Origin: Pseudofulvimonas gallinarii
Lineage (GTDB): Bacteria > Pseudomonadota > Gammaproteobacteria > Xanthomonadales > UBA2363
DNA: 64,000 nt
Direction: 5' to 3'
Assembly: GCF_004343305.1 (NCBI RefSeq)
Contig: NZ_SMAF01000011.1
Coordinates: 1-64,000 of the forward strand
Shown: one piece after another, positions 1 through 64,000 of the stretch
Layout of the letters: the number at the start of each line of letters is the position of its first letter
How positions within the stretch are numbered: position 1 is the stretch's first letter
Translations under genes and position numbers: made by a program
The notes under the pieces: generated by a model
What the model saw: only the letters and a program-made list of their open reading frames with translations
Database searches by the model: none
Told to the model about the DNA's origin: nothing

Positions 1-474
1 CGAGCGCGAGGCGGCGACGATGACGGTCGAGGAGCGGTTGGTGTACCGGCAGCGCTGCGCCCGGCCGGTCCTGGACGCCTTGAAGACCTGGCTGGACGGA
101 CTGCAGCACACCGTCATGGGCCAAAGCGGCACCGCCAAGGCCCTGGCCTACACGCTGCGGCGCTGGGACGCGCTCGTGCGCTACGTCGACAACGGCGCCA
201 GCCCCATCGACAACAACCTGGCCGAGAACGCCATCCGGCCGATCGCGCTGGGTCGCAAGAACTGGCTGTTCGCCGGCTCCGAACAGGCTGGCCGCCGGGC
301 CGCCGCCATCATGAGCCTGCTCGCCACCGCCAAGGCTAACGGCATCGAGCCGCACGCCTGGCTGGAAAACACCCTGACGCATCTGCCAACCACCCTCAAT
401 CGCGACATCGACAGCTTACTGCCGCTGCGGCGCGATTGAATCCGGGGGTGGGGGTGTCCTTACCGGACGCTTAC
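1..474 (+). mobile_element. IS66-family insertion sequence, right end only
   Basis: The element enters from outside the window. It carries the C-terminal part of an IS66-type transposase and ends at an outer sequence whose reverse complement begins GTAAGCGTCCGGTAAGG, the typical terminal inverted repeat of IS66-group elements. The end is placed at position 474 (the final CTTAC). The left end, accessory genes and target-site duplication cannot be seen. Confidence 0.85.
2..439 (+). CDS. tnpC: IS66-family transposase, C-terminal part (partial at window edge)
   Basis: The reading frame is open to the first base, so the true start lies upstream of the window. The visible 145 residues contain the end of the DDE catalytic domain: the D-NN-AE-N-R-P block around the motif SPIDNNLAENAIRPIALGRKN, with the catalytic Glu of LAENAIRP. 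It is followed by the short IS66 C-terminal domain (GSEQAGRRAAAIMSLLATAK, then a helical tail). It would cut and join DNA with the other IS66 proteins. No frameshift or stop is seen in the visible part, so the element could be intact. Confidence 0.9.
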   Translation, partial: EREAATMTVEERLVYRQRCARPVLDALKTWLDGLQHTVMGQSGTAKALAYTLRRWDALVRYVDNGASPIDNNLAENAIRPIALGRKNWLFAGSEQAGRRAAAIMSLLATAKANGIEPHAWLENTLTHLPTTLNRDIDSLLPLRRD

Positions 475-586
475 GTTCCTAGCAGGGGATAGGGCGCACG
501 GGCGCCACTGTCCGGGCGCCGCCGTCTGCGCCGGATGGGCTGGCCCGCTTTGGCTGGGCTATGCTTCCGGATCAGGAGGGCAGGCC

Positions 587-1975
587 ATGGAACTGACGTA
601 CTGTGGTGCCGCCGGCGTTGTCACCGGCTCGTGTCACCACCTTCGCATCGGGCGGCAGCAACTGCTGCTTGATTGCGGTCTTTTCCAGGGCGGCCGGGAA
701 GAGGAGGCGCGCAACATCCAGCCTTTTCCGTTCGATCCGCGTGCCATCGACGCAGTGGTCCTAAGTCACGCACACCTGGATCACTGCGGCCGCCTTCCAC
801 TGCTGGTCAGGCGTGGTTTTGACGGGCCGATCTATTCCCATCCGGCTTCAATCGATCTTGTCCGCGTGCTGTTGAAGGATGCCGCCTACCTCGAGCAGGC
901 CGACGTGGAGCGTGAGAACCGGAAGCGGGCGCGTCGGGGCGAGAAGCAGCTCAAACCGCTGTTTGACCTTGCCGACGTCGAAGCGGTGATGGCCCGAATG
1001 CGGCCGCTCCAGTTCAATGCGGCGGACGAAGTGCTCCCAGGGGTTGCCGCGACCTTGCTTCCCGCCGGGCACATCCTTGGCGCAGCGAGCGTCGTCCTGG
1101 ACGTCCACGACGCTGGGCGCCGGAAGCGCGTCGTGTTCAGTGGCGACCTCGGGCCCAGCGACACGACGCTGCTACGGAATCCGGCGCCGCCGGACTCTGC
1201 GGATCTGGTGCTTCTGGAGAGCACCTATGGTGACCGGAACCACCGCTCGCGCAGCGAGACATTGCAGGAAATCGGCAGCGTTCTCGAAGCGGCATGGGAG
1301 GCTGGTGGGAATCTTCTGGTTCCCGCATTCGCGATCGGACGGACCCAGGAAGTCCTTGCGCTGTTCGCCTCGCACCGCCACGAATGGAATCTCGACCGCT
1401 GGAGGATCTTCGTCGACAGTCCCATGGCCATCCAGGCGACCGGGATTCACCTGCGCCACGCCGACCTGTTCAATGACGAGGCCCAGGCCTTCATGGCCGG
1501 TCGGAGCCTGCGCGAACTGCTTCCCAACCTTCACGAAACACCGGAAGCAGCCCAGTCGATGCAGCTCAACAACATTCGCCGTGGCGCGATCATCCTGGCG
1601 GGTGCGGGTATGTGCACCGGCGGGCGCATCCTCCATCATCTTCGCCACAACCTGTGGCGGTCGCAGACGCAGGTGATGATCATCGGCTACCAGAGCGAGG
1701 GTACGCTCGGCCGCCGCCTGGTCGATCGCGCCGAAGTCGTCCGCATCTACGGCGAGGACGTGCGCGTCCAGGCTGGCATTCATACGGTTGGCGGGCTGTC
1801 GGCCCATGCCGGCCAGGACGAACTCGTCAAGTGGTACGGCAGTATCGGCGGCCGTCCGCCCGTGCATCTGGTCCACGGGGAGAAACGGGGACGCGACGGT
1901 TTGGCTGCGCGTCTCAACCATGACTATGGCGTCATCGCCCGGATGCCTGGACACGGCGAGGTCATTACCCTCTGA
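587..1975 (+). CDS. Beta-CASP metallo-beta-lactamase-fold RNase/exonuclease
   Basis: This 462-residue protein is probably a metal-dependent RNA-processing nuclease of the YSH1/CPSF73-like group, acting in the cytoplasm. The metallo-beta-lactamase motif HxHxDH is at residues 61-66 (SHAHLDHCG). It is followed by a metal-ligand His in PAGHILGAAS and an Asp in FSGDLGP. The beta-CASP insert follows (DSPMAIQATGIHLRH), and the C-terminal RNA-metabolising MBL segment contains GGLSAHAGQDEL and LVHGEK. The start is supported by AGGAGGG at 574-580, six bases before ATG. It is the first gene after the IS66 end and appears monocistronic. The family assignment is secure, but the RNA substrate is unknown. 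Confidence 0.88.
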   Translation: MELTYCGAAGVVTGSCHHLRIGRQQLLLDCGLFQGGREEEARNIQPFPFDPRAIDAVVLSHAHLDHCGRLPLLVRRGFDGPIYSHPASIDLVRVLLKDAAYLEQADVERENRKRARRGEKQLKPLFDLADVEAVMARMRPLQFNAADEVLPGVAATLLPAGHILGAASVVLDVHDAGRRKRVVFSGDLGPSDTTLLRNPAPPDSADLVLLESTYGDRNHRSRSETLQEIGSVLEAAWEAGGNLLVPAFAIGRTQEVLALFASHRHEWNLDRWRIFVDSPMAIQATGIHLRHADLFNDEAQAFMAGRSLRELLPNLHETPEAAQSMQLNNIRRGAIILAGAGMCTGGRILHHLRHNLWRSQTQVMIIGYQSEGTLGRRLVDRAEVVRIYGEDVRVQAGIHTVGGLSAHAGQDELVKWYGSIGGRPPVHLVHGEKRGRDGLAARLNHDYGVIARMPGHGEVITL

Positions 1976-2012
1976 GCGGCCGTGACGGATCGTGTGCATG
2001 CGGTCATGCAGG

Positions 2013-2018
2013 TAGAAT
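2013..2018 (+). promoter_or_regulatory. Possible -10 box of the tRNA gene
   Basis: TAGAAT lies 12 bases before the tRNA 5' end. The same TAGAATGC string occurs upstream of rpsP, relA and map in this window. No convincing -35 is visible at 17-bp spacing, so this is a weak call. Confidence 0.4.
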
Positions 2019-2030
2019 GCGGCATCGCGC

Positions 2031-2106
2031 GGGCCTATAGCTCAATGGTCAGAGCAGGGGACTCATAATCCCTTGGTTCCAGGTTCGAGTCCTGGTGGGC
2101 CCACCA
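2031..2106 (+). tRNA. tRNA with CAT anticodon, probably tRNA-Ile2 (lysidine type)
   Basis: A full 76-nt cloverleaf with encoded CCA is visible: acceptor GGGCCTA pairing with TGGGCCC, D arm GCTC/GAGC, anticodon arm GGGGA-CTCATAA-TCCCT, and T arm CCAGG/CCTGG. The anticodon CAT is at 2064-2066. CAT occurs in initiator Met, elongator Met and Ile2 tRNAs. The acceptor pairs C4:G69 and C5:G68 match the known recognition elements of TilS, which converts C34 to lysidine. This favours an AUA-decoding Ile2 tRNA over tRNA-Met. The terminal G1:C72 pair excludes the usual initiator form, which has an unpaired C1. Confidence 0.85.
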
Positions 2107-2191
2107 CACGCTGCATCCCGGTCCGAAATCCGACGCCCGCTTTGCGACGGTTGCGGCCCGCAGTGCGTATGATTCAGGAAAGACTTCCGGA

Positions 2192-3883
2192 ATGACGATG
2201 CGCCTGCTCCCTGTTCTCGCTTCGCTGCTCACCGTATTCCCCTCCGCGTCGCCCGCTTCCGATGGATTGCCGGGCGAGGGCATCAGCGCCGACAATCTTG
2301 CGCGGCACATCAGGACGCTTGCCTCCGACGAGTTCGAGGGCCGGGCGCCCGCCACCGCGGGCGAAGCAAAGACCGTCGATTACATCAGCGCCGAATTCCG
2401 CAAGGCCGGGCTGGTTCCGGCCGGCGACAACGGAACCTGGACCCAGCAGGTGACGCTGGTGCGAAGCGAAATCCAGGGCGAGGTGAATGCCTCGGTTACC
2501 GTGGACGGCAACAAGCGCCCGCTCGTGAAGGACGAGGACCTGGCCGTCGAGAGCCTGCATCCGGATCCGCGCGTAGACCTGCGCGACGTGCCGCTGGTCT
2601 TCGCCGGTTACGGCATCAGCGCGCCGGAACTGGACTGGGATGACTACGCCGGGCTGGACGTGCGCGACAAGGTGGTCGTGGTGTTGGTCAACGATCCGGA
2701 CTTCGAGAGTGGCGTCGGCCGTTTCGGCGGCAAGGCGATGACCTACTACGGTCGATGGACCTACAAGTACGAGGAAGCGGCACGGCGCGGCGCAGCCGGT
2801 GCCCTGATCGTCCATGAGACCGCACCGGCTGCGTATCCGTGGGCGACGGTGCGCAACGGACGCAACGGCCCGCAGTTCGACATCGTCCGCGAGGATGCAG
2901 CGGGATACCACCTGCGCATGCGTGGCTGGATCCAGCGCACCGTCGCGGAGCGCCTGTTCGCGGATTCCGGCTTCGATTTCGAGACGGCCAGGCGCGCCGC
3001 GCAGCAAGCCGGGTTCAAGGGCCATGCGCTGGCTGGTGCGACGATCAGCATCGCCTTCGACGTGAAACACGACCAGGTCCGGACGCGCAACGTCGCCGGA
3101 CTGCTGGCCGGCAGTCCGCAGGCGGAGCAGACCGTCATCGTTTCCGGTCACTGGGACAGTTTCGGCGTTACGCCGAATGCCGGACCGGATGGCGACGCCA
3201 TCATCAACGGCGCCGTCGACAATGCGACCGCCATCGCCTCGATGATCGAACTGGCGCGCGTGTTCGCCAGCGACAAGCCGCCACGACGCAGCCTGCTGTT
3301 CCTTGCCCTTGCCGCCGAGGAGAGTGGGCTGCTCGGCGCCAGGTATTACGTCTCCCGCCCATTGCGTCCGCTGCCGACCACGGCGGCCGTCATCAACATG
3401 GAGATGTGGAGTCCCGATGGCCCAACGCGTGACATATCGTCGTGGGGACTGGGAAAGGTTTCGCTGGAGCGCAGCCTGGTCGAGGCCGCGGCACGGGATG
3501 GCCGCACCTGGTCGCCCGACGACAACCTCGAAGCCGGCCTGTTCTATCGCGCCGATCATTTCGCGTTTGCACAGGCCGGTGTGCCGGCGATCACGATCGG
3601 CCCCGGCATGGACATGCTCGAAGGCGGCATCAGCGCCGGCAAGGCGGCGCGTGCCGACTATTTCGAGAAGCGCTATCACCAGCCGGGTGACGAGTTCGAC
3701 GACAGCTGGGACATGCGTGGTCCCGTGAGCGATACACAGACCGTCTATCGCCTCGTCCACGCCATCGCCAACAGTGGTGAATGGCCGCATTGGGACGAGG
3801 GCAGCGAATTCGCCGCGGAGCGGCGTCGCAGCGACGGCGAACGCCGGCAACCTGCAGCTGCGGGCGCCCCAGGCAGCGAGTGA
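2192..3883 (+). CDS. Secreted M28-family zinc metallopeptidase
   Basis: This 563-residue protein has an N-terminal signal peptide (hydrophobic stretch after MTMRLL, likely cleavage near SASPAS) and would act outside the cytoplasmic membrane as an aminopeptidase or carboxypeptidase. A PA-type lid region lies around residues 130-220. The M28 zinc ligands are visible: His320/Asp322 in GHWDS, bridging Asp343 in AVDNATA, Glu376-Glu377 in AAEESGLLGA, and His456 in ADHFAF. The fifth ligand position reads NMEMW (Glu404), where Asp is usual. It is a single gene between the tRNA and the convergent aidB. The peptide specificity is not predictable. Confidence 0.9.
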   Translation: MTMRLLPVLASLLTVFPSASPASDGLPGEGISADNLARHIRTLASDEFEGRAPATAGEAKTVDYISAEFRKAGLVPAGDNGTWTQQVTLVRSEIQGEVNASVTVDGNKRPLVKDEDLAVESLHPDPRVDLRDVPLVFAGYGISAPELDWDDYAGLDVRDKVVVVLVNDPDFESGVGRFGGKAMTYYGRWTYKYEEAARRGAAGALIVHETAPAAYPWATVRNGRNGPQFDIVREDAAGYHLRMRGWIQRTVAERLFADSGFDFETARRAAQQAGFKGHALAGATISIAFDVKHDQVRTRNVAGLLAGSPQAEQTVIVSGHWDSFGVTPNAGPDGDAIINGAVDNATAIASMIELARVFASDKPPRRSLLFLALAAEESGLLGARYYVSRPLRPLPTTAAVINMEMWSPDGPTRDISSWGLGKVSLERSLVEAAARDGRTWSPDDNLEAGLFYRADHFAFAQAGVPAITIGPGMDMLEGGISAGKAARADYFEKRYHQPGDEFDDSWDMRGPVSDTQTVYRLVHAIANSGEWPHWDEGSEFAAERRRSDGERRQPAAAGAPGSE

Positions 3884-4023
3884 TGGCCATCAGGTGTCAC
3901 CCGCCAACGACACGCGTACGAGATCACCGCGGTTCGCATTGAACCCTGGAGTGCGACGGCCCGCTCGGCCGCACAACGATGCGACGGTGGCCCGCGCCTC
4001 GAAGCCCGGATCAACGCCCGGGG

Positions 4024-5682
4024 TCAGGACGCCGGGAACGTTTGCGCAACCAGTTCCTCGAACGGCGTTGCGGGCGGCAGCGTGCCGAAGCATTGCCCAT
4101 GCCCGCCGCCCAACCGTGAGTCGATGAAGGCACCTGCGACCCGGTCGCGTCCGCTGCGGATGAGCTGGACTGCCTGCAGTGCCTGGGCGATGCGCTCGGT
4201 CAGCAGGCGCGAACGCGTTTCGATGGTGTCGCCGTCGTCGATGGTGGTGGCGATCCATCGCACCGCCGAATCGAGGGCACGACTTTCTCCGGCAACGCTT
4301 TCCAGTTCGCGCAACAAGGCATCCCGCGTTTCCGGTTCGCGACGCAGGGCGCGCAGTACATCCAGGCACTGGATGTTGCCGCTGCCTTCCCAGATGGAAT
4401 TCAGCGGTGCCTGGCGATAGAGCCGCGGCAGGATGTTCTCTTCGACATAGCCCAGGCCACCCAGGCATTCCTGCGCCTCGTTGACCATCGGCGGGCAGCG
4501 CTTGCAGACGTAGTACTTGCCTATCGCCGTGGCGATCCGCGCCAATGCCGCCTCCGCCGGGTCACGTTCGCCTGCGTCAATGGCGCGTGCCACCCGCATC
4601 GCCAGCACCATCGCCGCTTCCGACTCCAGCGACAGGTCGGCCAGCACGTTCGCCATCAGCGCATGCTCGACCAGCCGCTTGCCGAAGGCCATGCGCTGCC
4701 GCGCGTGGTGGATGGCCTGGACCAGCGCCTGGCGCATAATGCCGGCCGAACCGATCAGGCAGTCCTGCCGTGTGAGTGCGACCATTTCCAGGATCGTCGC
4801 CACGCCCCGGCCCTCCTCGCCGAGCAGCCAGGCGATGGTGCCGGTGAACTCCACCTCCGAGCTTGCGTTGCTCCAGTCGCCCAGCTTGTCCTTGAGACGC
4901 TGGATGCGGATGGCGTTGAGGGTGCCGTCGGGCAGGAAGCGCGGCAGCAGGAAACAGGACAGCCCGCCCTCCGCCTGCGCCAGCACCAGAAAGGCATCGC
5001 TCATGGGGGCGGAAAAGAAGAACTTGTGTCCCACCAGCTCATAGGCCTCGCCGGGACCGGGCGAGCCGACCGGGAACGCTCGCGTGCTGTTGCTGCGCAC
5101 GTCCGACCCGCCCTGTTTTTCGGTCATGCCCATGCCGATCGTGTTGCCGGCCTTCGCATGCGCGGCGACGAAGCGGCCGTCGTATCGAGGCGCAGTGATG
5201 CGCGGCAACCATTCACGCGCGAGCGACGGCTGCTTGCGCAGCGCCGGCACGCAGGCGTAGGTCATCGTCAACGGGCAGTTGTTGCCCTGCTCGGGCTGCA
5301 TGTGCAGGTACGCCAGTGCCGCGCGGGCGACATTCGCTCCCGGTGTACCGGCATGACGCCAGTAAAAATTGGGGATGCCATATTCCACACCCAGCTGCAT
5401 GATGCGGTGCCAGGAGGGATGGAAGTCCACCCGGTCGATGCGGTGCCCATACCGGTCGAAGGGCCGGAAAACGGGCCGGTTGGCGTTGGCGTCCTCGCCC
5501 AGGTGCATCAACTCGCCACCGGCGACCGGCCCGAAGGCGGCCACCTGCTCACGGGCCCAGCCGGCCCCCTCGCGCTCCAGTGCCGCCTGCAGCGCGGGAT
5601 CGGTAGCGAAGGCGTCGTAGTCGAGCAGGGGACTGGCCTGGTTTCCGACGGAATGGGTGAGGAATCGTTCGGCAATACGCAT
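4024..5682 (-). CDS. aidB: AidB-like acyl-CoA dehydrogenase
   Basis: This 552-residue flavoprotein resembles E. coli AidB along its whole length: N-terminal THSVGNQASPLLDY, the EREGAGW block, the substrate/FAD segment GMGMTEKQGGSD, and RLYRQAPLNSIWEGSGN near the end. AidB is an alkylation-response flavoprotein of the acyl-CoA dehydrogenase superfamily. It binds DNA in E. coli, and close relatives have been called isovaleryl-CoA dehydrogenases. The frame stays open upstream to 6111, but homology begins at the ATG at 5682, so that start is used. There is no partner electron-transfer gene beside it, and the gene is monocistronic. Confidence 0.88.
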   Translation of the reverse strand: MRIAERFLTHSVGNQASPLLDYDAFATDPALQAALEREGAGWAREQVAAFGPVAGGELMHLGEDANANRPVFRPFDRYGHRIDRVDFHPSWHRIMQLGVEYGIPNFYWRHAGTPGANVARAALAYLHMQPEQGNNCPLTMTYACVPALRKQPSLAREWLPRITAPRYDGRFVAAHAKAGNTIGMGMTEKQGGSDVRSNSTRAFPVGSPGPGEAYELVGHKFFFSAPMSDAFLVLAQAEGGLSCFLLPRFLPDGTLNAIRIQRLKDKLGDWSNASSEVEFTGTIAWLLGEEGRGVATILEMVALTRQDCLIGSAGIMRQALVQAIHHARQRMAFGKRLVEHALMANVLADLSLESEAAMVLAMRVARAIDAGERDPAEAALARIATAIGKYYVCKRCPPMVNEAQECLGGLGYVEENILPRLYRQAPLNSIWEGSGNIQCLDVLRALRREPETRDALLRELESVAGESRALDSAVRWIATTIDDGDTIETRSRLLTERIAQALQAVQLIRSGRDRVAGAFIDSRLGGGHGQCFGTLPPATPFEELVAQTFPAS

Positions 5683-6146
5683 GGTTAAAGTCCGGTTGCA
5701 CGGCATCCGTGGCGAAGATGGGGCGCATGACCGGAACGGTGGTGGTCTCGCCTCGCTGTCCATCATAGGCCGGCGCGGCCGCCCCTGGCCGTGCGTGGCG
5801 CCGTCGGCGCCGGCGCCCTTCCGCTGCCCGGGCCGGCTGACAGGCCGCGCGGCTGTGGTGGCGTTCCGGAACAGGCGCCTGATTGTCCGACCCGGCCCCG
5901 AGGCAAGGAGGCATATCGCGCACCCGCGGGATCGGTCTGGGCCAGAAGATCTGGCTGAGCGAAAAGATCTGGCGGTCATGCGCCTCCACGAGTCCCGCCC
6001 GCTTCCCGTGTCCGTTCCCGGCCGAAGATGCAGATTCTCGATGCTGCGAGTGGAGTGGAAGCCGGACCGGATCCACGTCGACGGTCCGGCGCTCGACCGA
6101 TTCCTTTGCACGGGGGCGCTGACGGGTCCTGCGCCGCTCAGGCCTG
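5683..6146. other. Intergenic region with no recognised gene
   Basis: This is 464 bases upstream of aidB and downstream of the nitrilase gene. Open frames on both strands have no recognisable protein signature. It must hold the aidB promoter, but no clear -35/-10 pair was found. A 9-bp inverted repeat (GACCCGGGC / GCCCGGGTC at 6150-6175) sits over the last codons of the neighbouring nitrilase gene and lacks a T-run. Confidence 0.5.
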
Positions 6147-7028
6147 CTAGACCCGGGCGCGCATCAGCCCGGGTCGCAGCTGCCGCGGCCAGTCGCGGTC
6201 GATGCCCACCTGGGCTGCGCAGCGGCTGCTTTCCAGTGAGTCGAAGTCAAGGCTGGCCTGGACCCAGGTGCCGACCGAACCGACGGTCGACGCCACGATG
6301 CCGTCGGCGGGCAGGCCCACGTCCATCGCCGCGTAGACGGCCGCTTCGCCGGTGTTGGTGTCCAGCGCCGGACTCCACGCCGCTTCGCCGGCAGTCACCG
6401 ACTGGGCGACGAAACAGCGGTTTTCCAGGGCCCGGGCAAGGCAACCCGTGCGCACGCGCGTCGCGCCAGCGGCGGTGTCCGTGCAGCTGGGAACCAGCAG
6501 CAGGCGCGCGCCGGCTTCCCATTGCGCCCGGGCCAGCAGCGGGAACTCGATGTCGTAGCAGATGGCGATGCCCAGTCGCACACCGTCCACATCGAACACC
6601 TTGAGCGCATCGCCCGGTTCGATCACGGCGGTGCTTTTCTCGAAACCGGTCAGCTGCAGTTTGTCCTGCCAAAGATGCATGCCGGCGGACGTGAACAGGT
6701 CGGCACGGTTGCGGTATCGCCCATCGCCGGCGTCGAGCAGGAAAGTGCCGGCGACGAGCGTCGTTCCGGACTCCCGTGCCAGGTCCGAGAACAGCTGCAG
6801 CCAGTCGGCGCGGTAGCGCTGGATCGCCGCCAGCGATGCGTGCAGGTCGTTGCGCACGGCGTTGTCGAAGGTCGCCGCCAGCTCCAGCGACAGGTACTCC
6901 GGCAGCACCAGCAGCTGCGCACCGGCAGCGGCAGCCTGCAGGACTTCGCCGCGCACGCGGGCGGCGAATGCAGGGAAGTCACCGGGTTCGCCAACCCGCC
7001 ATTTGGCGACGGCAACGCGGAGAATCAT
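6147..7028 (-). CDS. Carbon-nitrogen hydrolase (nitrilase superfamily)
   Basis: This 293-residue amidase-fold enzyme shows the Glu-Lys-Cys triad: Glu44 in LVLPEYLS, Lys in DKLQLTGFEK, and Cys in IAICYDIEFPLLAR. It should hydrolyse a small amide or nitrile in the cytoplasm; the substrate is unknown. Its ATG overlaps the stop of the upstream GNAT gene as ATGA, so the two are probably translationally coupled. In other bacteria one nitrilase branch (NB11 in the Pace and Brenner scheme) is fused to an N-terminal RimI-like acetyltransferase in a single protein. This pair looks like the split form of that fusion, in the same order. Confidence 0.88.
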   Translation of the reverse strand: MILRVAVAKWRVGEPGDFPAFAARVRGEVLQAAAAGAQLLVLPEYLSLELAATFDNAVRNDLHASLAAIQRYRADWLQLFSDLARESGTTLVAGTFLLDAGDGRYRNRADLFTSAGMHLWQDKLQLTGFEKSTAVIEPGDALKVFDVDGVRLGIAICYDIEFPLLARAQWEAGARLLLVPSCTDTAAGATRVRTGCLARALENRCFVAQSVTAGEAAWSPALDTNTGEAAVYAAMDVGLPADGIVASTVGSVGTWVQASLDFDSLESSRCAAQVGIDRDWPRQLRPGLMRARV

Positions 7029-7636
7029 GGCGCGGCCTCCAGCGGGCGCAACCAGAAGGTCAGGTCGTGGCCGATGTCACCGCGGCCGAGCTCATTCCAC
7101 GCCAGCTGCAGTGTCATGCCCTGCTGGCGGACGTAGCCGCGTTTCCGCCAGAACACCTCGTTGCCACGATAGGCCGCAGGCCGGCGAGGATCGTCGCCGG
7201 CGCGATCGACCGCCGCGAATGCGGTGACCGAGAAACCACCCAGCTCGCGGGCATGGGCTTCGCGATGGTCGAAGAACGCATGGCCGATGCCGCGACCGCG
7301 GTAGGCCGGCAGCAGGACCGACTCGCCGAAATAGAACACGCTTTCGACCGGCATGCCGCGCGCGAGGAAGGGCGCCTGGAACGCCGGCGTGTCCTCGGCC
7401 AGCGGGATGCCGGTGGAGGCGCCGATCACGCGGCCTTCAACGCAGGCGAGCACGCACACACTGCGCGGCGAAGCGGCATACGCGGCCAGATAGTCGCGCT
7501 CGTAATCCTCGTCGCCGTCGTACAGATAGGGCCAGTCGCGGAAGACGGTCATGCGCAGTCGCGCCACGTCGTCCAGGAACGGCAGCATCGTCGTGCCCGT
7601 GCAGCGACGGATGTCGATGGCGTTGCCTTGCTTCAT
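7025..7636 (-). CDS. GNAT-family N-acetyltransferase, coupled to nitrilase
   Basis: This 203-residue protein has a GNAT core. The acetyl-CoA-binding motif A is YRGRGIGHAFFDHREAHA, preceded by the strand FYFGESVLLPA. The C-terminal part (VFWRKRGYVRQQG) is the usual GNAT motif B region. It would acetylate an amine on a small molecule or peptide. It is the first gene of a two-gene unit, and its TGA overlaps the nitrilase ATG by four bases. The joint context suggests that acetylation and amide hydrolysis act on the same metabolite; this is inference. Confidence 0.85.
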   Translation of the reverse strand: MKQGNAIDIRRCTGTTMLPFLDDVARLRMTVFRDWPYLYDGDEDYERDYLAAYAASPRSVCVLACVEGRVIGASTGIPLAEDTPAFQAPFLARGMPVESVFYFGESVLLPAYRGRGIGHAFFDHREAHARELGGFSVTAFAAVDRAGDDPRRPAAYRGNEVFWRKRGYVRQQGMTLQLAWNELGRGDIGHDLTFWLRPLEAAP

Positions 7637-7771
7637 GCCGCGTATTGGCGCTCTGTCGCCGGCAACGGGTGCAGGCGCATCGGCCGCAAGGCATCGCGTT
7701 GCTGCATCGCCTTGCTCCGCCCTTCAACAAGGGACCAACCGACGAATGGAAGAATATTCCGGGCCATGCCG

Positions 7772-10309
7772 TCAGTATCCCGTGCGGCCACCTGCCGGCA
7801 GCGACAGCTCCAGTCGGAAATCGTCGGGAGGTTCGACCCCGTGCAGATGTTCGACGAAGTAGTCCCACATGCGCTGCACATAGTAGGCATCGGTGCGGAA
7901 GAAGTTGTGATCGCGACCGGGCAGGTACATCAGGTCATAGCGGCGGTTGGCGCGGGTCAAGGCGTCGACCAGCTGCAACGCCAGTGCCGGGAAGGCGTTC
8001 TCGTCGAGGTCGCCGTAGGCCAGCAGCAGCTTGCCGCGCAGGTTGCCGGCCAGAGGCATCAGGTCCAGGCGGTCATACGGGGCCGGGACGGCATCATCGG
8101 CAGTCCGGAGCACCTGTGCGTTTCCGTAGTCGGGCGGGCCAAAGAACACGCTGGTCGGATAGAAGCCCTGGAAATTGTAGGGGCCGGCGGAAGACACGGC
8201 GACCTTGTAGAACTCCGGATGGGCAAGGATCGCCCGTGCGGAGCTGTAACCGCCAAAGGAATGGCCATAGGTGCCGACGCGCTCCAGGTCCATGAACGGA
8301 TAGCGCTCCGCCAGTTGCCGCAGTCCGGCGATATGGTCGAGCAACTGCGGTTCGGCGAAGTTGCCGCCATAGCTGACGTCATTGAACGACTTCGACCGGC
8401 CCGGCGTGCCGCGCGCGTCGATGGTGACGACCACGAAGCCGAGCCGGGCGAGGCTGGCTCGCGAGACCGGATTCATTGCGGTCACCGCGCTGCTGAAGTC
8501 GGCAGGTGCATTGGTCACCTGCGGCCCGCCGTAGATCGCATCGATCACCGGATAGCGTCGCCCAGGCTGGCGGTCCGGCGGCAGATACACGGTTGCCCAG
8601 ATCGGCGTGTGTCCATCGGCGGCCAGCAGGCGCACGCGCTCGGGTGGCTGCCAGCCGGCTGCGAAAACGGCGCTTGCGTCCGCGCGTTCCAGCACCGCGA
8701 CCACGCGACCGCTGAGCGCATCGCGCAGCACGCTGACCGGCGGTTGCGCCACGGTCGAATGCGTATCGACCAGCCAGCGGCCGTCGGGCGACAGGGCAGA
8801 GCGCGACTGCGCCGTCGCGGTGTGTCCCGGTGCCAGCAGCGCGGTGGTGTGGACGGCTTCGGCATCACTCAGGCGGCGGGGCTCGCCCTCGTCGAGCGCG
8901 GCCCGGTGGAGTGCCGCGAGGTATGGATCGACATCGTCTTCGCTGCCACCCGAGGTGTAGTACACCGCGCGGCCCGCGACATCGACGTCGACCAGGTCGT
9001 AAACGCTGCGATCGCCGGAAGTCAACGCGCGCTTCAGCGCGCCCGTGCGCAGGTCGCGCAGCTCGAGCTGTCCCCAGTCGTTGCGCTGCGTGAACCAGAT
9101 GAACTCGTCACTGCCGGAGAGCACGCGAATCGCCGGCGGCTGGTAGCGGAAGCTGCCGAAGTGCGCCGAGCCTTCGCCGCGCTCCGAGTGGACGATGCGC
9201 ACCTTGCCCGATGCCAGCGACACCTCGTACAGCGCCTTGGCGCGATGGTCGATGCTGGCGGCCAGGCCGAAGAAGCGCTCTCCGTCGCCGCTCCAGTGGA
9301 TGACCGGATAATAGGGCTGCAAGTCTTCCGGAAGCCCGGCCGTCACCACGCCCGCTGTGGCGACATGGATCACGAACAGTTGCGGTCGTGGTTGTTCGCG
9401 ATCGCCGAGCAGCGCGATACGGGGCTGCCAGACCTTCGGTCGCAAGGTGCCTTCGCGCGGAACCGATTCGAGGAACGGGTAGGGTTCAACGGCGCGCTCG
9501 TCGTAACGGACGCCGACGATCATCGAGCCGTCGGTGGACCAGTACAGGCCGGCCGGTGGCTGTGCCGACGTGGCGCGCAGGTCGGCGATGCCCTGGTAGG
9601 AATTGCCCGGACGCGCACCGTAGGCGAAATGCGCCTCGCCATCGCGCGTCAGCGGACGGTCTTCGCCGCCTGGCGTATGCAGCCACAGGTTGTGCTCGCG
9701 GACAAACGCGCCGTGGCGGCGGTCAGGCGCCCACAACACGCCCGGCACGGGCGCCGGTCCCTGCCATTGGCAGGTGTTGTCGCCGGTTTCGCAGCGCAGC
9801 CGGCGACCGGCGAGTTCCAGCTCGACGAGGGTGTCGCCGCCGTCGGGTTCGATGCGTTGTACCGGCAGGATTGCCGGCAGTGAACCGGCGTCGGCACCCG
9901 CCTTGACGATGGCATCGCGAAGCCGGGCAGGATCGAAGGCCGTCCGCGATGAACCTGTCGCACTGTCGACGATGCGCCATTCGGGGCCATGGTCACCGTC
10001 GCGGCGGTACCAGAAGCTGTCGCCGTTTCCTATCCAGACCGGCAGCACGCGCTCATTGCGGATCTTGCCGGCAAGGTTGGCGTCGAGCACCGACTGCGCG
10101 GCGGCATAGTCCATCGGCGGCGTGACGCGGGCGGTGGTGTCCGCAAGCGCCTCGTGCCCGTCCGCTGCCAGCATCGCCGTGGCGAGGAGGACAGCCCTGG
10201 ATGCATGGCCGATGCGGGTCCACGCCTTGGGGCCGGAAAACCCGGCCGGTCTGAGCGGCACCGGGCCGGACGGGGCGAAGGCGGAAGGGCAGGCGTCGGC
10301 TCGGCTCAT
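7772..10309 (-). CDS. S9-family dipeptidyl peptidase (DPP IV-like)
   Basis: This 845-residue serine peptidase has an N-terminal leader ([15 protein letters not shown]-like hydrophobic stretch about 35 residues in, suggesting export) and a beta-propeller domain over roughly residues 100-560. The C-terminal alpha/beta hydrolase carries nucleophile Ser684 in GHSFGG, Asp769 in YGDLDENAF and His801 in GRDHNFF. Family S9B enzymes remove N-terminal dipeptides, often X-Pro, and are common in periplasm or secretions of Xanthomonadales. The true start could be further in, since the first 30 residues are not signal-like. It is transcribed away from typA and has no obvious operon partner. Confidence 0.88.
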
Positions 10310-10524
10310 CGATCTCGGACAGCGGCTGGAGTTGCCCGATTATTGACGACGGAGCCCGCCGGCGTCAGGTCGCTGCGGCGAACGCACGGTTTGACGTGGT
10401 CGATGCCGGCCTGTGGGCCATCGCGCCCTTGATGCGCGAAGCGCGCGGCGAAATGCGGGCGAGGGTGGCCGCGAAGGCCGGAACCGGCATGGGCCAAAGG
10501 GATTGCCGGCATCGGCCGGCGCCG

Positions 10525-10552
10525 ACCTGCCGTCCGGCAAAGGACGGCAGGT
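10525..10552 (-). terminator. Possible terminator hairpin after typA
   Basis: A perfect 11-bp inverted repeat (ACCTGCCGTCC / GGACGGCAGGT) with a 6-nt loop lies 15 bases past the typA stop. No T-run follows on the minus strand, so it may be a processing or stability hairpin rather than an intrinsic terminator. Confidence 0.45.
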
Positions 10553-10566
10553 GGTTTGCGGAGCGG

Positions 10567-12402
10567 TCAGGCCGCCTGGCGGCTGGCGCGCTTGCGATCG
10601 TTCTCGGTGAGCTGCTTCTTGCGCAGGCGGATCGACTTCGGCGTCACTTCGACCAGCTCGTCGTCGTCGATGAATTCCAGCGCCTGCTCCAGGCTCATGC
10701 GGACCGGCGGCGTCAGGTTCAACGCATCGTCCTTGCCGGCGGCACGGAAGTTGGTGAGCTGCTTGCTGCGCAGGGCATTGACGGTGAGGTCGTTGTCCTT
10801 GGCGTGGATGCCGACGATCTGGCCTTCATAGACCTCTTCGCCGGCGTCGATGAGCAGGCGGCCACGTTCCTGCATGGCGAACTGCGCATAGGCCGGCGAG
10901 GTGCCGGTGCCGTTGGAGATCATCACGCCGTTGATGCGCTGGCCGATCGCTCCGTCCACCTTCTGGCCGTAATGGTCGAAGACATGGAACAGCAGGCCGG
11001 TGCCGGCGGTCAGCGTGCGGAATTCGGTCTGGAAGCCGATCAGGCCACGCGCCGGGATGAGGTATTCCAGGCGCACGCGGCCGTTGCCGTCGGGCACCAT
11101 GTTGCGCAGCTGGCCCTTGCGCAGGCCCAGGCGCTCCATCACCGCACCCTGGAAGTTTTCTTCGAGGTCGACCACGAGCTGTTCGTACGGCTCCTTGGTG
11201 ACGCCATCCTCGACATGCAGGATGACTTCCGGACGCGACACCGCCAGTTCGAAGCCTTCGCGGCGCATGTTCTCGATCAGGATCGACAGGTGCAGTTCGC
11301 CACGGCCGGAAACCTTGAAAGTATCCGGATCCTCGGTGTCCTCGACGCGAAGGGCGACGTTGTGCATCAGCTCGCGGGTGAGGCGGTCGCGGATCTGGCG
11401 GCTGGTCAGGAACTTGCCTTCGCGGCCGGCGAACGGCGAGTTGTTGACCTTGAAGAACATGGAAATGGTCGGCTCGTCGACCGTCATCGCCGGCAGCGCT
11501 TCCGGCGCGTCCGGATGACACAGGGTGTCGGAAATGCCCAGCGTTTCCAGGCCGTTGATGGCGATGATGTCGCCGGCCTGCGCTTCTTCCACTTCGGTGC
11601 GCTCGAGGCCCATGAAGCCGAGCACCTGCAACAGGCGGCCCTGACGGCGCTTGCCTTCGCGGTCGATGACGATGACCGGCGAGTTCGGACGGATGCGGCC
11701 GCGCTGCACGCGACCGATGCCGATGACGCCGACATAGCTGTTGTAGTCGAGCTGGCTGATGCGCATCTGGAACGGACCGTCCGGATCGACGCTCGGCGAC
11801 GCGACATGCTTCACGATCGCCTCGAACAGCGGCGTCATGTCGCCTTCGCGGATGTCGGGGTTGTCGCCGGCATAACCGTTCAGGCCGGAGGCGTAGACGA
11901 CCGGGAAGTCCAGCTGCTCGTTGGTGGCGCCGAGCTTGTCGAACAGGTCGAACGTGGCGTCCAGCACCCAGTCGGGGCGCGCGCCGGGACGGTCGATCTT
12001 GTTGATGACGACGATCGGCTTGAAGCCCATCTGGAACGCCTTCTGGGTCACGAAGCGCGTCTGCGGCATCGGGCCGTCGAAGGCGTCGACGAGGATCAGC
12101 ACCGAATCCACCATGCTCAGCACGCGCTCGACTTCACCGCCGAAGTCGGCGTGGCCCGGCGTGTCGACGATATTGATCCGGTACTTCTCGCCTTCCGGCG
12201 ACGTCCAGCGGATCGCGGTGTTCTTGGCGAGGATCGTGATGCCACGCTCGCGTTCGATATCGCCGCTGTCCATCACGCGGTCCGGTACGGCCGCGCGTTC
12301 GGACAAGGTGCCCGACTGCTTCAGCAACTGGTCGACAAGGGTGGTCTTGCCATGGTCGACGTGGGCGACGATGGCGATGTTGCGAAGGTTCTGGATGCTC
12401 AT
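10567..12402 (-). CDS. typA: Ribosome-associated GTPase TypA/BipA
   Basis: This 611-residue translational GTPase belongs to the EF-G-like family. It binds the ribosome and supports 50S assembly and stress or low-temperature growth. The P-loop is [15 protein letters not shown] at the N-terminus, switch II is [14 protein letters not shown], and the guanine-specificity motif is [12 protein letters not shown]. Beta-barrel and EF-G III/V-like domains follow, and the BipA-specific C-terminus contains [14 protein letters not shown]. The ATG at 12402 ([18 protein letters not shown]) matches known TypA N-termini. The frame is open 28 codons further upstream, but those codons are not conserved in the family. 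Confidence 0.97.
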
Positions 12403-12564
12403 TTGGGCGCGACCGGACGGTCGTCTGAAGGCGGGACAGCTAGGCAGTATAACGGGTTCCGGACCATTGCTGCGGCACAGCATCAAGGGAAAGCCCCGCC
12501 GTTCAGGCGCGCCGGCGCCCGCCGGGCCGGCGTTCGACGCCGGCGCCGGAAGGACGCGACGCCG

Positions 12565-14793
12565 TCAGCGCGCGGACTGGCACTCCGCTGGCAGGAGACG
12601 GGACGGCACGGTGGTGGCGACAGCCGGCTCGACCGTCTCGCCCAACGGGGTCGCGCCTTGCGGTGGCAGGGCCAGGCCACACACATAGCCGGGCTTGCCA
12701 TCGGCCATGCGATACGGAACCAACGCCACCTGCACGTCACGCAGCCCGGCCGGGGCGGCCTCGTCGAAGCGGATGAAGATCATGCCGTTCGGCTCGACCT
12801 GCACCTTCGAGTCGCCAATTTGGCCAGCAAGATGGAGCTGGCCCGCCAGCGCCTGTTCCCCGGGCCACCGGCCGTCATCGGCATGGTGCCGGATGATCGC
12901 CTGCTGCAGCAGGCGCGTGGCCGCGACGGCCTGGACCAGTCGGGAGCGCATGACATAGTCCTGGTACGACGGTATGGCGATGGCCGCCAGGATGGAGACG
13001 ACAACGATGCTGCCGTAGGCGCCGGGACCGGACATCAGGCCATCCAGGGGCGTGTGCTGGTAGTTCAGGTCGATGCCTGCGCGGTTGGGGCCGGCGACCA
13101 GCTGCATGCCGGCGCCGGTGCGGGCGGGCAGCCCCAGTTGCCGGGCGGTGGGCAGCGCGAACAGGTCGACGGGACTGTTCGTGACGTCGCCCAGCAGCGC
13201 CAGGAGACCCAGGTAGTGCCGGTACACGGCGCGCGGCGCGCCTTCGACGCGCGTCGAAGCCGATGCCAGCGCCTGGCTGCGGTCATCGCCGTGGCGTTCG
13301 CGCAGCCAGGCGTCGATGGGCTGGCTGGCCTTCAATGCGATGCGGTCGATCAGCGGCTGCGGCACCGGGCTGTGGACCAGCCAGTCGCCGTCCTCGATCC
13401 AGTACAGGTGCATGGGCTGTCGACGCCACCAGGCCAGCAACGCCGCGCCGGGTGTGTCGCCGGATGGCGCCGACGCGGCTGCCGGCGCGCGCAGGAGGAG
13501 GTGATGGATGTCGACACCCTCCACGGTTCGAACGGTGTATTCGGAGCCCAGTGCGGTGAGCCGGTCGATGTTGGCCTTCAGCGCATCGCGGTTGCGCAGG
13601 CGCACGGCGCTGAAGCCACCGGCGTCGTCGTCGAACAGCAGCACCTCGCTGCCGTAGGGCGCCAGCCATTCGCGCAGGGACAGGCCGGTTTCCTGGCGGG
13701 TTTCATTCTCGATCGCCTCCCAGCGCTGCAGGGCCGGCGCGCCGAAATCCTCGCCGACCGCAACGAGGATGCGCTCGATGTCGGCGGCATCCGGAATCGC
13801 CAGCGTGACGACGCTGGTCGGTTCACCCGCGCTTGCCAGCTCGAACCGGCGCGGCGCTGCCGGCAGGTAGCGCATCCAGGCCGGGTCATCCAGTTGAACG
13901 CGCAGGCCCAGCCGGCCATGCCCACCGACGCCACCCCAGCCGAAGGCGAAGGCGCCCGTTCGTTCGACCAGGTGCCCCAGCCACCGGTTGTCTGGCGCCA
14001 GGCTGGCGAGAAGATAGGGCTTCACCGATGGCGCGTCGATCCACAGCAGCAGTCCCTGGCCACCGGCATCGATTTCCTGCTCCAGCGCGTGCATTGCGTG
14101 CGGGCGCGGACCTTCATCGCGAGCCTCGTCGAGCAGCGTCTGCAGCCGCGTCCGCGAGGCGCCCATGCCGGCGAGCAGATCAAGACGGCCCGACGCCCCG
14201 TCGAAATGCGCCGCAGCCGTCGCGCCGTTCGTCGCGGTCGCCACGGCGAAGCCGTCGGCACCGAAGCGCAGCGAGGGAAACCCGGCGTTCTCCAGCACGC
14301 TGTCCAGCAGCGCCGATACCGCGGCGGGGTCCTTGCCTTCAAATGCCGTGCTGACCAGGGCCAGCGCCGCTGCGGAAGCGACCTTGCCGGACGCGACGAA
14401 TGCGATCTCGACCGGCGCCTGCACGCTGCTCAGCACCTTCAGTACACGGTCGGTGGTGTCGCTGCCGAGGAAGCTGGCGGTGACGGCGTTGCCGGCCACG
14501 GCCTGGCGCAGCTGGCCGATGACCTTGTCGTGCGCCGGATTGGCGTACATCGCGTCGGCGCCGCGCTGGTTCGGCGCCGACAGCAGGCCCCACAGGCTGG
14601 GCAGTCGCAGGTAGGCGATCGTGTCGCCGGGAAGGTGCTGCCGCAGCCAGGGTGGCGATGCGAAACTGACGGCCTGCGTGCCCGCCGTCGCAACGGTTGG
14701 CCCCTCCGGTTGACCGGCACGCTGGCCACATCCGGCCACGAACGACAATGCGCTCGCGGCAGCGAGCAGAAGGAACCTGGAGAGGGTCGGCAT
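12565..14793 (-). CDS. Lipoprotein with C-terminal type IV pilin-like domain
   Basis: This 742-residue protein starts with a lipoprotein signal ([21 protein letters not shown] then Cys near residue 22). A long middle part, about residues 40-590, has no recognised family; it looks like a DUF3352-type alpha/beta surface domain, weakly. From residue 594 it reads as a type IV pilin: hydrophobic helix [20 protein letters not shown], variable central part, then Cys705 (YVCGLAL) and Cys738 in LPAEC, matching the pilin D-loop disulfide and the usual LPxxC ending. No prepilin peptidase cleavage site precedes the helix, so it is unlikely to be a processed pilin subunit. It may anchor, mimic or interact with type IV pili. 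ATG at 14793 gives the lipobox at the right distance. Confidence 0.8.
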
Positions 14794-14895
14794 GGCGCTG
14801 CTTCCTGTGCTGGGGTTCGGGTGCGCAGGCCGCCGGCAGATGCGCTCTGTCATACTGTGCGACCGGAAACCTGTCCACATTCTAGCGGAGTGCCC

Positions 14896-15408
14896 ATGTC
14901 CGACCTGATCGCCACTTTCAACACCAGCCGCGGCCCGATCCGCGTCCGCCTGTTCGCCGACAAGACGCCGGTGACCGTCGCCAGCTTCGTCAACCTTGTG
15001 AAGCGCGGCTACTACAACGGCCTGAACTTCCACCGCGTGATCGCCGACTTCATGATCCAGGGCGGCTGCCCCAACGGCACCGGCACCGGCGGCCCGGGTT
15101 ACGAGTTCGAGGACGAGGTCAATACCGGCCTGCGCCACGACAAGCCGGGCGTGCTGTCGATGGCGAACCGCGGTCCGCGCACGAACGGCTCGCAGTTCTT
15201 CATCACCCACGTCGCCACGCCGTGGCTGGACGGCAAACACACCGTCTTCGGCGAGGTGCTGGGTGCCGAGGACCAGGCGGTGGTGGATGCCGTCCGCCAG
15301 GGCGACGGCCTGGAATCGATCACGCTGGAAGGCGATGCCGACGCCGTCCTGGCCGCCCAGGCCGACCGCGTGGCGACCTGGAACGCCGCCCTCGACCGCG
15401 CCCGCTGA
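14896..15408 (+). CDS. ppiB: Peptidyl-prolyl cis-trans isomerase, cyclophilin type
   Basis: This 170-residue cyclophilin catalyses proline isomerisation during folding. It has no signal peptide and so is the cytoplasmic PpiB form. Family motifs: [39 protein letters not shown] and [11 protein letters not shown], including the catalytic Arg of FHRVI and the substrate-pocket residues of NGSQFFIT. It is divergent from the pilin-like lipoprotein gene, with only about 100 bp between the starts. An open frame extends far upstream but is an antisense shadow of typA and the lipoprotein gene. The ATG at 14896 matches the family N-terminus. Confidence 0.95.
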
Positions 15409-15573
15409 TACCGGCGCCGCTTCGCCCGGCCGCCACGGCCGGGCCGGAGTGACGGGTTTCCTGGCGGCGGTGTTCCGCCCCGGAAACCCGGCCGTTCATC
15501 GCGCAGCAGTCGGCCATGTTGCGCTGCGTGATACCATGCTGCCCCTCCGCACCACCCTTGCCTGAGGTCCAGC

Positions 15574-16773
15574 ATGCTGAAGCTCGCTGCGCGCGTGGGT
15601 CGCGCCAAGCCCAGTGCCATCATGGTCGTCGCCGAGAAGGCGAAGGCGCTGAAGGCCGCCGGCCGCGATGTGATCAATTTCTCCATCGGCGTGCCGAATT
15701 TCCTGCCGGGTCCCCACGTTTACGACGCGGTGCGCAATGCGCTGGACAGCGACAGCGGCCAGTACGGCTCCAACCGTGGCCGTGACGACCTGCTCGACGC
15801 CTTCCTCGCGCACATGGCCGCGATCGGCATGGATGGCTACACGCGCGCCAACTGCGCCGTGGCCGTCGGCGCCAAGCACATCCTCTACAACCTGTTCGAG
15901 GCGATGCTTGACGAGGGCGACACCATCGCCTTCGCGACGCCGTACTGGACCAGCTACCTGGACATCGCCGAGATCGTCGGCGCGAAGACGCTGCTGCTGC
16001 CGTGTCCGCCGGAACAGGACTACAAGCTGACCCCCGAACAGCTGGACGCTGCGCTGGCGCAGAAGCCGCGCGTGTTCCTGTTCAACAACCCGTCCAACCC
16101 GACGGGCATGGTCTATGGCCGTGACGAGATCGCCGCGCTGGCGAAGGTGCTGGTGAAGCACCCGGAGACCTGGGTCATCACCGACGACATCTACAACCGC
16201 ATGGTGTTCGACGGCCTGGGCTACCACAATTTTGTCAACGCCGAACCGTCGCTGCGCGACCGCGTCGTGTTCGTCGATTCGCTGTCCAAGACTTACGGCA
16301 TGCCCGGCTGGCGCGTCGGCCTGATGGCCGGTCCGGAAGTCGTCGCGAAGGCCGTGGTGACGCTGAACTCGAACCACATCACCAACATCCCCGAAGTGGT
16401 CACCGCCGCCGCCGTGGCCGCACTGTCGGGCCCGCAGGATGTGCCGACGGCCAAGTGCTCGGAATTCCAGGGCAAGCGCGACCAGGTCATCGAGGCGCTG
16501 CAGGCGATCCCCGGCATCGTCTGCCCGCGTCCCCAGGGCGCGTTCTACGTGTTCCCGGACATCTCCGTCGCCTTCGGCAAGCGCCACGGCGAAACGCTGA
16601 TCGGCAACGACGTCGATTTCTGCGCCGCGCTGCTGGAGGCCAAGGCCGTCGCCTGCGTGCCGGGCAGCGCCTTCGGCGAGCCGCGCGCGCTGCGCATCAG
16701 TTACACCTGCCCGACCGCGCAGCTGGCCGAAGGCCTCAAGCGCATCCAGGCATTTTTCGCCGAGCTGGCCTGA
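15574..16773 (+). CDS. Class I/II pyridoxal-phosphate aminotransferase (aspartate-type)
   Basis: This 399-residue enzyme transfers amino groups between amino and keto acids using PLP. It belongs to the aspartate aminotransferase Ib-like group (MLKLAARVGRAKPSAIMVVA at the start). PLP-binding features are SVxxGAKHIL-like VAVGAKHILYNLF, NNPSNPTGMVY (contacts cofactor and substrate), DDIYNRMVF, and the Schiff-base Lys239 in DSLSKTYGMPGWRVG. It lies 119 bp before mdh on the same strand, so aspartate, oxaloacetate and malate interconversion sit side by side. Exact substrate (Asp versus prephenate or another keto acid) cannot be read from the sequence. Confidence 0.9.
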   Translation: MLKLAARVGRAKPSAIMVVAEKAKALKAAGRDVINFSIGVPNFLPGPHVYDAVRNALDSDSGQYGSNRGRDDLLDAFLAHMAAIGMDGYTRANCAVAVGAKHILYNLFEAMLDEGDTIAFATPYWTSYLDIAEIVGAKTLLLPCPPEQDYKLTPEQLDAALAQKPRVFLFNNPSNPTGMVYGRDEIAALAKVLVKHPETWVITDDIYNRMVFDGLGYHNFVNAEPSLRDRVVFVDSLSKTYGMPGWRVGLMAGPEVVAKAVVTLNSNHITNIPEVVTAAAVAALSGPQDVPTAKCSEFQGKRDQVIEALQAIPGIVCPRPQGAFYVFPDISVAFGKRHGETLIGNDVDFCAALLEAKAVACVPGSAFGEPRALRISYTCPTAQLAEGLKRIQAFFAELA

Positions 16774-16892
16774 TCCCGCCGGCGCCACCGCAGCGCTGCC
16801 GCGGCACCGTCGACAGCCGTTGACGATGACCGCGGTCCGGTGCGGTTTCCCCGTCCGCAACCACTGCTACCCGCCCATCCCAAGAGACCGCC

Positions 16893-17879
16893 ATGAAGAC
16901 TCCAGTTCGCGTTGCCGTCACCGGCGCCGCCGGCCAGATCGGTTATTCCCTGCTGTTCCGCATCGCTTCCGGTGAAATGCTGGGCAAGGACCAGCCGGTC
17001 ATCCTGCAGCTGCTGGAGCTGCCGATGGAGAAGGCCCAGGCTGCGCTGCGTGGCGTGATGATGGAACTGGAGGACTGCGCGTTCCCGCTGCTGGCGGGCA
17101 TGGTCGGTACCGATGATGCGGACGTCGCCTTCAAGGACGCCGACATCGCCCTGCTGGTCGGCGCGCGTCCGCGCGGGCCGGGCATGGAACGCAGCGACCT
17201 GCTGATGGAAAACGCCAAGATCTTCACCGCCCAGGGCGCGGCGCTGAACCGCGTCGCCTCGCGCGACGTGAAGGTGCTGGTGGTCGGCAATCCGGCCAAC
17301 ACCAACGCCTACATCGCCATGAAGTCGGCGCCGGACCTGCCGGCGAAGAACTTCACCGCCATGCTGCGCCTGGACCACAACCGCGCGCTGAGCCAGCTGG
17401 CGAACAAGGCCAATGTGGCCGTCGGCGACATCGAGAACCTGGTGGTCTGGGGCAACCACAGCCCGACCATGTACCCGGATTACCGCTTCGCCACCGTCAA
17501 GGGCGAGTCGCTGAAGGACCGCATCAACGACGCGGCCTGGAACAAGGACGAGTTCATCCCCAAGGTCGGCAAGCGCGGCGCCGCGATCATCGAGGCGCGC
17601 GGCCTGTCCTCGGCCGCTTCGGCTGCCAATGCCGCCATCGACCACATCCGCGACTGGGTGCTGGGCAGCAACGGCAAGTGGGTGACCATGGGCATTCCGT
17701 CGGACGGCAGCTACGGCATTCCGGAAGGCGTGATGTTCGGCTTCCCGGTCACCACCGCCAATGGCGAATACACCATGGTCCGTGACCTGCCGATCGATGC
17801 CTTCAGCCGCTCGGCCATCGACGTCACCCTGGCCGAACTCGAAGAGGAACGCGCCGCCGTCGCCCACCTGCTGGGCTGA
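16893..17879 (+). CDS. mdh: Malate dehydrogenase (NAD)
   Basis: This 328-residue TCA-cycle enzyme interconverts malate and oxaloacetate. The dinucleotide-binding start is [19 protein letters not shown]. Substrate-binding features include [24 protein letters not shown] and [11 protein letters not shown], and the catalytic His189 is in [10 protein letters not shown]. Length and sequence fit the cytosolic-type MDH common in Xanthomonadales and Burkholderiales. It ends at a clear intrinsic terminator at 18035-18067. Confidence 0.96.
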
Positions 17880-18034
17880 TCGCGCCTCCCGTGCCGCGGC
17901 GGACCTGCGGCTTGCGCCGCGTGCGCCGCCTTGCGGTCATCTGCACACGCAGCCGGGTGCGCCCGGCTGCTGCGGAGGAGGCGGACGGAAGCGGAAACGG
18001 ACCGTGTCCGCCTGCATCAGGCCACCTGCTCCAA

Positions 18035-18067
18035 CGAACGCCGGCATCTTGCCGGCGTTCGTGTTTT
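18035..18067 (+). terminator. Intrinsic terminator after mdh
   Basis: Perfect 11-bp stem (CGAACGCCGGC / GCCGGCGTTCG) with 5-nt loop ATCTT, followed by TGTTTT. It lies about 155 bases past the mdh stop and just before the convergent small membrane protein gene. Confidence 0.85.
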
Positions 18068-18162
18068 CAGCGCCGGAGCGTGGCGTGATCCGCAGGGCCA
18101 GGCCGCCGATGCCGCCGGGCCCCAGGACACGCCGATCGGCAGGCACGGAACGTGATCGTTGC

Positions 18163-18492
18163 CTACTTCATTCTGCGTTCGAGCAGGTAGTAGCCGAGGT
18201 TGCCCAGGCCGGTCGCGCCCAGCAGCAGGGCAATCGCACCCGGCGACACGCGGTCGGCGGTCACCAGCCACTCCACCAGTCCGAAACCGGCCGCCAGCGC
18301 CACCAGCACACAACCCCAGTGCAGCGAGGTCAGGCGTCGACGGGTGGCTTCGCCTTCCAGCAGCGAACGCACCAGTTCCTCCGAACCGCGCGACTCGATG
18401 ATGCGGCGACGCGTATAGGCCTCGACCACGGTCTTGATGGACCAGGCGACGCAGACGAACAAGGTGATGGGAATGAGGATCTCGAAATGCAT
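18163..18492 (-). CDS. Small inner-membrane protein (DUF6249-like)
   Basis: This 109-residue protein has an N-terminal membrane helix (MHFEILIPITLFVCVAWSIK), a charged segment (YTRRRIIESRGSEELVRSLLEGEATRRR), then two further hydrophobic helices separated by a short polar turn. The pattern and sequence style fit the DUF6249 group of small membrane proteins of unknown function; that name is from memory of the family and is not certain. It is transcribed away from the ECF sigma gene with 282 bp between starts, so the two could share control. ATG at 18492 is chosen because the upstream residues are not membrane-like. Confidence 0.75.
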   Translation of the reverse strand: MHFEILIPITLFVCVAWSIKTVVEAYTRRRIIESRGSEELVRSLLEGEATRRRLTSLHWGCVLVALAAGFGLVEWLVTADRVSPGAIALLLGATGLGNLGYYLLERRMK

Positions 18493-18774
18493 GGCGTGGG
18501 GCTCCGTGGCCGAGGATGAAAGGTTCGCGGAAGGAGAGACGTCGGGCGGACGTCCGGTTGCACCAGAGGCCAAGGGTGCTCGGTATCAGGGGCCGCGGCT
18601 CCCGGTGGTGCGAACTCCGTGACGCCAGGACGGTGCGACCCGTGGCACGGCGCCGCCATGGCAGGGCAGGGCACCCGGCGCGGCAACGCCAGAAGCGGCC
18701 GGGCCCGGCGGTCCTCGGTATTCCTTTCGACCGGATTTGCAACCGGTCGGCCGTCGGGCGTATCCCTATGCCGG

Positions 18775-19374
18775 ATGACCGACGCCAGCGCGCCCGACCG
18801 GAACACCCTTGACGCCGACCGCGCACTGGTCGCAGCCGTGCTGGAACGGCGTCCGGGTGCTTTCGAACGACTGGTGCGCGAGTACCAGCGGCTGTGCTGG
18901 CATATCGTCGACCGCATGGTCCGGCACCCCGAGGACACGCGCGAGCTGTGCCAGGAGGTGTTCCTGCGCATCCATCGCACGCTGCACCAGTACCGCGGCG
19001 AGAGCGCGCTGAAATCCTGGATAGCGCAGGTCGCCTTCTCGGTGGCGACGCGGCATCTCGAACGCAAGCGCCTGCCGCTGGTCGACAACGATGGCGATGA
19101 GGGCGAGCCGTCGCTGGCCGAGCGCGCTGGCAGCGGCTTCGACCTGGAATCCAGTGTCGCCGGCGAGCAGATCAACGCCTGCCTGCACGCTGCCATCGAC
19201 ACGCTGCCGCCGCTGCAGCGCACACTGCTGGCGCTCTACCATCTTGAGGAAATGCCGATCAGCGAGATCGCAGGGCTTACTGGTCTGGCGGAAGGCACCA
19301 TCAAGAGCCACCTGTTCCGCAGCCGCAAACGGCTGCGTGACCTGCTGGAATCACGCATAGGAGTACCGACATGA
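18775..19374 (+). CDS. ECF-type RNA polymerase sigma factor
   Basis: This 199-residue protein has sigma-70 region 2 (FERLVREYQRLCWHIVDRMV, then HPEDTRELCQEVFLRIHRTL and the -10-contacting KSWIAQVAFSVATRHLERKR). Region 4 reads LQRTLLALYHLEEMPISEIA with helix-turn-helix GLAEGTIKSHLFRSRKRLRD. The absence of regions 1 and 3 marks an extracytoplasmic-function sigma. ATG at 18775 is selected; the frame continues 52 codons upstream without sigma-like sequence. Its TGA overlaps the ATG of the next gene (ATGA), typical of a sigma/anti-sigma pair. Target promoters are unknown. Confidence 0.92.
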   Translation: MTDASAPDRNTLDADRALVAAVLERRPGAFERLVREYQRLCWHIVDRMVRHPEDTRELCQEVFLRIHRTLHQYRGESALKSWIAQVAFSVATRHLERKRLPLVDNDGDEGEPSLAERAGSGFDLESSVAGEQINACLHAAIDTLPPLQRTLLALYHLEEMPISEIAGLTGLAEGTIKSHLFRSRKRLRDLLESRIGVPT

Positions 19375-19802
19375 GCGTGACCGAAAAGACCCCGTTCGAC
19401 GAAGCCGAGTGGCAGGCGCAGGAACGCGCGCTGCGCGACCCATCCGCACGCGACATCGACCCGCGCGACGTTTCCTATCGCCGTGTCGCCAACGCTCTGC
19501 GCTCCAGTCCCCGCAGTGAGCCGCCCGCCGACTTCGCCGCCGATGTCGCCAAGCGTGTTGCGCGCCATGAAGCCGGCATCGAGCCACTGCTGTCGCGGAT
19601 CCTGCTGGCGGCGTTCGTCGTGATTTCGGCAATCCTCCTTGCGATCTACGGAAGCGCGGCGTGGCAAGCCCTGGGTCAGGGCATGGCTGGCGGCGGATCC
19701 GGTTGGGTGCTGGCAGGCGCAGGGTGTGTGGCGCTGTCCTGGATCGCCAGCCGGGGGCTCGGATGGGTCGTGGGTGCTGGCGGTCGAACGCGCGTGGCTT
19801 GA
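19371..19802 (+). CDS. Probable membrane-bound anti-sigma partner
   Basis: This 143-residue protein has a soluble N-terminal part of about 80 residues (rich in charged residues, PPADFAADVAKRVARHE) and two hydrophobic helices (ILLAAFVVISAILLAIYGSA and GWVLAGAGCVALSWIASRGL). The overlapping start with the sigma gene and the cytoplasm-plus-membrane layout suggest an anti-sigma factor. The zinc-type anti-sigma motif HxxxCxxC is absent, so this is inference from context. The C-terminus (VVGAGGRTRVA) lies at the junction with foreign lower-GC DNA, so it may have been trimmed by that insertion. Confidence 0.7.
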   Translation: MSVTEKTPFDEAEWQAQERALRDPSARDIDPRDVSYRRVANALRSSPRSEPPADFAADVAKRVARHEAGIEPLLSRILLAAFVVISAILLAIYGSAAWQALGQGMAGGGSGWVLAGAGCVALSWIASRGLGWVVGAGGRTRVA

Positions 19803-20415
19803 CTGGGACGCCGTCATATTGAGTGAGGCCGAAGTTGTCCAGCTGGAGCGGGAGCATGATTTCTCACCAACCAGTCGGGTGGAGATGGCGGCCTTGCACG
19901 ACACGAGGCTTGCCGACATCGAAGATCTTCTGCTCCAGGATGCGTCACCGCGGGAGCTCTGGGCGACGACTCGCATCGAGCGATTGCTGCGCCGTGCGCT
20001 GGCGGCAGAATTGGAGAAGATGGCCCGAGGCGCCTACACGGTCAATCAGGAAGCCGTGACGGGCGACGAGAAAGAATCCGATATCCGCCTGGCCTCTAGC
20101 GCGGCACATCTTGAGGCGGTGATCGAGCTCAAGATCGGCGAAAACGGCTACTCCTACTCCGATCTGCGGGATGCGCTCCATACGCAGCTGGTGGGAAAGT
20201 ACATGGCGCCGGAACACCGGCGGGTAGGCTGCCTGCTGATATCGATCGCGTCCCATCGAAAAACCTGGATGGATCCCAATAACCGAAGCTGGATAGATTT
20301 CGAAGAGGTGATAGCCCGTTTGGACGCCGAAGCGAAGGTATTGGCGGCCAGCCTTGGGTATGGGGTATTTGTTGCCGTCAGGGGCCTCGATCTGCGTACC
20401 AGAAAGACGACGTAG
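19800..20415 (+). pseudogene. 5'-truncated remnant of a protein with PD-(D/E)xK nuclease-like C-terminus
   Basis: About 205 residues of one frame look like the C-terminal end of a larger protein. No start codon with a ribosome site is visible and the frame upstream of about 19800 only shadows the anti-sigma gene. The segment DEKESDIRLASSA, EAVIELKIGENG and DALHTQLVGKYM gives the D...ExK...Q spacing of PD-(D/E)xK nucleases. From memory, similar tails end large NTPase or defence-like proteins. Base composition is visibly lower in GC than neighbours, consistent with transfer. Function is lost unless an unseen start is used. Confidence 0.6.
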
Positions 20416-20439
20416 TGCCACTGAGTCAATTGTGTTAGA

Positions 20440-20465
20440 TGTCCGCTTCGGGTCGAAAGCGGACA
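20440..20465. repeat. Palindromic repeat element
   Basis: Perfect 9-bp inverted repeat TGTCCGCTT / AAGCGGACA with an 8-nt loop. The string resembles small dispersed palindromes that are frequent in alphaproteobacteria and often cause spurious MSAFDPKRT-type predicted proteins (recognised from memory). It lies at the right edge of the foreign remnant at 19800-20415. Confidence 0.6.
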
Positions 20466-20485
20466 CAGCCTTTGAGGTTGGGGGG

Positions 20486-21970
20486 CTATTCCTCCAGCGG
20501 CATGCGGGTCTGGTAGAACTCGACCAGTCGCGATACGGCTTCCGGATCGACGTTGGCCAGGCCGACGATCACGATGCCCAGCGTGGGGACGATGCGCAGT
20601 TCGGCGTTCATGCCCTGGGCGCCGCCACCGTGGCCGTAGATGAGCAGGCCTTCTTCTTCCGCGACGGCGAAGCCGAAACCGTAGCGCGGGATCTGCGGTC
20701 GCGTCGCCTCGGCCAGCAGTGCCGGTGACAGCAGCGTGCCGGCCTGCAGGGCGCGCGCGAACTTGAGCAGGTCGCCGGCCGTGCTGTAACCGCCGCCGGC
20801 CGCGGTGCCTCGCCAGGGCAGGGTGTCGGCGGCATCGGTCCAGGCGGCGCTGTCATCGGCGCGCGTATAGCCGACGGCGCGGCGCGGGACCGCTTCGGTT
20901 TCCGGCAGCGAGCCGCTGTCGCGCATGCCGGCCGGCGCAAAGATGTGCTGGTCGATGTAGTCGTAGTACGACTGGCCGCTGACGCGCTCGATCACTGCGC
21001 CGAGCAGGACGAAGCCGTAGTTGCTGTAGCGCGGCCTGGTTCCCGGCGGTGCATCCGGACCGCGTGCGCCGTACAGGCGCAGGTAGTCGTCATGCGACTT
21101 CAGGGTCAGGCGATGCGCGTCGAATTCGGGGCCGAAGATGTCGCCGGTTCCGCCGGTATGGGTGAGCAGCTGGCGCACGGTGACCTTGGCGATTTCGGCG
21201 TTCGGATAGTCGGGCAAGTGCGTGCCGATGGCGTCGTCCAGCGACAGCTTTTCCGCCTGCACCAGTTGCAGCGTGGCGACCGCGGTGAACATCTTGTTCA
21301 TCGAGCCGATCCGGAACCGGGTGGCGAGGGTGTTGGCGATGCCGGCCTCGCGATCGGCCAGTCCCCAGGCGCGCTGCAGCAGGACGTCGTCACCACGCGC
21401 GACCAGCAGCACGCCGGCGAAGGCATCGTCGGCGGCCATCCGGTCCGCGCGTTCCACCAGCGAGGCGAGGGCGGCGTCCTTGTCCAGCCGGGGAATGCGC
21501 AGGTCGGCGGGACGCTCGACCATTTCCACGCCGAGCGTCATCGCGGCATCTTCATCCAGTGACACCCGGATGCGTGCGACGGTATCCGAGTCGCGTTCCT
21601 GCACCAGTGCCTGCGCCGAACCGGCCTCGGCCGGCTCATGGCGAAGCAGCGAGAAGCCGCCCGTGCGCCGGTGGAAGTCGAGCATGCCGTCGACATCCAT
21701 GTCCGGCTGGTAGCGGTCGCGGAAGGCTTCCAGTTGTGCGCGATCGTTGGCATTGAAGGCGGCGAGCCAGGCGTCCAGCGCCTGCCGCGCCGGATCGGTC
21801 GTCGATGCGTTGCCGCTCGCAGAGGGTTCGACGGCCGGGGCGACGTGCGCGCTGTTTGACCTGGCGTCGCCACGGGAAATCGTGGCCGAGGCTGACTGCG
21901 CCTGCGTGATCGGCGACAGGCAGAGCAACGGCAGGCAATGGCACAACAGCAATGCGAGGTGTCTTTTCAT
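20486..21970 (-). CDS. Exported serine hydrolase, beta-lactamase/class C fold
   Basis: This 494-residue protein has a signal peptide (MKRHLALLLCHCLPLLCLSP, cleavage near TQAQSA). A region of about 110 residues (65-175) with the 'LDAWLAAFNANDRAQLEAF' style of an NTF2-like domain precedes the catalytic part. The beta-lactamase-type motifs are SxxK at Ser223-Lys226 (GSMNKMF), YSN at 315-317 and HGGG at 447-450 replacing KTG. This points to a penicillin-binding-protein-like esterase or D-aminopeptidase in the periplasm rather than antibiotic resistance. It is monocistronic. The substrate is unknown. Confidence 0.88.
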   Translation of the reverse strand: MKRHLALLLCHCLPLLCLSPITQAQSASATISRGDARSNSAHVAPAVEPSASGNASTTDPARQALDAWLAAFNANDRAQLEAFRDRYQPDMDVDGMLDFHRRTGGFSLLRHEPAEAGSAQALVQERDSDTVARIRVSLDEDAAMTLGVEMVERPADLRIPRLDKDAALASLVERADRMAADDAFAGVLLVARGDDVLLQRAWGLADREAGIANTLATRFRIGSMNKMFTAVATLQLVQAEKLSLDDAIGTHLPDYPNAEIAKVTVRQLLTHTGGTGDIFGPEFDAHRLTLKSHDDYLRLYGARGPDAPPGTRPRYSNYGFVLLGAVIERVSGQSYYDYIDQHIFAPAGMRDSGSLPETEAVPRRAVGYTRADDSAAWTDAADTLPWRGTAAGGGYSTAGDLLKFARALQAGTLLSPALLAEATRPQIPRYGFGFAVAEEEGLLIYGHGGGAQGMNAELRIVPTLGIVIVGLANVDPEAVSRLVEFYQTRMPLEE

Positions 21971-22228
21971 GGCGTTTCCAGGTCAAGTGGCCGGGACGGG
22001 TGTCCAGGTCCTGCCCAGGGGATACCGGCAGCGCGTCGCCGGTTGCACCGACCTGCAGGGCAGCGCCTCGCGACTGGGTGTGTGCGGTGTTGGCAGCGCA
22101 GGGCTTGAGCTGTTCGCCGTCCCGCAAGCGACGCATCGACGGAGGCCCACGGCGTCATCGCAGGGCGCCGGCGCGCTGCGTACGCCGTTTCCACGGCGCA
22201 GCGGCCGCGATGTCAACGCGGAAGTGGT

Positions 22229-23464
22229 CTAGGGTGTGTGACCGCGATCCGCCGCCGGACCGGGTTCGACGCCGCTGTAGCGCGCACGCGGGCGGATCAG
22301 CTGGCCCATCGACTGTTGTTCCATCGCGTGCGCCAGCCAGCCGGCGAGGCGGCCGGCGGCGAACATCGCCAGCGCGTGTGCGGCGGGCAACGCGTGTACA
22401 TGGCACAGGGCGGCGAGCATGAAGTCGATGTTGGGGCGCAGGCCGCTGGCGTGCCACGCCGCGTCGACCAGCGTGTCCATCGCACGCACGGCCGGCTGAT
22501 CGCCGCGCTGCTCGCGCAGCAGTGCCAGCAGCGTCAGCCCGCGCGGATCGCCTTCCGGATACAGCGCATGGCCGAAGCCGGGCAGGTCGTCGCCGCGTTT
22601 CCAGCGCTCGTCGATGTGCGCGGCGGGCGAGGGCGTGTCCAGCGCATCGCGGATCAGTGCATACGCGCGCGCGGTGGCGCCGCCGTGGCGCGGTCCGGAG
22701 ATCGCCGCCAGCCCGGCGCAGACGGTGGCATGCAGGGGCGCACCGGTGGAGGCGACGACGCGTGCCGCGAATGCCGAGACATTGAGTTCGTGGTCGGCAC
22801 ACAGCACCAGTGCCGCACGCACCAGCGCGGCGAAGGCGCGGTCACGCGGCTTCCAGCAGCGCGCCAGCTGTTCGTGCACCGGCGTGACCTGCGGCGCCCG
22901 CCCGATCAGCAGGGCGGCGTTCTGGCGCAGCAGCAGGGCGGCGATCTCGCGTCGTACGCCGGTCGCTGCGCTGTGCGACTGCGGCAGTGTCAACGCCAGC
23001 AGTGGAATCGCCGCCAGTGCACGTTCCAGTGGTGGCAACGACGCATTGCCCGCCACCGGCTGCACGCTCGCCGGCCAGGCCGTGTCCACGTCGCGTGCGA
23101 AGGGATCGTCATCGCCACAGTCCCAGAGCAGGCGGGCGGCGTCTTCCAGCGTGGCGCCGTCGCGTGCCAGTGCCAGCGCCGAACGGCCGCGGTAATACGG
23201 GCCGTCGGGCCGGATCAGGCTGATGCGCGTCTCCATGACCGGCAGCCCGCGATCCAGGCTCTGCGCCGCGCCGCGCGCCGCGCCGCGGCCGGCGCGCTTG
23301 CGCTGCAGCAGCTTGTCGACGTCGAGGCGGCGGTAGACGCGACTGCGGTGGTCGGCCCCGGGACGCGACTGCAGCAGGCCGCGACTGACGTAGGCGTACA
23401 GTGTCGCGGCACTGATGCCGAGCAGCGCGCAGGCTTCATTCGCGGAGATGAATTCGTCCTTCAT
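22229..23464 (-). CDS. Helix-turn-helix/citrate synthase fusion protein, putative prp regulator
   Basis: This 411-residue protein joins a MerR-like helix-turn-helix to a citrate synthase fold. Residues 4-56 (ISANEACALLGISAATLYAY, then a basic wing RVYRRLDVDKLLQRKR) form the DNA-binding part; residues about 80-400 are citrate synthase. The catalytic equivalents are all kept: His225, His260 (GPRHGG), His299 (GFGHALY) and Asp347 (PNIDFML). It diverges from prpB-prpC-acnD, so it may bind 2-methylcitrate, propionyl-CoA or oxaloacetate and control that operon and itself. This role is inferred. Enzymatic activity is also possible. The ATG at 23464 starts just before the helix-turn-helix; no good ribosome site is visible. 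Confidence 0.85.
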   Translation of the reverse strand: MKDEFISANEACALLGISAATLYAYVSRGLLQSRPGADHRSRVYRRLDVDKLLQRKRAGRGAARGAAQSLDRGLPVMETRISLIRPDGPYYRGRSALALARDGATLEDAARLLWDCGDDDPFARDVDTAWPASVQPVAGNASLPPLERALAAIPLLALTLPQSHSAATGVRREIAALLLRQNAALLIGRAPQVTPVHEQLARCWKPRDRAFAALVRAALVLCADHELNVSAFAARVVASTGAPLHATVCAGLAAISGPRHGGATARAYALIRDALDTPSPAAHIDERWKRGDDLPGFGHALYPEGDPRGLTLLALLREQRGDQPAVRAMDTLVDAAWHASGLRPNIDFMLAALCHVHALPAAHALAMFAAGRLAGWLAHAMEQQSMGQLIRPRARYSGVEPGPAADRGHTP

Positions 23465-23473
23465 GCAGACATA

Positions 23474-23500
23474 TTGATTGATTGCATCAAGATTGATCAA
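23474..23500. promoter_or_regulatory. Candidate operator in the divergent prp intergenic region
   Basis: A 27-bp AT-rich block in GC-rich DNA holds four TTGAT half-sites. Two dyads stand out: TTGAT-TGC-ATCAA at 23478-23490 and the perfect palindrome TTGATCAA at 23493-23500. The block begins 10 bases upstream of the regulator start codon and lies about 90 bases before prpB. It probably serves as operator and part of the promoter for both directions. Confidence 0.6.
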
Positions 23501-23586
23501 CCCATGCCTGGCTGGCACAGTGGCAGCCACCTGGGGCCGTCAGCGCCGGATGGTCGGCGCACCGCACAGGACAGGAGCGCAATGCC

Positions 23587-24471
23587 ATGACCCAAGTTTC
23601 CGCCGGTGCCCGTTTCCGCGCCGCACTCGCCGCCGAGTCGCCGCTGCAGGTGATCGGGGCCATCAATGCCAACCATGCCCTGCTTGCGCAACGCGCCGGC
23701 TACAAGGCGATCTACCTGTCCGGTGGTGGCGTCGCCGCCGGCTCGCTGGGCCTGCCGGACCTCGGCATCAGCACGCTCGAGGACGTACTGATCGACACGC
23801 GCCGCATCACCGATGTCTGCGACCTGCCGCTGCTGGTGGACATCGACACCGGCTTCGGTCCCAGCGCCTTCAATATCGAGCGCACCGTCAAGAGCCTGAT
23901 CAAGGCCGGCGCCGCCGCCTGCCACATCGAGGACCAGGTCGGTGCCAAGCGCTGCGGCCATCGTCCCGGCAAGGAGATCGTGTCGCAGGGCGAGATGGTC
24001 GATCGCGTCAAGGCCGCCGCCGACGCGAAGACCGATGCCGCGTTCTTCCTGATCGCGCGCACCGATGCCATCGCCGTCGACGGCGTCGATGCCGCCATCG
24101 AGCGCGCCGTCGCCTGCGTCGAGGCGGGCGCCGACGGCATCTTCGCCGAAGCCGCCTATGACCTGGACACCTATCGCCGCTTCGTCGATGCGGTGAAGGT
24201 GCCGGTGCTGGCGAACATCACCGAGTTCGGCAAGACACCGCTGTTCAGCCGCGACGAGCTCGCCTCCGCCGGCGTCGCCATCCAGCTGTTCCCGCTGTCC
24301 GCCTTCCGCGCCGCCAACAAGGCCGCCGAAGCCGTGTACGAGGCCGTGCGCCGCGACGGTCACCAGAAGGCGGTGCTGGACAGCATGCAGACCCGCGAGG
24401 AACTGTACGATCGCATCGGCTACCACGCCTTCGAGCAGCGCCTGGACGCGCTCTTCGCCCGCAAGGGCTGA
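23587..24471 (+). CDS. prpB: 2-methylisocitrate lyase
   Basis: This 294-residue enzyme cleaves 2-methylisocitrate to pyruvate and succinate, the last step of the methylcitrate cycle for propionyl-CoA use. It has the isocitrate lyase/PEP mutase fold with metal-binding VDIDTGFG (84-91) and the signature KRCGH at 121-125 with catalytic Cys123. Its N-terminus ([24 protein letters not shown]) is typical of PrpB. It is first in the prpB-prpC-acnD operon and diverges from the helix-turn-helix/citrate synthase gene. The prpC start is 87 bp downstream. Confidence 0.97.
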
Positions 24472-24558
24472 TCGCCACGACTTCAACCCGGCGCCGGAGC
24501 CGCGCATGCGCGCCGGCGTCGATCCGGACCTGATCCGCCCACCCAGTCGGGAACGACC

Positions 24559-25716
24559 ATGACCACCGAAACCTCCGCACCCGCCTTCAAGCCCAAGAAA
24601 TCCGTGGCCCTGAGTGGCACCGCTGCCGGCAACACGGCGCTGTGTACCGTCGGCCGCACCGGCAACGACCTCGCCTATCGCGGCTACGACATCCTCGACC
24701 TGGCGACGACCAGCGAGTTCGAGGAAATCGCCTACCTGCTGGTACACGGCAAGCTGCCCAACCGCGCCGAGCTGGCCGCCTACAAGGCCAAGCTGAAGTC
24801 GCTGCGCGGATTGCCGGCCGCGGTCAAGACCGCGCTGGAGCAGCTGCCGCCGTCGGCGCACCCGATGGACGTCATGCGCACCGGCGTGTCGGTGCTCGGC
24901 TGCATCAAGCCCGAGAAGGACGACCACAACCATCCGGGTGCCCGCGACATCGCCGACAAGCTGATGGCGTCGCTGGGATCGATGCTGCTGTACTGGTACC
25001 ACTTCGCCTACAACGGCAAGCGCATCGAAGTGGAAACCGATGACGACTCCATTGGCGGCCACTTCCTGCACCTGCTGCACGGCGAGCAGCCGCGCGACAG
25101 CTGGGTGCGGGCGATGCACACCTCGCTGATCCTGTACGCCGAGCACGAGTTCAACGCGTCCACGTTCACCTGCCGCGTCATCGCCGGCACCGGCAGCGAC
25201 ATGTATTCCTGCATCGCCGGCGGCATCGGCGCGCTGCGTGGCCCCAAGCACGGCGGCGCCAACGAGGTCGCGTTCGAAGTGCAGAAGCGCTACGAGACGC
25301 CGGACGAGGCCGAGGCCGACATCAGGGCGCGTGTCGAGCGCAAGGAAGTGGTGATCGGCTTCGGCCACCCGGTCTACACGGTGTCCGACCCGCGCAACAA
25401 GGTCATCAAGCAGGTGGCGAAGGAGCTGTCCGAAGAAGCCGGCAGCATGAAGATGTACGACATCGCCGAGCGCCTGGAGACGGTGATGTGGGATATCAAG
25501 AAGATGTTCCCGAACCTCGACTGGTTCAGCGCCGTCAGCTACCACATGATGGGCGTGCCCACCGACATGTTCACGCCGCTGTTCGTGATGGCGCGCACCG
25601 CAGGCTGGAGCGCGCACATCATCGAGCAGCGCATCGACGGCAAGATCATCCGCCCGAGCGCCAACTACACCGGTCCGGAAGACCAGGCCTTCGTGCCGAT
25701 CGACCAGCGTCCCTGA
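24559..25716 (+). CDS. prpC: 2-methylcitrate synthase
   Basis: This 385-residue enzyme condenses propionyl-CoA with oxaloacetate. The citrate synthase residues are His231 (GPKHGGANE), His270 (GFGHPVY) and Asp321 ([16 protein letters not shown]). The [12 protein letters not shown] and [12 protein letters not shown] segments and the short length favour methylcitrate synthase over the main, longer TCA citrate synthase. Context between prpB and acnD confirms the role. The helix-turn-helix fusion at 22229 carries a diverged copy of the same fold. Confidence 0.96.
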
Positions 25717-25722
25717 TCGCCT

Positions 25723-25804
25723 GCGCGTCGCGCGCCACGCCTTGACCCGGCGCGCGCGACGCGCTCATTGCCCCGGTGCCGGCCGCTCGCGAACGAGCGC
25801 CGGC
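25723..25804 (+). promoter_or_regulatory. Tandem hairpins in the prpC-acnD spacer
   Basis: The 150-bp spacer can fold into two strong stems: 25723-25764 (GCGTCGCGCGCC pairing with GGCGCGCGCGACGC, 2-nt bulge) and 25778-25804 (11 pairs, CGAA loop, one bulge). Neither is followed by a T-run. They could protect the prpBC transcript end or slow acnD expression. Confidence 0.4.
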
Positions 25805-25866
25805 AACCTTTCCGTTCCAGTGGCGCGACCCCGGTCCCGCCCGTTCCCGATCCACCGAGGCCAGCC

Positions 25867-28479
25867 ATGAACCGCCAGCATCGCAAACCGCTTCCCGGCA
25901 CCCGGCTCGACTGGTTCGACGCGCGCGAAGCCGTCGAAGCGCTCCAGCCCGGCGCCTGGGCCGGTCTTCCGTACACCGCCCGCGTCCACGCCGAGAACAT
26001 CGTCCGCAAGGCCGATCCGGCACACATCGCCGACTACCTCGGCCAGCTGGTGCATCGCCGGCGCGAGCTGGATTTCCCCTGGTTCCCCGCGCGCGTGGTC
26101 TGCCACGACATCCTTGGCCAGACCGCGCTGGTGGACCTGGCCGGCCTGCGCGACGCGATTGCCGAGCAGGGCGGCGATCCCGCCGCGGTCAATCCGGTCG
26201 TGCCGGTGCAGCTGATCGTCGACCATTCGCTGGCGGTGGAATGCGGCGGCTACGATGCGCAGGCCTTCGAGAAGAACCGCGCGATCGAGGACCGGCGCAA
26301 CGAGGACCGTTTCCACTTCATCGACTGGACCAAGCGGGCGTTCCGCAACGTCGATGTCATCCCGCCGGGCAACGGCATCATGCACCAGATCAACCTGGAG
26401 AAGATGTCGCCGGTGGTCTATGTGCAGGACGGCGTCGCCTTCCCGGACACCTGCGTCGGCACCGATTCGCATACACCGCACGTCGATGCGCTCGGCGTCG
26501 TCGCCATCGGCGTCGGCGGCCTGGAAGCCGAGAACGTCATGCTCGGCCGCGCATCCTGGATGCGCCTGCCGGACATCGTCGCCGTCGAGTTGTCCGGGCG
26601 GCCACAACCGGGCATCACGGCGACCGACGTCGTGCTGGCGCTGACCGAGTTCCTGCGCAAGGAACGTGTCGTCGGCGCCTACCTGGAGTTCCGCGGCGAA
26701 GGCGCGGCGGCACTGACCATCGGTGACCGCGCGACGATCTCGAACATGGCGCCGGAATACGGTGCGACCGCGGCGATGTTCTTCATCGACGACAACACAC
26801 TCGACTACCTGCGCCTGACCGGCCGCACGGACGAACAGGTCGCGCTGGTGGAAACCTACGCCAGGACCGCCGGCCTCTGGGCCGACGACCTGAAGAGCGC
26901 GCAGTACGAACGCACGCTGCACTTCGACCTGTCCACGGTCGTGCGCAACATGGCCGGCCCGTCGAATCCGCACCGCCGCCTGCCGGTGGACGAACTGGCG
27001 GGTCGCGGCATCGCCGACCCGGCCAAGCTTGAAGCCGGCAAGGCCGACGAGGCGCAGGGCCTGATGCCCGACGGCGCCGTGATCATCGCCGCGATCACCT
27101 CGTGCACGAACACGTCCAACCCGCGCAACGTGATCGCCGCTGGCCTGCTGGCGCGCAATGCCGTGGCGAAGGGACTGGTGCGCAAGCCCTGGGTGAAGTC
27201 GTCGCTGGCACCGGGCTCCAAGGCCGTGCAGCTGTACCTGGAAGAAGCCGGCCTGCTGCCGGACCTGGAAAAGCTCGGCTTCGGCATCGTCGCCTTCGCC
27301 TGCACCACCTGCAACGGCATGAGCGGTGCGCTCGACCCGGCGATCCAGCAGGAAATCATCGACCGCGACCTGTATGCCACCGCGGTGCTGTCCGGCAACC
27401 GCAACTTCGACGGCCGCATCCATCCGTATGCCAAGCAGGCCTTCCTGGCGTCGCCGCCGCTGGTCATCGCCTACGCGATCGCCGGCACGGTGCGCTTCGA
27501 CATCGAGAAGGATGTGCTCGGCATCGACGCCGGCGGCAACGAAGTGCGACTGAAGGACATCTGGCCCAGCGACGAGGAAATCGACGCCGTGGTGCGCGCC
27601 AGCGTCAAGCCGGAGCAGTACCGCAAGGTGTACGAGCCGATGTTCAACATCCGGGTCGAACAGGGCGGGAAGGTCAGCCCGCTCTACGACTGGCGTCCGA
27701 TGAGCACCTACATCCGCCGTCCGCCGTACTGGGAAGGTGCGCTGGCCGGAGAACGCACCCTGCGCGGCATGCGACCGCTCGCCGTGCTCGGCGACAACAT
27801 CACCACCGACCACCTGTCGCCGTCGAACGCGATCCTGCGCAGCAGTGCCGCCGGCGAATACCTGGCGAAGATGGGCCTGCCGGAAGAGGACTTCAATTCC
27901 TACGCCACGCATCGCGGTGACCACCTGACCGCGCAGCGCGCCACCTTCGCCAATCCCAAGCTCATCAACGAGATGGCGGTGGTCGATGGCGAGGTGAAGC
28001 AGGGATCGCTCGCGCGCCTGGAGCCGGAAGGCACGGTCATGCGCATGTGGGAGGCGATCGAAACCTACATGGACCGCAAGCAGCCGCTCATCATCATTGC
28101 CGGTGCCGACTACGGCCAGGGCAGTTCACGCGATTGGGCCGCCAAGGGCGTGCGTCTTGCGGGTGTCGAGGCCATCGTCGCCGAAGGTTTCGAGCGCATC
28201 CATCGCACCAACCTCGTCGGCATGGGCGTGCTGCCGCTGGAGTTCAGGCCCGGCGAATCGCGCAAGACCTGGGGCATCGACGGCAGCGAGACCTTCGATG
28301 TCGTCGGCACGCCGGCGCCCCGGGCGACCTTGACGCTGGTGATCCATCGCCGCAACGGCGAGCGCGTCGAGGTGCCGGTGACCTGCCGCCTGGATTCCGA
28401 CGAGGACGTGTCGATCTACCAGGCGGGTGGCGTGCTGCAGCGCTTCGCGCAGGACTTCCTGGCGTCACGCGCGGCCTGA
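25867..28479 (+). CDS. acnD: Fe/S-dependent 2-methylcitrate dehydratase AcnD
   Basis: This 870-residue aconitase-family protein dehydrates 2-methylcitrate to 2-methylaconitate. Its [4Fe-4S] ligands are Cys413 (ITSCTNTSNP), Cys479 and Cys482 (ACTTCNGMSG). The swivel-domain motif is GADYGQGSSRDWAAKG. Sequence style and position after prpC mark AcnD rather than AcnA. In many bacteria AcnD works with the isomerase PrpF, which is not next to it here. ATG at 25867 (MNRQHRKPLPGTRLDWFDA) gives the usual start; the open frame extends 33 codons upstream through hairpin DNA. Confidence 0.95.
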   Translation: MNRQHRKPLPGTRLDWFDAREAVEALQPGAWAGLPYTARVHAENIVRKADPAHIADYLGQLVHRRRELDFPWFPARVVCHDILGQTALVDLAGLRDAIAEQGGDPAAVNPVVPVQLIVDHSLAVECGGYDAQAFEKNRAIEDRRNEDRFHFIDWTKRAFRNVDVIPPGNGIMHQINLEKMSPVVYVQDGVAFPDTCVGTDSHTPHVDALGVVAIGVGGLEAENVMLGRASWMRLPDIVAVELSGRPQPGITATDVVLALTEFLRKERVVGAYLEFRGEGAAALTIGDRATISNMAPEYGATAAMFFIDDNTLDYLRLTGRTDEQVALVETYARTAGLWADDLKSAQYERTLHFDLSTVVRNMAGPSNPHRRLPVDELAGRGIADPAKLEAGKADEAQGLMPDGAVIIAAITSCTNTSNPRNVIAAGLLARNAVAKGLVRKPWVKSSLAPGSKAVQLYLEEAGLLPDLEKLGFGIVAFACTTCNGMSGALDPAIQQEIIDRDLYATAVLSGNRNFDGRIHPYAKQAFLASPPLVIAYAIAGTVRFDIEKDVLGIDAGGNEVRLKDIWPSDEEIDAVVRASVKPEQYRKVYEPMFNIRVEQGGKVSPLYDWRPMSTYIRRPPYWEGALAGERTLRGMRPLAVLGDNITTDHLSPSNAILRSSAAGEYLAKMGLPEEDFNSYATHRGDHLTAQRATFANPKLINEMAVVDGEVKQGSLARLEPEGTVMRMWEAIETYMDRKQPLIIIAGADYGQGSSRDWAAKGVRLAGVEAIVAEGFERIHRTNLVGMGVLPLEFRPGESRKTWGIDGSETFDVVGTPAPRATLTLVIHRRNGERVEVPVTCRLDSDEDVSIYQAGGVLQRFAQDFLASRAA

Positions 28480-28539
28480 CGCCGCAGGGGCGGGACCGGC
28501 GCTGCTGTTCCCGCTGCCGCCTGTGGACGTGGAAGTCCC

Positions 28540-28646
28540 GGACTGGAAGGGCCGGAACTGGAAGGGCCGGAACTGGAAGGGCCGGAACTGGAAGGGCCGG
28601 AACTGGAAGGGCCGGAACTGGAAGGCCGGAACTGGAAGGCCGGAAC
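28540..28646. repeat. 15-bp minisatellite downstream of acnD
   Basis: About seven head-to-tail copies: a 14-bp variant, four full units GGAACTGGAAGGGCC between 28554 and 28613, two 14-bp units lacking one G, then a decayed copy. It lies in the convergent space between acnD and the pirin gene. Frames through it give simple RNWKG, AGTGR or PALPV repeats and look non-coding. Confidence 0.9.
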
Positions 28647-28670
28647 AGCGTGATCCGCTGCTCCGGCCTT
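28636..28670. terminator. Bidirectional terminator between acnD and pirin gene
   Basis: Imperfect 15-bp stem: AAGGCCGGAACAGCG (28636-28650) pairs with CGCTGCTCCGGCCTT (28656-28670) with one A-C mismatch and loop TGATC. TT follows on the plus side and AA precedes it, giving a short U-run in both directions. The 5' arm overlaps the last minisatellite copies. Confidence 0.7.
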
Positions 28671-28724
28671 GTCATTGCACCGGGCTGGCCGGGCTGGTCC
28701 GACGCGTCGCGCGCCGGCCGTTGC

Positions 28725-29750
28725 TCAGTCCGCCGCAGCGCCCTGTGGGCGCTCCTCGCGCCCATCCGGGAACACGGCGAAGCGTTCGGCCGTCGTCCCG
28801 TGCGTCGGTGCGCCGTCGGCGAACGGCCACTGGCCGAAGCGCGTGCGCTGGAAGTCCTCGAACGCCTGCTGCAGTTGCTGCGGCGTGTTCATCACGAACG
28901 GCCCGTAATGCGCCACCGGCTCGCCGATCGGCCGCGCCTGCAGGAGCAGCAGCATCGTTTCGCCGTCGCCATCGTTCCGCACCGTCAGCGTCGCGTCGGA
29001 CAGCACCTGCACGGTATGGCGGACCGGCAGCACCTCGCCATCCAGGCTGACCGCACCACTGCCCACGGTATGCAGCGAACGCGACAGTCCGGCAACCGCC
29101 GCCGGAATCGTCCAGCGGCTGCCGGCCGGAAGGCGCGCCAGCCAGACGGCGATATGCGCCTCGGGACGCGCCGCCCAGGAATCCGGCGGTGGAGCCAGCG
29201 GTTCGACATCGCCGAGCTTTCCGGCGATCACCTGCACGCGCACGCCTCCGTCCAGTTCGGCCACGGGAATCTTCTCGTTCCAGAACATGGTGAAGTGCGC
29301 CGGCGCCATCTTGCTGGCCGCCGGCAGGTTCAACCAGATCTGCATCAGGTTCAGCGTGTTCGGCCGGTCGGCGTGCAGCAGCGGGAACATCTCCGCGTGC
29401 ATCACGCCGCGGCCGGTGGTCAGCCACTGCACGTCGCCCATGCCGTAGCGCGCCTTGCCGCCCAGCGAGTCGGCATGGTCCACGTAGCCTTCCGGCACGA
29501 TGGTGATGGTTTCGAAACCACGGTGCGGATGCGCGGGGAAGCCGGGCACGCGATCGCCGTGATACATGTTCCAGCCCTCCTTGTCGGCGAAATCCGAACC
29601 GATCTGCCTGCCGGCCAGCGAGGCCTTCGGCGCCAGTGCGCCATCGCCCTCGGGATAGAGGTCGAGGTGGTGCGCCATGAACAGGAACGGGTCGGCGCCA
29701 CGCCAAGGCGTGCTCAGCGGGCTGATCGACAGGATGGACGGATGGCTCAT
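28725..29750 (-). CDS. Pirin family protein
   Basis: This 341-residue bicupin-fold protein has the pirin metal-binding segment HPHRGFETITIV and the second-cupin-like region after residue 170. Other conserved pieces are GDVQWLTTGRGVMHAEMF and LNLMQIWLNLPA. Pirins bind iron; bacterial members act as quercetinases or modulate metabolic enzymes. The C-terminal segment (YGPFVMNTPQQLQQAFEDFQ) is typical of the family. It is convergent with acnD and monocistronic. Its specific role here is unknown. Confidence 0.92.
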   Translation of the reverse strand: MSHPSILSISPLSTPWRGADPFLFMAHHLDLYPEGDGALAPKASLAGRQIGSDFADKEGWNMYHGDRVPGFPAHPHRGFETITIVPEGYVDHADSLGGKARYGMGDVQWLTTGRGVMHAEMFPLLHADRPNTLNLMQIWLNLPAASKMAPAHFTMFWNEKIPVAELDGGVRVQVIAGKLGDVEPLAPPPDSWAARPEAHIAVWLARLPAGSRWTIPAAVAGLSRSLHTVGSGAVSLDGEVLPVRHTVQVLSDATLTVRNDGDGETMLLLLQARPIGEPVAHYGPFVMNTPQQLQQAFEDFQRTRFGQWPFADGAPTHGTTAERFAVFPDGREERPQGAAAD

Positions 29751-30078
29751 CGGGATCTCCGGTTGGGAATGCCTACAAGGTCGGGGGTGCAGACCTTCCG
29801 ATCAAGGCCGCCAGTGGCACCGTTTCGGGAACACGGTGATCCAGTCCTGGCCCCGATGCCGGCCGCCGTGCCGGTCCGCGCGGCAGTCCCGCACCGCACT
29901 CGCTTCAGGGACACCGGCTGAACGTCCTGGCCGATCCTTCGCCTGCGCGCGGTGCGGCAATGGCATCATGCCAGCCATCCCGGCTGGCCAGCTGACGGAT
30001 CGCGATCCGTCGGTTTCCCCTGCATCGTGACCCGATGCCGGGGTCGCAGCCAGCCCTTGTCCCGCAAGGATCCGGCCG
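29751..30078. other. Intergenic region with palindromes, no gene seen
   Basis: This is 328 bases between the divergent pirin and NTF2-like genes. It contains a hairpin CCAGCC/GGCTGG (29971-29987) and a perfect 18-bp palindrome GACGGATCGCGATCCGTC at 29994-30011, about 70 bases before the downstream start codon. No coding signature is seen. Confidence 0.55.
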
Positions 30079-30582
30079 ATGTCCTCCGCCCACCGCTGCC
30101 TTCCGGCATTGCTCCTGCTGTCCGCCGCGTCCCTCTGCCACGCCGACGCGGCACTGGAGCGCGCGGTGTCGGCGTTGTGGTCGGCGATGTCGCACGAAGC
30201 CGGCACCGGCGCCGACACCGGGACGCTGCGCCGCCTGTTCCACGCCGAGGCGGTGGTTTTCGGCGCCCGCCACGATGGCAAGCCGCCGGTGCGGCGCAGC
30301 GCCGCGGCGGATTTCCTGCAGCGGCTGGAGCGCGTCGGCGAGCAGGGCTTCTTCGAATGCGAGATCCAGCGCGAGATCCACGCCAGCGGTCGCTTCGCCA
30401 CCGTGTACAGCGTCGTCGAATCCCGTCGCGACCGTGGCGCGGCGGCGGAATTCACCGGCGTCAACAGCCTGCAGCTGTTCCGCGACGAAGACGGCTGGAA
30501 GGTGCTGTCGCTTTACTACTACGTCGATGCGCCCGACGTCGCCATCGCGTCCAGCGGCCGGAGCGGCCACTGCATTCCCTGA
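30079..30582 (+). CDS. Exported NTF2/SnoaL-like protein of unknown function
   Basis: This 167-residue protein has a signal peptide (CLPALLLLSAASLCHADA). The mature part reads like a small alpha+beta cone fold of the NTF2/SnoaL-like group: N-terminal helix with WSAMSHEAGTG, LRRLFHAEAVVFGAR, and strands ending in LQLFRDEDGWKVLSLYYYV. No catalytic residues can be assigned. AAGGA at about 30066-30071 supports the ATG. It lies 26 bp before the efflux gene on the same strand and may be co-transcribed with it. Confidence 0.75.
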   Translation: MSSAHRCLPALLLLSAASLCHADAALERAVSALWSAMSHEAGTGADTGTLRRLFHAEAVVFGARHDGKPPVRRSAAADFLQRLERVGEQGFFECEIQREIHASGRFATVYSVVESRRDRGAAAEFTGVNSLQLFRDEDGWKVLSLYYYVDAPDVAIASSGRSGHCIP

Positions 30583-30608
30583 ACATCGACCCGAACGATT
30601 CCCCTCCT

Positions 30609-31877
30609 ATGCCGACAAACGCTGATTCGCCCAAGGCCACCCACTCCCGATTCGGCCTGGCCGCACTGCTGGCGGCGCTGGCGATGTTCGGTCCGTTCTC
30701 GATCGACACCATGTTCCCCGCCTTCCCGGCGATGGCCGGCGCGCTGGGCGTGTCCGACGTCGCCGTGCAGCAGACACTCAGCGTGTACCTGATCGCCTAC
30801 GCGGCGATGGCGCTGTTCCACGGGCCGCTGTCCGATGCCTACGGACGTCGCCGGCTGATTCTCGTCGGCACGGCCGTCTTCACGCTGGCTTCGGTGGGTT
30901 GCGCGCTGGCGCCCGACCTGGGCTGGCTGCTCGTGTTCCGCGCCGTGCAGGGCATTTCCGCGGGCGTCGGCATCATCGTCGGGCGGGCGATCATCCGTGA
31001 TCTCTACGACGGCCCGGACGCGCAGCGCCTGATGTCCACGGTGACGATGATCTTCGGTGTCGCGCCGGCCATCGCCCCGATCATCGGCGGCTGGGTGTTC
31101 GAATGGGCCGGCTGGCAGGCGGTGTTCTGGTTCCTGTGCGTGTTCGGCGTGCTGCTGTGGCTGGGCTGCCTGCTGTGGCTGCGCGAAACCCTTCCGGTTG
31201 CGCAGCGGCAGCCGATCTCGGTCGGCTCGCTATGGGGCGGCTATGCGGAGATGTTGCGCGATCCGATGTTCCGCCGGCTGTCGTGGTCGGCGGCGTTCAA
31301 TTTCGGATCGCTGTTCCTGTTCATTTCCTCGGCGCCGATGTTCGTCTTCGAATTCCTCGGCATGGGCGCGCTGGATTTCGGCTGGTTCTTCGTGCCGACG
31401 ATCTCCGGCATGATGGTCGGTGCCTGGCTGTCCGGACGCCTGGCCGGGCGCGTCAGCGCCGAGCGCTGCGTCGGCATGGCCTATGCGGCGATGCTGGTCG
31501 CCGGTGTCGCCAACATCGCCTACTGCAGCTCGTCGCTGCCGTTCGCCTTGCCGTGGGCGGTGTTGCCGATCGCCCTGACCGCGTTCGGCATCGCGATCGC
31601 CTTTCCGGCCATCACGCTGATGCTGCTGGACCGCTATCCCACCCACCGCGGTGCGGCGTCGTCGCTGCAGTCGTTCATCTCGCTCGTGTTCAATGCCGTC
31701 ATCGCCGGCGCCGCGGCGCCGCTGCTGCATGGACATCCGCCGGTCTGGCTGGCGATTTCCGCCTTGACCCTGAGCGTGGCGGGCTACATCGCCTGGCAGA
31801 TGCGCCCGCGTGCCGATGGTACGCCGTTGCCGCCCGTTGACAGCGACGTGCCGCTGCCCAATGAAGGCCAACAGTAG
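30609..31877 (+). CDS. Bcr/CflA-family MFS drug efflux transporter
   Basis: This 422-residue inner-membrane transporter has 12 predicted helices. The major facilitator signature GPLSDAYGRRRLILVG follows helix 2, and the DHA1 Bcr/CflA marker GPFSIDTMFPAFPAM is near the start. It probably exports a hydrophobic compound using the proton gradient. ATG at 30609 begins a typical short cytoplasmic tail (MPTNADSPKATHSRFG) before helix 1. It may be co-transcribed with the upstream NTF2-like gene. The substrate is unknown. Confidence 0.92.
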   Translation: MPTNADSPKATHSRFGLAALLAALAMFGPFSIDTMFPAFPAMAGALGVSDVAVQQTLSVYLIAYAAMALFHGPLSDAYGRRRLILVGTAVFTLASVGCALAPDLGWLLVFRAVQGISAGVGIIVGRAIIRDLYDGPDAQRLMSTVTMIFGVAPAIAPIIGGWVFEWAGWQAVFWFLCVFGVLLWLGCLLWLRETLPVAQRQPISVGSLWGGYAEMLRDPMFRRLSWSAAFNFGSLFLFISSAPMFVFEFLGMGALDFGWFFVPTISGMMVGAWLSGRLAGRVSAERCVGMAYAAMLVAGVANIAYCSSSLPFALPWAVLPIALTAFGIAIAFPAITLMLLDRYPTHRGAASSLQSFISLVFNAVIAGAAAPLLHGHPPVWLAISALTLSVAGYIAWQMRPRADGTPLPPVDSDVPLPNEGQQ

Positions 31878-32321
31878 CGCCGCGGGAGCGGGTCGCACGT
31901 TCGACCGCCATCGGCCGATGTGAACCTCAAGGGTCGCGGCGCACCCGGTGCCGCAGGCGAAGGTGGCCGGGCTGTCGCTGCGGGGTGCGCGACCGGCGAC
32001 CGCGTCGTTGCTGTCGGTGGCGGGCGTGCCCGGGCAGGGCATCGCAGAAAAGTCCGCCATTTCAACGTGTACCGGTTGCCGGAACGGATGGGATCCGCCT
32101 CCCGCCCTGATCGGAAGGCCGCGAAGGCATGACCTGGGTACGGAAACATCCCGTGCGCGTCTTTGTCGCGGCCCGCGGTGATGCGTAAAGGCAGCGCCGC
32201 CCGGTCGGGGATTGGCCGCTGCAAACGGTCACAGGGGAAATGTCCGTCCGCGTCGCTTTTCCTCGTCCGGGGGATGCGGCATAGTGCTGCGCTGCGATGC
32301 AGCATCTGCTGGGGGAACGCC
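31878..32321. other. Spacer before thrA with no gene or leader peptide seen
   Basis: I looked for a threonine/isoleucine-rich leader peptide and an attenuator of the E. coli thr type and found neither. Short open frames here have no recognisable product. The thrA promoter must lie here but no consensus pair is convincing. Confidence 0.5.
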
Positions 32322-34775
32322 ATGGGTTGGGTGGCACACAAGTTCGGCGGATCGTCACTGGCGGATGCCGGGCGCATCCGGCAGGTGGCGACGGTACTTG
32401 GCGCCCGCGACGACGCGGCACAGGTCGTGGTCGTTTCCGCCATGGCGGGCGTGACCGACGCCCTCACGCGCCTGGTGACGGATGCGGCGGCCGGCGATGC
32501 CGACTGGCGCGTGCAGCTTGCCGGCCTGCGCGGTCGCCACGTCGAGGCGGCGACGACGTTGCTCGGCGAACACGCCGACCTGGGCTGGCTGGACAGCGTG
32601 TTCGCCGACCTGGCCGACCTGCTGCACGCACAGTCGCTGCTGGGTTCGCTGTCCCGCGAGGCGCTGGATTTCGTGCAGGGGCTCGGTGAGGTGCTCAGCG
32701 CCGGGCTGCTCACGCGGTACCTGCGGTCACAGGGTCGCGAAGCCGCGCGCCTGGATGCCCGCGACGTCCTGGTGGTCAGTGAAACCGAACTGGGTCGGGT
32801 CGTCGAGGACACACCCACTCGCGATCGGCTGGCCGCATGGCGCGCCGTACACGACGCGCGCTGCGTTGTCGTCACCGGTTTCGTCTGCCGCGCCGCCGAC
32901 GGCCGCATCACCACGCTGGGCCGAAACGGCAGCGACTATTCCGGCGCCATCTTCGCCGACCTGTTCGATGCCACGGCGCTGCACATCTGGACCGATGTCG
33001 ATGGCGTGCTGTCGGCCGATCCGCGCCTGGTACCCGAGGCGGTCCTGCTCGACCGCCTCAGCTACGACGAGGCCTGCGAGCTGGCCTACTTCGGCGCCAG
33101 GGTCATCCATCCGCAGACGCTGGCGCCGGCGATCCGCCGCGGCATGCCCATCGTCATCCGCAACACCTTCAATGCCGGCCATCCCGGCACGCGCATCGAA
33201 GCGGAGAGCAGCGCCCAGCCGCCGGTGAAGGGCCTGACCACGATCGGCGACCTGGCCATCGTCAACCTGGAAGGGGCCGGCATGATCGGCGTGCCCGGTA
33301 CCGCCGAGCGCGTCTTCGGCGCGCTGCACGATGCCGGCGTATCGGTGGTGATGATCTCGCAGGGCAGTTCGGAGCATTCGATCTGTTCGGTCGTGCGCGC
33401 CGCCCAGGCCGGTCGTGCGGTGGCGGCGCTGCAGCACGCTTTTGCCGCCGAGCTCGCCGCCGGCAGCATCCACGCGGTGACGTCGACGCCGGATATCGCG
33501 GTGCTCGCCGTCGTCGGCGACGGCATGGCCGGCACGCCCGGTATCGCCGCGCAGGTGTTCAACTCGCTGGCGCGCGCGCAGGTCAACATCCGTGCCATCG
33601 CCCAGGGCGCGTCCGAACGCAACATTTCCATCGCGGTGGCCGCTGGCGATGCCTCGCGCGCCCTGCGCGCCGTGCACGCGGCCTTCTTCCTGTCGCCGCA
33701 GACGGTATCGGTGGGCATAGTCGGGCCGGGCAATGTCGGCCGCGTGTTCCTGCAGCAGCTGGCGGCGCGGGGTGAGGAACTGCGCCGTCGCGCCAACCTC
33801 GACCTTCGCGTCCGTGCGATCGCCAACAGCCGCGTGCAGTGCCTGCATGAAAGCGGCATCGACCCGGCCGCCTGGCCGGAGACGCTGGCGGCGGCAACGG
33901 CGCCGCTGGAGCTCGATGCCTTCGCCGACCACGTACGCGCGCCGCACCTGCCGCATGCGCTGATCGTCGACCTCAGCGCCAGCAGCGAGATCGCCGGGCA
34001 CTATGCCGGCTGGCTGGCGCGCGGGATCCACGTCGTCACGCCGAACAAGCAGGCCGGTTCCGGCGACTGGAGCCGGTACCAGGCCATCCGCGCCGCGCAG
34101 GCCGAAGGGCGCAGCCTGTTCCGGTACGAAGCGACCGTCGGCGCCGGCCTGCCGGTGATCTCGACGCTGCGCGACCTGCTCGATACCGGCGACGACATCC
34201 TGTCCATCGAGGGCATCCTGTCCGGCACGCTGGCCTGGCTGTTCAACCGCTTCGACGGCAGCGTGCCGTTCTCGGCGCTGGTGCGGGAGGCGCGCGAGCT
34301 GGGCTATACCGAGCCGGACCCGCGCGACGACCTCTCGGGCATGGACGTGGCGCGCAAGCTCACCATCCTCGCCCGCGAAGCCGGCTGGTCCTTGCGCCTT
34401 GAAGACGTGGAGGTCGAATCGCTGGTGCCGGAAGCGCTGCGTGGTGTCCCGCGTGAAGATTTCCTCGCACGCCTGCACGAGCTCGACGAGGCGCTGGCGA
34501 CGCGCCTGGCCGGGGCCCGCGACCGCGGCTGCATCCTGCGCCACGTCGCGCACCTGGACGCCGAGGGCAGGGCGCGCGTCGGCATCGCGGAGCTGCCTGC
34601 GGACCATGCCTTCGCCCATCTTGCGCTGACCGACAACATCATCCAGTTCCGCAGCCGACGCTACTGCGACAACCCGCTGATCGTGCGCGGCCCGGGCGCC
34701 GGACCGGATGTCACCGCCGCCGGTGTGTTCGCCGACGTGCTGCGTGTCGCCGCGGCGCTGGGAGCGCAGCTGTGA
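32322..34775 (+). CDS. thrA: Bifunctional aspartokinase / homoserine dehydrogenase I
   Basis: This 817-residue enzyme carries out the first and third steps from aspartate to threonine and methionine. The N-terminal kinase has [17 protein letters not shown] (6-22) and the [20 protein letters not shown] segment. Two ACT domains follow (about 315-460). The homoserine dehydrogenase starts at [11 protein letters not shown] (464) and contains [10 protein letters not shown] and [17 protein letters not shown] at 32322 follows a GGGGGAA site. Its TGA overlaps the GTG start of thrB. Threonine feedback is expected from the family. Confidence 0.97.
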
Positions 34776-35707
34776 GCGGCGCCGTGCGTGCCGAAGCGAC
34801 GGCGCCGGCATCGGTCGGCAACGTCGGCGTCGGATTCGACCTGCTCGGCCACAGCATCGCCGGGCCCGCGGACCGCGTGATCGCCTTCCGCGCCGGCGCG
34901 CCCGGCGTTCGCATCCGCGCCATCGACGGTGCCGACATGCCCTTGCCGTTGGCGGCTGCCGAGAACACCGCCGGGCGCGCCGTGCAATCGCTGCTCGATG
35001 CGCAGGCGCCGCAACTGGGCGTCGAGCTGCACATCGTCAAGGGCATTCCGCTCAGCGCCGGCATGGGCGGTTCGGCCGCGTCGGCCGTGGCGGCGCTGGT
35101 TGCGGCCAATGCACTGCTGCCGCAGCCGCTGTCCGTCGAGCAGCTCTACACCTATGCGCTCGATGGCGAAGCGGTGGCGTCGGGCGCGCGCCATGGCGAC
35201 AACCTCGGCCCGCAGTTGCTTGGGGGCCTGGTGCTGACCACGCCGACGCGGCTGATCGCCTTGCCGGTACCGGAAGGCCTGTGGTGCGCACTGGTGCATC
35301 CGCACCAGCGTCTGGAAACGCGTCGTTCCCGCGAGGTGCTGCGCGAACCCTACGCGCTGGGACAGATCGTGCAGCAGACCGAAGCACTGGCGCTGTTCCT
35401 CACCGGCTGCCAGCGTGGTGATGTCGAGCTGGTCGCCACCGGCCTGCGTGACGTGCTGGTCGAGCCGCGTCGGGCACCGCTGATCCCCGGATTCGCTGCC
35501 GTGAAGCAGGCGGCGCTGGCGGCGGATGCGCTGGGCGCGAGCATCAGTGGTGCCGGTCCCAGTGTGTTCGCCTGGTTCGACAACGAACCCTCGGCACGAC
35601 GCGGCGCGCAGGCGATGACCGCCGCCTTCGCCGGCGCCGGCCAAAGCGCCGATGCCTGGGTGTCGCCCGTCAATGGACCGGCCGCGACGCTGGTCGCGGT
35701 GGAATGA
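34772..35707 (+). CDS. thrB: Homoserine kinase
   Basis: This 311-residue GHMP-family kinase phosphorylates homoserine. Motif 1 is [14 protein letters not shown] (13-26), the ATP-binding glycine loop is [13 protein letters not shown] (92-104), and motif 3 is [14 protein letters not shown] near residues 250-263. It starts at GTG 34772, overlapping the thrA stop as GTGA, so translation is coupled. It is followed 10 bp later by thrC. Confidence 0.96.
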
Positions 35708-35717
35708 GGACGACGGC

Positions 35718-37046
35718 ATGGCCGTGAGCTACGTCAGCACGCGTGGCGGCTCTCCAGCGGTAGGCCTGTCCGCGGCGATCGCCGCCGGGCTGGCAGCCGA
35801 TGGCGGCCTGTACGTGCCGGCGCATTTCCTGCGCGCGCCGCTGGATGCCCTCGCCGGCGCCGGCGATCTGGCGGACACGGCTTCGGCGCTGCTGTCGCCG
35901 TTCTTCTCCGGTGACCCCCTCGCTGCAGACCTGCCCGCCATCGCTCGCGCCGCGCTGGATTTCCCGGTGCCGTTGCGTGCGCTGCGGGGCGATGACAGCG
36001 CCTGGCTGCTGGAACTGTTCCATGGTCCCACGGCCGCTTTCAAGGATGTCGGCGCGCGCTTTCTGGCCGAAGTCCTTGCGCGGCTGCCCGATGCGGCGCC
36101 ATTGCGCACCGTGCTGGTGGCGACGTCCGGTGACACCGGCGCCGCCGTTGCCGCGGCCTTCCATCGACGCCCGGGCTTCCGCGTCGTGATCCTCTATCCG
36201 GATGGCCGGGTGTCGCCGCGGCAGGCGCACCAGCTCGGTGCCTTCGGCGACAACGTGCTTGCCCTGCGTGTCCAGGGCAGTTTCGACGACTGCCAGGCGC
36301 TGGTGAAGCAGGCCTTTTCCGACGTCGGGCTGCGTGCACGGGCGCCGCTGCTGTCGGCCAACAGCATCAGCCTGGGCCGCTTCCTGCCGCAGATGGGCTA
36401 CTACACGCTGGCCGCCTTCGCGCAGCAGCGCGCCGGCGGGCCGCCGCTGAACTTCATCGTGCCGACCGGCAACCTCGGCAACGCCTGCGCGGCCCTGATG
36501 GCGAAGTCGATGGGCGTGCCGATCGGCACCGTGGCACTGGCCTGCAATGCCAATCGCACGCTGCCGGATTTCCTCGCCGGCGCCGACTACACCCCGCGCG
36601 CCAGCGTCGCCACCCTGGCCAATGCCATGGACGTCGGCGCACCCAGCAACATCGAGCGCCTGCGCTGGCTGTATCCCGATGCCGTGGCGCTGCGTGCGGC
36701 GGTGCCGGCGGCAAGCTTCGACGATGCGCAGATCCGCGGACAGATCGTGCGCGCGGAACGTGAGCACGGCGTTGCCGTCTGCCCGCACACCGCCTGTGGC
36801 CTGGCGATGCTGGCCCGGCTGCGCGAACGCGGTGACACGCGGCCGTGGGCCATCGCCGCCACCGCCCACCCGGCCAAGTTCGACAGCATCGTCGAGCCGC
36901 TGCTGCAACGTGCTGTGCCGGTTCCCCCTGCGCTGGCGTCATTGCTTGAACGTCCGGCGCAGGCCGATCCCCTAGCCGCCGACTACCCGCCGCTGCGTCG
37001 CATGTTGCTTCATCCGGGTCGCGAGCTGACCGAAAGGTTCGGTTGA
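35718..37046 (+). CDS. thrC: Threonine synthase
   Basis: This 442-residue PLP enzyme makes threonine from O-phosphohomoserine. The PLP-lysine is Lys109 in FHGPTAAFKDVGARF; the phosphate loop is PTGNLGNACA, and TSGDTGAAVAAAF binds the cofactor. ATG at 35718 (MAVSYVSTRGG) matches the family N-terminus; the open frame reaches back into thrB. It is the last thr gene; downstream DNA abruptly turns AT-rich. Confidence 0.96.
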   Translation: MAVSYVSTRGGSPAVGLSAAIAAGLAADGGLYVPAHFLRAPLDALAGAGDLADTASALLSPFFSGDPLAADLPAIARAALDFPVPLRALRGDDSAWLLELFHGPTAAFKDVGARFLAEVLARLPDAAPLRTVLVATSGDTGAAVAAAFHRRPGFRVVILYPDGRVSPRQAHQLGAFGDNVLALRVQGSFDDCQALVKQAFSDVGLRARAPLLSANSISLGRFLPQMGYYTLAAFAQQRAGGPPLNFIVPTGNLGNACAALMAKSMGVPIGTVALACNANRTLPDFLAGADYTPRASVATLANAMDVGAPSNIERLRWLYPDAVALRAAVPAASFDDAQIRGQIVRAEREHGVAVCPHTACGLAMLARLRERGDTRPWAIAATAHPAKFDSIVEPLLQRAVPVPPALASLLERPAQADPLAADYPPLRRMLLHPGRELTERFG

Positions 37047-37091
37047 CATGTTTGTTGTGTAAAGTTACAAATATAAATCAACTAGTTGCTT

Positions 37092-37100
37092 GGAGGAGGG
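37092..37100 (+). promoter_or_regulatory. Strong ribosome binding site deciding the start at 37108
   Basis: GGAGGAGGG lies seven bases before ATG 37108. A TTG at 37090 in the same frame would sit inside this site and is therefore not the start. Confidence 0.8.
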
Positions 37101-37107
37101 TCTTGCT

Positions 37108-37623
37108 ATGATTTTCGTTAAAGTTCTTTCAGTCTTGTTCAGTTTGGCGCTGCTCTGCGGTAATGCCCATGGGGGTCAGGAAGAATACTTTTCCCTTGAA
37201 TTGGAATTGAAGGTGAACAGTCAAGTCGTTGCCACCCCATCGCTGACGGTAAGGGCGGATACCCCCGCACGCGTGATGGTGGAGGACCAGTCTGGCATTT
37301 GGAGCGGAGCGATGTTCTCAGTCCGTGTCAAGCCGAGTGCGGAAAAAGGGGATCAGGTCGCGGTGCTGACGGAACTGGTAATCCACGAGAAGCGGGGCGA
37401 TGATTGGATTCTCGCAGCAGAAGCGACGATTCAGTCTATTCCTACATACTTTAATGAAGAGCCGGCGGTCGTAACGGTACCGGCCGCCGGTGCGTCACGA
37501 TTGGCCGGTTCGATGCTCACTATTGCTCTGGTGGTGCAGCCCATAAATCCCGATGGGTCTTCGCGGATCAGTGTGGGTCCAAACGGACGTTTTGGGGTAG
37601 CGCTGGCAGGAAGCTGGCGATGA
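37108..37623 (+). CDS. Low-GC orphan secreted protein, 3' end altered by an ISL3 element
   Basis: This 171-residue frame starts with a good signal peptide (MIFVKVLSVLFSLALLCGNA, cut near AHGG). The mature part is beta-rich (LELELKVNSQVVATPSLTVR, later LTELVIHEKRGDDWILAAEA) and matches no family I recognise. Base composition is far lower in GC than thrC or yheS. The last 22 or so codons, from about 37555, lie in sequence that begins GGGTCTTCGCGGATCAG and belongs to the ISL3 element, so the native C-terminus is probably lost. It likely arrived by transfer together with, or before, the IS. Confidence 0.65.
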   Translation: MIFVKVLSVLFSLALLCGNAHGGQEEYFSLELELKVNSQVVATPSLTVRADTPARVMVEDQSGIWSGAMFSVRVKPSAEKGDQVAVLTELVIHEKRGDDWILAAEATIQSIPTYFNEEPAVVTVPAAGASRLAGSMLTIALVVQPINPDGSSRISVGPNGRFGVALAGSWR

Positions 37624-38412
37624 CCTTGAGCTTGAGGTAGTCCTCGTCGCGATAGCCGTAGGCGCTGCGCTGGATGACGCGGATCTTGTTGTTCAGCCCT
37701 TCCACCAGGCCAAGGCTGACCTTGTTGCCGGGTGTGCAGTAGGCGGCGATGCCGTCCCAGTGCCGCTCGATCATTCGCGCGAACTTCTGGTACGGCGCGA
37801 GCCGCTGCCAGCGCAGGCTCTGCTTCCAGTGCTCGAAGAACGCCCGTGCGCCACGCTCGGTGCGATAGCTCCATAACTGGCCGAAGGATTCCTTGAGCAG
37901 GTAAGCCGTGCTCAGGCGCTTGTTGGCCGCCAACAGCTTCTTGAGTGCTTTACGCCCATCCAGGCTGAGGTTCTCGCGGTTGGATAGCAGGGTGTAGCGC
38001 TGGCCCTTGATGTAGCTGCGGTCCTGGCCCTGCAGACGCTTGTACTCGTCCCGTCGCACCTGGTCGAGCGCCTCGGACAGGTGGCGCATGATGTGGAACT
38101 TGTCGAACACGATGGCAGCATTGGGCGCGTTCTTGCCGACCGAGGTACGGAATGGGCGCCATATGTCCATCACCGCCAGCTCGATGCGAGCGCTCTTTTT
38201 CGGCCCAAGATCGGCGAAAAACTGGTCAATGTCCGCTTCCGTGCGGCCACTGCCGCCGAACCAGATCGGCCGCCCGCGCTCCAGGTCGCTGACCACGACG
38301 CGGTAGTCGTTGCCCTTGTGGATGGCGATCTCGTCGATGCCGATCGCCCGCGGCGCCGGCTTCCAGTGATGGATCGACTTCCAGTTCTTCGATGCCTCAC
38401 GGTGGGCGTTAC
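37555..38412 (-). mobile_element. Truncated ISL3-family insertion sequence
   Basis: Only the transposase 3' two-thirds and one end (outer sequence GGGTCTTCGCGGATCAG at 37555) remain. The other end is missing; the remnant stops about 12 bases before the yheS ATG. No target duplication can be tested. Confidence 0.75.
37568..38412 (-). pseudogene. ISL3-family transposase, 5'-truncated
   Basis: The surviving 280 residues hold the DDE catalytic core: Asp in AIGIDEIAIHKG, Asp in LAVMDIWRPF and Glu in LGLVEGLNNKIR, with the usual FDKFHIMRHLSEALD and KGQRYTLLSNREN between. The N-terminal zinc-ribbon and helix-turn-helix part (about 150 residues) is absent. Although the frame stays open further upstream, that sequence is antisense to yheS. 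The element is therefore unlikely to transpose by itself. Confidence 0.88.
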
Positions 38413-38423
38413 ACTGCCCCCCC

Positions 38424-40358
38424 ATGATCCGACTAACCGACTTCGCGCTGCGGCGCGGCGGGCGGCTGTTGCTGTCCGAAGTGAGCCTGACCCTGCATCC
38501 TGGCTGGCGCGTGGGCGTGATCGGCCGGAACGGCTGCGGCAAGTCCAGCCTGTTCGCGGCGCTGCTGGGCCATCTCGACGGCGACAGCGGCAGCATCGAC
38601 CGGCCGCGCGGCCAGCGCGTCGCCACCGTCGCCCAGGAAACGCCGGCACTGCCGGATGCGGCCATCGACTACGTCATCGGTGGCGATGCCGAACTGTCCG
38701 CGGCGCTGGTCGCCGAAGCCGCCGCGCAGGCCGCCGACGACCACGAAGCGGCGGCGCGTGCGCACCATCGCATCGAGGAGCTCGACGGCTATGACGCCCG
38801 CGCGCGCGCCGGACGGCTGCTGCACGGCCTGGGCTTTACCGCGGAAACGCATGACACGCCCGTGCGTGAATTCTCCGGCGGCTGGCGCGTGCGCCTGAAC
38901 CTGGCACGGGCGCTGATGGCGCCCTCGGACCTGCTGCTGCTCGACGAACCGACCAACCACCTCGACCTCGACGCCGTCGTCTGGCTGGAAGACTGGCTGC
39001 GCCGCTACGAAGGCACGCTGCTGGTGATCTCGCACGACCGCGAGTTCCTCGATGGCGTCGCCACGCACATCGTCCACCTGCATGAAGGGCGCGCGCGCCT
39101 GTACACCGGCGACTACACCAGCTTCGAGCGCCAGCGCGCCGAACAGTTGCGCCAGCAGCAGATCGCCCACGAGAAGGAGCAGGTCGAGCGCGCACACCTG
39201 CAGTCATTCATTGACCGCTTCAAGGCCAAGGCCAGCAAGGCGAAGCAGGCGCAGTCACGCATGAAGCGCCTGGAAAAGCTCGCCGGCACGGAAGCCGTCC
39301 GCGCCGAAAGCCCGTTCCGTTTCAGCTTCGCACCGCCGCAGCGGCTGCCGTCGCCACTGTTGCGGCTGGATGATCTTTCCGCCGGCTACAGTGCCGACAG
39401 CTCGCTTCGCCAGCATGATCCGGATGTGCCGGCGGCGCAGGCCGGCCAGGCGAAGACCGTGCTGACCGGCGTGAAGTTCTCGCTGGAGCCCGGCGAGCGC
39501 GTCGCGCTGCTGGGCCCGAACGGCGCCGGCAAGTCGACGCTGGTGAAGACGCTGGTCGGCGACCTGCCGCCGCTGGCCGGCGAGCGCCTGGCGCACAAGG
39601 ACCTGCGCATCGGCTACTTCGCCCAGCACACGGTGGAATCGTTGCGCGAAGGCGCCACGCCCATGGACCACCTGCGCGACATCGCGCCCGGCGTCGCCGA
39701 ACAGGTGTTGCGCAATTACCTGGGCAGCTGGAATTTCGCCGGCGAGCGTGCGTTCGAAAACGTCGACACCTTCTCCGGCGGCGAGCGCGCGCGCGTCGCG
39801 CTGGCGCTGATCGCCTGGCACAAACCGAACGTGCTGCTGCTCGACGAACCCACCAACCACCTCGACCTGGACATGCGCGAGGCGCTCGCCGAGGCGCTGG
39901 CCGACTTCGGCGGCGCGCTGGTGCTGGTTGCGCATGATCGCCACCTGATTGGCCTGGTCTGCGACACCTTCTGGCGGGTGGCCGAGGGTTCGGTCAGCGA
40001 ATTCAACGGCGACCTTGACGACTATGCGCGCTGGCTGCGTGGCCGCGACAGCGATACGGGTGGCGCCGGCAAGGGCGCGGGTGCGGAAGACGACGACGCG
40101 CGTGAATCAGCCAAGGAGCGCCGTCGCGCCGCCGCCGAACAGCGTGCGCGCGAAAAACCCGTTCGCGACCGCCTGAAGAAGATCGAGACCCGGCTGGCGA
40201 CGATCGAAAGCGACCGCGCCACGCTGGAAACGCAGCTCGCCGATCCCGAGCTGTACAGCAGTCGCAGCGACGATTTCGCGGCGCTGCTGCAACGACAGCG
40301 TGCGCTGGTGACCGAGCAGGAAACGCTCGAGGAAGAATGGCTGAACCTGCAGTCATGA
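38424..40358 (+). CDS. yheS: ABC-F family ATPase YheS
   Basis: This 644-residue soluble protein has two ABC domains and no membrane part. Walker A motifs are GRNGCGKSS and GPNGAGKST, the signatures are FSGGWRVRLNLA and FSGGERARVALA, and both Walker B motifs read LLLDEPTNHLDLD. The linker region between domains (RAHLQSFIDRFKAKASKAKQ) is the P-site tRNA-interaction motif of ABC-F factors. Close similarity to E. coli YheS is visible throughout. It probably acts on stalled ribosomes. The ISL3 remnant lies directly upstream, so its promoter may be IS-derived. Confidence 0.95.
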   Translation: MIRLTDFALRRGGRLLLSEVSLTLHPGWRVGVIGRNGCGKSSLFAALLGHLDGDSGSIDRPRGQRVATVAQETPALPDAAIDYVIGGDAELSAALVAEAAAQAADDHEAAARAHHRIEELDGYDARARAGRLLHGLGFTAETHDTPVREFSGGWRVRLNLARALMAPSDLLLLDEPTNHLDLDAVVWLEDWLRRYEGTLLVISHDREFLDGVATHIVHLHEGRARLYTGDYTSFERQRAEQLRQQQIAHEKEQVERAHLQSFIDRFKAKASKAKQAQSRMKRLEKLAGTEAVRAESPFRFSFAPPQRLPSPLLRLDDLSAGYSADSSLRQHDPDVPAAQAGQAKTVLTGVKFSLEPGERVALLGPNGAGKSTLVKTLVGDLPPLAGERLAHKDLRIGYFAQHTVESLREGATPMDHLRDIAPGVAEQVLRNYLGSWNFAGERAFENVDTFSGGERARVALALIAWHKPNVLLLDEPTNHLDLDMREALAEALADFGGALVLVAHDRHLIGLVCDTFWRVAEGSVSEFNGDLDDYARWLRGRDSDTGGAGKGAGAEDDDARESAKERRRAAAEQRAREKPVRDRLKKIETRLATIESDRATLETQLADPELYSSRSDDFAALLQRQRALVTEQETLEEEWLNLQS

Positions 40359-40437
40359 CGCGGGCCGTCGTGAAAGCGGCGAACGGATCCGGAGCCGCTA
40401 CGCTGGCCGGCATGAAGCAGCCGTGAACATCGTTGCG

Positions 40438-41382
40438 ATGAGCCGCAACACCCGGGCATCGTCAGTGCCAGCCGCAGGGCAAGCCGCCAGCATGTTGCGC
40501 GTTGTTCTTGCAGCGCTGTTGATCGGCGCGGCGGAGGCGCACGCCGCAAACACCGTGCGCCTGCCGGACTGGGTCTGCGCGCATGCCGATGCCCTGTTCG
40601 TCGATGGATTTTCCGGTGCTGCGGCCGTCGTCCGGCAATCCTCCGGAGGCGCCGGCGGTGCCGCTCCTGGCGCACAGTCGCGCACGGTGAACGTGCCCGG
40701 CTACGGCTCGCATACCTACTACCTGTATGTCCCGACGCGGCATGCGTCGATCCGGCCGATGCCGGTGCTGCTGGCGCTGCATGGCGCTGCCGGATCCGCG
40801 TCGATGGCACAGCTGGCGGCGCAATGGCTGCGCGACGACTGGATCACCGCGGCGGAGGCAGGCGGTTTCCTCGTTGTCGCACCGGCCGCGACCGGCAGCA
40901 GCGGCGGCTGGGTCGTACCACCACCATCACCCAGCGACTACAGCATTTTCGAGGCGGCGCTGGCCGACGCCGAAGCCGCTTATGACATCGACCGCTCGCG
41001 GCGCATCGGCTGGGGTTTTTCCGCGGGCGCGCATGTCATGCATGACCTCGGCTTCAACCACTACAGTGCGACCCTTCATATCGACACGCTGGCGGCGTTC
41101 GCCGTCGGCGCCGGCACCATGTCGGCACTGGCCTGTGGCCCGGAACCGGATTGCACGGCCATGGTGTCGTCGGCGTCGCGGAAGATTCCCGTGAGCATCC
41201 ACATCGGCGACAGTGATCCGGTGCAGCCGTATGCGGCAGCGGACCGGGGACGTCTGCTGGCGCAGGGTTGGGTGGAAGGCGACACGCTGTTCTACACGCC
41301 GTTTGCAGGCGGCCACGAATACCACTACTCGCATCTTGCGCAGGTGTGGTCGGACCTCTGCCGGTTCCAGGTCCTGCCCTGA
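40438..41382 (+). CDS. Secreted alpha/beta hydrolase (PHB-depolymerase/esterase-like)
   Basis: This 314-residue protein has a leader followed by a signal helix (MLRVVLAALLIGAAEAHAA). The hydrolase core shows the nucleophile Ser195 in GWGFSAGAH, an oxyanion-type LLALHGAAGS, Asp in GDSDPVQPY and His in GGHEYHYSH. Family members are feruloyl or polyhydroxybutyrate esterases, all exported. Residues near the mature N-terminus read DALFVDGF, a motif also found at the C-terminus of the next gene product. Start is uncertain: GTG 40423, ATG 40438 and ATG 40492 are all possible; the last gives the shortest classic signal. Confidence 0.8.
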   Translation: MSRNTRASSVPAAGQAASMLRVVLAALLIGAAEAHAANTVRLPDWVCAHADALFVDGFSGAAAVVRQSSGGAGGAAPGAQSRTVNVPGYGSHTYYLYVPTRHASIRPMPVLLALHGAAGSASMAQLAAQWLRDDWITAAEAGGFLVVAPAATGSSGGWVVPPPSPSDYSIFEAALADAEAAYDIDRSRRIGWGFSAGAHVMHDLGFNHYSATLHIDTLAAFAVGAGTMSALACGPEPDCTAMVSSASRKIPVSIHIGDSDPVQPYAAADRGRLLAQGWVEGDTLFYTPFAGGHEYHYSHLAQVWSDLCRFQVLP

Positions 41383-41482
41383 GCGCCTGGCCGGCGTGAG
41401 CCGGATTGCACGATTCCTGCGCCTACTGGATCGAGATGACAGACGGATGCCCCGCTGTCCCGAACCGGTCCAGGAGATCCTG

Positions 41483-43903
41483 ATGAACATGCTTTGCTCT
41501 ATTGCCCGCGCGAGTGCCACATCCGCACTTGTCGCGATGGTGCTGGCCGTCGGCCTGGTGATGCCGACGCAGGCCTCGGCGCCTGTATCGCCGGGGAGGA
41601 CGTCGGCAGCACCGGGCCACCCGCCGAAGCCGGAAGGATTGTCGTGGTCGGGCGTGGCCGATCAGGGCGGTACGAGGAGTGGCGCACAGGGGCGGATCAC
41701 CGTATCGACGGCCGGCGAACAGGAGCCGGCGTCCAGTCCGCCGACCGCCCGCTACGACCGCGATGATGAAGAATCCCGCGAGATCGACGGGCTGCCTCGC
41801 CTTGAGATCCGCCTGCAGCAGGCGCGCTTCGATCCGCTGGTCGATGGCGTGACGGTGCTGCCGGCACTGGCGCAGCCGAGCCGAGGCGGCGACGGGACGA
41901 CGTATCGCATCGTCCAGTTCAAGGGGCCGTTGCGCGAGGCGTGGCGCGATGCGCTCGTCCGCCAGGGCGCGACCATCCTCGAGTACGTCCCCGACTTCGC
42001 GCTGCTGGTGCGCGTCGATGCGACGCGTTCGACGCAGCTGGACGATGTCGAAGGCGTGCGCTGGACCGGTCCATTCGTGCCGGCTTTCCGGCTTGCCAGC
42101 GAGCTGGTCGACGATGCGTTGGCGCCGCGCTCGGGTCATCGCATCGATCTGGTCGTGCGCGGATTCGCCGGCGAGGACGATGCATCGCTGCGGGTAGCGC
42201 TGCGCGCTGCGGGTGCCGAGGTGGGCGATCATGCAGTCGATGCGGGCGGAGGCGCCATCGTCCGCGCCACGGCACCGGCATCGTCGCTGATCGAGCTGGC
42301 ATCGCTGCACGCGGTCGCCTGGATCGAACCTGTCCAGGTATTCACCTACAGCAACGCTGTCGCGCGCAGCAACCAGCTGACGGCCAAGGAGCATGTCGAA
42401 CAGAGCTACGGCCTGTTCGGCGCCGGTCAGGCCGTGGCGGTGGTCGACAGTGGCCTGAGCAGCGGCAATCCGGCGACGGTGCATGCCGATTTCAGCGGTC
42501 GCGTGCTAGGCGGTACCTCGGGACCCGGCAGTTGCGGACATTGGGCCGACACCAACGGCCACGGCACCCATGTCGCCGGTTCGGTCCTGGGCAGTGGCGC
42601 ACGCAGCGGCAGCAGTCCGGCCGCCAACCAGTACGCCGGCTCGCAGGCCGGCATCGCGCCGAAGGCAGGACTGCTGGTCTGGGCCACCTGCGATGACTTC
42701 AGCGGCCTGCCAGTCAATCCCTACGAGGCGCTGTGGTCGCCGATCTACGCGTTCAATACGGCGGTGCGCACCAGCAACAATTCCTGGGGCACTGCTGGCT
42801 CGGCCGGCGCCTACACGACGTTCACCCGTGAAACCGACCGCTTCGTCAGCGACTACTTCGACATGGCCATCGTCTTTGCGGCCGGCAACGATGGCAACGA
42901 CCAGGATGTCGATGGCGTGTCCGACATGGGCACGGTGATGGCACCTTCGACCGCAAAGAACGTGATCACCGTCGGCGCATCGGAGAACCTGCGCGCCAGC
43001 GGCGGCTACAACCCGGGCGGACCATGCGCGAGCTACGGCGAGTGCTGGCCGAACAAGTTCATGCTGCCGCCGCTGGCCGGCGACCGTCTGTCCAACCACC
43101 CGGATGGCATGGTGGCGTTCTCCGGCCGTGGTCCGACGCGCAGTGGCCGCCTCAAGCCCGATATCGTCGCGCCGGGGACCAATATCGTGTCGGCACAGTC
43201 GGAAATGACGGCCAATACCGGTTGGGGCGTCTTCAATCCCTACTACCAGTTCCAGGGCGGTACCAGCATGGCCTCGCCGCTGGTCGCCGGCGGCGTGGCC
43301 GTGGTGCGCGAATTCTTCCAGGTCGGCTACAACCACAGTGCCACCGCGGCGCTGGTCAAGGCCACGCTGCTCAACGGTGCCTGGGACATGTCGCCGGGCC
43401 AGTATGGTGCCGGCGCGCAGCAGGATGTCTGGCGCCGGCCGGACGTCCACCAGGGCTGGGGCACGATGGATCTGTCGCGCACGCTGGTCGGCAGCCCGAC
43501 GCGCGCCCACACCTTCTGGGAGGTCTACCCCGGCCTGCAGACCGGCCAGCAGTGGCAGTCCGAGGTCTTTGTGGCGGCTGCCGGCAGCGAGCTGCGCGTG
43601 CAGCTGGTGTGGATCGACAAACCCGGCATGGAAGCCACGCACGGCGCCCTGGTGAACGACCTGGATCTGGAAGTCGTCGCGCCGGACGGCAGCGTCCACT
43701 ACGGTTTCGCCGGCCTGGTCGGCCAGCAGCGGGACCGCTATAACAATGCCGAGGGCGTGCGCCTGGCCGCCGCGGCGGCGGGGCGCCATGTGGTCCGCGT
43801 GCGCGGCTTCAACGTGCCGATGGGGCCGCAGCCGTTCTCGATGGCAGTGAACGGCCATCTTGCCAATGACGTGATTTTCCGCAACGGCTTCGATCCGGGC
43901 TGA
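41483..43903 (+). CDS. Secreted subtilisin-like S8 serine protease
   Basis: This 806-residue exported protease has a signal peptide (ATSALVAMVLAVGLVMPTQA) and an inhibitory propeptide-like region up to about residue 300. The catalytic triad is Asp322 (VVDSGLS), His360 (NGHGTHVAG) and Ser595 (GGTSMASP). A C-terminal jelly-roll/P-like domain follows (LRVQLVWIDKPGMEATHG, NDLDLEVVAPDG). The protein ends in DVIFRNGFDPG. CAGGAG at 41471-41476 supports ATG 41483. It probably digests external proteins. Confidence 0.93.
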   Translation: MNMLCSIARASATSALVAMVLAVGLVMPTQASAPVSPGRTSAAPGHPPKPEGLSWSGVADQGGTRSGAQGRITVSTAGEQEPASSPPTARYDRDDEESREIDGLPRLEIRLQQARFDPLVDGVTVLPALAQPSRGGDGTTYRIVQFKGPLREAWRDALVRQGATILEYVPDFALLVRVDATRSTQLDDVEGVRWTGPFVPAFRLASELVDDALAPRSGHRIDLVVRGFAGEDDASLRVALRAAGAEVGDHAVDAGGGAIVRATAPASSLIELASLHAVAWIEPVQVFTYSNAVARSNQLTAKEHVEQSYGLFGAGQAVAVVDSGLSSGNPATVHADFSGRVLGGTSGPGSCGHWADTNGHGTHVAGSVLGSGARSGSSPAANQYAGSQAGIAPKAGLLVWATCDDFSGLPVNPYEALWSPIYAFNTAVRTSNNSWGTAGSAGAYTTFTRETDRFVSDYFDMAIVFAAGNDGNDQDVDGVSDMGTVMAPSTAKNVITVGASENLRASGGYNPGGPCASYGECWPNKFMLPPLAGDRLSNHPDGMVAFSGRGPTRSGRLKPDIVAPGTNIVSAQSEMTANTGWGVFNPYYQFQGGTSMASPLVAGGVAVVREFFQVGYNHSATAALVKATLLNGAWDMSPGQYGAGAQQDVWRRPDVHQGWGTMDLSRTLVGSPTRAHTFWEVYPGLQTGQQWQSEVFVAAAGSELRVQLVWIDKPGMEATHGALVNDLDLEVVAPDGSVHYGFAGLVGQQRDRYNNAEGVRLAAAAAGRHVVRVRGFNVPMGPQPFSMAVNGHLANDVIFRNGFDPG

Positions 43904-43983
43904 GCATCACGCCGGGGCCGACGCCGGCTGCACGCCGCGGCCGGCTCGCCCTTCAGGGCTGAATGCGTCCTCGGCGACGGTGG

Positions 43984-44014
43984 ACGCCGCGTCTCGCAGG
44001 TTGAGACGCGGCGT
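43984..44014 (+). terminator. Hairpin between S8 protease and lhr
   Basis: Perfect 12-bp stem (ACGCCGCGTCTC / GAGACGCGGCGT) with a 7-nt loop, ending 18 bases before the lhr ATG. Only TT follows, so it may be either a terminator for the protease gene or a 5' element that hides the lhr start region. Confidence 0.5.
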
Positions 44015-44032
44015 TACCATGATCGCTTCGAC

Positions 44033-47000
44033 ATGAACGCACTTCCCGACTTCGACGACCTCGCCGGTTTCCATCCGGCGGTGGCGCGCTGGTTCCGCCG
44101 CGCCTTTCCGCAGGGCGCGACGACAACGCAGGCGCAGGCCTGGGCGCAGGCGCGCACCGGTGCCGACGTGCTCGTGTCGGCGCCGACCGGTTCGGGCAAG
44201 ACCCTGTCCGCCTTCCTGGTCGCGCTGGACGAACTGGTCACGCGCGGTGAACGCGCGCCATTGCCCGACACGGTGCAGGTGCTCTACGTGTCGCCGCTGA
44301 AGGCGTTGTCCAACGACATCGAGAAGAACCTGCAGGCACCGCTGAACGGCATTCGCGACGCGCTGTTCGAACTGGGTTGCGCGGATGTCGGCATCCGCAC
44401 CGCGGTGCGCACCGGTGATACCAGCGCGAGCGAGCGCGCCCTGATGCGCCGGCTGCCACCGCATGTGCTGGTCACCACGCCGGAGTCGCTGTTCATCCTG
44501 CTCACCAGCACGTCCGGCCGCGCCATGCTTGGCGACGTGCGTACCGTGATCGTCGATGAACTGCACGCGCTGGCCGGCAGCAAGCGCGGTGCGCACCTGA
44601 TGCTGTCGCTGGAACGGCTGGCCGCGCTGGGAACGAGGCGGCCGGCGCGCATCGGCCTGTCGGCGACCGTCACGCCCATCGCCGAAGTGGCCGATTACCT
44701 GCGTGGTGCGCCGGCCCACGAAGTCGATTGCCATATCGTCAATGCCGGCCATCGCCGCGACCGCGACCTTGCCCTGGAAATGCCCGGCTCGGCGCTGGAT
44801 GCGGTGATGAGCGCGGAGGTCTGGACGGAAATCTACGACCGCCTCGCCGCACTGGCGCAGGCGCATCGCACCACCCTGATCTTCGTCAACCAGCGCCGCA
44901 TCGCCGAACGCGTGGCCCGGCACCTGGCCGAGCGCCTGGGTGACGAGCATGTCACCGCGCATCACGGATCGCTGGCCAGGGAACACCGCCTGCAGGCCGA
45001 GCAGCGCCTGAAGGCCGGGCAGTTGAAGGCGCTGGTCGCGACCTCGTCGCTGGAACTGGGCATCGACATCGGTGATGTCGACCTGGTCTGCCAGCTTGGC
45101 TCGCCGCGCTGGATCTCGGCTTTCCTGCAGCGCGTCGGGCGTGCCGGCCACGCCGTCGGCGCCGTGTCCAAGGGCCGGCTGTTCCCGCTCACCATGGACG
45201 ACCTGGTCGAGTCGGTGGCGCTGCTCGACGCCGTGCAGCGCGGCGAGCTGGACCGCAACCGCGACATCGGCGCGCCGCTGGACGTGCTCAGCCAGCAGGC
45301 CCTTGCCGAGGTCGGTTGTGGCGAATGGGACGAGGACGCGCTGTTCGACCTGGTACGGCGGGCGTGGCCATACCGGAACCTGCAGCGCGCGCAGTTCGAC
45401 GCCGTGGTCGCGATGCTCGCCGAGGGCTACACGACGCGCCGCGGTCGCCGCGGTGCCTATCTGCACCACGACGCCGTCAATCGCCGACTGCGGCCGCGTC
45501 GCGGCGCCGCGCTGACCGCGGTCACCAATGCCGGCGTGATTCCCGACCAGTTCGACAGCGACGTGATCCTGCTGCCGGAAGGCCAGCGCATCGGCTCGCT
45601 CAACGAGGACTTCGCCTTCGAAAGCCTGCCGGGCGACATCTTCCAGCTCGGCAATACCGCCTATCGCATCACCAAGGTCGAGACCGGGAAGGTGCTGGTC
45701 GAGGATGCCCATGGGCAGCCGCCGACGCTGCCGTTCTGGCTTGGCGAGGCGCTGGGTCGCAGCGACGAACTCTCGCAGGCGGTGTCGCGCCTGTTCGCCG
45801 ACATGGAGGCGCGCCTGCGCGAGGGCGACGAGCGCGATCCCGAAGTGGCCGGCGTGCCGGCGACCGCGTGGCAGCAGTTGCGCGCGTTCCTCGGCGCGGC
45901 GCTGGGTGCGCTGGGCGTACTGCCGACGCGCGGGACGGTGGTGTTCGAGCGCTTCTTCGACGAAGTGGGCGACGCCCACCTGGTCATCCATTCGCCGTTC
46001 GGTTCACGCATCAACAAGGCCTGGGGGCTGGCGCTGCGCAAGCGCTTCTGCCGCACGTTCAACTTCGAGCTGCAGGCGTCGGCGCTGGAGGACAGCATCA
46101 TCCTGTCGCTGGGGCCGACGCACAGCTTCCCGCTTGACGAGGTGTCGCGATACCTGCACCCGTCCAGTGCGCGCGACGTGCTGGTGCAGGCGCTGCTCGA
46201 CGTGCCGATGTTCCCGACGCGCTTCCGCTGGGTGGCTTCGGTGGCGCTGGCGATCCGGCGCATGAACGGCGGACGCCGGGTGCCGCCGCAGTTCCAGCGC
46301 AGCGACGCCGAGGACCTGCTGACCGTGGTGTTCCCCGACCAGGTGGCGTGCCTGGAGAACCTCAGTGGGCCGCGCGAAGTGCCCGACCATCCGCTGGTCG
46401 CGCAGTCGTTGCACGACTGCCTGCATGACACCATGGACGTCGATGGTTTCCTTCGCCTGGTCGAAGGGTTGTCGACGGGGGCGATCCGGGTTGTGTGCGC
46501 GGATCTCACCGCACCGTCGCCGCTGGCGGGCGCCATCCTCAACGCGCGGCCCTACGCCTTCCTCGATGACGGCGAGGCCGAGGAGCGGCGCACGCGTGCC
46601 GTCAGCCAGCCGCGGCTGCATGAAATCGGCAATGGCGAAGTGCTGGCGCGCCTGGACCCGGCGGCGACCGCGCAGGTGCGCGACGAGGCCTGGCCCGTGG
46701 TGCGGGATGCCGATGAGCTCCACGACGCGCTGATGGTGCATGGCTTCCTCACCGCGGAGGAAGTGCGTCGCCTGGGCGAACAGTGGCGCGACGTGCTGCT
46801 GGCAGCCGGACGCGCGGTACTGGCCAGCGGCAACCACGCGCAATGCCTGGTCGCCACCGAGCGCAGCGCCGCCTTTGCCGCCGCCGTGCCGGCGATGGCG
46901 CTGGCCTTGCCGCCGTTCGCCGCCACGCAGCTGGTCGAAGCGCCCGATGCGGCGCTGCTGGAACTGGTCCGCGGCCGCCTCGAACTGCTCGGTCCAACCA

Positions 47001-48319
47001 CCGCCGCGGAACTGGCGGGGACGCTTGAACTGCCGCTGCCGCCCGTGGAAGCCGCGCTGGCACGTCTGGAAGGCGAGGGCGGCGCGATGCGCGGTCGTTT
47101 CGATCCCGCCATCGACGGCGAGCAGTGGTGCGACCGCCGCCTGCTGGCGCGCATCCATCGCCTGTGTCGCCAGCAGCGCCGCGCCCGTGTGCAGGCGGTG
47201 CCGCCAGCGCAGTTCATGCGCTTCCTGCTGCACTGGCATGGCCTCGACCACGCCGGTGGCGTCGAGCAACGGCGCCAGGGCGAAGGCGGCCTGCTGGCGG
47301 TGATCGGTCAGCTCGAAGGATGGGTCGCGCCGGCTGTCGCCTGGGAGCGGGACCTGTTGCCGGCGCGCCTGCGCGACTACCAGCCGGCGCTGCTGGATCG
47401 CCTGTGCAGCAGCGGCCAGGTCGCCTGGTGGCGGCCGGTGAACGGCGAGGCGTCACGCGCCGGTCGCGGCGCATCGCCGATCCGCAGCACGCCGATCATG
47501 CTGGCCTCGCGGGGTGGCCTGCCGCAGTGGCGCGCGCAGGCCGGTATCGGGAACGCCCCGATGCCGGAGATGTCCGGCAAGGCACGGCGCGTCGCCGATG
47601 TGCTGCGCAGCCATGGCGCACTGTTCCTCGATGACCTGCAGCACGCCTGCGGCCTGATCGCGACGGAACTCGAGGCCGCGCTGGCGGAACTGGTGGCAGG
47701 CGGCTGCGTGGCCTGCGACAGCTTCGCCGGGCTGCGCACGCTGGTCGCGCCTGCTGCCGTGCGCGACCGGCTGCACCGCCGCGGTCGTGCACTCGATGTC
47801 GGCCAGGCCGGGCGCTGGGCGCTGGTTCCACCGCCGCGGCCTGCGCCGGCGATGTCGGCCGGGGGGCTGGCCGATCCAGCCGTCGAGCACATCGCGCGCG
47901 TGCTGCTGCGTCGCTACGGCGTCGTCTTCCGTGCGTTGCTGGCGCGTGAAAGCTGCCTGCCGCCGTGGCGTGAACTCCATTACGTCTACCGGCGCATGGA
48001 GGCACGCGAGGAAGTGCAGGGCGGCCGCTTCGTCGACGGTTTCGCCGGCGAGCAGTTCGCGCTGCCCGAGGCCGCGGCCGCGCTGCGCCAGGCCAGTGCC
48101 GAAGCCGGTCAGCTGGCGCTCAGCGCCGCCGATCCGCTCAACCTGCTCGGCATCCTGGTCGGCGGATCGAAACTGCCCGCCACGGCCCGCAACCGCATCC
48201 TGCTCGCCGACGGCATCCCGGTCGCCGCACTGTCCGGCAGCCAGGTCCGGCCGCTGCAGGCCGCCGATCCCGCCACCACCTGGTCCTGGCACAACGCGCT
48301 GCTCCGGCGCACCGCCTGA
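44033..48319 (+). CDS. lhr: Large ATP-dependent helicase Lhr
   Basis: This 1428-residue superfamily 2 helicase unwinds DNA and RNA:DNA hybrids. Walker A is SAPTGSGKTLSAF (49-61) and the Walker B box is VDELHAL. Motif III/IV region includes LSATVTP, and motif VI reads QRVGRAGHAVG. A winged-helix and beta-barrel Lhr core follows, then the long C-terminal region found only in bacterial full-length Lhr (with GGFVACD-like winged helices near 1190-1230). The start ATG 44033 gives MNALPDFDDLAGFHP, close to other Lhr N-termini. It precedes rpsP where many relatives carry ffh. Confidence 0.93.
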   Translation: MNALPDFDDLAGFHPAVARWFRRAFPQGATTTQAQAWAQARTGADVLVSAPTGSGKTLSAFLVALDELVTRGERAPLPDTVQVLYVSPLKALSNDIEKNLQAPLNGIRDALFELGCADVGIRTAVRTGDTSASERALMRRLPPHVLVTTPESLFILLTSTSGRAMLGDVRTVIVDELHALAGSKRGAHLMLSLERLAALGTRRPARIGLSATVTPIAEVADYLRGAPAHEVDCHIVNAGHRRDRDLALEMPGSALDAVMSAEVWTEIYDRLAALAQAHRTTLIFVNQRRIAERVARHLAERLGDEHVTAHHGSLAREHRLQAEQRLKAGQLKALVATSSLELGIDIGDVDLVCQLGSPRWISAFLQRVGRAGHAVGAVSKGRLFPLTMDDLVESVALLDAVQRGELDRNRDIGAPLDVLSQQALAEVGCGEWDEDALFDLVRRAWPYRNLQRAQFDAVVAMLAEGYTTRRGRRGAYLHHDAVNRRLRPRRGAALTAVTNAGVIPDQFDSDVILLPEGQRIGSLNEDFAFESLPGDIFQLGNTAYRITKVETGKVLVEDAHGQPPTLPFWLGEALGRSDELSQAVSRLFADMEARLREGDERDPEVAGVPATAWQQLRAFLGAALGALGVLPTRGTVVFERFFDEVGDAHLVIHSPFGSRINKAWGLALRKRFCRTFNFELQASALEDSIILSLGPTHSFPLDEVSRYLHPSSARDVLVQALLDVPMFPTRFRWVASVALAIRRMNGGRRVPPQFQRSDAEDLLTVVFPDQVACLENLSGPREVPDHPLVAQSLHDCLHDTMDVDGFLRLVEGLSTGAIRVVCADLTAPSPLAGAILNARPYAFLDDGEAEERRTRAVSQPRLHEIGNGEVLARLDPAATAQVRDEAWPVVRDADELHDALMVHGFLTAEEVRRLGEQWRDVLLAAGRAVLASGNHAQCLVATERSAAFAAAVPAMALALPPFAATQLVEAPDAALLELVRGRLELLGPTTAAELAGTLELPLPPVEAALARLEGEGGAMRGRFDPAIDGEQWCDRRLLARIHRLCRQQRRARVQAVPPAQFMRFLLHWHGLDHAGGVEQRRQGEGGLLAVIGQLEGWVAPAVAWERDLLPARLRDYQPALLDRLCSSGQVAWWRPVNGEASRAGRGASPIRSTPIMLASRGGLPQWRAQAGIGNAPMPEMSGKARRVADVLRSHGALFLDDLQHACGLIATELEAALAELVAGGCVACDSFAGLRTLVAPAAVRDRLHRRGRALDVGQAGRWALVPPPRPAPAMSAGGLADPAVEHIARVLLRRYGVVFRALLARESCLPPWRELHYVYRRMEAREEVQGGRFVDGFAGEQFALPEAAAALRQASAEAGQLALSAADPLNLLGILVGGSKLPATARNRILLADGIPVAALSGSQVRPLQAADPATTWSWHNALLRRTA

Positions 48320-48394
48320 GTGGAGACGGCGCGCCGGGTCATGGCGGCCGGCCGCCGCTGGGAATCGGGACTCACCTGATCCGGACGCCCGGGC

Positions 48395-48426
48395 TTGCTG
48401 CAAGTCGCCGCGGCTTGTACTAGAAT
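48395..48426 (+). promoter_or_regulatory. Probable rpsP operon promoter region
   Basis: TTGCTG at 48395-48400 and TAGAAT at 48421-48426 (20-bp spacing) or TACTAG at 48418-48423 (17-bp spacing) form a candidate -35/-10 pair. The TAGAATGCCGC string recurs before relA. Confidence 0.5.
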
Positions 48427-48477
48427 GCCGCGTTCCGTTGCGCCCCGGGCGCTTCAATCCACCCCAGAGTTCCGATC

Positions 48478-48738
48478 ATGGTCAAGATCCGTCTTTCCCG
48501 CGGTGGCGCCAAGGCGCGTCCGTTCTACCACATCGTCGTTACCGACCAGCGCAGCGCCCGTGACGGCCGCAACATCGAGCGCGTCGGTTTCTACAACCCG
48601 ATCGCCGCCGGTCAGGAGCGTCCGCTGGAAGTGAACCTGGCCCGTGTCGACCACTGGGTCGGCGTCGGCGCGCAGATGACCGACAAGGTGCGCGACCTGG
48701 TCAAGCGGGCCCGCAAGCAGACTGCCGCCGCGGCCTGA
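48478..48738 (+). CDS. rpsP: 30S ribosomal protein S16
   Basis: This 86-residue protein has the S16 signature [20 protein letters not shown] and [13 protein letters not shown]. It binds 16S rRNA early in 30S assembly. It is the first gene of the conserved rpsP-rimM-trmD-rplS operon. The 23-bp gap to rimM fits co-transcription. Confidence 0.98.
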
Positions 48739-48761
48739 GGCCGTCCGGCACGTTTACCGCC

Positions 48762-49271
48762 ATGGATCGCCGCGACCGTCGCGTACTGCTCGGTCGCGTG
48801 GCCGGTGTCCACGGCGTCCGCGGTGGCCTGAAGGTTGAGTCCTTCACCGAGCCGCGCGGGCAGATTCTCGATTACCAGCCCTGGACCCTGCGCCACGCCG
48901 GCGCGGAAACGGTCCGGCGCGCGCGTGCGCTGGTGCGCGAGCCGCGGCTGGCGGTGCAGCTGGACGGCGTTGAGGACCGCGATGCGGCTTCGGCGCTGAT
49001 CGGTGCGGAAATCTGGGTCCGTCGCGACCAGCTGCCGACGCCACCCGCCGGCGAGTACTACTGGGTCGATCTGGAGGGGCTGGCCGTGGTCAACCTCGAA
49101 GGCATCGACCTGGGCGTGGTGGACCACCTGTTCGCCACCGGCGCCAACGACGTCCTGGTCGTGCGCGGCGGCGACTGCGAACGCCTGATTCCCTTCGTGC
49201 AGGGCAGCCACGTCCGCGAGATCGACCTGGCCGGCGGTCGCATGACCGTCGACTGGGATGCCGATTTCTGA
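48762..49271 (+). CDS. rimM: 16S rRNA processing protein RimM
   Basis: This 169-residue factor binds S19 and matures the 30S head. The N-terminal RimM domain has [20 protein letters not shown], and the C-terminal PRC barrel contains [13 protein letters not shown] and DVLVVRGGD...RLIPFV. Its TGA shares an A with the trmD ATG, so coupling is expected. Confidence 0.97.
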
Positions 49272-50017
49272 TGCGCATCGACGTCGTCAGCCTGTTTCCC
49301 GAATTCATCGACAGCGCCAGCAGTTTCGGCGTCGTCGGCCGTGCCCGCGACCGCGGGCTGCTGCAGGTGGCCGGGTGGAATCCGCGCGACCACACCAGCG
49401 ACCGCCACCGCACCGTCGATGACCGCCCCTACGGCGGCGGGCCGGGCATGGTGATGCTGATCGAGCCCCTGCGCGCGGCGATCTCGGCGGCGCGCGCGGC
49501 CGCGCCCGGCGTGGCGCGGGTGGTCCACCTCAGCCCGCAGGGGCGGCGGCTGGACCAGGCCGGCGTCGAGCGGCTGGCGCGCGAACCGCGGCTGATCCTG
49601 CTCTGCGGCCGCTACGAGGCCATCGACGAACGCCTGCTGCAGGCCGAGGTGGACGAGGAGTTGTCGGTCGGCGACTACGTGCTGTCCGGTGGCGAGTTGC
49701 CGGCGTGCATCCTGATCGACGCGATCGGCCGGCTGCTGGACGGTGCGCTGGGCGACGCCGATTCGGCGCGCCAGGATTCGTTCGGCGACGGGCTGCTCGA
49801 CTGCGGGCACTGGACCCGGCCGGAGCGCCACGAGCTGGGCGACGTGCCGGCGCCGCTGCTTTGTGGCGACCACGCCGCCATCGCGCGCTGGCGACGGCAA
49901 CAGTCGCTGGGCCGGACCTGGCTGCGCCGGCCCGACCTGCTGGCCCATGTCGAGCTGGGGCGCGAGGATCGCGCGCTGCTGGCGCAGTTCATCGACACCT
50001 ACCGGTCGCGCGCCTGA
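49271..50017 (+). CDS. trmD: tRNA (guanine37-N1)-methyltransferase
   Basis: This 248-residue SPOUT methyltransferase puts m1G at position 37 of tRNAs and prevents +1 frameshifting. The knot region has [13 protein letters not shown] and [19 protein letters not shown], which bind S-adenosylmethionine. The N-terminus has [13 protein letters not shown] and [10 protein letters not shown]. The start overlaps the rimM stop by one base. Confidence 0.97.
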
Positions 50018-50104
50018 CCGGCATTGCCGGGTCGCCACGGGGCAGGGAATGCCGCAGGTGCGGGCTCCCGGCGCCGCTTGCATCGAGTTCCGTGGAATGC
50101 GGCC

Positions 50105-50133
50105 TTGTGCGGCCCCGAAGGGTCTGGCATAAT
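50105..50133 (+). promoter_or_regulatory. Candidate separate promoter for rplS
   Basis: TTGTGC (50105-50110) and CATAAT (50128-50133) with exactly 17 bp between them, in the 156-bp trmD-rplS gap. This would let L19 be made independently of the first three genes. Confidence 0.6.
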
Positions 50134-50173
50134 TCCGCGTCTTTAGTCGTCCAAACCGTTTCTGGTGACCGCC

Positions 50174-50584
50174 ATGAACCTGATCCAGCAATTCGAAGCC
50201 GAGCAGATGGCGCGCCAACTGCCGGAGTTTTCCCCCGGCGACACCATCGTCGTCAACGTCAAGGTGAAGGAAGGCAACCGCGAGCGTGTCCAGGCCTATG
50301 AGGGCGTGGTCATTGCCAAGCGCAACCGTGGCCTGAATTCCGCTTTCACCGTGCGCAAGATGTCGCACGGCACCGGCGTCGAGCGCGTGTTCCAGAGCCA
50401 CAGCCCGGCGATCGACTCGGTCGAGATCAAGCGTCGCGGCAAGGTGCGTGGCGCCAAGCTGTACTTCCTGCGTGGTCTGGAAGGCAAGGCTGCCCGTATC
50501 CAGGAAGACCTGGCTGCTGCCGCCAAGGATGCCGCCAAGCGCGATGCCGCCAAGAAGGAAGCGCGCAAGGCCAAGGCCGACTGA
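50174..50584 (+). CDS. rplS: 50S ribosomal protein L19
   Basis: This 136-residue protein lies at the 30S-50S interface. Signature: [32 protein letters not shown] and [15 protein letters not shown]. The alanine-lysine-rich tail (about 25 residues) is longer than in E. coli, as in other Xanthomonadales. ATG 50174 is chosen over GTG 50165 by homology. A terminator follows. Confidence 0.97.
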
Positions 50585-50612
50585 GGCGGGTTTCCCGGCT
50601 CGCAGGCATGAA

Positions 50613-50643
50613 GAAGGCCGCCCTCGGGCGGCCTTCCTGCTTT
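50613..50643 (+). terminator. Intrinsic terminator after rplS
   Basis: Ten-bp stem (GAAGGCCGCC / GGCGGCCTTC) around a CTCG tetraloop, then CTGCTTT. The reverse strand also has AAG-rich flanks, so it may serve the convergent dps gene too. Confidence 0.85.
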
Positions 50644-50659
50644 GCGGCTCCCGGCCCGC

Positions 50660-51178
50660 TCAGGCCAGCAGCGAGCGCAGCATCCAGGCGGTCTTCTCGT
50701 GCGCCTGCATGCGCTGGGTCGCCAGGTCGGCGGTAGGCTGGTCGTCGGCGTCGTCGGCGGTACGGAAGGCCTCGCGGGCGGTACGCGCCGCCGCTTCGTG
50801 GCCGTCCACCAGCTGGCGGACCATCTCCTCCCAGCCCGGGACGCCGGTCTCCTCGCGGATCGACGACAGCTGCGCGAATTGCGCGCCCGAACCCGGCGCG
50901 AACACGCCCAGGGCGCGGATGCGCTCGGCGATCTCGTCGTTGGCGAGCCACAGCTCGTTGTACTGCGTCTCGAACATCACGTGCAGCGAGTTGAACATCG
51001 GTCCGGTGATGTTCCAGTGGAAGGCGTGGGTCTTGAGGTACAGCGTGTAGTTGTCGGCAAGCAGGGCAGCCAGGCGGCTGGCGATTTCCTTGCGCTTGCG
51101 CTCGGGAATGCCGATGTCGATCCTGGGTTCCGCGCTGGCGGCTGCCGTTTTCTTCGTCTTCGACTTGCTCGATGCCAT
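50660..51178 (-). CDS. dps: Dps-family DNA-binding ferritin-like protein
   Basis: This 172-residue protein stores iron and protects DNA in starvation or peroxide stress. The inter-subunit ferroxidase residues are His54 (HWN), His66, Glu70, Asp81 and Glu85, with the exact family spacing. The lysine-rich N-tail ([16 protein letters not shown]) would bind DNA. GAGGAG precedes the ATG. It is divergent from hrpA with an 80-bp shared upstream region. Confidence 0.95.
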
Positions 51179-51258
51179 GATGCACTCCTCAATCTGTGGG
51201 CGTTGATGAGACGCCTAGGCTAACGCGGCCCCGAGTGGCCCGAGACCTGAACGTTTCG

Positions 51259-54200
51259 ATGTCATTCACCGATCCTAATGGAAAAGCGTCGCCGCGAAGC
51301 GATAACGGCGGACGCGCGCGTCGCCCGGGGCGCAAGGTGCCGGCGCTGCCCGCTGCCGACACCGTGCGATCGGGCGACCGGGGCCGCCTGATCCGCCTGC
51401 GCGCGCGCATGCGGCAGGCGCCTGACGCCCAGGTCGAGGGGCTGCGCTCGCAGTTCGATCAGCTGGTGGCGCAATCGACCGAAGCGGTTCGACTGCGTCG
51501 CGCGCGGCTGCCGGCGCCACGCTTCGACGACAGCCTGCCGATCCATGCCGAAGGCGGGCGCATCGTCGAACTGCTGCGCACGCACCGCGTCGTCGTGGTC
51601 GCCGGTGAAACCGGCTCCGGCAAGACGACGCAGCTGCCCAAGCTGGCGCTGGCGGCCGGCCGCGGTGCCAGCGGGCTGATCGGCTGCACGCAGCCGCGCC
51701 GCATCGCCGCACGCAGCGTCGCCCGCCGCGTCGCCGAGGAGCTGGGTACGCCACTGGGCGAGCTGGTTGGCTACCAGGTGCGCTTCGACGACCGCGTCGG
51801 CGAGCAGGCGGCGATCAAGTTCATGACCGACGGCATCCTGCTGGCGCAGGCGCAAGGCGATCCCTGGCTGTCGGAATACGACACCCTCATCGTTGACGAG
51901 GCACACGAGCGCAGCCTCAACATCGACTTCCTGCTCGGCCTGCTGAAACGCCTGCTGGCGCGCCGCGACGACCTCAAGGTCATCGTCACCTCGGCCACGA
52001 TCGACACCGCCCGCTTCTCGGCGTTCTTCGACGGCGCGCCGGTGGTCGAGGTGCCCGGTCGCACCTATCCGGTGGAGCGTCGTTACCGGCCCCTGTCCGG
52101 GCGCGCGCGCGACGACCGCCAGCTCAACCAGGCGCTGCTGGAAACCGTGGCCGAGATCAGTCGCGAGGATCCGCAAGGCGACATCCTGGTCTTCCTGCCC
52201 GGTGAGCGCGAAATCCGCGAGGCGCATCGCGTCCTTGGCGAACAGCGCCTGCGCCACACCGAGGTGCTGCCGCTGTACGCAAGGCTGTCGGCCAAGGACC
52301 AGGACCGTGTCTTCCATCCCGGCACCGGGCGACGCATCGTGCTCGCCACCAACGTCGCGGAAACCTCGCTGACGGTGCCGCGCATCCGCTATGTCATCGA
52401 CGCCGGCACCGCGCGCATCAGCCGTTACAGTCCGCGCAGCAAGGTGCAGCGCCTGGAGATCGAGCCGGTCGCGCGCGCCAATGCCGAGCAGCGCGCCGGC
52501 CGCTGTGGTCGTGTCGGTCCGGGCGTGTGCTACCGGCTCTACGACGAGGCCGACTTCAATGCGCGGCCGGAATTCGCCGATCCGGAAATCCTGCGCAGCT
52601 CGCTGGCCAACGTCATCCTGCGCATGCTGGCGCTGGGCCTGGGCGACATCGAGGCGTTTCCGTTCGTCGATCCGCCGACCGAACGCGCGGTCAAGGAAGG
52701 CCTGCAGCAGCTGCTGGAACTCAAGGCCATCGACCCGGCGCGGCGTCTGACGCCGACCGGTCGTGCAATGGCCCGGTTTCCCATCGACGTGCAGCTGTCG
52801 CGAATGCTGGTCGAGGCCGAACGCCTGGGCTCCCTTCGCGAACTGCTGGCCATCGTCGCCTTCCTCGGCATCCAGGATCCGCGCGAGCGTCCGGCCGAAC
52901 AGCGCCAGTACGCCGACAGCCGCCACGCCGAATTCGCCGACAACCGCTCGGACTTCCTCGGCGCCTGGAAGCTCTGGCAGGCTTACGACATCGCCCATGC
53001 CGACCTCGGTTCCAGCCGCCTGCGCGCCTGGTGCGAGGAACGTTTCCTCAACTTCATGCGCATGCGCGAATGGCGCGAGCTGCACCGGCAACTGCTGGGA
53101 CTGGTGGGCGAGGCCGGCTGGGCCATCCCTGACAAGGCCGCGGACTACGAGGCGATCCACCGCGCCGTGCTCGCCGGCCTGCCGACCAGCGTCGCCCGCA
53201 AGGGCGAGAAAGGCCTCTACGACGGCACGCGCACGCGCGGGTTCGCGATCTTCCCCGGCAGCGCGCTGGTCAAGGCGCAGCCGCCCTGGCTGCTGAGCCT
53301 GTCGGTGATCCAGACCGCGCGCGCCTATGCGCACGTCAATGCGCGCATCGAACCGGACTGGCTCTACGACCAGTCCGGCCACCTGCTCAAGCGCACGGTC
53401 TCCGATCCGTTCTGGGACCGGGATCGCGGCCGTGTGCTCGCGCACGAGCAGGCGACGCTGCTCGGACTGGTGATCCACGCGCGCCGACGGGTCGATTTCG
53501 CACGCACCGACGCCGCGGGTGCGCGCGCGATCTTCCTGCGCGATGGCCTGGCCGAGTGCGACATGAACTCGCGCAGCGACTTCGTGCACGCCAACGCCAA
53601 AGTGCTGGAACAGGCGCGCGAGCAGGAAGCCATGCAGCGTCGCCAAGGACTGGTCGCCGACGCCGACCGGCGCGCGCAGTTCTTCGAAGGCCGCGTGCCC
53701 GAGGCCATCAACAGTGTCCGCGACCTCGACAGCTGGTACCGCTCGCTGGACAAACCGGTGCGGCGGACGCTGTTCTGGAACCTCGATGACGTACTGGTCG
53801 CCGATGACCGCCGTGCCGATTTCCCCAAGCAGATCGAACTGGCCGGGCATCGGTTCGACCTCGACTACCTGTTCGAGCCCGGCCATGAAGCCGATGGCGT
53901 CACACTGACGGTACCGCTGACATGGCTCAACGCGCTGCCGGCGTCTCGCCTGGAATGGCTGGTGCCCGGGCTGCTGCCGCTGAGGGTGGCGGAACTGATC
54001 CGCGCACTGCCGAAACCCTTGCGGCGCAACTTCGTGCCGGCGCCGGATTTTGCACGCGCCTTTGCCGAAGCCGAGCCGCCGCGGGATGCGCCGCTCACCG
54101 ATGCGCTGGCGGCCTGTCTCAGGCGCGTGTCGGGCGTCGAGGTCGGCGTTGCCGATTTCGCTGCGGCCGAGTTGCCGCGACACCTGGTGATGCGCATCCG

Positions 54201-55167
54201 CCTGCTCGATGCCGACGGTCGCGAACTCGCCACCGGACGCGACCTGGCGGCGCTGCAACGCATCCATGGCCAGCGGGCCCGCGAAGCCTTCGCCGAGGCG
54301 GCGGCTGGCGGGCTGGCGCGCACAGGGCTGACGCGATTCGAACCGGAAGTCGTTCCCGCCTTCATCGAGAACAGCGCCGGCCTGCGCGCCTTCCCGGCTT
54401 TCGTCGATCGGGGCGACCACGTCGACCTGGCCGTGCTGGAAACCGCCGATGCGGCCGCGCGGGAACATGCCGATGGCATCCGGCGCCTGTTGCGCCTGCG
54501 CCTGGCCGATACCGTACGTCGTGTCGCGCGGCAGTTGTCGCTGGATGCCAAGGCACAGTTCGCCTGGACCACGACCGGCTCACTGGACGCCTTGCGCGGC
54601 GATATCGTCGAGCATGCCCTGGCATCACTGCTGACGCCCGACATGCTGGCCGTGCGTGATCGGCCGGCGTTCGAGTCGATCGCCGCCGGACTGGGACAAC
54701 AGCTGGGTCGTGCCGCGCATGCGCGGGCGTTGCGCGTGCAGTCGGCCCTGCAGGGCCTGTCGGCGACGGCGCCGGCCCTGGCGCCGCCGCTGGTCGGTTT
54801 CGCCGCGGCGAATTTCGACGACCTGCGCGCGCAACTGGCGCGCCTGTTTCCGCCGACGCTGGGTCGCGACGTTCCCGATGCCCGGCTGGAGGATTATCCC
54901 CGTTACCTGAAGGCGATGTCGCTACGCGCGCAACGGCTGCAGGCCGATCCGCGCCGGGACCAGGAACGGATGCTGGTCGTGCAGAACTTCGAGCGCCGCC
55001 TGGCGGCGCTGCCGGAAAGCCGGGAAACGGCGGCCGAACGCGACGCCTTGCGCTGGCTGCTGGAGGAACTGCGCGTGTCGCTGTTCGCGCAGGAGCTGGG
55101 CACACGCGAGCCGGTGTCGGACAAGCGCGTCGAAAAACGCCTGCATGCGCTCGAACGCGGCAGGTAG
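51259..55167 (+). CDS. hrpA: ATP-dependent RNA helicase HrpA (DEAH box)
   Basis: This 1302-residue DEAH helicase has Walker A GETGSGKTTQLPK, Walker B VDEAHERSLNID, motif III VTSATIDTARFS and motif VI QRAGRCGRVGPGVCYRLY. The C-terminal ratchet, OB-fold and DUF3418-like parts follow. Family members act in mRNA processing and rescue of collided ribosomes. ATG 51259 (MSFTDPNGKAS) is chosen; a GTG at 51196 would place the start almost on the dps start. Length matches E. coli HrpA. Confidence 0.95.
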   Translation: MSFTDPNGKASPRSDNGGRARRPGRKVPALPAADTVRSGDRGRLIRLRARMRQAPDAQVEGLRSQFDQLVAQSTEAVRLRRARLPAPRFDDSLPIHAEGGRIVELLRTHRVVVVAGETGSGKTTQLPKLALAAGRGASGLIGCTQPRRIAARSVARRVAEELGTPLGELVGYQVRFDDRVGEQAAIKFMTDGILLAQAQGDPWLSEYDTLIVDEAHERSLNIDFLLGLLKRLLARRDDLKVIVTSATIDTARFSAFFDGAPVVEVPGRTYPVERRYRPLSGRARDDRQLNQALLETVAEISREDPQGDILVFLPGEREIREAHRVLGEQRLRHTEVLPLYARLSAKDQDRVFHPGTGRRIVLATNVAETSLTVPRIRYVIDAGTARISRYSPRSKVQRLEIEPVARANAEQRAGRCGRVGPGVCYRLYDEADFNARPEFADPEILRSSLANVILRMLALGLGDIEAFPFVDPPTERAVKEGLQQLLELKAIDPARRLTPTGRAMARFPIDVQLSRMLVEAERLGSLRELLAIVAFLGIQDPRERPAEQRQYADSRHAEFADNRSDFLGAWKLWQAYDIAHADLGSSRLRAWCEERFLNFMRMREWRELHRQLLGLVGEAGWAIPDKAADYEAIHRAVLAGLPTSVARKGEKGLYDGTRTRGFAIFPGSALVKAQPPWLLSLSVIQTARAYAHVNARIEPDWLYDQSGHLLKRTVSDPFWDRDRGRVLAHEQATLLGLVIHARRRVDFARTDAAGARAIFLRDGLAECDMNSRSDFVHANAKVLEQAREQEAMQRRQGLVADADRRAQFFEGRVPEAINSVRDLDSWYRSLDKPVRRTLFWNLDDVLVADDRRADFPKQIELAGHRFDLDYLFEPGHEADGVTLTVPLTWLNALPASRLEWLVPGLLPLRVAELIRALPKPLRRNFVPAPDFARAFAEAEPPRDAPLTDALAACLRRVSGVEVGVADFAAAELPRHLVMRIRLLDADGRELATGRDLAALQRIHGQRAREAFAEAAAGGLARTGLTRFEPEVVPAFIENSAGLRAFPAFVDRGDHVDLAVLETADAAAREHADGIRRLLRLRLADTVRRVARQLSLDAKAQFAWTTTGSLDALRGDIVEHALASLLTPDMLAVRDRPAFESIAAGLGQQLGRAAHARALRVQSALQGLSATAPALAPPLVGFAAANFDDLRAQLARLFPPTLGRDVPDARLEDYPRYLKAMSLRAQRLQADPRRDQERMLVVQNFERRLAALPESRETAAERDALRWLLEELRVSLFAQELGTREPVSDKRVEKRLHALERGR

Positions 55168-55319
55168 GTCCTCGTTGCGTTCGGCGTCCGCGGCAGCGGC
55201 CGGATGACCGCCGCCGTTGCCAGGATGGCGCCGTGCCTGCCGGCTGCGACCTTGTCCCCGGCGAAAACATGCCCGCCGCCCTCGTAGTCGACAGGCCGTT
55301 CGCGCCTGTGAACGTCCAT

Positions 55320-57227
55320 CTATCCCTGCGGCAGCGAGCCGACATCGACCACGCAGGCGTGCTGGCCGCTGATCGTCTCGCAGCGCACCGCGGGCGACGA
55401 GGCGGCGCGGAACGCGTCCAGGTATTCGGCGTGCAACAGGTACAGCGTATCGGCGCGGCGGGCGCCGGACTCCAGCAATTCCCGCTGCAACACGCAGTAG
55501 CGCTCCCAGCGCGAGCGATCCATGCGCGCGACGTAACCGCTGTTGACGGTCATGCCATGGCGAAGTGCCAGGTGCGTCGCCGGCAGCCAGGGCGCCGCCT
55601 GCCGGCCGCAACCGTCGCCGCTGACCAGTTCCAGATGGCGGCGCCCTTCCGCCAGGACCGTCCAGCGCGGGTCGGTCCAGGGCGCATGCTCGATCTTCGG
55701 CGCCTGGACGCGACGTTGCCCGAAGCTGTCGTGAAGGCGCAGGTCGTACACCTGCAGCAGGCAGACGAAAACGAGCAACGGCACCGCGAAAAGACGGCCC
55801 GCACGGGCCAGCACCAGCAGTGATACAAGCAGCAGCAGGTAATGCAGCGGCCACACGAAGCGTCCGCAGGAACGGAACAGCGAGTACAGCGAGATGCCGC
55901 GCAGCGATTCGAATTCGGCGAGCGTGCTGCCGGCCGCCGTCACCAGCGGACTGAGCGCGAACAGGAACATGCCCAGCGCTGCCAGCCACAGCGTGCTGCT
56001 CCGCTGCAGGACGCGGCGGGCGTCGCGCCGGAGGACGAGCACCACGACGGCCAGCGCTGTCGCGAGCAGCGCACCGGCACCCAGGTAGGCCCAGCCCTCC
56101 CACTGCTCCGGTCGCGTCATCCGCCATCCCGGCAGCCATGCCGCCAGGTTCGAGACGCCGTGGGTATCGACCAGCGAGGTGAGGTCTGCCGACCAGCGGC
56201 CGGCATTGCCCGCGTCGAGCGTCTGATCGCGCGGAACGGTGAAGGCGCCAGCCAGCCAGAGCAGCGGGATGCAGGTAGCGAGCACGCTCGCCGAGTCGGA
56301 CACCGTGGCGCGCCATCGCAACGAGCGGGCAACCAGCAGGCCCTGCAGGCGGTCGGCGGCGAACACGGCCAGCACCATGGCCAGCAGATACAGGTGCGTA
56401 AGGCTGGCGACGCCCGCCAGGACGCACCAGGCCAGCCGGGCGCGCGGTTCGCCTGCGTCGCTCTCCGCCAGCCGCTGGGCGCGCCAGATCGCCAATCCGG
56501 TCGCGGCGACGACCAGCCACTGCGCCGTCAGCGTGTCGTGGCCGATGCGCATCACCATCACCGGCGACAGCACCGCCATCAACGCGACCAGCGCCGGTAC
56601 CAGCAGGGCGTCACGTCCGTCCGATGCCGGTCCGGACGGCACCGCCAGGCGCGCAACGGCCGCCGCACTTGCGCCCATCAGCGTCCAGCTCATCAGGTAG
56701 GTCAGGCCAATGTACTGGAAAGGCTGCGGCAGCCATCCCGCGAAGGGCTTCAGCAACAGTGCAAGCAGCGGATGCGCGTCGGTGAAGAACACCGACGTGC
56801 CGACCGGATAGCGCAGCGTCGCGATTGTCCCCGGTGGCGACTGCCAGGGCTCCTGGCGGAAAAAAGCCCAGCCGGTGTAGTGCTGCGCCAGGTCACCCTG
56901 CAGCAGCCAGTCGATCGCGGTCGGATCCAGCCAGGCCCACCCGAAGGTGCGCAGGTAGAGCAGGGCGCCGACCAGCGCCCCGGCAAGGATGCCGGCCGAG
57001 GGTGGCGCGTCGCGGCGGGCCAGCGGCGCGAGCAGCGCCAGGGCGGTGCCCAGCGCGGCAATCGCCCAGGCATCGACATGCAGGGCGGCCGCCGAAGCCG
57101 GGAAGCGTTGCGCCAGCGCGAGCACGAACGCCAGGCAGTAGGCGGTGAACGCCAGGGCGAAGGCGAGGAACATCAGCGCCGGCATCCACCGGGCAAGGGC
57201 CGCCGCGGCCCTGATGGCTGCAGTCAT
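55320..57227 (-). CDS. Polytopic membrane protein, DUF6311-like (glycosyltransferase-type)
   Basis: This 635-residue protein has about 11 hydrophobic helices and a soluble C-terminal part of about 130 residues. The early loop contains GDLAQHYTGWAFFRQEPWQS, PVGTSVFFTDAHPLLALLLK and LPQPFQYIGLTYL, a pattern of the DUF6311 family, which resembles GT-C glycosyltransferases. The Asp in GDLAQHY may be the catalytic base. It would act at the inner membrane with a lipid-linked sugar. The exact substrate is unknown. It is convergent with hrpA. Confidence 0.8.
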   Translation of the reverse strand: MTAAIRAAAALARWMPALMFLAFALAFTAYCLAFVLALAQRFPASAAALHVDAWAIAALGTALALLAPLARRDAPPSAGILAGALVGALLYLRTFGWAWLDPTAIDWLLQGDLAQHYTGWAFFRQEPWQSPPGTIATLRYPVGTSVFFTDAHPLLALLLKPFAGWLPQPFQYIGLTYLMSWTLMGASAAAVARLAVPSGPASDGRDALLVPALVALMAVLSPVMVMRIGHDTLTAQWLVVAATGLAIWRAQRLAESDAGEPRARLAWCVLAGVASLTHLYLLAMVLAVFAADRLQGLLVARSLRWRATVSDSASVLATCIPLLWLAGAFTVPRDQTLDAGNAGRWSADLTSLVDTHGVSNLAAWLPGWRMTRPEQWEGWAYLGAGALLATALAVVVLVLRRDARRVLQRSSTLWLAALGMFLFALSPLVTAAGSTLAEFESLRGISLYSLFRSCGRFVWPLHYLLLLVSLLVLARAGRLFAVPLLVFVCLLQVYDLRLHDSFGQRRVQAPKIEHAPWTDPRWTVLAEGRRHLELVSGDGCGRQAAPWLPATHLALRHGMTVNSGYVARMDRSRWERYCVLQRELLESGARRADTLYLLHAEYLDAFRAASSPAVRCETISGQHACVVDVGSLPQG

Positions 57228-57460
57228 TGTCGGGTCCGGGTCGATCCGTCAGGCGGGCTGTGGGCGGGCGTACAGGTTCCGCACCTTACGCCCTTGGCCA
57301 CATCTGTACTTCAATGGGACTTGCCGCGCCGCCCTGCGACCGGCGCTGGCGCCTCGCAGCGCGGCACCGTTCCCGCGCCGCCGGCGACTTTGCAGCGGGC
57401 GGATGATTCGCGGGAATCAACGCGCGGGCAGCTGGATATCCGCCGGCACGGTGAAGGGCC

Positions 57461-57943
57461 TCAGCGGACGCGCTTGACCCGCATCTTGGCGTTGTAGCCC
57501 TCGATCCGCAGCAGCCAGGTCCCGAGCATGCCGGGTTCGATGATGACCGTGGGGTTCTGGATCGGGCGCGTGCTGAGAGGCGTGATGGAACCGCCGGCGG
57601 GCTCCCACACCATGCCGTTCTCCAGTTCGAACACCGAGCGGCTGCTCCAGCCGGTGAACTCGCCCTGCAGCGTGCTGACGATCGCATCGCGCGATGCGTT
57701 CAGCTCGGTCAGGCCACGGGTGTCGGCGGTGGCAGGATATGGGGTGGCCGCGACCTGGCTGGGCCAGTGGGCGCGCAGCCACTCGTTCAGTCGCGCCAGT
57801 TCGTCCGGCGACAGTTTTTCCAGGCCGGCGCCCGCGAATTCCTGCCCGTTCATGCGTTCCTCCAGCGAAGAGAACCCGGCGGCGCCGGCGACCGTTGCCC
57901 CGAGGGTGAGGAACAGGGTGGCGGCGAACTTGGTCAGTGACAT
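57461..57943 (-). CDS. Small exported protein of unknown function
   Basis: This 160-residue protein has a signal peptide (MSLTKFAATLFLTLGATVAG). A short helix with LEKLSPDELARLNEWLRAHW follows, and the C-terminal half has a beta-rich FTGWSSRSVFELENGMVWEP segment that is often seen in small Xanthomonadales periplasmic proteins. No catalytic motif is seen. The open frame runs far upstream, antisense to relA; only the last 160 codons are real. It is divergent from relA with 60 bp between the starts. Confidence 0.8.
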   Translation of the reverse strand: MSLTKFAATLFLTLGATVAGAAGFSSLEERMNGQEFAGAGLEKLSPDELARLNEWLRAHWPSQVAATPYPATADTRGLTELNASRDAIVSTLQGEFTGWSSRSVFELENGMVWEPAGGSITPLSTRPIQNPTVIIEPGMLGTWLLRIEGYNAKMRVKRVR

Positions 57944-57991
57944 GCGGTGGACCTCGGTCTGGACGGGATACGGCGATTGTAGCCGCAGGGC

Positions 57992-57997
57992 TAGAAT
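57992..57997 (+). promoter_or_regulatory. TAGAAT box next to the relA start
   Basis: TAGAAT ends six bases before the relA ATG, and the sequence TAGAATGCCGC matches that before rpsP. If it is a true -10, transcription would begin at or next to the start codon and the mRNA would be nearly leaderless. Confidence 0.35.
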
Positions 57998-58003
57998 GCC
58001 GCG

Positions 58004-60118
58004 ATGACCTCCCATGCCCTCAGCAGCAGGCCCGCAACGACGCCGCCGGACAGCGCGGGCATTCCGCACTGGGTGCCGGCCGCCGCGCTTGCCGGACCGG
58101 CCAGCCTCCGTGCCGACCTCGAGGAAATCCTGTCGGTGCTGGACATGCTGCAGGTCGATGCCGCCACCCGTGCCGCGGCGGTCGCGCAGGTGCTGGACTG
58201 CTGGCCGGATGCGCTTCAGGCGCAGCCCGGCGCCGAACGCCTGCGCGAAGGCCTGGCCGAGGCCGCACGCATCTGGCGCCTGCACGCCGACCGGCCGGCA
58301 GCCGGCAATGCCGAAGGGCTTCGGCGGCTGCTGCTTGCGATCATCCGCGACCTGCGCGTGGTCTTCGTGCTGCTGGCCGAGCAGCTGGTGCAGCTGCGCC
58401 ACGCCGACCGCTTGCCGAAAGCGCAGCAGCGCGAGCTGGCGCGTCGTTCGGCCGACATCCTGGCGCCGCTGGCCAACCGCCTGGGTATCTGGCAGCTGAA
58501 GTGGGAGCTGGAGGATCGCGCGTTCCGGTTCCTGAATCCCGAGACCTACCGCCGCATCGCGCGGCTGGTGGACGAACGCCGAAGCGATCGCGAGCGCTAC
58601 ATCCAGGTCGCCCGCCAGAAACTCGCGCAGGCGCTGCTCGAGCACAACATCGCCGCCGAAGTCAGCGGCCGGCCCAAGCACATCTTCAGCATCTGGAAGA
58701 AGATGTCGCGCAAGGGGCACGAATTCGAGGACCTGTACGACGTGCGCGCGGTGCGCGTGCTGGTTGCGGACGTCGCCGCCTGCTACGCCGCCCTGGGCGT
58801 GGTGCACAGCCTGTGGACGCCCATCCCGCAGGAATTCGACGACTACATCGCCCGTCCCAAGGGCAACAACTACCAGTCGCTGCACACCGCCGTGATCGGC
58901 CCGGAAGGCAAGACGCTGGAAGTGCAGATCCGCAGCCACGACATGCATGCGCACGCCGAGCTGGGCGTCGCCGCGCACTGGAAGTACAAGGAAGGCGGCG
59001 GTCAGGGCGATGCCGCCTTCGAACGCAAGGTGGCCTGGATGCGCTCGCTGTTGGAGAACCGCGAGGGCGGCGAGGATGACACCGGCCTCTACGAGGGCTT
59101 CCGCACCGATACCGCCGACGACCGCGTCTATGTGCTGACACCGCGCGGCGAAGTGGTCGATCTCGCCGCCGGCGCGACCGTGCTGGATTTCGCCTACCAC
59201 GTGCATACGGAGGTGGGTCACCGCTGCCGCGGCGCCAAGGTCAACGGCCGCATCGTTCCCCTGACCTACCAGCCCCAGTCCGGCGACCGCATCGAGATCA
59301 TGACGGCCAAGGAGTCGGCGCCGCGGCGCGACTGGCTCAATGCACAGGCCGGCTTCCTCAACACCGGACGCGCCCGCGACAAGGTGCGGGCCTGGTTCCG
59401 TCGCCTCGACCTCGACATCAACCTGCGCGAAGGCGCGGCCGTTCTCGACCGTGAACTGAAGCGGTTGAACCTGCACGACCGGCCGCTTGAACCGGTGCTG
59501 CCGCGCTGGCACCTGCGCAGGATCGAGGAACTGCATGTCGCCATCGCCCTGGGCGAGATCTCGCCGGCCCAGGTGGCGCGTGCGCTGCACGAGGCCGAGG
59601 CGGCCAGTCGCGCCGCCGAACAGCCGGCGTCGGCACCGGCGCCGGTTGCGCGGTCGCGGGCGCCCAGCGGCGAGGCCGTGACCATCGAGGGCGTCGGCAA
59701 CCTGCTGCTGACCTTCGGACGCTGCTGCCAGCCGCTGCCGGGCGACGCCATCATCGGCTACATCACGCTCGGACGCGGCGTCAGCGTCCACCGCCACGAC
59801 TGCCGCAGTTTCGCACGCAGCGCCGGCAGGCATCCCGAACGCGTCATGCCGGTGTCCTGGGGCAGCCGCAGCACCGGCCAGTTCGAGGTCGACCTGTTGA
59901 TCCGTGCCTACGACCGCGCCGGCCTGCTCAAGGACGTCACCGCGGTATTCGCCGGCATGTCGATCAGCGTGCTGTCGCTGACCACCCAGGTCGACGACGT
60001 CCGCGGCGAAGCCGAGATGCGCTGCGTCGCGCGCGTGCGTGACGTTGAACAGCTCGGGGCGCTGCTCGCCCGCCTCGGCAATGTGGCCAACGTCCGCGAG
60101 GCAAGGCGTGTCGCCTGA
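58004..60118 (+). CDS. relA: GTP pyrophosphokinase RelA
   Basis: This 704-residue ribosome-linked stringent-response enzyme makes (p)ppGpp. The N-terminal hydrolase-like domain lacks the HD metal motif (reads VQLRHADRLPKAQ), so it is synthetase only, which distinguishes RelA from SpoT. The synthetase has GRPKHIFSIWKKMSRKG and EFDDYIARPKGNNYQSLHT. A TGS domain (VYVLTPRGEVVDLAAGATVL), zinc-finger region (GRCCQPLPGDAI with CC and H-DC ligands) and ACT/RRM (FEVDLLIRAYDRAGLLKDV) follow. Confidence 0.96.
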   Translation: MTSHALSSRPATTPPDSAGIPHWVPAAALAGPASLRADLEEILSVLDMLQVDAATRAAAVAQVLDCWPDALQAQPGAERLREGLAEAARIWRLHADRPAAGNAEGLRRLLLAIIRDLRVVFVLLAEQLVQLRHADRLPKAQQRELARRSADILAPLANRLGIWQLKWELEDRAFRFLNPETYRRIARLVDERRSDRERYIQVARQKLAQALLEHNIAAEVSGRPKHIFSIWKKMSRKGHEFEDLYDVRAVRVLVADVAACYAALGVVHSLWTPIPQEFDDYIARPKGNNYQSLHTAVIGPEGKTLEVQIRSHDMHAHAELGVAAHWKYKEGGGQGDAAFERKVAWMRSLLENREGGEDDTGLYEGFRTDTADDRVYVLTPRGEVVDLAAGATVLDFAYHVHTEVGHRCRGAKVNGRIVPLTYQPQSGDRIEIMTAKESAPRRDWLNAQAGFLNTGRARDKVRAWFRRLDLDINLREGAAVLDRELKRLNLHDRPLEPVLPRWHLRRIEELHVAIALGEISPAQVARALHEAEAASRAAEQPASAPAPVARSRAPSGEAVTIEGVGNLLLTFGRCCQPLPGDAIIGYITLGRGVSVHRHDCRSFARSAGRHPERVMPVSWGSRSTGQFEVDLLIRAYDRAGLLKDVTAVFAGMSISVLSLTTQVDDVRGEAEMRCVARVRDVEQLGALLARLGNVANVREARRVA

Positions 60119-60223
60119 GCGCCGGCGGCACCGCGCCGGCGCCACCTGCATCGCCAGGTGCGCCGGTATTCATGTGGAAGGAAGCGGAACTCAATACTAT
60201 GCTGCGGGTCACACAAGGCGCCC

Positions 60224-61873
60224 ATGAGCATGAATGGACGTGACCGGCCCGAACCGGGCCTGGGACAGATCGACGACATCGATCCGGATGCGCCGCGCCC
60301 GCATGTGGACGCGCCGGAGCGCACGCGGCGTCCAGCGGGAAATCCGCGCAGCGGCCCTTCCTGGCCGCTGGTCGCACTGCTGCTCGTGGCCGTCGCCGGC
60401 GCCGCCTTCTACGGGTTCGGCGACGGCCTGCGCGGACATTTTTCCGGTTCGGAAACGCGTGATCTCCTCAACGCCGCCGCGCGCGCCGAAGCGGAAGGTC
60501 GCTGGCATGGCGGCGACGGCGCCGCGCTGGCGCTGTACCGGCAGGTCCAGGGCGTCGATCCCGACAATGACGTCGCCCGGCTGGGACTGCAGCGCGTCAT
60601 CGGGCAATTGCGTCGCGATGCCGATGCGGCACTGGATGCCGGCGAGAACGACAAGGCCGAGGCGCTCATCCAGGTGCTGGCGGGGCTGGGCGAGGCGGGC
60701 GAGCACGTCGCCGGCCTGCGCAAGCGCCTGGACGCGATGAAGCTGTCGGGGCGCGAGCTGTCCGACCTGCTCGCACGCGCCGAGGCCGCGCTCGCCCGTC
60801 GGCGCATCCGCGGCGACAACGGTGCCCTGGTCGCCTACAAGCGCATGCTGGCGCTGGATCCCGGCAATGCCGTCGCACGGGCCGGTGTCGAACAGTCGCT
60901 GCAGGTCCTGGCTGACGAGGCCGGCAAGGAAATCGTCGCCGGCAACCTCAGCAGTGCCGACGACATGATCCAGTCGCTGGCCGCCGAGCAGCCACTGCAC
61001 GCCGCGCTGCCGGCGCTGCGCCAGGCGCGTGCCGAGGCCGCCAGCCGGCGCGACGAAACCAGCGCGCAGCAGGCGGCCGACGCGGCCGCGGCACGCGCCC
61101 GGGCCGACCTGGACCTGGCCACGCAGCTCGAAAATGCCGACCAGGCGCTTCGCGAGCGCCGCCTGGAAGCGGCCGTCGCCGGTTACCGCCGCGTCCTCGA
61201 TGCACGGCCCGACCATCCCGACGCTATCGACGGCCTGGACCTGGCGTCGCGTGCCGCCCTGGAGCGCGCGCGTGCCGCGCTGTCGGACAGCAACGTCGAG
61301 GCGGCGCGTGCCGCGCTGGACCTGGCCGTGCGCGCCGAAGCGGATCCGCAGATGCTCGAACGCCTGCAGCGACAGCTTGCTGCCACCGAGGAACGCCTGA
61401 CCGCGGTGCTGGCGCGGCCGGACCTGGATCCGGCGCAGAAGAGGCAGCTCGAAGACATCATGGCGCGGGCGCGCGCTGCCGAATCGCGTGGCGAACTGGT
61501 TGAACCGGCCGGGGAAAGCGCCTACGACCTCTACCGGCACGCCCTTTCGATCGATCCGATGTTCGACCCGGCGCGACAGGCCGCGGCCGCGCTGCCTCGC
61601 CGCGCGCAGACGCTGGTGGTCCACCACGTCGAACTGGGCCAGCTGGATCAGGCCGGCCATGCGCTGGATGCGCTGCAGGCGATGGCGCCGATGCAGCCGG
61701 GCCTGTCGGAACTGCGGCGCATGGTGGCCGGTGCCTGGCTGGAGCGCGGCGCCGATGCGCTGCGCGAAGGCGCGGTCGCCGACGCCCGTGCCGCACTGGA
61801 AAAGGCGCGCGCCGTGATGCCCGAACATCCAGGCGTGCAGCAGCTGGCGGTTCGCATACAACCGTCCTCGTGA
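60224..61873 (+). CDS. Membrane-anchored helical-repeat protein of unknown function
   Basis: This 549-residue protein has a cytoplasmic tail of about 50 residues rich in D, P and R, one membrane helix (PLVALLLVAVAGAAFYGFGD) and a long periplasmic part of TPR-like helical hairpins. Repeats such as ALALYRQVQGVDPDNDVARL, LVAYKRMLALDPGNAVARAG and VAGYRRVLDARPDHPDAIDG recur at about 110-120-residue intervals. It probably scaffolds an envelope complex. No partner is identified. ATG 60224 or 60230 may be used; the upstream frame is not conserved-looking. Confidence 0.75.
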   Translation: MSMNGRDRPEPGLGQIDDIDPDAPRPHVDAPERTRRPAGNPRSGPSWPLVALLLVAVAGAAFYGFGDGLRGHFSGSETRDLLNAAARAEAEGRWHGGDGAALALYRQVQGVDPDNDVARLGLQRVIGQLRRDADAALDAGENDKAEALIQVLAGLGEAGEHVAGLRKRLDAMKLSGRELSDLLARAEAALARRRIRGDNGALVAYKRMLALDPGNAVARAGVEQSLQVLADEAGKEIVAGNLSSADDMIQSLAAEQPLHAALPALRQARAEAASRRDETSAQQAADAAAARARADLDLATQLENADQALRERRLEAAVAGYRRVLDARPDHPDAIDGLDLASRAALERARAALSDSNVEAARAALDLAVRAEADPQMLERLQRQLAATEERLTAVLARPDLDPAQKRQLEDIMARARAAESRGELVEPAGESAYDLYRHALSIDPMFDPARQAAAALPRRAQTLVVHHVELGQLDQAGHALDALQAMAPMQPGLSELRRMVAGAWLERGADALREGAVADARAALEKARAVMPEHPGVQQLAVRIQPSS

Positions 61874-61931
61874 CGCGGGGGCGGGTCGACGGAAGACGGT
61901 CGCCGGCAAAAGGCCATACAGGTCGCTCTGC

Positions 61932-61937
61932 TAGAAT
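61932..61937 (+). promoter_or_regulatory. Possible -10 of the map gene
   Basis: TAGAAT followed by GC, 27 bases before the ATG. No Shine-Dalgarno-like sequence is visible between this box and the start codon. The -35 is not evident. Confidence 0.4.
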
Positions 61938-61964
61938 GCGCACCTCATTCCCGTTGTCCTGTTC

Positions 61965-62753
61965 ATGCCCATCACCCTGAAATCCCGCGAAGAGATCGAA
62001 GGCATGCGCGAGGCCGGCCGCCTGGCCGCCGAGGTGCTGCGCCTGGTCGAGCCCCTGGTCAAGCCCGGTGTCACCACCGAGGAACTGGACCGCTTCTGCT
62101 ACGAGCACATCGTGAACGTGCAGCAGGCGATTCCGGCGAACGTCGGCTATGGTGGCGGCGGTGGTCGCATCCCTTTCCCGAAGACCATCTGCACCTCGGT
62201 CAACAACGTGGTCTGCCACGGCATTCCGAGCCAGACCAAGGTGCTCAAGGCCGGCGACATCGTCAACATCGACGTCACCGTCATCAAGGACGGCTGGCAC
62301 GGCGACACCAGTCGAATGTATTTCGTCGGTGAACCCCCGGTGCTGGCGCGGCGACTGGTCGAGGTGACCTACGAGGCGATGGTGCGCGGCATCCGCCAGG
62401 TGCGTCCGGGTGCACGCCTGGGCGACATCGGCCACGCCATCCAGAGCTACGCCGAGGCCGAACGCTTCTCGGTGGTGCGCGAGTATTGCGGCCACGGCAT
62501 CGGCCGCATCTACCACGAGGAACCCCAGGTCCTGCATTACGGCCAGCCGGGCACCGGCCTGGAGCTGCAGCCGGGCATGACCTTCACCATCGAGCCGATG
62601 ATCAATGCCGGCAAGCGGCAGACCCGCCTTCTGCCGGACAACTGGACCGTGGTGACGCGCGACCGCTCACTGTCGGCGCAGTGGGAACACACCATTGCCG
62701 TGACCGAGGACGGCTTCGACGTCCTGACGCTGCCGCCCGGCGAGCAGCTCTGA
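61965..62753 (+). CDS. map: Type I methionine aminopeptidase
   Basis: This 262-residue enzyme removes the initiator methionine from new proteins. Dinuclear metal ligands are Asp103 and Asp114 (NIDVTVIKDGWHGD), His177 (CGHGIGR), Glu210 (FTIEPM) and Glu241 (WEHTIAV). A glycine-rich stretch YGGGGGRIPFP at 62-72 lengthens the loop before KTICTSVNNVVCHG compared with E. coli. It is followed 10 bp later by glnD, as in many gammaproteobacteria. Confidence 0.96.
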   Translation: MPITLKSREEIEGMREAGRLAAEVLRLVEPLVKPGVTTEELDRFCYEHIVNVQQAIPANVGYGGGGGRIPFPKTICTSVNNVVCHGIPSQTKVLKAGDIVNIDVTVIKDGWHGDTSRMYFVGEPPVLARRLVEVTYEAMVRGIRQVRPGARLGDIGHAIQSYAEAERFSVVREYCGHGIGRIYHEEPQVLHYGQPGTGLELQPGMTFTIEPMINAGKRQTRLLPDNWTVVTRDRSLSAQWEHTIAVTEDGFDVLTLPPGEQL

Positions 62754-62763
62754 TCGACGCGCC

Positions 62764-64000
62764 ATGGATGCCGCAGCCGCCGGATCCCTGATCGAGCGGC
62801 TGCGCGCCGGTATCGCGGCGCTGGCCGCACAGGAGGACGCCGCGTTCCGTGGCGGCGTGCCGGTCGCGGAACTGCTGGTGCTGCGCACGCACCATTTCGA
62901 CGCCAGCCTGCGCGAACTCTGGCAGGCACTGGCCGGCGAGCACGCCGCGCTGGCGCTGTTCGCCGTCGGCGGCTATGGCCGCGGCGAACTGTTTCCGCAA
63001 TCCGATCTGGACGTGCTGGTGCTCTGCGCCGCCGAGCCGGGCGTGCGTGAACGCCAGGCGATCGAGCAGTTCGTGTCGGCCCTCTGGGATGTCGGCCTGC
63101 GGCCCGGCCATTCGGTTCGCACCGCCGCCCAATGCACGCAGGCCGCCGCCGACATCACCGTCTGCACCGCGCTGATGGAAGCGCGCCAGTTGGCCGGCAA
63201 CAGCGCCGCAGCCGGGCATCTGGCGGCTGCGGTCGCGACCGACGTGGCGTGGCCACCCGACGATTACGCCCAGGCCAAGCTTGACGAGCTGGTCACGCGC
63301 CATGCCCGCTATGGCGACACCAGCTACAACCTCGAACCCAACCTCAAGGAAGGTCCGGGCGGACTGCGCGACATCCAGACCATCGCCTGGATCGCCCGCC
63401 GCGTGACCGGCAGCGCCGAGCCGTCGGACTGGATTGCCGCCGGGCTGGTCCGGGGCCGCGAATGGCAGCAGCTGGAACAGGCGCGCGACACCCTCGGGCG
63501 CCTGCGCATGGGACTGCACCTGGTGGCCGGCCGCGTCGAGGAGCGCCTGCTCTTCGACCACCAGCCGACGCTGGCGCAGATGCTCGGTTTCCGCGACCAG
63601 CATCGCGACAACCGTGCCGTCGAACAGATGATGCAGACCTACTTCCGCGCCGCCCTGGCGGTGCGCCGGGTGCTGGCGCGTTTCTCGGCGCGCTGGCGCG
63701 AAAGGCCGGGCAGCGATGCCCTCGGCCGCGAAGTCGAGCCGGGATTCATCGCCTGCGAAGACCGCCTGTCCTTTGCCGACATCCGGCAGCTGCAGGACGA
63801 TCCGGCGTCGCCGTTGCGGCTGTTCGCCTGCTGGCAGCGCCATCCGGAATTGCGCGAACTGGGCGCGGCGACGGCCGCCGCACTGGACCAGGCGGTGTCA
63901 GCGCGCGGTGCCGGCCTGGCCGAAGATGAAAACGCGCGCAGCGTATTCCTGGACATCCTGCGCGGCCCGCGCGTGGCCGAGACGCTGTCGCGCATGCACC
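62764..64000 (+). CDS. glnD: PII uridylyltransferase GlnD, 5' part (runs off window)
   Basis: From ATG 62764 the frame stays open to the last base (412 codons visible; full GlnD proteins are about 850-900). The nucleotidyltransferase motif is FAVGGYGRGELFPQSDLDVL, with the catalytic Asp pair in SDLDV. The segment YNLEPNLKEGPGGLRDIQT and GFRDQHRDNRAVEQMMQTYF are the family markers. GlnD modifies PII proteins to report glutamine status. The HD and ACT domains lie outside the window. The start is 10 bp after map, so they are probably co-transcribed. Confidence 0.95.
   Translation, partial: MDAAAAGSLIERLRAGIAALAAQEDAAFRGGVPVAELLVLRTHHFDASLRELWQALAGEHAALALFAVGGYGRGELFPQSDLDVLVLCAAEPGVRERQAIEQFVSALWDVGLRPGHSVRTAAQCTQAAADITVCTALMEARQLAGNSAAAGHLAAAVATDVAWPPDDYAQAKLDELVTRHARYGDTSYNLEPNLKEGPGGLRDIQTIAWIARRVTGSAEPSDWIAAGLVRGREWQQLEQARDTLGRLRMGLHLVAGRVEERLLFDHQPTLAQMLGFRDQHRDNRAVEQMMQTYFRAALAVRRVLARFSARWRERPGSDALGREVEPGFIACEDRLSFADIRQLQDDPASPLRLFACWQRHPELRELGAATAAALDQAVSARGAGLAEDENARSVFLDILRGPRVAETLSRMH

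What the first reader, a model, noticed from the sequence alone, without database searches (positions are those of the whole stretch)
22229..23464. Helix-turn-helix fused to a catalytically complete citrate synthase, divergent from the methylcitrate operon
The protein is a DNA-binding domain plus citrate synthase fold with His225, His260, His299 and Asp347 retained. It faces prpB-prpC-acnD. No PrpR or GntR regulator is present nearby, so this fusion could sense methylcitrate-cycle metabolites directly through an enzyme-like pocket. I do not know of a characterised regulator of this type.
Basis: partly seen in the sequence, partly recalled or inferred. Interest (0 to 1): 0.72.

Follow-up and report, generated by a model that had tools for sequence, protein, structure and literature searches.

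The report
Citrate-synthase-based regulator of propionate genes
A bacterial protein made of a DNA-binding head joined to a complete-looking citrate synthase sits beside the propionate-breakdown genes; a DNA site conserved across several phyla next to its gene indicates that it is an undescribed family of gene switch that has turned a metabolic enzyme into its sensor.

Summary
Observation confirmed. The gene at 22229-23464 (-) encodes a winged HTH plus a full citrate-synthase (CS) domain with intact catalytic residues, divergent from prpB-prpC-acnD. It belongs to one monophyletic, widespread family (at least 589 stretches in one capped scan). The decisive new evidence is an operator. TTGAT-N7-ATCAA-N-ATTG (window 23474-23495) lies between the fusion gene and its divergent neighbour in 42/42 prpB-linked, 24/24 CoA-transferase-linked and 48/58 CitA-type-CS-linked loci (within 2 mismatches), at one spacing; a form 1 bp shorter occurs outside Pseudomonadota. 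It occurs once in the window's genome and is absent upstream of prpB in the six fusion-less genomes checked. Its right end is the inferred -35 of the target promoter, with a -10 exactly 17 bp away in all three partner classes. Within family f2 the fusion (20 genomes) and classical PrpR (19) never co-occur (P = 7e-6); PrpR takes the same divergent slot. Carboxylate-binding arginines are invariant (140/140); catalytic residues are lost in 8. Most likely a one-component regulator whose CS pocket senses a methylcitrate-cycle metabolite. Ligand, sign and catalysis are untested. No prior description was found in the held library.

The parts
22229..23464 (-). Regulator gene: winged HTH plus citrate synthase fusion, 411 aa
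   Evidence: 140 homologues share the architecture; fusion domains form one clade, 100/100 support
23291..23452 (-). HTH_17 / MerR-like winged HTH (residues 5-58); near-invariant recognition region TLYAYVSRG
   Evidence: (Y23, Y25, R28 in 140/140); MerR-like phrog_2474
23243..23290 (-). Flexible interdomain linker (residues 59-74)
   Evidence: pLDDT below 50 in the AF2 model
22265..23242 (-). Citrate-synthase domain (residues 75-400) with H225, H260, H299, D347, R308, R372, R391, R393
23474..23500 (.). Predicted operator TTGATTGATTGCATCAAGATTGATCAA: inverted half-sites TTGAT / ATCAA plus a third site ATTGATCAA
   Evidence: core exact in 53/60 first-survey loci, 0 expected in shuffles; 114/124 of the three main partner classes within 2 mismatches; once in the genome
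23493..23498 (+). -35 element (TTGATC) of the inferred prpB promoter, overlapping the operator
23516..23521 (+). -10 element (CACAGT; relatives CAGATT/CACATT) of the inferred prpB promoter, 17-bp spacer, usually preceded by TGn
   Evidence: best -10 offset is 42 in all three partner groups; below the generic sigma-70 scan threshold
23587..24471 (+). prpB, methylisocitrate lyase (regulated neighbour)
   Evidence: NF008455 523 bits against cut-off 353
24559..25716 (+). prpC, 2-methylcitrate synthase (regulated neighbour)
   Evidence: NF009006 730 bits against cut-off 550
25864..28479 (+). acnD, Fe/S 2-methylisocitrate dehydratase (probable same operon; start codon inferred)
   Evidence: TIGR02333 1762 bits against cut-off 1420

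Best explanation
The gene encodes a local, single-target, one-component transcription regulator. Its MerR-like winged HTH binds the ATTGAT-type half-sites of the 27-bp operator at 23474-23500 (site strongly inferred, binding not shown). Its citrate-synthase domain supplies oligomerisation and the ligand pocket (inferred). The operator lies 9 nt upstream of its own start codon, so binding should repress its own gene (inferred). It also overlaps the -35 of the divergent prpB promoter and is centred near -41 of the expected start, so it controls prpB-prpC-acnD, either as a class II-type activator or as a repressor relieved by ligand (sign not resolved; activator slightly favoured because the -10 is poor). 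The signal is probably 2-methylcitrate or another ligand of the arginine-lined carboxylate pocket, for example oxaloacetate plus propionyl-CoA (inferred). In this order it occupies the slot that sigma54-dependent PrpR holds in relatives.
For: Conserved operator with fixed spacing upstream of 53/60 family members, 0 expected in shuffles; 42/42 prpB-linked, 24/24 CoA-transferase-linked, 48/58 CitA-linked loci within 2 mismatches, 0/140 for the reversed control pattern; a 1-bp-shorter form in Chloroflexota, Acidobacteriota and Myxococcota. Unique in the 3.45-Mb genome. Absent upstream of prpB in six fusion-less genomes. -10 at exactly +42 from the operator start in three partner classes analysed separately. 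HTH residues Y23, Y25, R28 invariant in 140/140. Fusion and strict PrpR: 20 and 19 of 53 family-f2 genomes, no overlap, hypergeometric P 7e-6; PrpR divergent from prpB in L193-L196. Own genome has separate gltA and prpC. In G013 the fusion faces acnD with prpB elsewhere and the operator stays with the fusion. R308, R372, R391, R393 in 140/140, while the H225/H260/H299/D347 set is broken in 8, at least one of them (L053) with the operator intact.
Against: No DNA binding, expression or ligand data exist. The P value for exclusion with PrpR ignores phylogeny. The two congeners keep prpBC without the fusion, so it is dispensable to the pathway. Catalytic residues are retained in 132/140, more than a pure sensor needs. 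Activation and repression cannot be separated from sequence. Partners differ across the family, so ligands may differ too.
Confidence: 0.82

Rival explanations
1. A bifunctional trigger enzyme: the CS domain is a working (methyl)citrate synthase and turnover or substrate occupancy (oxaloacetate plus acyl-CoA) gates DNA binding, so the protein reads flux rather than the level of one metabolite.
For: Full catalytic set kept in 132/140 homologues; fold closest to real methylcitrate synthases.
Against: Catalytic residues lost in several members, at least one with the operator intact (L053 H299N), while carboxylate arginines are never lost; domain is a deep separate clade scoring far below every CS equivalog cut-off; genome already has gltA and prpC.
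Confidence: 0.2
2. An ordinary extra citrate or methylcitrate synthase with a non-functional HTH-like extension.
For: Intact active site.
Against: Operator evidence; HTH more conserved than the N-terminal part of the CS domain; position divergent from a metabolic gene in nearly all loci.
Confidence: 0.04
3. The conserved DNA motif belongs to the neighbour's promoter or another factor, not to the fusion.
For: It overlaps the neighbour's inferred -35.
Against: Same motif with unrelated neighbours (prpB, CitA-type CS, CoA-transferase III, hydroxyacid dehydrogenase) and absent upstream of prpB where the fusion is absent.
Confidence: 0.05

Closest known systems
MocR/GabR family (wHTH plus aspartate aminotransferase fold), e.g. 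PMC6917764, PMC5320631
   Same: N-terminal winged HTH of about 60 aa, flexible linker, C-terminal enzyme-fold sensor of about 350 aa; regulator of a metabolic pathway related to its enzyme fold
   Different: Sensor fold is citrate synthase, HTH is HTH_17/MerR-like not GntR, no PLP
PrpR, sigma54-dependent propionate regulator (TIGR02329)
   Same: Same divergent position next to prpB in the same bacterial family; same presumed target
   Different: Unrelated protein of the Fis/sigma54 type; mutually exclusive with the fusion here
GntR-family PrpR of Pseudomonas aeruginosa (PMC9765439)
   Same: Regulator of the methylcitrate genes, thought to respond to 2-methylcitrate
   Different: GntR/FCD protein, palindrome ATTGTCGACAAT, repressor; no homology outside a winged HTH
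CitA / PRK12350 type citrate synthase (NF009005)
   Same: Same fold; best NCBIfam model for the window protein; frequent divergent neighbour of the fusion
   Different: Standalone enzyme, no HTH; fusion scores 149 bits against cut-off 332 and forms a separate clade

Membership tests
Citrate synthase / methylcitrate synthase (enzyme family) | Citrate_synt fold and domain | tested here: met
   Pfam 209 bits; Foldseek best hits are methylcitrate synthases
Citrate synthase / methylcitrate synthase (enzyme family) | Catalytic His/His/Asp and oxaloacetate arginines | tested here: met
Citrate synthase / methylcitrate synthase (enzyme family) | Score above any CS equivalog/subfamily cut-off | tested here: not met
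   best 149 bits against 332
Citrate synthase / methylcitrate synthase (enzyme family) | Enzyme activity | not testable with these tools
   needs assay
MerR family regulators | MerR-type winged HTH | tested here: inconclusive
   HTH_17 above cut-off, PF00376 and PF13411 below cut-off; phrog_2474 MerR-like
MerR family regulators | Long antiparallel coiled-coil dimerisation helix after the HTH | tested here: not met
   disordered linker then CS domain
MerR family regulators | Site between -35 and -10 with a 19-20 bp spacer in the target promoter | tested here: not met
   inferred target spacer is 17 bp and the operator overlaps and extends upstream of the -35
PrpR (TIGR02329) | Score above cut-off | tested here: not met
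   no PrpR above cut-off in this genome; fusion has no such domain
MocR/GabR | GntR HTH plus fold type I aminotransferase domain | tested here: not met
One-component regulator with an enzyme-derived sensor domain (general kind) | DNA-binding domain fused to an enzyme fold, with a conserved cognate operator | tested here: met
   (binding itself not tested)

The most novel reading that the evidence does not exclude
A large, undescribed family of transcription factors spanning several phyla uses a catalytically competent citrate synthase as its sensor and reports the meeting of oxaloacetate with an acyl-CoA (flux or condensation-state sensing) directly to the promoter of the divergent pathway; in Lysobacterales this family was recruited to the methylcitrate cycle in the slot held elsewhere by PrpR.
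Probability: 0.22. Interest if true: 0.82.

Novelty: new variant of a known kind. Interest (0 to 1): 0.66.

Why it matters
Enzyme-fold sensors on HTH proteins are a known kind (MocR/GabR), but no citrate-synthase-based regulator was found described in the held literature. This one is widespread (at least 589 matching stretches in a capped scan), carries a predicted operator conserved across phyla, and makes prp regulation in many Lysobacterales directly testable, where a review sentence (PMC9765439, citing Suvorova 2012) credits Fis-family PrpR in all analysed Xanthomonadales. Many records now called citrate synthase family protein may be regulators.

Tried and rejected
Viral contigs, plasmids and phages gave no fusion relatives, so it is not a mobile or phage gene there. 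Rfam found no RNA element. The generic sigma-70 scan found no promoter, so promoter elements rest on the cross-species alignment. A relaxed operator search of the genome gave only 2-mismatch sites besides the locus itself and was not pursued as a wider regulon. Ten literature searches found no citrate-synthase-HTH regulator; Suvorova 2012 itself was not held. A simple recent duplication of prpC as origin is rejected: the fusion domain is outside both the PrpC and CitA clades.

Full report
Observation. The ORF at 22229-23464 on the minus strand encodes 411 aa. Pfam finds HTH_17 (E 2.6e-8) and Citrate_synt (209 bits). AlphaFold2 (pLDDT 89.8) shows a winged HTH, a disordered linker and a CS fold; the best PDB matches are methylcitrate synthases. 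The divergent genes are prpB, prpC and AcnD at equivalog level. The genome has its own gltA and prpC, no PrpR above cut-off, and two GntR genes on other contigs.

Family. In the window's order 32 of 250 genomes carry a clear homologue (two further listed genomes, G019 and G218, have only partial CS matches). 47 of 398 genomes drawn across the phylum do so. A maximum-likelihood tree puts all sampled fusions in one clade (100/100), apart from PrpC, GltA and the CitA-type neighbours, so the fusion is old and is not a recent copy of prpC.

Context. The fusion nearly always faces a divergent metabolic gene, of three main kinds: prpB-prpC(-acnD) in Lysobacterales, a CitA/PRK12350-type citrate synthase in Alphaproteobacteria and other phyla, and a class III CoA-transferase in Burkholderiales and some others. 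In one genome (G013) it faces acnD directly while prpB lies on another contig.

Operator. The upstream sequences share TTGAT-N7-ATCAA-N-ATTG, exact in 53 of 60 loci at a single spacing; dinucleotide shuffles give none. Over 140 loci it is present within two mismatches in 42/42 prpB-linked, 24/24 CoA-transferase-linked and 48/58 CitA-linked cases; the reversed pattern gives 0/140. Several exceptions in Chloroflexota, Acidobacteriota and Myxococcota carry the same motif with a spacer one base shorter. In the window's genome the 15-mer ATCAAGATTGATCAA occurs once, even with two mismatches allowed. The motif is missing upstream of prpB in two congeners and four PrpR-type genomes, so it follows the fusion and not prpB.

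Promoter geometry. The right end of the operator supplies TTGATC. In all three partner groups, analysed separately, the best -10-like hexamer lies at exactly the same offset, 17 bp further on. In the window this is TTGATC 23493-23498 and CACAGT 23516-23521. The operator centre then falls near -41, where class II activators sit, but it also overlaps the -35, as a repressor would. The operator begins 9 nt upstream of the fusion's own ATG, so autorepression is expected. These are inferences; the start sites are not mapped.

Replacement of PrpR. Within the order, PrpR above cut-off occurs in 19 genomes, all of family f2, and never with the fusion. In f2 (53 genomes) 20 have the fusion, 19 PrpR, none both (P 6.9e-6, not corrected for phylogeny). 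In the four PrpR loci examined, PrpR lies divergent from prpB, in the fusion's position. Both types occur in one genus (g13). This looks like non-orthologous replacement.

Sensor. In 140 fusions the carboxylate arginines R308, R372, R391 and R393 never change, whereas the catalytic set H225/H260/H299/D347 is broken in 8, including L053 (H299N), which keeps the operator. The pocket is therefore under stricter constraint than catalysis. 2-Methylcitrate is the best candidate in the prp-linked branch by analogy with PrpR of Salmonella and the P. aeruginosa GntR regulator (as stated in PMC9765439), but the family's other partners argue for different or more general ligands.

Comparison. It works like MocR/GabR (winged HTH, linker, enzyme fold; PMC6917764) but belongs to no named regulator family tested here: not MerR proper (no coiled coil, different promoter geometry), not PrpR, not MocR. 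It fails every CS model cut-off in NCBIfam. No description of a citrate-synthase-HTH regulator was found in the held library (ten searches); absence there is not proof of novelty, since most subscription papers are not held and Suvorova 2012 could not be read.

Noticed in passing
window 28530-28646: Eight near-perfect tandem copies of a 15-bp unit (TGGAAGGGCCGGAAC) just downstream of acnD.
   Followed up: no
G000:C6:173737-174912: prpF, usually paired with acnD, lies on another contig of this genome, with no copy of the operator near it.
   Followed up: partly
L082, L083 (congeners G001, G002): The two congeners lack the fusion; prpB-prpC follow mdh directly in the same direction (aminotransferase-mdh-prpB-prpC), whereas in the window several kb and the fusion separate mdh from prpB.
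   Followed up: partly
L102, L103 (G629, G302): Divergent fusion homologues have lost H260 and D347 and lack the operator, in another gene neighbourhood: possible pseudo-enzyme regulators with a different target.
   Followed up: no
L060, L100: Fusions with the operator facing a D-2-hydroxyacid dehydrogenase; in L100 the next genes are a TctC-type binding protein and an FAA hydrolase family protein: a further partner class.
   Followed up: no
G197:C10:106750-107954: The fusion homologue is split into two overlapping pieces in different frames, a frameshift or a sequencing error.
   Followed up: no
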